A stretch of DNA of 20,118 bases from a virus: positions 1-20,118 of the IMG/VR virus record IMGVR_UViG_3300017765_000104, one strand, 5' to 3'. Numbering within the stretch: position 1 is the stretch's first letter; each line of letters opens with the position of its first letter. Below the pieces are notes generated by a model. The model saw only the letters and a program-made list of their open reading frames with translations. It was not told where the DNA came from and made no database searches. A program made the position numbers and the translations under genes. Positions 1-20,118 of the stretch are shown in pieces.

Positions 1-60
1 AAGGTCGGTAAAGAGTTTATTTTGACCATAACGAGCAAGAGCGCGATTTTATGGGAATAG
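1..60 (+). CDS. 3' end of an unidentified upstream gene (partial)
   Basis: Frame 1 is open from the window edge to a TAG at 58-60, while the other two + frames hit stops within the first 25 bases. The 19 visible residues end in SAILWE. The stop overlaps the start of the next gene by 10 bases, the same tight packing seen throughout the window. Too little is visible to assign a function. Its place directly before a holin-like gene makes a lysis enzyme possible, but that is only inference from position. Confidence 0.5.
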   Translation, partial: KVGKEFILTITSKSAILWE

Positions 61-434
61 GCATAGTTAAAGATCTAGTCGGCCCTGTAGCGGGCATCCT
101 AGACAAGTTTGTCGAGGATAAAGACCAGCGGGCGCAGTTAGCGCATGAAATCGCAACGATGGCCGACAATCACGCGCAGGAACTAAGTCTAGCGCAGATC
201 GAGCTAGCCAAAGTCGAGGCTGGCGGCAACTGGCTACAACGAAGTTGGCGACCTATGATCGGCCATATCTGTTGGATTGGGTTGGCTTACAACGTAGTAG
301 TCTCGCCGTTTCTAGGCATTTGGTTGCCTGTTCCTGAGATACAATCGGATCTGCTGTATCCGGTTCTATTGGGGATGCTTGGAATGTCAGGCATTCGCGG
401 ATATGAGAAAGTGAAGGGCAAAGCTGGTGGCTAA
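51..434 (+). CDS. Holin-like protein, GTA 3-TM holin type
   Basis: This 127-residue protein resembles the '3TM holin for gene-transfer release' family (GTA_holin_3TM). Such proteins are thought to permeabilise the inner membrane so that cell-wall enzymes can act. An N-terminal amphipathic part (about 1-20) is followed by a charged helical stretch (21-57). Then comes the typical W-x(4)-WRP motif (W61 to P68), a hydrophobic segment at about 69-93, and a second one at about 101-117. The C-terminus is basic (RGYEKVKGKAGG). It sits immediately upstream of a TM/coiled-coil protein and the terminase genes. The family assignment rests on the WRP motif and segment order; the holin role itself is inferred from the family name and has not been shown for most members. 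The upstream SD is weak. Confidence 0.72.
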   Translation: MGIGIVKDLVGPVAGILDKFVEDKDQRAQLAHEIATMADNHAQELSLAQIELAKVEAGGNWLQRSWRPMIGHICWIGLAYNVVVSPFLGIWLPVPEIQSDLLYPVLLGMLGMSGIRGYEKVKGKAGG

Positions 435-717
435 GGTTTCCGAAGATTCAGAACTGACGATACCGCTGAAAAACTTGCTTAGTTTGGTCGGAGCAACGGC
501 TGTAGGTGTTTGGGCATACTTTGGTATCACTGAACGCCTTGGCTTGTTAGAGCGCGAACAAGCTATGATGATGGTCGAGGTTGAAGAAAACGACAACTGG
601 ATTGACAACTTCACGCCCCCGCCAGAAGTGAACGCCAGCGTTCAACGGGTCAGGGAGCTAGAGTTGCAGCTTGTTGAGATAAAGTCGCGGCTTAAATTCT
701 TGGAGGCAGAAAAGTAA
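427..717 (+). CDS. Small membrane protein with C-terminal coiled coil
   Basis: This 96-residue protein starts with GTG at 427, 8 bases inside the holin-like gene, so it is probably translated by coupling. Residues 13-33 form one hydrophobic membrane segment (containing VGATAVGVWAYFGI). A charged linker with a PPP motif (64-66) follows, then a heptad-rich helix at about 71-95. One N-terminal TM plus a periplasmic or cytoplasmic coiled coil is the layout of spanin-like or holin-accessory proteins, but I cannot identify the family. The neighbouring holin-like gene suggests a membrane or lysis role; this is inference. It has no Cys and no lipobox, so it is not an outer-membrane spanin. Confidence 0.72.
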   Translation: MAKVSEDSELTIPLKNLLSLVGATAVGVWAYFGITERLGLLEREQAMMMVEVEENDNWIDNFTPPPEVNASVQRVRELELQLVEIKSRLKFLEAEK

Positions 718-939
718 ATGCGTGGTGTATTACTGTTTAATCAAGATGGCACGATATACGCGGGTCAGGTTCATACAATGCCGAATGGCGAAGTTCATAC
801 AGGAACCGCCCATACAGCAGCAAGCAAGCGGGTCTTTTACTATTCAGACCTGCCCCCGCCTAGTCGGATCAGAGCGTTAGAAGCTATGGTGGAGCGTCAC
901 GACAACCCTAGTAGAACAAACGGAAGCCTAAACAACTGA
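718..939 (+). CDS. Small hypothetical protein with HT-repeat motif
   Basis: This 73-residue protein starts at ATG 718, one base after the previous stop, and is preceded by a clear SD (GGAGG at 702-706). The N-terminal half has a regular pattern of His-Thr pairs at 19-20, 27-28 and 32-33 around MPNGEVHTGTAHT, followed by SKRVFYYSD. Short proteins with a similar 'H-x-MP-x-G-x-x-H-T-G' pattern are, from memory, common in marine phages, but I cannot name a family or function. There is no TM or signal peptide. The C-terminal half (about 48-73) is a short charged helix and tail. It lies between membrane-protein genes and the terminase and overlaps the terminase small subunit by one base (TGATG). 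Confidence 0.65.
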   Translation: MRGVLLFNQDGTIYAGQVHTMPNGEVHTGTAHTAASKRVFYYSDLPPPSRIRALEAMVERHDNPSRTNGSLNN

Positions 940-1292
940 TGGCAAGACCATTGATCGAGATAGACTGGGATCAAGTTGATACTATGTGTGAGATACACTG
1001 CACTGGCGAAGAACAGGCAGCGGTTCTCGGCGTTGACTATGACACGCTCAACACGGCGTGTAAGCGCGAGCATGGCGTCGGTTTTTCGGACTATTTCAAA
1101 CAAAAGAGCGCAGCGGGCAAAATGAGCCTCAGACGTAGGCAATACACCAAGGCAATGGACGGGGACAATACCCAGCTTATATGGCTAGGAAAGAACTGGT
1201 TAGGCCAAATGGATCAGCCAGAAGCCGCACCGATAGACTTGCAGCCCATAGTTATCGAGCGAGCCGATGAAGCTAACCAAGCCTCAGGATGA
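939..1292 (+). CDS. terS: Terminase small subunit (DNA-recognition)
   Basis: This 117-residue protein matches the layout of a phage terminase small subunit, which binds the packaging site and delivers DNA to the large subunit. The N-terminal part (IDWDQVDTMCEIHCTGEEQA, about 8-27) reads as the start of a helix-turn-helix domain, followed by LGVDYDTLNTACK. The middle holds GKMSLRRRQYTKAM and then QLIWLGKNWLGQMD, a phrase typical of this family. The C-terminus is low-complexity. It immediately precedes and overlaps the large subunit by 26 bases, which supports the assignment strongly. It starts at ATG 939 within TGATG, so it is probably coupled to the gene before. Confidence 0.82.
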   Translation: MARPLIEIDWDQVDTMCEIHCTGEEQAAVLGVDYDTLNTACKREHGVGFSDYFKQKSAAGKMSLRRRQYTKAMDGDNTQLIWLGKNWLGQMDQPEAAPIDLQPIVIERADEANQASG

Positions 1293-2481
1293 TATATTCT
1301 TTAACGACTGCCGTTTTCGGGTAGTTGTTGCGGGTAGACGATTCGGCAAGACGTTCATCTGCGTTTATGAGCTACTGCGTGTTGCTCTAAGCGATAAAGG
1401 CAAGAATTGCTGGTATGTTGCCCCGACCTACAAAGCAGCCAAAGAGATCGCTTGGACTATGCTTCTAGATGCTATACCTGATGGGTACATAGAGCGCAAA
1501 AACGAAACGTCACTCACGGTAACACTACGCAACGGGTCAACCGTTTCACTAAAAGGCGCTGAGAACCCCGACAGTCTGCGGGGTAGGGCGTTAGATTTTG
1601 TTGTGATGGATGAGTTCGCCGATATGCGACCAGAAGCGTGGTACGAGGTACTACGGCCATCGCTATCAGACCGCAAGGGGTCAGCGTTATTCATTGGAAC
1701 ACCGAAAGGGCGCAATCACTTCTATGACCTATGGACTAGGGGCGTTGACGGTTATGAGTCATGGAAAGCGTTTCAATACACGACAATCCAAGGCGGCAAC
1801 GTAGAGTCTCAAGAGATCGAGGCGGCGAGACACGACCTAGATGAGCGCACGTTTCAGCAAGAGTATGAGGCGAGGTTTGTTAACTACAGCGGGATCATTT
1901 ACTACGGCTTTAACCGTGAGCAGTCAGTTAAGACCTACAAAGGCCCAATCGAAGACTTACATATTGGGATGGACTTCAACGTCGATCCGATGTCGGCTGT
2001 TGTATGCGTTAGGCATGGCGGGGTAGTACACGCGATTGATGAGGTCGTGATGTATGGCTCGAACACTGATGAGATGGTCGATGAGATCAGGCAGCGTTAC
2101 AATGACAAGCCAATCACTATCTACCCAGACCCAGCATCGGCGCAGCGTAAGACATCCGCAGGGAGTCGAACGGATCTGAACATACTGCAAAACGCGGGCT
2201 TCAAGGTTAAAGTTAGGACAAGACACCCGGCGATTCGTGATAGAATCAACGCGGTGAATAGCAGACTGCTATCGAGCGAACAAGAGCGGCGGCTATTTGT
2301 TAGCCCCAACTGTAAAAACGTAGTCAACAGCCTAGAGCGTCAAACGTATAAAGAAGGCACCAGCCAGCCGAATAAGGATGACGGGTTCGACCACATGAAC
2401 GATGCACTAGGTTATTTGATCGAGTATATGTTCCCGATTCGTAAGGAACACGATGTACCGCAGCCGGTGAGGTGGAGTTAA
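1267..2481 (+). CDS. terL: Terminase large subunit (packaging ATPase/nuclease)
   Basis: This 404-residue protein is the motor that pumps DNA into the prohead and cuts the concatemer. The N-terminal ATPase domain shows a Walker A-type motif AGRRFGKT (22-29) and a Walker B FVVMDE (111-116) with catalytic E116. GTPKG at 144-148 fits the coupling motif. The C-terminal RNase H-like nuclease is marked by GMDFN (D236), YPDPA (D288) and the terminal GFDHMNDALGY (D375, D379), giving the expected acidic triad. Length is normal for a compact TerL. It overlaps the small subunit by 26 bases in another frame and ends in TAATG with the portal gene. The start is ATG 1267. An alternative fold-class name (Terminase_6 type) is likely but not checked. 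Confidence 0.95.
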   Translation: MKLTKPQDDIFFNDCRFRVVVAGRRFGKTFICVYELLRVALSDKGKNCWYVAPTYKAAKEIAWTMLLDAIPDGYIERKNETSLTVTLRNGSTVSLKGAENPDSLRGRALDFVVMDEFADMRPEAWYEVLRPSLSDRKGSALFIGTPKGRNHFYDLWTRGVDGYESWKAFQYTTIQGGNVESQEIEAARHDLDERTFQQEYEARFVNYSGIIYYGFNREQSVKTYKGPIEDLHIGMDFNVDPMSAVVCVRHGGVVHAIDEVVMYGSNTDEMVDEIRQRYNDKPITIYPDPASAQRKTSAGSRTDLNILQNAGFKVKVRTRHPAIRDRINAVNSRLLSSEQERRLFVSPNCKNVVNSLERQTYKEGTSQPNKDDGFDHMNDALGYLIEYMFPIRKEHDVPQPVRWS

Positions 2482-3854
2482 TGCGATTTCTTGAATACCA
2501 GCATCCCGATTATGATCAGAATCAAGAGCGATGGGAGCTGTATTTGCGCTCATACATGGGCGGTGAGGATTACCAAGCAGGTTCATATCTGACTGGGTAT
2601 CTCAACGAATCAAAAGACGATTACAACCGTCGCATCTCACTCACTCCGGTAGATAACCACTGCCGAAACATTGTTCACATCTATTCATCGTTTCTGTGGC
2701 GTGTGCCGCCGGTCAGAAGTTATAACAGTCTGGCGAATAACCCCGCGCTGCAATCATTCATCAGTGACGCTGATCTTGATGGCATGAACTTTAATTCGTT
2801 TATGAAGCAAGCGCAGATATGGTCATCGGTTTATGGGCACGTTTGGATTCTAGTTGATAAGCCGCAAAGCAACGCGCAGACACGAGCCGAAGAGCTAGAT
2901 CAGGACATTCGACCCTACGTAACGCTATTCACGCCTGAAAACGTATTTGATTGGAAGTATGAGCGCACTCCTAGCGGGCGGTTTGAGCTTACATACCTAA
3001 AGCTGCGTGAGTCAGTAGACCGTGAAGATGCTACAACGACCGTTAGTTATTACAGGCTGTGGCGCAAAGACACCATCGAGTTCTGGAAAGATGACGGCCA
3101 CGCTGAGACAAAGATTGAAGAAGTACCCAATCCATTGGGCAAGATCCCGGCGGCATTCTTACCTGCTGCGCGTAGTGTTGTCCGAGGCGTAGGCATTAGT
3201 GATCTAAGTGACGTTTCGTTAATGCAGAAAGCCATCTATCAAGAGTTAAGCGAGATCGAGCAGCTAATTAGAATCAGTAATCATCCGTCACTGGTTAAGA
3301 CCTATGACGCAGATGCGAGTGCTGGCGCTGGTTCGGTTATTAACTTGCCCGAAGATAGCGATGCAGGGTTAAAGCCGTATCTGTTACAGCCTAGTGGTCA
3401 GAACATCGACTCGATACGCGAGTCAATCAAAGACAAGGTTGAAGCGATTAATCGAATGGCTCATATGGGCGCAGTACGAGGAACCGAAGCAATTACGCAA
3501 TCAGGCGTAGCGATGCAGACCGAGTTTCAAATGCTTAACGCAAAACTATCTGAGAAGGCTGATTTGTTAGAGTTAGCCGAAGAGCATGTCTGGACGTATT
3601 TCTGCAACTGGCTGGGCGTAACCCCTGACGTTGAGGTGTTCTACCCCGATGCGTTTGATCTACGCGATTACGACAAAGAGCTATTGTTCTTGCAGCAAGT
3701 CAGAGCCAGCGGTGTACCGTCTACTACTATGCAGCGTGAAGTTGATAAGCAGATCGCCGATCTAGTGTTAGACGATGAGAAACTAGCAGCGGCGCATAAC
3801 GAGATAGAAGCCGAGACGCGAGTTATAGGGCAGTTTCCCGTACAGGCTGAGTAA
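2481..3854 (+). CDS. Portal protein
   Basis: This 457-residue protein is the dodecameric vertex ring through which DNA enters and leaves the capsid. The assignment rests on its position between terminase and head-morphogenesis genes, its size, and family-like segments: a conserved early stretch around PVDNHCRNIVHIYSSFLW (about 57-74), a FTPENVFDWKY segment, and the long central helix region (IYQELSEIEQLIRISNHPSL). The C-terminal part has the FQMLNAKLSEKADLLELAEE helix typical of portals. I chose ATG 2481, which overlaps the terminase stop (TAATG) and has a GGTGGAG SD just upstream; a GTG at 2472 would add three residues and leave a poorer SD. It overlaps the next gene in TAATG as well. Confidence 0.88.
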   Translation: MRFLEYQHPDYDQNQERWELYLRSYMGGEDYQAGSYLTGYLNESKDDYNRRISLTPVDNHCRNIVHIYSSFLWRVPPVRSYNSLANNPALQSFISDADLDGMNFNSFMKQAQIWSSVYGHVWILVDKPQSNAQTRAEELDQDIRPYVTLFTPENVFDWKYERTPSGRFELTYLKLRESVDREDATTTVSYYRLWRKDTIEFWKDDGHAETKIEEVPNPLGKIPAAFLPAARSVVRGVGISDLSDVSLMQKAIYQELSEIEQLIRISNHPSLVKTYDADASAGAGSVINLPEDSDAGLKPYLLQPSGQNIDSIRESIKDKVEAINRMAHMGAVRGTEAITQSGVAMQTEFQMLNAKLSEKADLLELAEEHVWTYFCNWLGVTPDVEVFYPDAFDLRDYDKELLFLQQVRASGVPSTTMQREVDKQIADLVLDDEKLAAAHNEIEAETRVIGQFPVQAE

Positions 3855-4729
3855 TGGCCGCAAATGACGATTACGCGGATTTCCTAGAACGCCTGACTGA
3901 TGAACATCAGCGTCGGATGGCTGGGGTATTGCAAACCCTAGAGGGGAACATAACGTCATACGTTAACAGCGCTCCTGATACTGACGGTAAGTTATTCGAC
4001 CTAGAATGGTCGGTACAAGCTAGACAAGAAGTCCGTAGATTGATGGAAGTGGATTTCCTGTCTCAAGTGCAGGGTATCATTGATGAGTATGTAGACGTTG
4101 CCAATAGGCAGTTTGCAATGCTGTCCCAATTTGGGACTTTTACGCGAGTAGCGCCCGAATCTATAGCAGCGTTACAGCAGCTATCGTTTCAAGGTTTCCA
4201 AGCAATAGCTGATCAACAGCTAGACACCCTAGCAACTGGGATATACCAATCCACACTGACAGGCCGAAGCAAAGCGGATCTGATCGTTGAGTTACGCGGA
4301 CAAATTAACGGCGTATATCAGCAATCCGATGATGAAGAAGCTAGGCAACTGGTAGAAGTAGCACAAACAGCTACCGGCAAAAGACAGCAAGATGCAGTCG
4401 ATAAACTGCACAACATCTATGCCCGCGACCGATTGGGTAACAATATGCGTCGTTATGCCACGCAGATGGCCAATGACAGCCTAGCCCAGTACAGCGCGTC
4501 GATAACTAAAGCCACCGCTAATGAAGCCGGTGTAACTAAGTTCAAATACTATGGCGACGTTATACGAGACAGCCGACAGTTCTGCCGCGACCATGTAGGA
4601 AAGACGTTCACAGAAGATGAAATCAATGACATCTGGCAAGGTTCTTGGGCTGGCAAGGCACCGGGCGACCCTTTTATCGTTCGGGGCGGGTATAATTGTC
4701 GACATCACTGGTTACCGATAGTGGAGTGA
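3854..4729 (+). CDS. Minor head protein, SPP1 gp7 / Mu F-like
   Basis: This 291-residue protein belongs to the phage head-morphogenesis (Mu gpF / SPP1 gp7) group, made next to the portal and present in few copies in the prohead. The N-terminal two-thirds is helical and variable. The diagnostic part is the C-terminal domain: YGDVIRDSRQFCRDHVGKTF (233-252, with D239 and C244) and, after a spacer, GGYNCRHHWLPI (278-289, with C282 and H284-H285). These Cys/His residues match the usual 'D-x-R-x-x-C ... P/Y-N-C-R-H' pattern, thought to coordinate a metal. It starts at ATG 3854 in the TAATG shared with the portal gene. No frame damage is visible. Confidence 0.87.
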   Translation: MAANDDYADFLERLTDEHQRRMAGVLQTLEGNITSYVNSAPDTDGKLFDLEWSVQARQEVRRLMEVDFLSQVQGIIDEYVDVANRQFAMLSQFGTFTRVAPESIAALQQLSFQGFQAIADQQLDTLATGIYQSTLTGRSKADLIVELRGQINGVYQQSDDEEARQLVEVAQTATGKRQQDAVDKLHNIYARDRLGNNMRRYATQMANDSLAQYSASITKATANEAGVTKFKYYGDVIRDSRQFCRDHVGKTFTEDEINDIWQGSWAGKAPGDPFIVRGGYNCRHHWLPIVE

Positions 4730-4730
4730 C

Positions 4731-4997
4731 ATGAGTAAAGAACTAGATCGCGCAGCAAACCTATGCGCTAGAAGGCCCATCCCGCCAGCTATTCGACAAC
4801 TAATCGAACCGCTAGAAGCTGCTGCACCGGATAGCGAGGTTGATGACTTCAAAGAATTACACGCAGTGATTGATGAATTGCTACCAATTGAGAACCCTAA
4901 AGGGAGAAAGAAACGTGCCAAGTCATTACAACAACCCGCAATCGAAGATGAAAAAGAAAAAGAAGAAGAAGTCGGGCAAGAAAAAGTAATGGATTGA
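4731..4997 (+). CDS. 88-residue hypothetical protein, acidic C-terminus
   Basis: This protein starts at ATG 4731 with a good SD (GTGGAG at 4721-4726), two bases after the head-protein stop. The N-terminal part (about 1-60) reads like a genuine folded helical domain (RPIPPAIRQLIEPLEAAA, then FKELHAVIDELLPIENP). The C-terminal 25 residues are low-complexity, ending in EDEKEKEEEVGQEKVMD. That tail is encoded by a purine-rich tract which also encodes a Lys-rich mini-protein in another frame. I do not recognise the family. Its place between minor head protein and scaffold suggests a head-assembly accessory role (inference). Confidence 0.65.
   Translation: MSKELDRAANLCARRPIPPAIRQLIEPLEAAAPDSEVDDFKELHAVIDELLPIENPKGRKKRAKSLQQPAIEDEKEKEEEVGQEKVMD
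4901..4906 (+). promoter_or_regulatory. Shine-Dalgarno site for the nested Lys-rich mini-gene
   Basis: AGGGAG ends 8 bases before the GTG at 4915, in the middle of the 88-residue gene. It is one of the better SD matches in the window, and its position makes sense only for initiation in the second frame. Confidence 0.55.
4915..4989 (+). CDS. Tiny Lys-rich protein nested in another frame (24 aa)
   Basis: GTG 4915 opens a 24-residue frame that begins MPSHYNNPQSKM, continues with seven Lys, then SGKKK, and stops at TAA 4987-4989. It lies wholly inside the 88-residue gene, in a different frame, and has its own SD (AGGGAG) at proper spacing. From memory, tiny proteins beginning MP-x-HY and ending in poly-Lys recur in head-gene regions of marine phages; I have not checked this. 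It could bind DNA or acidic capsid or scaffold surfaces by charge, but no function is established. The case for a real gene is the SD, the MPSHY start and the recurrence; the short length and Lys runs are the argument against. Confidence 0.5.
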   Translation: MPSHYNNPQSKMKKKKKKKSGKKK

Positions 4998-5051
4998 ACA
5001 TAACTCTATGGGTTACACTCGGCGTGTTACTCATTAGAGGATAATCGTTAC

Positions 5052-5711
5052 ATGAGCGAAGAAATCATGGATGAAGGTGTCGAGACTGAGGCGACCGAAA
5101 CCACTCAGGAAAATAAGACGTTCACGCAAGAGGAACTAGACCGCATTGTTGCTGATCGCATAGCGCGAGAACGCAGGAAAGCGGACAAGAAACTCGAAGG
5201 TATCGACATAGATGAAGCCCGTAAACTCATGCAAGAGCGTGAACAGGCTGAAATAGAACGCCAGAAAGAACGCGGCGAATTCGAGTCGATCCTAAAGCAG
5301 ACCGTCGAGAAGAAAGATCAAGAGATCACGGCGTACAAGCAGAAGCTACAACAAACACTGGTCGATGGATCATTGTTAAGCGCAGCGAGTAAGCATGACG
5401 CAGTATCGCCTGATCAGGTATCGCAGTTACTAAAGAACCGAGTTCGACTAGCCGAGGACGGTGGGGTCGAGGTACTCGATGATTCTGGAACACCGCGATA
5501 TAACGGAAGCGGCGACCCGCTATCGGTAGATGAGTTTGTGGTCGATTTCCTAACGGCTAATCCGCATTTTGTTCGCGCCTCTGGTGGAGGGGCGGGCAGT
5601 CAGGGTAACGCTGGTGGCTCTACTCCGAAGCCTGTATCGGTGGCTGATATGGTCGAAAACTGGAACAGTGGCGGTAAGGAAGCATATGCCGCGCTGAAGA
5701 AAGCGAAGTGA
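5052..5711 (+). CDS. Head scaffolding protein
   Basis: This 219-residue protein has the hallmarks of a capsid scaffold, an internal core that guides coat-protein assembly and is then removed. An acidic N-terminus (1-22) leads to FTQEELDRIVADRIARER (24-41), a phrase typical of phage scaffolds. A long charged coiled coil follows (about 40-100) rich in Glu, Lys and Gln. The later part contains a Gly-rich linker (about 177-190) and a basic end (AYAALKKAK), which could be the coat-binding segment. It lies directly before the major capsid gene. The start at ATG 5052 has an AGAGGA SD about 11 bases upstream, rather far. A 54-base non-coding gap precedes it. Confidence 0.85.
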   Translation: MSEEIMDEGVETEATETTQENKTFTQEELDRIVADRIARERRKADKKLEGIDIDEARKLMQEREQAEIERQKERGEFESILKQTVEKKDQEITAYKQKLQQTLVDGSLLSAASKHDAVSPDQVSQLLKNRVRLAEDGGVEVLDDSGTPRYNGSGDPLSVDEFVVDFLTANPHFVRASGGGAGSQGNAGGSTPKPVSVADMVENWNSGGKEAYAALKKAK

Positions 5712-5735
5712 CCGAATTAACCATTTTTTAGTTTT

Positions 5736-5739
5736 GGAG
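5736..5739 (+). promoter_or_regulatory. Strong Shine-Dalgarno of the major capsid gene
   Basis: GGAG sits 7 bases before ATG 5747, after a T-rich stretch (TTTTTTAGTTTT) in a 35-base intergenic gap. The spacing is near ideal, fitting the high expression a coat protein needs. Confidence 0.7.
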
Positions 5740-5746
5740 AAACACA

Positions 5747-6580
5747 ATGGCTGCTACTACTAGCACAACCCTAGACGATCTATTTGTCAACATTATCGCT
5801 CAAGCCCGATTCACTGCTGAAGAGCAGTCTTTGATGATGGGCCTTGTAACTCGCTACGACATCGGCGCTGACGCTGGTAAGACAATCCAAGTACCTAAGT
5901 ATCCTGCGATTGCTGCCGCTGATTTGACCGAAGGCACTGATATGTCTTCTACAACTGTAAGCACTAGCTCAGTAACCGTTACGGTTGGTGAAGTTGGCGC
6001 TCAGGTTGTATTGACTGACGTTGCTGCAATGGGCGCAGGTAATCCTGCTGAAGAATTGGGTACGGTTCTCGGTAACGCAATCGCCACAAAGATGGATGTG
6101 GACTTGATTGCATTGTTCGACGGCTTTAGTTCTGGTTTAGGCGGTGCTGGAACTGAGATCACTGTAGCTGACCTGTTCAAAGCTGCTGCAACTCTACGCG
6201 CTGCGAAGGTAACTGGCCCAATGGCGGCTGTTGTTCATCCTTTCCAAGCGTATCAGTTGAAGGCTAACCTCACTAATACATTCGCTAATCCGAATGGCGG
6301 TGACGCGCAGAATACTGCTATGGTAAATGCTTATGTCGGCACAATTGCTGGCATCGATGTTTACGAGTCTGCAAACATCACTGTTGATGGTAGCGATGAC
6401 GCTAAAGGCGCTGTATTTGCACCTGAAGCACTCGCTATCGCTATGAAGCGCGACTTCCAAATTGAGCCACAGCGTGACGCATCACTGCGTGCGTTTGAGC
6501 TTAACGCTACTGCCGTTTACGGTGTTGGCGAGTTGGATGACAGCTTCGGTGTTGAGATGCTTTTCGACTCAGCACTCTAA
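5747..6580 (+). CDS. Major capsid protein
   Basis: This 277-residue protein forms the icosahedral shell and probably has the HK97 fold. The N-terminal arm (1-30) is helical and Thr/Ala-rich. The segment KTIQVPKYPAIAAADLTEGT matches the extended loop and strand region of many small coat proteins, and GEVGAQVVLTDVAAM and the later AVYGVGELDDSFGVEML are typical of this family. No N-terminal protease-cleaved delta domain is obvious, and no protease gene is nearby, so scaffolding is supplied by the separate upstream protein. It has the best SD of the head genes and, like other highly expressed genes, strong codon bias. A hairpin terminator follows directly after the stop codon. The exact subfamily was not resolved. 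Confidence 0.88.
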   Translation: MAATTSTTLDDLFVNIIAQARFTAEEQSLMMGLVTRYDIGADAGKTIQVPKYPAIAAADLTEGTDMSSTTVSTSSVTVTVGEVGAQVVLTDVAAMGAGNPAEELGTVLGNAIATKMDVDLIALFDGFSSGLGGAGTEITVADLFKAAATLRAAKVTGPMAAVVHPFQAYQLKANLTNTFANPNGGDAQNTAMVNAYVGTIAGIDVYESANITVDGSDDAKGAVFAPEALAIAMKRDFQIEPQRDASLRAFELNATAVYGVGELDDSFGVEMLFDSAL

Positions 6581-6595
6581 GGCGCACCTTGGGAC

Positions 6596-6620
6596 AGCCC
6601 CGCTTCGGCGGGGTTCGTTT
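6596..6620 (+). terminator. UUCG-loop hairpin after the capsid gene
   Basis: CCCCGC (6598-6603) pairs perfectly with GCGGGG (6608-6613) around a TTCG loop, and A6596-G6597 can extend the stem with T6614-T6615. A short T-rich tail (TTCGTTTCAT) follows. A GC-rich stem with a UUCG tetraloop just after the coat gene fits a partial intrinsic terminator or an mRNA 3'-stabilising hairpin. The T-tract is weak, so some read-through into the connector genes is expected. Confidence 0.8.
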
Positions 6621-6635
6621 CATAGAGGGGACAAT

Positions 6636-6923
6636 ATGGCGATTAGTTATCGAGGCGAGCGATTCGAGGGCTACAACAAGCCCAAGCGCACACCTAAGCA
6701 CCCAGACAAAAGTCACGCAGTCCTAGCGAAAGAAGGCGACAAGGTTCGTTTGATTCGTTTCGGACAACAAGGTGCAGATAACAAGCCACCCCGTAAAGGC
6801 GAAAGCGAAGCCGATAAGGCGAAGCGTAGAGCGTTCAAAGCTAGATTTGCAGATCAGATCGAGAAGGGACGCAAAGACAAAACAGCATCAGCCGCATATT
6901 GGGCTGACAAGGTGAAGTGGTAA
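6636..6923 (+). CDS. 95-residue hypothetical ending in AAYWADKVKW
   Basis: The frame is open far upstream into the capsid gene, but the true start is almost certainly ATG 6636, which has an AGAGGGG SD after the terminator hairpin. The protein is basic: MAISYRGERFEGYNKPKRTP at the front, and a C-terminal block with KAKRRAFKARFADQIEKG and then SAAYWADKVKW. From memory, C-termini of the form 'AFKARH...AAYWADKVKW' occur in small proteins of many marine phages, with no known function. Its place between coat protein and head-tail adaptor suggests a head or connector accessory, or a host-directed protein made in bulk. It overlaps the next gene in TAATG. Confidence 0.75.
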   Translation: MAISYRGERFEGYNKPKRTPKHPDKSHAVLAKEGDKVRLIRFGQQGADNKPPRKGESEADKAKRRAFKARFADQIEKGRKDKTASAAYWADKVKW

Positions 6924-7336
6924 TGGCGTTTTCACAAGATTCAGACTTGGTGGCATTGATACCCGATATTCTGGATTTCGGGATTACTTCATTTGCTACT
7001 GAACACGCAAAGGCTGAAGCCGACCTGATTAGAACTATTCGTAACGAGTGGTGGCATAAGAAAGGTATCGGCGGCGAGATGAATTCGGCTTATTTAACCG
7101 ACTCGCAGTTTACCCGCTGTAACAGCTACTTGGTTTTGTGGAAGTACGCATTACCACAGCTAACCAACTGGGTAGACGGTGACCGATTCAAAGAGATGCT
7201 AGAGTTCTACAAGATGCGCTATGAAGAAGAGATTAGCGACATATTCAAAGATGGCATCGAGTACGATGATGATAACAGCGGCACCATTGATGATGATGAG
7301 AAAGAAATAGTCTCATTCGGTAGGCTGGTTCGCTAA
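6923..7336 (+). CDS. Head-tail adaptor-like protein with EF-hand loop
   Basis: This 137-residue protein sits where the head-tail connector (Ad1 / gp6-like) normally lies, right after the capsid genes. It is mostly helical, with a Trp-rich segment TIRNEWWHKKG (38-48) and LWKYALPQLTNW (72-83). Near the C-terminus, residues 115-126 read DDDNSGTIDDDE, an exact canonical EF-hand calcium loop (acidic or Ser at 1, 3 and 5, Gly 6, Ile 8, Asp 9, Glu 12), flanked by YEEEISDIFKD before and EKEIVSFG after. I chose ATG 6923 in the TAATG shared with the previous gene over an in-frame GTG at 6917. The connector role is inferred from gene order; the calcium loop is seen directly. Confidence 0.7.
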   Translation: MAFSQDSDLVALIPDILDFGITSFATEHAKAEADLIRTIRNEWWHKKGIGGEMNSAYLTDSQFTRCNSYLVLWKYALPQLTNWVDGDRFKEMLEFYKMRYEEEISDIFKDGIEYDDDNSGTIDDDEKEIVSFGRLVR

Positions 7337-7770
7337 TGGCTCAGAGCGTTGGATTACAGGTAACGACTACCCCCAAGGATCTGGCGCAAGTTTCAAAGAA
7401 GGCCCAGAAGGGTATTTTGAAGGGCGTACCAAGGGCTGTGCTGCGCACTGGCGTACACGGCATGGGTATCATCAAAGAGCGTACAGCGGACGGTAGAGGC
7501 TATCTGGGGGCGTTTAGAGCGTATTCTCCAGAGTACATGGCGACACTATCGAAAGAAGGCAAGCCAACGTCCCCTGTTGATCTATTTAATACTGGCCAAA
7601 TGCTTAGGTCGATGCAGACTAGGCGCAAAGATAAGCGCACTTCTGAGATATACTTTGACAACAAAGAAGCGGCAGAAAAGGCGGCGATGAATAACAAGTC
7701 GCGCCCGTTCTTTGGCTTCAATCGGCAAGAAGAAAAAGCATTAGGCGTATTTTTTAGGAAGCAACTGTGA
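7336..7770 (+). CDS. Neck / virion morphogenesis protein (HK97 gp10 or gpG-like)
   Basis: This 144-residue basic protein resembles phage virion-morphogenesis or neck proteins that complete the head-tail interface. Supporting segments are IIKERTADGRGYLGAFRAYSPEY (with the 'IK.R...G' followed by 'YSPEY' pattern), VDLFNTGQMLRSMQ, and the near-C-terminal RPFFGFNRQEEKAL. These elements occur in this order in the family. It starts at ATG 7336 in TAATG with the previous gene, and its stop overlaps the next gene's GTG by four bases (GTGA). Gene order (adaptor, this protein, then tail terminator) supports the assignment. Confidence 0.75.
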   Translation: MAQSVGLQVTTTPKDLAQVSKKAQKGILKGVPRAVLRTGVHGMGIIKERTADGRGYLGAFRAYSPEYMATLSKEGKPTSPVDLFNTGQMLRSMQTRRKDKRTSEIYFDNKEAAEKAAMNNKSRPFFGFNRQEEKALGVFFRKQL

Positions 7771-8201
7771 GCGTTAGAGAAAACATTGCGACCAATCTGG
7801 TTACATCACTACAGGCCATCACGACGCCCGTAGCTGTTAAGTATGTAACTCGTGAACCGTTCGAGTTCGATAAGTTAAGTAACGCTCAATACCCTGCGAT
7901 TCTTGTTAGAACGCAGAATGAAGATCGTGAAGATTCGACAATCAAGGGCACGTTAACGCAGCGATTTGGAACAGTTGATTATCAACTAGTCTGCTATGTA
8001 AAGGCGTCGGCCATTGATACAGCAAGAAATAACATCATCGAAGCGATAGAAGAGAAATTGGACGTTGATAGAACGCGAGGCGGTCACGCGATTGATACGC
8101 AGATCGTAAGTATTGAGACAGACGATGGTTCTATACATCCCGTCGGAGGTGTTATTATAACGGTACGGATTGAATACCAATTCACCAGAGGCACAACTTA
8201 G
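7767..8201 (+). CDS. Tail terminator / tail completion-like protein
   Basis: This 144-residue protein begins with GTG 7767 after a TTTAGGA SD and overlaps the previous stop. It is an alpha/beta protein of the size and order of tail terminators (Tc1, gpU-like or DUF3168-like): RENIATNLVTSLQ at the front, PFEFDKLSNAQYPAILVRTQ, then RFGTVDYQLVCYVKA, a helix IDTARNNIIEAIEEKL, and a last strand ITVRIEYQFTRG. Such proteins cap the tail tube and join it to the neck. There are no catalytic motifs. The assignment depends on fold-like pattern and position directly before the tail tube gene. Confidence 0.7.
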   Translation: MSVRENIATNLVTSLQAITTPVAVKYVTREPFEFDKLSNAQYPAILVRTQNEDREDSTIKGTLTQRFGTVDYQLVCYVKASAIDTARNNIIEAIEEKLDVDRTRGGHAIDTQIVSIETDDGSIHPVGGVIITVRIEYQFTRGTT

Positions 8202-8212
8202 AGGATTTCTAA

Positions 8213-8614
8213 ATGGCTACCACAAAAGGTTCAAGCGGCGTTGTAAAGCTCGCTGTAAGCGGCGGCACTGTTGCTGCTATGGGTGAGGTTAGATCCTACA
8301 CCCTCACACAATCTGCGGACACAATCGAAGACACCACAATGGGTGATACTTCGCGCACATATCAATCATCTTTGAAGACGGGCACTTTATCTGCCGAAGT
8401 CTATTGGGATGACGCGGACGCAGTACAGCTAGTAATGGACGCTGCGGCTTCTATTATCTTCGAGGTCTACCCGACAGGAACAGGCACCGGCGAGAAGTAT
8501 TACACCGGCGGCGGTGTAGTAACTAGCAACGAAATCACTGCATCATTCGACGGAATGGTTGAGGGTTCGTTTGAAGTACAAATCTCAGGCGCGGTAACAG
8601 AAGCAACAGCATAG
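8213..8614 (+). CDS. Major tail tube protein
   Basis: This 133-residue beta-rich protein with Gly/Thr-rich composition is in the position of the tail tube subunit. Segments such as GEVRSYTLTQSADTIEDTTM, SRTYQSSLKTGTLSAEVYWD and ITASFDGMVEGSFEVQISG are typical of small siphophage tube proteins of the lambda gpV / HK97 gp6-like beta-sandwich type. It starts at ATG 8213 with an AGAGGA SD in an 11-base gap, consistent with high expression. The tail assembly chaperone gene with its frameshift site follows 9 bases later, the conserved order for siphophages. Confidence 0.87.
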   Translation: MATTKGSSGVVKLAVSGGTVAAMGEVRSYTLTQSADTIEDTTMGDTSRTYQSSLKTGTLSAEVYWDDADAVQLVMDAAASIIFEVYPTGTGTGEKYYTGGGVVTSNEITASFDGMVEGSFEVQISGAVTEATA

Positions 8615-8623
8615 GGGTAGCAC

Positions 8624-8974
8624 ATGGGTCTAGCTAAAGAGCTAAGAAACAGACGCACAGTAAACCCTCGCAAGATAAGTGTTGACGCATGGGCTGACTC
8701 GGAAGGGCAGCCCTTTGTTATGTACTGCTTTCCGATTACCTGTTACGACTTAAACGAGTTGCAGAAGAAGCACCCGAAATTCCTAGAGAACACAACGGTT
8801 GCTGCAATGGTTGACCTGATCGTTATGAAAGCGGCGAGCGAAGATGGCGAAAAGCTATTTACTGCCGCCGAGGATCGGGTTGACCTGATGGGCGAAGAGA
8901 CTGCGGTTATATCCGAGATTGCCAATCAAATGTTTGCCGAAATTGAATCGGTTGAGGATGCGGAAAAAAACTGA
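8624..8974 (+). CDS. Tail assembly chaperone, frame-0 product (gpG-like)
   Basis: This 116-residue protein lies between tube and tape measure, the fixed position of the lambda G / GT chaperone pair, which coats the tape measure during tail building. Its features fit: a basic N-terminus (MGLAKELRNRRTVNPRKISV), an acidic C-terminal half (EDGEKLFTAAEDRVDLMGEE) and no enzymatic motif. The last sense codons are GAA AAA AAC directly before TGA, forming an A AAA AAC slippery site. A -1 slip there would replace termination by the downstream frame and give a protein of 163 residues. The start is ATG 8624 with a GGGG SD. Confidence 0.8.
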   Translation: MGLAKELRNRRTVNPRKISVDAWADSEGQPFVMYCFPITCYDLNELQKKHPKFLENTTVAAMVDLIVMKAASEDGEKLFTAAEDRVDLMGEETAVISEIANQMFAEIESVEDAEKN

Positions 8975-9018
8975 TGTCCGATCCGTCGAGGATGAATCTC
9001 ATATCCTTGGCTGATCGG
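8963..9018 (+). promoter_or_regulatory. Programmed -1 frameshift cassette (slippery site and stem-loop)
   Basis: The heptamer A AAA AAC (8965-8971) is in the correct phase with the frame-0 gene (GAA AAA AAC TGA). Six bases further on, CCGATC (8978-8983) pairs with GATCGG (9013-9018), and inside it AGGAT (8989-8993) pairs with ATCCT (9003-9007) around a 9-base loop. A slippery heptamer, a 5-9 base spacer and a downstream structure are the standard parts of a -1 frameshift signal, and the tail chaperone is the classic gene to carry one. Confidence 0.78.
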
Positions 9019-9114
9019 TTACATAAGACAATAGAAGAGGTTGAGCAGATATCCGTTAGCGAATTTAACGAATGGCTCGCCTACTTCAAGATCATAGGCA
9101 AAGACGATGGCTAA
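8974..9114 (+). CDS. Tail assembly chaperone, -1 frame extension (gpT-like)
   Basis: This 46-residue frame (from ATG 8974, with one extra Leu codon when entered by frameshift at 8971) reads MSDPSRMNLISLADRLHKTI and ends with SVSEFNEWLAYFKIIGKDDG. The 'E-F-x-E-W-L-A-Y-F' phrase near the end is typical of the T part of GT chaperones. It is probably made only as a fusion with the 116-residue protein by -1 slippage, although the TGATG overlap also allows re-initiation; a GAGGA at 8954-8958 is too far (15 bases) to be a good SD for ATG 8974. Its 3' end overlaps the tape measure start by 8 bases. Confidence 0.75.
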   Translation: MSDPSRMNLISLADRLHKTIEEVEQISVSEFNEWLAYFKIIGKDDG

Positions 9115-10717
9115 TCAAGACGTTCGCATTTCGATCAAGGCGGTAGATAAAACCAGAGCTGGTTTTTCATCCGTCACGAAAGGGCTGAAGAGCGTAGCCG
9201 GGGCAGTTTTCAGTATGAAAAGCGCGATTGCTAGTGCTGTAGGCATTGGCGGTATCGGCTTGATGATTCAGCAATCCCTAAAAGCCACTGATGCACTCGC
9301 AAAAACTGCTACCCGAATAGGTACGACCACTGAGGCATTAAGCAAGCTGCATTTCGCGGCTGATCTTACAGGCGTATCCACAGATACCATGAACATGGCA
9401 CTACAGCGGTTCACTAGAAGAACCTCTGAGGCTGCGCGTGGTACTGGAGAAGCGCGTGGCGCATTACGTGATCTAAACTTAAATGCTGAAGATTTGCTTA
9501 GATTGCCGCTCGATGAGCAGATGATCAAGCTGGCACAAGCGTTTGATGAAAACATTGATCCAGTTAATCGAACCGCTACGGCGATGAAGTTGTTTGACTC
9601 GGAAGGTGTGGCATTACTGCAAACCCTTGATGGGGGCGCTGAAGCCTTGCGAGGGATGTTCACCGAAGCTGAATTACTCGGCTTGGTAATGGATACCAAA
9701 TTATCCGCTGGCGTAACAGAAGCAAACGACAGCATTACCAGATTGTTTGCTGGTACGAGAGGGTTAGTTCGGCAGTTTACGGCGGCGCTGGCCCCAGCAA
9801 TAACCGCTGTGGTTACGGAATGGCACAATTATGTAGCGGGCTTGGCCGAGGCAGAAGGTGGCTTTAAGAATCTCGCACTAACGTTTGCGACAGATGTTGT
9901 GTCGGCGCTACAGCAAAGCGTCCAATCTATCGCCAATGTGGTCAATTCGTTTATAAGAGGCTTCAACGCAATCAAAGAAGCCTATGCGGGATTCATGGAC
10001 TTCATCGGCAAAGGCGATGGCACATTTGAAGTAACCGCCGAGATAGATGTTTCTGAATTTATAACCAAGCTAGAAAAAGTCAAAGACAAAATAAGCGAGA
10101 TTCAACACGGTGTAAAAGAGGTCGAAAAAGCTACGGTACAGGCTACAAAGCCATCGCTTTGGGCGCAGTTCACCGAGGCAGCTGGTGGCGCGTTGCAGAA
10201 CATCCGAGATGAGATCGGCAGCACTCAGCAAACATTTCAAGCAATGGAAAAGACCGTCGAGGATATTGCTACAAAGGGCATGAAAGACCTTACCGATGGT
10301 TTATATGATGCGGCTGCGAGCACAAAGACTCTAGGCGAAGCGTTTAGAAAGATGGCTGCTGGTATTCTGGAAGATCTGACCAAAATGATTATCAGATATT
10401 TGATTGTACGTCCTTTGTTTGGAGCGATTACAGGCGGCGCATCAGAGACGTTTACAGGCAAGGCGATAGGTGGATCGGTGCAAGCTGGTAGCCCGTATAT
10501 GGTCGGCGAGCGTGGGCCGGAAATGTTTATTCCTAATTCATCGGGGTCGATTGTTCCTAACGATAAGATGGGCGGCGGTATTACTGTCGTGAATAATGTT
10601 AATGCGTCTGGCGCTGGCCCTGAGGTGGACTTAAAGATCCGAGCGGCTATGCAGCAGACATCGCAGCAGACTATTCTATCCATTCAAGATTTGCTGCGTA
10701 GAAGGCGCTTCGTATGA
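9107..10717 (+). CDS. Tail tape measure protein (short, lambda-family C-terminus)
   Basis: This 536-residue protein sets tail length and is carried inside the tube. The N-terminal region has VRISIKAVDKTRAGFSSVTK and a long Ala-rich helical stretch, including the segment LSKLHFAADLTGVSTDTM seen in many tape measures. A hydrophobic segment lies near 427-442 (MIIRYLIVRPLFGAIT). The C-terminal domain has the characteristic SPYMVGERGPEMFIPNSSG (VGERGPE begins at 466), as in the lambda tape-measure C-terminal family. It starts at ATG 9107, overlapping the chaperone extension. At roughly 0.15 nm per residue, a rule of thumb, it predicts a short tail of about 80 nm. No lytic transglycosylase or peptidase domain is visible. 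Confidence 0.9.
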   Translation: MANQDVRISIKAVDKTRAGFSSVTKGLKSVAGAVFSMKSAIASAVGIGGIGLMIQQSLKATDALAKTATRIGTTTEALSKLHFAADLTGVSTDTMNMALQRFTRRTSEAARGTGEARGALRDLNLNAEDLLRLPLDEQMIKLAQAFDENIDPVNRTATAMKLFDSEGVALLQTLDGGAEALRGMFTEAELLGLVMDTKLSAGVTEANDSITRLFAGTRGLVRQFTAALAPAITAVVTEWHNYVAGLAEAEGGFKNLALTFATDVVSALQQSVQSIANVVNSFIRGFNAIKEAYAGFMDFIGKGDGTFEVTAEIDVSEFITKLEKVKDKISEIQHGVKEVEKATVQATKPSLWAQFTEAAGGALQNIRDEIGSTQQTFQAMEKTVEDIATKGMKDLTDGLYDAAASTKTLGEAFRKMAAGILEDLTKMIIRYLIVRPLFGAITGGASETFTGKAIGGSVQAGSPYMVGERGPEMFIPNSSGSIVPNDKMGGGITVVNNVNASGAGPEVDLKIRAAMQQTSQQTILSIQDLLRRRRFV

Positions 10718-11313
10718 CCACTTACTCATTCCCGTCGATAACGCCATCAAGCAGTACGTTTGAGCTAGTCAGTAACACTAGAACCTACCGATCACCGCTG
10801 ACTAATGCGGTTCAGACTGTAGGGCGCAAGGGTTCGTTATGGCGAGCCACGTTACAGTTCAACAACCTTACAGGCGCAGATCGCGCTGAGATGCAAGCGT
10901 TTGTTACTAAATTGAACGGCCAAGAGCATCGGTTCACGCTACATGATCACTCATACACCCTTCGAGGCGCAGGTGGCGGCACGTTAAGAGTAAACGGCGC
11001 AAGCCAGTCTGGTTCTAGCTTGGTTTGTGATGGCGCGACTGCCAGTGTTACGAATTACCTCAGAGCGGGCGATTACGTTTCGTTTAGTAATGAACTGCAT
11101 ATGGTCACGGCTGACGCTAATTCTGACGGTTCTGGGAATCTAACCCTGTCACTGGCACCGCCTATTAGAAAACAACCTGCCGACGATACGATTATTGACT
11201 ACACTGCTCCGGTCAATGGGGTATTCATGCTCGCTAGTCCAGCATCTTGGAATAACCAACCCGGCATCTTTTCTAGCTTTACTATCGAGGCAATTGAGGA
11301 CGTTCTAGCGTGA
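10714..11313 (+). CDS. Distal tail / minor tail protein (Dit-like)
   Basis: This 199-residue protein starts in an ATGA overlap with the tape measure. The N-terminal half (SNTRTYRSPLTNAVQTVGRK, then WRATLQFNNLTGADRAEMQAF) matches the family in which a beta domain with an 'R-Y-x-S-P-x-T' loop and a helix precede the tail tip. The second half (about 95-199) is beta-rich and carries GDYVSFSNELHMVT and FSSFTIEAIEDV. It probably forms the ring joining tube to tip. It has no enzymatic motif. The next gene overlaps it by four bases (GTGA). Order tape measure, Dit-like, DUF2163-like, NlpC-like, hub matches many GTA-like and marine siphophages. Confidence 0.75.
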   Translation: MTTYSFPSITPSSSTFELVSNTRTYRSPLTNAVQTVGRKGSLWRATLQFNNLTGADRAEMQAFVTKLNGQEHRFTLHDHSYTLRGAGGGTLRVNGASQSGSSLVCDGATASVTNYLRAGDYVSFSNELHMVTADANSDGSGNLTLSLAPPIRKQPADDTIIDYTAPVNGVFMLASPASWNNQPGIFSSFTIEAIEDVLA

Positions 11314-11945
11314 GCAGAGACTTTCCAACAAACGTATCCAATGCGCTGGTTGCTAATCACGTTGCCACGGTTACGTTCATTAAGCTGGAGTTCTCATCAG
11401 GTACTTTATACCTGCACAACTCAATCGGAACCTACACTTGGGGCGGGCAAGACTGGCTAGGGGTAGGCGATCTTGGTGAAATATCCGCCATAGAAGAAGG
11501 GGCCGAAGTCAGCCCATATAAGATTACGTTAAGCCTGTCTGGTATCGACTCGACTATCAGTAACGCGGCGCTGAATGAAGATTACTACATGCGTCCGGTT
11601 ACGTTGTATATCGGGGCGCTCGATGCAAATGATGATCTCTTAGCCAACCCAACGGAAATATGGGCTGGGTTTATGGATCAGATGAACGTATCGCTAGGCG
11701 CTCAAAGCGGCGATGACATAGCACTGATAGCTGAGAGCGAATTAGCGAAGTTTGATCGCGCATCAAATCGTAAATATACCGACGCGAATCAGCAAACCGC
11801 ATTCTCTGGCGACCTATTCTTTGGGTTCTTGAAAGATATAGAAGGGGCCAAGATCCAGTGGGGTAGCGCTGGCGAAGAAGGGACTGCGGGGCGTGGTCAA
11901 GACCGACACCATACTGAACGCGAGAATCCCGGAATGTATCATTAG
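11310..11945 (+). CDS. Minor tail protein, DUF2163 / lambda gpL-like
   Basis: This 211-residue protein begins with GTG 11310 in a GTGA overlap. It has the DUF2163-like N-terminal pattern: MSRDFPTNVSNALVANHVAT, then LEFSSGTLYLHNSIGTYTWG, GVGDLGEISAIEEGAEVSPY, and later EIWAGFMDQMNVSLGAQSGD and FDRASNRKYTDANQQTAFSG. Some relatives have a Cys-rich iron-sulphur C-terminus; this one has no Cys, so that domain is absent. After KIQWGS (about residue 187) the last 25 residues are Gly, Arg and His-rich and look unlike a family core; they may be a variable tail. Its partner genes on both sides build the tail tip. Confidence 0.72.
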   Translation: MSRDFPTNVSNALVANHVATVTFIKLEFSSGTLYLHNSIGTYTWGGQDWLGVGDLGEISAIEEGAEVSPYKITLSLSGIDSTISNAALNEDYYMRPVTLYIGALDANDDLLANPTEIWAGFMDQMNVSLGAQSGDDIALIAESELAKFDRASNRKYTDANQQTAFSGDLFFGFLKDIEGAKIQWGSAGEEGTAGRGQDRHHTERENPGMYH

Positions 11946-11947
11946 TT

Positions 11948-12310
11948 ATGAAGGTATTAGCCGCACTCAATAAGTGGCAACGGCGCGAGTTCAATTATGG
12001 CGATGCTGATTGCTGCCAGTTTGCAGCTTTTATTGTTAAAGACCTAACTGGGCAGGATTACGCTGCCGATTTTCAATATAATAGCGAGCAAGAAGCCGAC
12101 AACATCGTAAACGGTGATCTTAAAGGCTTGATCGTGTCGATTCTGGGTGATGAGTCAGACCAACTTAAAGATGGCGACCCCTGCTTGATTGAGGTTCCTA
12201 TCGTTGGTCAGCTAATGGGCGTAAAGCTGGGTGATAAGATTGTCGCCCTAACGCAAAAAGGGCTAATCAGAATCAGTAATCGTTATTTAGTCTGCGGTTG
12301 GAGCGTATAG
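11948..12310 (+). CDS. DUF6950 / NlpC-like tail protein
   Basis: This 120-residue protein has the N-terminal motif LNKWQRREFNYGDADCCQFA (about 7-26), in which the 'W...F-x-Y-G-x-x-D-C' phrase matches the small NlpC/P60-related proteins of phage tail regions (DUF6950). Those with full NlpC/P60 activity use a Cys-His pair to cut peptidoglycan peptides. Here C22/C23 are present, but the protein contains no His at all, so peptidase activity is doubtful unless another residue substitutes. The later part GVKLGDKIVALTQKGLIRIS resembles the family's 'G-x-K-x-G-D...L-T-x-x-G' strand pair. Its place before the hub gene equals that of lambda gpK. Confidence 0.72.
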   Translation: MKVLAALNKWQRREFNYGDADCCQFAAFIVKDLTGQDYAADFQYNSEQEADNIVNGDLKGLIVSILGDESDQLKDGDPCLIEVPIVGQLMGVKLGDKIVALTQKGLIRISNRYLVCGWSV

Positions 12311-12313
12311 TAA

Positions 12314-13225
12314 ATGCCTCAAGTTATCCCTGCATTAATTGCCATCGGTGATTTTATAACTGTAGCTGTAGCTGGCTATACAGCCGGAGCCGCTACCGCC
12401 GCCACTATTGGTGCAATCGCCGCAACTGCCGCCGTTATTGGTGGGGCAAGATTGACAACGTCACTGATGATGCCTGATCTTACAAGTTCGATTGGGGATA
12501 ACTCTTCGGTCAGGCAATCCACGGTTAGAAGCACCACAGAACCACAGAAGTTAATTTATGGTCAGGCTTTAGTATCTGGGCCGATTACGTTTGTAGGTAC
12601 GGCTGGCGATAAGAACCGTGACCTATATCATCAGGTTGCACTTGCAGGGCATGAATGCGAGTCAATCGGGGACATTTTCTTTGATGATCAACGAATTGCA
12701 AGCTCAGTCATTAGCGGTGGCAATGCGGCGGGTGGTAATGTCACAGGCGGCGACTTTGGCCCTATCAACAGCACCACTATCTGTAAGATCAACAAGCATC
12801 TAGGGACATCGACCCAAGCAGCAGATGCAGACCTAGTAGCAGCGTTTAGTGAATACACTAGCGCCCACCAAGGTAAGGGCATTGCCAATATCGTAACCAA
12901 GTGGATTCTCAACGATGAGTCCCAATCCGTATGGGATCAGAAACGCCCACAAAACATAAAAGCCCTAGTTAAAGGCAAGAAAGACATCTATGACCCGCGT
13001 CTGGATACATCTGTGGGGGCCAATCCTACGAATTCGAGTTATCAGGCATGGACGGACAATCCTGCGCTGTGCATAGCTGATTACTTGATAAGTACAACCT
13101 TCGGGCTGGGTGTTGCTGCGGCTAAGATTGATTGGAATGCGATAGTTACTGCGGCGAATGCCTGTGATGCAACCGTATCAATCCCCGGCTCTACCACTGA
13201 AAACGTTTCACGTGTAACGGTGTAA
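12314..13225 (+). CDS. Tail hub protein, N-terminal part (frame interrupted)
   Basis: This 303-residue frame begins at ATG 12314 (SD TTGGAG) with a small-residue hydrophobic segment at about 3-45 (AVAGYTAGAATAATIGAIAA) like that of lambda gpI. It continues with a gpJ-like hub region: QKLIYGQALVSGPITFVGT, YHQVALAGHECESIGDIFFD, NPALCIADYLISTTFGLGV. It breaks off after STTENVSRVTV. In the -1 frame the sequence continues perfectly as KRFTCNGVIFGTDQ and then QNIDKLLSSMNGN, so the following large frame is the rest of the same protein. The break is at an A4 run (13200-13203); one more A would restore the frame. Read as one gene (12314-16926) the product is about 1537 residues. Confidence 0.8.
   Translation: MPQVIPALIAIGDFITVAVAGYTAGAATAATIGAIAATAAVIGGARLTTSLMMPDLTSSIGDNSSVRQSTVRSTTEPQKLIYGQALVSGPITFVGTAGDKNRDLYHQVALAGHECESIGDIFFDDQRIASSVISGGNAAGGNVTGGDFGPINSTTICKINKHLGTSTQAADADLVAAFSEYTSAHQGKGIANIVTKWILNDESQSVWDQKRPQNIKALVKGKKDIYDPRLDTSVGANPTNSSYQAWTDNPALCIADYLISTTFGLGVAAAKIDWNAIVTAANACDATVSIPGSTTENVSRVTV
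13200..13204 (+). other. Apparent 1-nt frame break in the tail hub gene
   Basis: The run of four A followed by C spans codons GAA AAC of the first frame. Coding sense moves to the -1 frame here: after residue E296 the expected continuation KRFTCNGVIFGTDQ is read only if one A is gained or the ribosome slips -1. The site is not a standard slippery heptamer (T GAA AAC). A homopolymer error or a true deletion is therefore more likely than programmed frameshifting. Confidence 0.75.
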
Positions 13226-13266
13226 TTTTCGGCACCGATCAGCACCGCCAGAACATCGACAAGCTA

Positions 13267-16200
13267 TTGAGCAGCATGAATGGCAACCTGACTTATACAT
13301 CGGGTAAATACACGGTCAGAGCGGGTGTATACGAGGCTCCTAGCGAGTCTTTAGATGAGGATGATCTATCAGGCCCAGTAATGGTTAAAACGTCTGTAGA
13401 GCGTTCTCAGCGGTTTAACAAGGTCACAGGGATGTATATAGCGCCGACTGATAACCACAAGTCGGTAGAGTTTCCACCAGTACAACTGACTGCGGCCTTA
13501 CAGCGTGACAATAACGAAACGCTAGTCCGCAATATTGCATTACCGATGACCAATACCAGCTATATGGCGCAGCGTATTGCGAACAAGTTGGTGCAGCTAA
13601 GTGACCAGCAGAAGGTCATAACGTTCCCAGCCAATCTGTCTGGATTGCGGGTAGCCGTGGGTGATCGTGTAAGCATTACCCTTAGCGATTTGGGATATTC
13701 CAACAAAGTATTCCGCTGCGTTGGTTGGTCGTTCTCGGAGTCTAATGCTAATGGCGTTAATCTAACTCTGATCGAGGATGATTCTGCAAGCTATGCTGAT
13801 CCTGCTGTTTCTGCATACTCAACAGTCAGCGCGACTGGTGTAATCACGGCAGGGTTTCCGGGCGTACCCGATCCCAGTAACTTAACCGCTACGGCTGGCT
13901 TAAAGAACATTGAATTAAATTGGACTAACCCCACCGAGACCAGCCTGTTTACGGAAATTGCGATTTATTCATCGCCAAACTCTAGTTGGGCAAGTCGCAT
14001 TCTGATCGGTCGCGTTCGCGGCACTCAGTTTATACACGATGCGTCAAACGCCGCTGACTCCATTACCGCTGGCGACCAACGATACTACTGGGTTCAAGCA
14101 TTAGCTTACGGGACTGGCGCTGGTTTCGGCGTTGTTTCAGACAGAAACCCAGACAACGACACTAGCACGATTAGCGCCACGGCTGGGGTCAATGATCCCA
14201 ATTATACGGATGTCGTTAACAACGTCCCCGCGCAGGAAGCGCCGTCTGGTCTAACACTGACCGAAACCACTGTATTGGGTAATGACGGTTCGGTTTTGCC
14301 AGCGATTCGGGTGTCATGGACTGCGCCCACTGCAAATACTTATGTCAGCCACTACGACGTTGAATTTAAGAGAACGTCACAAGGCGAAATTGACTACGGG
14401 CAAGTCACCGACTCGTACACGGCCACTATTGACTACGGTTCTGTTGCTACGGCTACCACTGTTGAGTTGAATTACGGCGGCGTTAACGAGGCCATCAGCG
14501 GCGCGGGTACAGCATTCTCATCAGTCAACGTTCATGGCGTTTCGACTGTCATCTCAGGGATGCAAGAGCTAGAAGAATTTACCGTCCGAGTAAAAGCGGT
14601 CACAGTTGTAGGCACAACGTCAGGAACCATAACCGGCGCGATCACCTTGCAGGGCGATCAGACTGCGCCGGGTATACCGGGATCAATTACCGCTACTGGC
14701 GGCATTCAGCAAATTAAGCTGAACTGGGACAATCCAAGCGATTCAGATTTAGCGTATGTCGAGATATACGAAAACGACACCGACAACCGTGCCACATCTT
14801 CGCTGATTGTTCAGACCAGAGCAGACCAGCATACGGTTTCGGGATTAGGTAACTCGGTTACTAAATACTACTGGCTAAGAAGCGCAGACCGATCCGGTAA
14901 CGTTTCTGGGTTCAGCGCATCTGTAAACGCGACCACGCAAAAGGTCGCAATGAATGATTTGGCGCAAGACGTTCTTGATGAGTTTGCTGCCGGTGATGCC
15001 TTTGGTATTGAGCCGGTCAGCACCCTATCCGGCGTCACAGGCTCGCATGTTGGTCAGATTAAACTATTAACTACGACCGACACGTTGCACGTTTGGACTG
15101 GTTCGGCGTGGTCAACTGACTTATTCACTGCATCGAACGTAGACCCCGGTTCGATTACTGCGGCATCGTTTGCTAGTGGTGTAGAGCCAATATCAGCTGT
15201 CAGCAGCTTGCCGTCGCCTACGGGATACACTGGGCCGAATATCGTATTCCTGACCACTGACAAGAAACTGTACAGGCATGACAGCTCGGTTCCTGAGTTT
15301 ACTACTCTGATCAACGCCAGTGATTTGACTGGCACGTTTGATAGCGACCAGTTCCCTAACAGTCTGCGACCCGTTGAGGTTTTGGGGGCGTTACCGACTA
15401 CCGGCAACACTCAAGGCCGGACGGTACTTCTTACAACTGACAACAAGCTTTACAGGTACACCGGCACATCATTTACAACGGCAATATCTGCGGCTGATCT
15501 CAGCGACCAGCTAAATGTCGCCACGCAGGTGGTCGGTGAATTGCCTGTATCGAACGCGAATGCAGGTCTCAGAAATAGTGGTATCACTATCAACGCAGAC
15601 GGGTCACTGAGCGGGGCCGGTGCAGGTAATGTAACCCTTTCTGGCATAGGGGCTGGCGCACTAGCAGCGCAGAATACGGTAAACCTAGCAACTCAAGTTG
15701 CCGGTGAACTATCAGCAGCTTACGCAGCGGCAGGTCTAAAGAATTCCAACGTCACGATAAACGCGGATGGTACGTTAGGCGGCGCTGGTTCTGGGCAGGT
15801 TTCTCTAAGCGGTATCGGGGCGGGTGCGCTTGCATCGCTCAACAACATCACCGAAACAGAGATAACCGACGGGTCGATCACTACACCTAAGATCGCAGCG
15901 GGCCAGATTACAGCGGCCAAATTAAACGCCTCAGAGGTCTTTGCTGACTCGGTAGTGGCGTCCAACATCGCAGCTAATTCGGTCACAGCGGCTAATATCA
16001 AGTCTGTACTGGTGTCTACTGATAAGTTGGTTGCGGATCAGATTGCAGCGAACACGATCACATCGGATTTGATCGCAAGCCGGACTATTTTGGCCGGTAA
16101 CATCGTTGCTGACACTTTGACCGGCAATGAGATTTCGGCGAATTCGGTAAATGCTGACCGCCTAGTTGCGAACAGTATCACCGCAGGAAAGATTGCAGCT

Positions 16201-16926
16201 GGAACCATAACTGCAACTGAGATATCAACCGGCACTTTGACCGCAAACAAGCTCAACGTTTCTGAGATTTTCGGAGATACGGCGGTAATTGGCGCGATTC
16301 AAGCATCATCGATCACAACGGCGGCGGTTGTTGCTGCTATTGGTACGTTTGAATTCATCCAGTCGGATAACATCCAGTCGAATGCGATCACGGCGGGCAA
16401 GCTGGCCACATCTAATGTTGTAACGTCCAGCGCACAAATATCTGACGGTATTATTACTAACGCCAAGATCGGCAACACGATCCAATCGTCAAACTACTCA
16501 GCGGGTTCTGCTGGCTGGATTATTAACAAGAATGGTGACGCTGAATTCAACGGCGTTGTTCTAAGCCGGAATCTTATTGTTGCGAACGGTACTTATTATC
16601 CAAGCGACCAAACGACCACATTTTCAGGCGATATAAATACGCTGGCGACGTTCTTTATTGAGGGCGTGTATACCGGCGGCTTTACCGCATGGGGCGGGTC
16701 AAACTCTACCCTACTTTGTAACGTCGAGATGGGCGGCAGCTTCTACACCAACGTTGGCTATCAAACCACCTCGATGCTGGGGCCGGTCGCTACCATTTTA
16801 CCTTTGACCAAGTTTCAAGGCACGCAAGGCTTTACGCTAAAGATTGAGATGGTCGGTAGGCACGTTGCTGGCTGGGGTGCGCCGAGTGATTTAACGCTAA
16901 GCTGGAAAATCTACAAGGTAACGTAA
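13267..16926 (+). CDS. Tail hub/tip protein, large C-terminal part with FN3 repeats
   Basis: Coding sense in this frame extends upstream to about 13204; TTG 13267 has no SD and is unlikely to be a true start. Numbering from 13267 (1219 residues): hub core to about 190 (QRFNKVTGMYIAPTDNHKS, VAVGDRVSITLSDLGY); three fibronectin type III-like domains at about 196-310, 323-464 and 465-560; three modules with TTDxKLYR at 582-748; two 56-residue repeats at 750-861; a long stretch of 'I-T-x-x-x-I' repeats at about 862-1072; then GWIINKNGDAEFNGVVLSR, the usual end phrase of central tail tip proteins, and a beta-rich C-terminal domain. It forms the central tail tip that contacts the host surface, by analogy with lambda gpJ. 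Confidence 0.85.
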   Translation: MSSMNGNLTYTSGKYTVRAGVYEAPSESLDEDDLSGPVMVKTSVERSQRFNKVTGMYIAPTDNHKSVEFPPVQLTAALQRDNNETLVRNIALPMTNTSYMAQRIANKLVQLSDQQKVITFPANLSGLRVAVGDRVSITLSDLGYSNKVFRCVGWSFSESNANGVNLTLIEDDSASYADPAVSAYSTVSATGVITAGFPGVPDPSNLTATAGLKNIELNWTNPTETSLFTEIAIYSSPNSSWASRILIGRVRGTQFIHDASNAADSITAGDQRYYWVQALAYGTGAGFGVVSDRNPDNDTSTISATAGVNDPNYTDVVNNVPAQEAPSGLTLTETTVLGNDGSVLPAIRVSWTAPTANTYVSHYDVEFKRTSQGEIDYGQVTDSYTATIDYGSVATATTVELNYGGVNEAISGAGTAFSSVNVHGVSTVISGMQELEEFTVRVKAVTVVGTTSGTITGAITLQGDQTAPGIPGSITATGGIQQIKLNWDNPSDSDLAYVEIYENDTDNRATSSLIVQTRADQHTVSGLGNSVTKYYWLRSADRSGNVSGFSASVNATTQKVAMNDLAQDVLDEFAAGDAFGIEPVSTLSGVTGSHVGQIKLLTTTDTLHVWTGSAWSTDLFTASNVDPGSITAASFASGVEPISAVSSLPSPTGYTGPNIVFLTTDKKLYRHDSSVPEFTTLINASDLTGTFDSDQFPNSLRPVEVLGALPTTGNTQGRTVLLTTDNKLYRYTGTSFTTAISAADLSDQLNVATQVVGELPVSNANAGLRNSGITINADGSLSGAGAGNVTLSGIGAGALAAQNTVNLATQVAGELSAAYAAAGLKNSNVTINADGTLGGAGSGQVSLSGIGAGALASLNNITETEITDGSITTPKIAAGQITAAKLNASEVFADSVVASNIAANSVTAANIKSVLVSTDKLVADQIAANTITSDLIASRTILAGNIVADTLTGNEISANSVNADRLVANSITAGKIAAGTITATEISTGTLTANKLNVSEIFGDTAVIGAIQASSITTAAVVAAIGTFEFIQSDNIQSNAITAGKLATSNVVTSSAQISDGIITNAKIGNTIQSSNYSAGSAGWIINKNGDAEFNGVVLSRNLIVANGTYYPSDQTTTFSGDINTLATFFIEGVYTGGFTAWGGSNSTLLCNVEMGGSFYTNVGYQTTSMLGPVATILPLTKFQGTQGFTLKIEMVGRHVAGWGAPSDLTLSWKIYKVT
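15010..15510 (+). repeat. Three tandem TTDxKLYR modules in the tail hub
   Basis: Three protein-level repeats of about 58-61 residues begin at 15010, 15184 and 15367. Each has EPVS/EPIS/RPVEV followed by LP or LS, then TG, a strand ending LTTDxKLYR (degenerate LTTTDTLHVW in the first) and a TTLINASDL or TTAISAADL segment. The pattern is a short beta module, with the first copy most diverged. Confidence 0.72.
15514..15849 (+). repeat. Two tandem 56-residue repeats in the tail hub
   Basis: Copy 1 (15514-15681) starts NVATQVVGEL and copy 2 (15682-15849) starts NLATQVAGEL. Both share AGLRNS/AGLKNS, TINADGSL/TINADGTL and LSGIGAGALA. The period is exactly 168 bases. The DNA has diverged more than the protein, which suggests an old duplication kept for structure. 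Confidence 0.85.
15850..16480 (+). repeat. I-T/S-x-x-x-I repeat array in the tail hub
   Basis: Successive short units such as ITDGSITTPKIAAGQITAAKL, SNIAANSVTAANIKS, DQIAANTITSDLIAS, NEISANSVNADRLVANSITAGKIAAG and TEISTGTLTANKL recur every 10-22 residues. This is the pattern of a triple-stranded beta-helix or spiral shaft found in central tail fibre regions. Confidence 0.75.
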
Positions 16927-17081
16927 TGACGTTAATTGATGGTTATGAAAACGAGTCGGGTATTTTTCTGCACTACACGATGGTTGATGGTGAACGTGCA
17001 ATAATAGACATTAAATTCTACCCGCCCGATGATCCTGAATTCGCATGGGCATTAGAACAACTGAGAAACTTAGAGGGCTGA
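16926..17081 (+). CDS. 51-residue hypothetical between hub and fibre genes
   Basis: This small frame starts at ATG 16926 in the TAATG overlap with the hub stop and ends at TGA 17079-17081, one base before the next ATG. Its sequence (MTLIDGYENESGIFLHYTMV, then DIKFYPPDDPEFAWALEQLR) has a normal mixed composition and predicts a short beta-hairpin plus helix. The seamless fit between two tail genes is the main evidence. No family is recognised; a tail-tip or fibre-attachment accessory is possible from position. Confidence 0.65.
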   Translation: MTLIDGYENESGIFLHYTMVDGERAIIDIKFYPPDDPEFAWALEQLRNLEG

Positions 17082-17082
17082 G

Positions 17083-19131
17083 ATGGCAACACAACTACAA
17101 ATCAGACGAGGCACCAGCACTCAGGTTGCCGCGTTTACCGGGGCTGAAGGTGAAATCGTTGTAAACACCACCAACGATTCGGTACACGTAAATGATGGTT
17201 CAACTGCTGGCGGCTTTGAGTTGGCCCGCGCTGACTTCAACAACATCTCGGCCAGCGCGACCCTAACCATCGGGACGCTGAATACCACGAACCTTGACTT
17301 AACAAATCTCGAAGTCACGAACATAAAAGCCAAAGATGGCACCGCTGCGGGGTCGATTGCTGACTCAACCGGCGTAGTGACTTTAATTAGCTCATCACTG
17401 ACAACTGCTGACATCACCACGCTGAAGATTGGCGGCACCACAGTAACCAGCACCGCCGCTGAGTTAAACATCTTAGACGGCGTTACCTCTACCGCTGCCG
17501 AGCTAAACATCCTAGATGGGGTGACGGCTACCACTGCTGAACTTAACCATGTGGACGGCGTAACTTCTGCCATACAGACTCAGATAGACGCTAAGGCACC
17601 TATTGCTAACCCGACGTTCACCGGCAGCGTGACTACCGGCGGCGCAGTAACAATCGACTTAGCAGACGGTGTTGCAGACGATGCTTATGCTTTAACTGTT
17701 CGGAACAATGAAGCAACTGACGGTAGAAACTACGGGTTGTGGGTTCGCGCTGGTAGCAACTCAAGCGATGAGTCCTTCAGCGTTAGAAACCATGACAACT
17801 CAGCGACCTATTTCAAGGTTCGCGGCGATGGCAACGTGGGCATCTCGACTACCGACATAAAAGAAAAATTATCTGTTAACGGCGCAGCAGTTTTTGACGG
17901 TAATCACGCCACTGGAACGAATGCTTATCGCGCTGCTCAAGGAGTGATGATTCATGCAGCTAGTTCCACTGGATTTGTCACGGCGGTTTCAAATGGGGCA
18001 AATGATGTTGACCTTCAACTAAGGGCGCTGAACGGAGGCGCAGCAAATAGCAACCAACTAGTGTTGGACAGCGAAGGCGGCGTGGGCATCGGCGTAACGC
18101 CAGCAGCAAACTTCGATGTGATGGCATCGGGTGCAAACCAGTGGTACATCCGAAACTCAGATGGCTCTGCGCAAAACAATGCAATTGTGTCACTGCGGAC
18201 AGGCGGGTATTCAAATATCGCCTTAGATGGCGCGACGGTTGATTTGAAAATTGCTGGTTCGTCAAAGTTACATGTGGACAGCAGCGGCGACCTTATACTT
18301 GCTGCCAATGCAACAGGTGCGGCATTAATCAAAGGCGTTTCAGGAGACCAAACAGATAGAAATGCTGGGGGTTATCCGCAATACACTTTTGTTGGTAATG
18401 AAGGCACAGGCATAAGAAGACCGTCTGCAAATGTTTTAGCGTTTGATACGGGTGGAGCAGAAGCCGCGCGATTTGACTCATCGCAAAATTTTCTTGTGGG
18501 GAAAAGCGCAACAACACAATCAACCGCTGGAACAGTGCTCTACAACAACGGGCAGATTTATGCGACTGCAAATGGGGCGCAAGTACAGGTTTTAACTAGA
18601 ACGTCAACTGATGGGAAAATCCAAATTTTCTATAAGGATTCTGCGGAAGTTGGCTTTATCGGAAGTGACGCAGCTACAGGCATATCTTTTACCAATATGT
18701 TCTCTGTCAATTCTGGCGTAGGGACATTTCTGCATCAAGTTGCTTCGGGGGCAGGAAACTCCGATCTCCGCTACACGACAAGTACTGGATTTGTCACATT
18801 TGATACGTCAAGCAGACTTGTTAAAGAAGACATAGAGGAGATCCCTTACGGGCTAGAAGCTATCAAAAAACTTTCTCCGAAAAGATATACAAGAACAGAC
18901 GGAGAAAAAGAGGTTGAGCTTGGCTTGATCGCGGATGAGGTCGTAGCGGTAATCCCCGAAGTCGTTGGAATCATGTCTAAATCAGTTTTCACCAAAGATG
19001 AATCCGATACTGAACAGGTGGCTGGTTCTGTTCGATATAGCAAGCTCACAGCCGTTTTGGTGAAAGCAATTCAAGAACAACAAACCCTTATTGAATCATT
19101 AACAGACCGCATAACGGCATTGGAGCAATAA
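17083..19131 (+). CDS. Tail fibre protein with C-terminal S74 self-cleaving chaperone
   Basis: This 682-residue protein (SD AGAGGG, ATG 17083) is the main candidate for receptor binding. Its N-terminus (TQLQIRRGTSTQVAAFTGAE, then GEIVVNTTNDSVHVNDGST) is like the Mtd-type N-terminal domain of tail fibres. Three 13-residue TAAELNILDGV repeats follow (about 122-160), then a long beta-rich shaft (GNVGISTTDIKEKLSVNGAA, GVGIGVTPAANFDV). The C-terminal 107 residues (from about 576, SSRLVKEDIEEI) match a peptidase S74 intramolecular chaperone: 'S-x-R-L-x-K-E-x-I', LSPKRY, GLIADEV, VRYSKLTAVLVKAIQE and a final coiled coil. Such domains trimerise the fibre and cut themselves off at the conserved Ser. 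Base and codon use shift in the last third. Confidence 0.88.
   Translation: MATQLQIRRGTSTQVAAFTGAEGEIVVNTTNDSVHVNDGSTAGGFELARADFNNISASATLTIGTLNTTNLDLTNLEVTNIKAKDGTAAGSIADSTGVVTLISSSLTTADITTLKIGGTTVTSTAAELNILDGVTSTAAELNILDGVTATTAELNHVDGVTSAIQTQIDAKAPIANPTFTGSVTTGGAVTIDLADGVADDAYALTVRNNEATDGRNYGLWVRAGSNSSDESFSVRNHDNSATYFKVRGDGNVGISTTDIKEKLSVNGAAVFDGNHATGTNAYRAAQGVMIHAASSTGFVTAVSNGANDVDLQLRALNGGAANSNQLVLDSEGGVGIGVTPAANFDVMASGANQWYIRNSDGSAQNNAIVSLRTGGYSNIALDGATVDLKIAGSSKLHVDSSGDLILAANATGAALIKGVSGDQTDRNAGGYPQYTFVGNEGTGIRRPSANVLAFDTGGAEAARFDSSQNFLVGKSATTQSTAGTVLYNNGQIYATANGAQVQVLTRTSTDGKIQIFYKDSAEVGFIGSDAATGISFTNMFSVNSGVGTFLHQVASGAGNSDLRYTTSTGFVTFDTSSRLVKEDIEEIPYGLEAIKKLSPKRYTRTDGEKEVELGLIADEVVAVIPEVVGIMSKSVFTKDESDTEQVAGSVRYSKLTAVLVKAIQEQQTLIESLTDRITALEQ
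17446..17562 (+). repeat. Three 39-base TAAELNILDGV repeats in the tail fibre
   Basis: Three in-frame units of 13 residues: TSTAAELNILDGV twice, then TATTAELNHVDGV. These occur in many phage long-tail-fibre shafts. The two exact protein copies differ in several synonymous bases, so they are not a recent duplication. Confidence 0.85.
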
Positions 19132-19132
19132 A

Positions 19133-19462
19133 ATGGCAGCAACATGGACAGTATCCACAATGGAACGAACCCTAACCGACGGCGACCTAAGCGACGTTGT
19201 AACTGTGCTCCACTGGCAATGTATCGACAGTGAGACAGTGGATGACGTAACGCACTCAGGCCGATGCTACGGCACTGTGGGGCTAGAAGCACCAGATGCG
19301 GACAGCTTTACTGCTTACGCAGACATTTCTCACGATGATGCTGTAGAATGGGCGAAATCTGCTCTCGGCGAAGAAGCGGTATCTCAGTATGAGGATAGCG
19401 TTGCTAGCCAGATAGAATTATCCAAGAATCCAGTTCAAGCGAGTGGTACACCGTGGAATTAG
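19133..19462 (+). CDS. 109-residue hypothetical (DUF7936-like), after the fibre gene
   Basis: ATG 19133 follows the fibre stop after one base, with SD TTGGAGC. The protein has MAATWTVSTMERTLTDGDLS, VLHWQCIDSETVDD, a GTVGLEAPDADSFTAYADIS segment, DDAVEWAKSALGEEAV, and a C-terminus KNPVQASGTPW. This pattern ('W-T-x-x-x-x-E-R', 'H-W', 'G-T-V', 'W-x-x-x-x-L-G', ending 'P-V-x-x-S-G-x-P-W') matches a small family that I recall from marine phages as DUF7936; not checked. Function unknown. Position after the fibre suggests a fibre or tail accessory. There is no membrane segment. Confidence 0.75.
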   Translation: MAATWTVSTMERTLTDGDLSDVVTVLHWQCIDSETVDDVTHSGRCYGTVGLEAPDADSFTAYADISHDDAVEWAKSALGEEAVSQYEDSVASQIELSKNPVQASGTPWN

Positions 19463-19614
19463 TCGAAATCATTGCCCTGTTACCTACGTTATCGGTTTTG
19501 TGTTCTGCGATTTGCGCGGCAACCCCGACCCCGAAAGATGATGCGATATATGCCAAGTATATCTATCCGGCTATTGAGTACATTGCTTTGAATTTTGGGA
19601 AAGCTAAAGAATGA
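19453..19614 (+). CDS. 53-residue membrane protein
   Basis: GTG 19453 opens a frame overlapping the previous gene by 10 bases and ending at TGA 19612-19614. The sequence MELVEIIALLPTLSVLCSAI has one hydrophobic segment (about 4-22), followed by CAATPTPKDD and a C-terminal helix with YIYPAIEYIALNFGKAKE. Short proteins with the phrase CAATPTPKDD are, from memory, common downstream of tail genes in marine phages. No function is known. The SD is weak, so translation may depend on coupling. A holin-like or membrane accessory role is possible. Confidence 0.68.
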   Translation: MELVEIIALLPTLSVLCSAICAATPTPKDDAIYAKYIYPAIEYIALNFGKAKE

Positions 19615-19832
19615 CCCAAGAAGAGCGCAATCTGGCCTTAGATGCCCTCGAACGCATCGCAAAACATGAAGAAGTTTGTGGTCGGCGATGGGGTGAGGCA
19701 TTGACCGAGTTAAAACAACTGCGGTCGGCCACTGACGCTCACGCTGCGAGATGGGAAAAGCTTGCTTGGTTAGTAATCACAACAGCCCTTGCAACGGCTG
19801 CAACAGTAATCACAACACATTTTGTGGGGTAA
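19611..19832 (+). CDS. 73-residue protein with C-terminal TM segment
   Basis: ATG 19611 overlaps the previous stop in ATGA. The N-terminal 45 residues form a charged helix (NLALDALERIAKHEEVCGRR, then WGEALTELKQLRSATD). Residues 50-70 (KLAWLVITTALATAATVITT) are one membrane segment close to the C-terminus, so it is probably tail-anchored with the coil in the cytoplasm. One Cys at 23 precedes RRWGEAL. Family unknown; the next gene has the reverse layout (TM first, coil after), suggesting that the two may work together. Lysis or superinfection roles are possible but not shown. Confidence 0.72.
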   Translation: MTQEERNLALDALERIAKHEEVCGRRWGEALTELKQLRSATDAHAARWEKLAWLVITTALATAATVITTHFVG

Positions 19833-19834
19833 AT

Positions 19835-20118
19835 ATGTCCGAACAAAACACGGTGAAGATTCCGACCTTTTTGCTACCAATCGGTGCCGCTGCGGTATCG
19901 CTGGCCGTCGCATGGGGAGTTTTACAATCTAACGTAGCTCACGCGACAGAAGACCGCGAACGCATACAAATCATAGCGGAGGAAGCCGCAAAAAAAGCAG
20001 CAGCCAACGGTCAAGCGCAAGCAGTGACGGACGCCCGTCTGGACGCTATCGTTGCGAGCCTCGAGAAGCAGGAACAGATCAGCGAGAAAACAAACGAGCA
20101 GATCAGTGTTCTGGTTCA
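19835..20118 (+). CDS. TM/coiled-coil protein, cut by the window end
   Basis: ATG 19835 (GGGG SD at 19826-19829) opens a frame that continues without stop to the window edge (94 complete codons). Residues 11-31 (TFLLPIGAAAVSLAVAWGVL) are a membrane segment. The rest is a charged helix rich in Ala, Glu and Gln (EEAAKKAAANGQAQAVTDAR, then LEKQEQISEKTNEQISVLV), a probable coiled coil. The layout is like that of i-spanins or phage holin-accessory proteins, and like the 96-residue protein near the start of the window. The C-terminus is not visible. Confidence 0.72.
   Translation, partial: MSEQNTVKIPTFLLPIGAAAVSLAVAWGVLQSNVAHATEDRERIQIIAEEAAKKAAANGQAQAVTDARLDAIVASLEKQEQISEKTNEQISVLV

Follow-up and report, generated by a model that had tools for sequence, protein, structure and literature searches.

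An isolated one-base break, probably an artefact, in the J-type tail-tip gene of a metagenomic siphophage record

We found that an ordinary siphophage J-type tail-tip gene of the lambda J family carries an isolated one-base break, probably an artefact, in an IMG/VR virus record. The whole stretch of DNA analyzed, referred to here as the window, is 20,118 bases long and contains siphophage head and tail genes, of which terminase, portal, tail tube, tape measure and tail tip were identified. A single base lost from a short A-run at 13200-13203 would interrupt one J-family gene (12314-16926). We infer that the base is missing from the record only, in which case the virus would make one uninterrupted protein of ~1540 residues, by homology to lambda gpJ the trimeric hub, which would bear the central fiber and lie beneath the distal tail ring.

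The gene now stands in two pieces, both on the plus strand. The N-terminal piece, of 303 aa (12314..13225, frame 2), ends in STTENVSRVTV at a stop codon at 13223-13225, and its final few residues are out of frame. It matches PHROG 5616 (E = 5e-41) and PHROG 31 (central tail fiber J; E = 4e-20), and the J proteins of relatives cover 12314-13201 of the window in frame 2. From the A-run, frame 1 reads KRFTCNGVIFGTDQHRQNIDKLLSSMNGN and continues without a stop to 16926, into an ORF of 1219 residues, so that the joining of the -1 frame to this ORF proposed in the initial annotation is confirmed, as are the A4 run at 13200-13203 and both frames as it described them. The mechanically called ORF (13267-16926) begins with a TTG at 13267, which is merely the first start codon following a stop in frame 1; homology begins at 13201. 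The distal piece proper (13201..16926), to which the relatives' J proteins align, comprises the rest of the hub, FN3-like domains and the tail tip/fiber region; it matches PF09327 (Phage_Tail_Tip), PHROG 31 (E = 2e-44) and, weakly, the end of PF13550. Upstream, also on the plus strand, lie further tail-tip genes that set the hub in its context, namely a distal tail protein (10714-11313), a PHROG 2048 tail protein (11310-11945) and a DUF6950 protein (11948-12310).

Judged by frames and profiles, ORF 12314-13225 and the frame leading into ORF 13267-16926 are two parts of one predicted J-type hub/central fiber protein (PHROG 31). Both pieces match this family, and single proteins of the relatives span both. 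In L004, the nearest full-length relative, the single protein matches PHROG 31 with an E value of 7e-77 and carries PF13550 and then PF09327, an FN3 match below threshold lying between the two, and the distal piece in the window is arranged likewise. A J-type gene (PHROG 31, lambda gpJ) is marked by the profile match, found here for both pieces, by a hub domain followed by FN3 and a tail-tip fiber region, also found, and by an uninterrupted frame, which is present in all 75 distinct spanning relatives and absent from the window at 13200-13203. The window gene is thus classed as an interrupted copy of a J-type hub gene. For one relative, residues 1-652 were modeled with AlphaFold, but the model (mean pLDDT 51) was too poor for use.

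Relatives pass the point in a single frame. Used as a query against IMG/VR, the beginning of the second ORF brought up 52 relatives; 46 of them have upstream sequence, and all 46 cross without a change of frame, the peptide there being, for example, TTEKRFTCNGVIFGTDQHRQNIDK or TQKRFTANGV. A wider profile scan gave 123 spanning loci, representing 75 distinct sequences, every one of them single-frame at this position, and homologues with two separate genes here, which the initial annotation had envisaged as contrary evidence, were not among them. Comparing A-run lengths, as had been suggested, revealed that in the nearest records (L002-L007, L043 and the partial L053), which are close to the window in sequence on either side, the run is one base longer. 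L004 (G003) has one ORF of 1538 codons, the aligned part of which measures 1537 aa when taken from the start codon in the window, in agreement with the earlier estimate that one extra A would give a single protein of ~1537 residues. Where the first piece goes out of frame, the family has a nearly invariant K298 and an invariant R299. Among known phages, a protein search matched 287 distant records, and in each of the 40 listed matches the alignment crosses the point unbroken; a DNA search of known phages gave no match, and no relative was confirmed in a scan of genome contigs with the family profile. Over residues 1-652 of the relatives, a single break was flagged, in the J gene of L041 (around 2154); it lies at an N-filled gap and is an assembly artefact.

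Furthermore, when the relatives' open frames were placed back on the window (some contigs being represented twice), their J proteins left frame 2 for frame 1 within 13195-13204, nearly all at exactly 13201. Because every spanning relative shows this in its J protein, the frame break is, by this mapping, far beyond chance. The only further frame switch reported, at window position 15461, is a fault of relative G005 itself, and a search against the relatives revealed no other uncompensated frame break in the window genes; general noise of the record was rejected on this ground. These results indicate one protein family, a one-base difference and no other frame break in the window genes, at the level of sequence comparison, and they bear out the earlier proposal that one hub protein is broken by a single base.

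What is the origin of the missing base? Since all 75 distinct spanning relatives are unbroken at the point, the likeliest origin is an error in the sequence or a mutation that arose once, and not a new mechanism. Both had been named in the initial annotation and both stand, while the slippage listed beside them is now unlikely. We favor the error: the base was probably lost in the read data, the assembly or the consensus of the metagenomic record. In a GeneTack survey, isolated frame breaks confirmed by homology were expected to be sequencing errors and not genuine indels (PMC3711429), and the singleton frameshift genes of that survey resemble the hub break in being unclustered and confirmed by homology to intact proteins, with no difference evident. 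An argument against an error is that the window is otherwise frame-clean and the record therefore not generally noisy. In the closest long relative, L063 (G005), conserved genes are hit by isolated single-base indels of the sort that noisy sequence would give (window-equivalent positions 3521, 5708, 5822-5976, 11489, 15461 and 16660). As G005 has several of its own, records of this group do carry single-base indels.

A genuine recent one-base deletion, in a defective genome of the population or a decaying prophage copy that makes no full-length hub, is a less probable explanation, though one to be taken seriously. A very recent real deletion would give an identical sequence picture, short A-runs are common deletion sites, and the ~20 kb of the window contain a single frame break. 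In addition, the junction sequence of the window had no match in an exact-pattern scan, and no intact record of the same virus came to light in a set from which near-identical records may have been left out. On the other hand, lambda J is essential to tail assembly and adsorption, and a lethal lesion in an essential J should rarely become the consensus of a sampled population. Selection, too, speaks against it: over well-aligning stretches, dN/dS against near relatives is 0.09-0.20 for the upstream piece and, against L004 over 1240 codons, 0.08 for the downstream piece. Purifying selection is thus kept in both pieces, neither of which shows relaxation or decay after the break, and since no other broken gene was seen in the window either, the break is recent at most. 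Nothing points to a decaying prophage, because no host flank or integrase was recognized among the window ORFs examined.

The hub gene is mosaic between 12400 and 14500. Its N-terminal half is nearest to L002/L043 and, beyond about 13550, it is nearest to L004/L005/L006; the change to L004-like sequence starts at about 13550 and is complete by about 14200, from where no DNA similarity to L002/L043 is left. Could the break be a recombination or assembly join? Counted per 50 bases, identity to L002/L043 is ~80-98% between 12750 and about 13650, continuous across the break with no junction at 13203, and a join was rejected.

Recoding, in which a -1 shift of the ribosome or transcriptional slippage at the A-run gives the full-length hub from a split gene, is very unlikely. 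The frame change does have the -1 direction, and a good candidate -1 site lies elsewhere in the window, but at the hub break the heptamer, a conserved frame relation or motif and a stimulatory RNA structure are all missing, and a programmed frameshift was rejected. The zero frame reads ACT GAA AAC, that is, T_GAA_AAC, which is not a slippery heptamer of the form X_XXY_YYZ; the run is a short A4, one of 50 in the window; and the downstream RNA is not unusually stable (pseudoknot-free fold z -0.55 over 84 nt). The relatives are fused in frame, with AAG (53/75), AAA (20/75) or another codon (2/75) at that residue, and no slippery motif is conserved among them. Slighter still is the chance that the virus itself carries the split and that non-canonical frameshifting at a weak site makes a low level of full-length hub, recoding setting the level of J. 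A hub naturally divided, with the second piece translated from TTG 13267 or ATG 13276, is the least credible reading and was rejected: siphophage hubs may comprise one to three polypeptides (PMC13243795), but the known division (lambda gpL/gpJ, RcGTA gp13/gp15) is where gpJ starts, in the HDII-insertion (PMC10721106), away from the equivalent of lambda J ~320 where the window is cut, none of the 75 distinct spanning relatives is divided at the point, the first piece would end out of frame where K298 and R299 are conserved, and either start has a mere 3-base Shine-Dalgarno match (some other window genes have no better).

For annotation, the two ORFs should be merged into a single entry, an interrupted J-type hub gene, in place of two tail proteins; the TTG start at 13267 should be dropped. 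The biological interest of the break is low; its value is the correction.

How does the gene compare with known systems? The profile (query 246-383) matches residues 267-410 of the lambda tip attachment protein J (PDB 8iyk, 9e7m; E = 4e-4), a region that includes the break, whose equivalent is at about residue 320, inside a conserved hub segment. In lambda, as in the window, tail-tip genes precede J, whereas the lambda protein is distant in sequence and the window gene is split by one base. The T5 baseplate hub pb3 (PDB 7zhj) is matched by the family profile over 143-539 (E = 1e-12), again in the region with the break; pb3 has its own HDI within one intact chain (PMC10721106), whereas the window protein has a long distal fiber part. 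The analogy with lambda gpJ (PMC10721106) suggests a trimeric hub with a central fiber for the intact protein.

The window also allows a comparison with the gpG/gpGT programmed -1 frameshift, likewise a -1 change in a tail gene. In the tail chaperone gene (8624-9112), the heptamer A_AAA_AAC at 8965-8971 is followed by a TGA, and the -1 frame continues with KKLMSDPSRMNLISLADRLHKTIEEVEQISVSEFNEWLAYFKIIGKDDG and stays open for ~47 more codons. The motif and the frame relation are found in 7/7 relatives, and the downstream RNA has a fold z of -1.89. This site is a good candidate for a programmed -1 frameshift of the known gpG/gpGT kind. The hub break, in contrast, has neither a slippery heptamer nor conservation, and its relatives are fused in frame. 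The comparison illustrates how an isolated one-base break can be told from a true programmed frameshift, of which the same window holds a good candidate.
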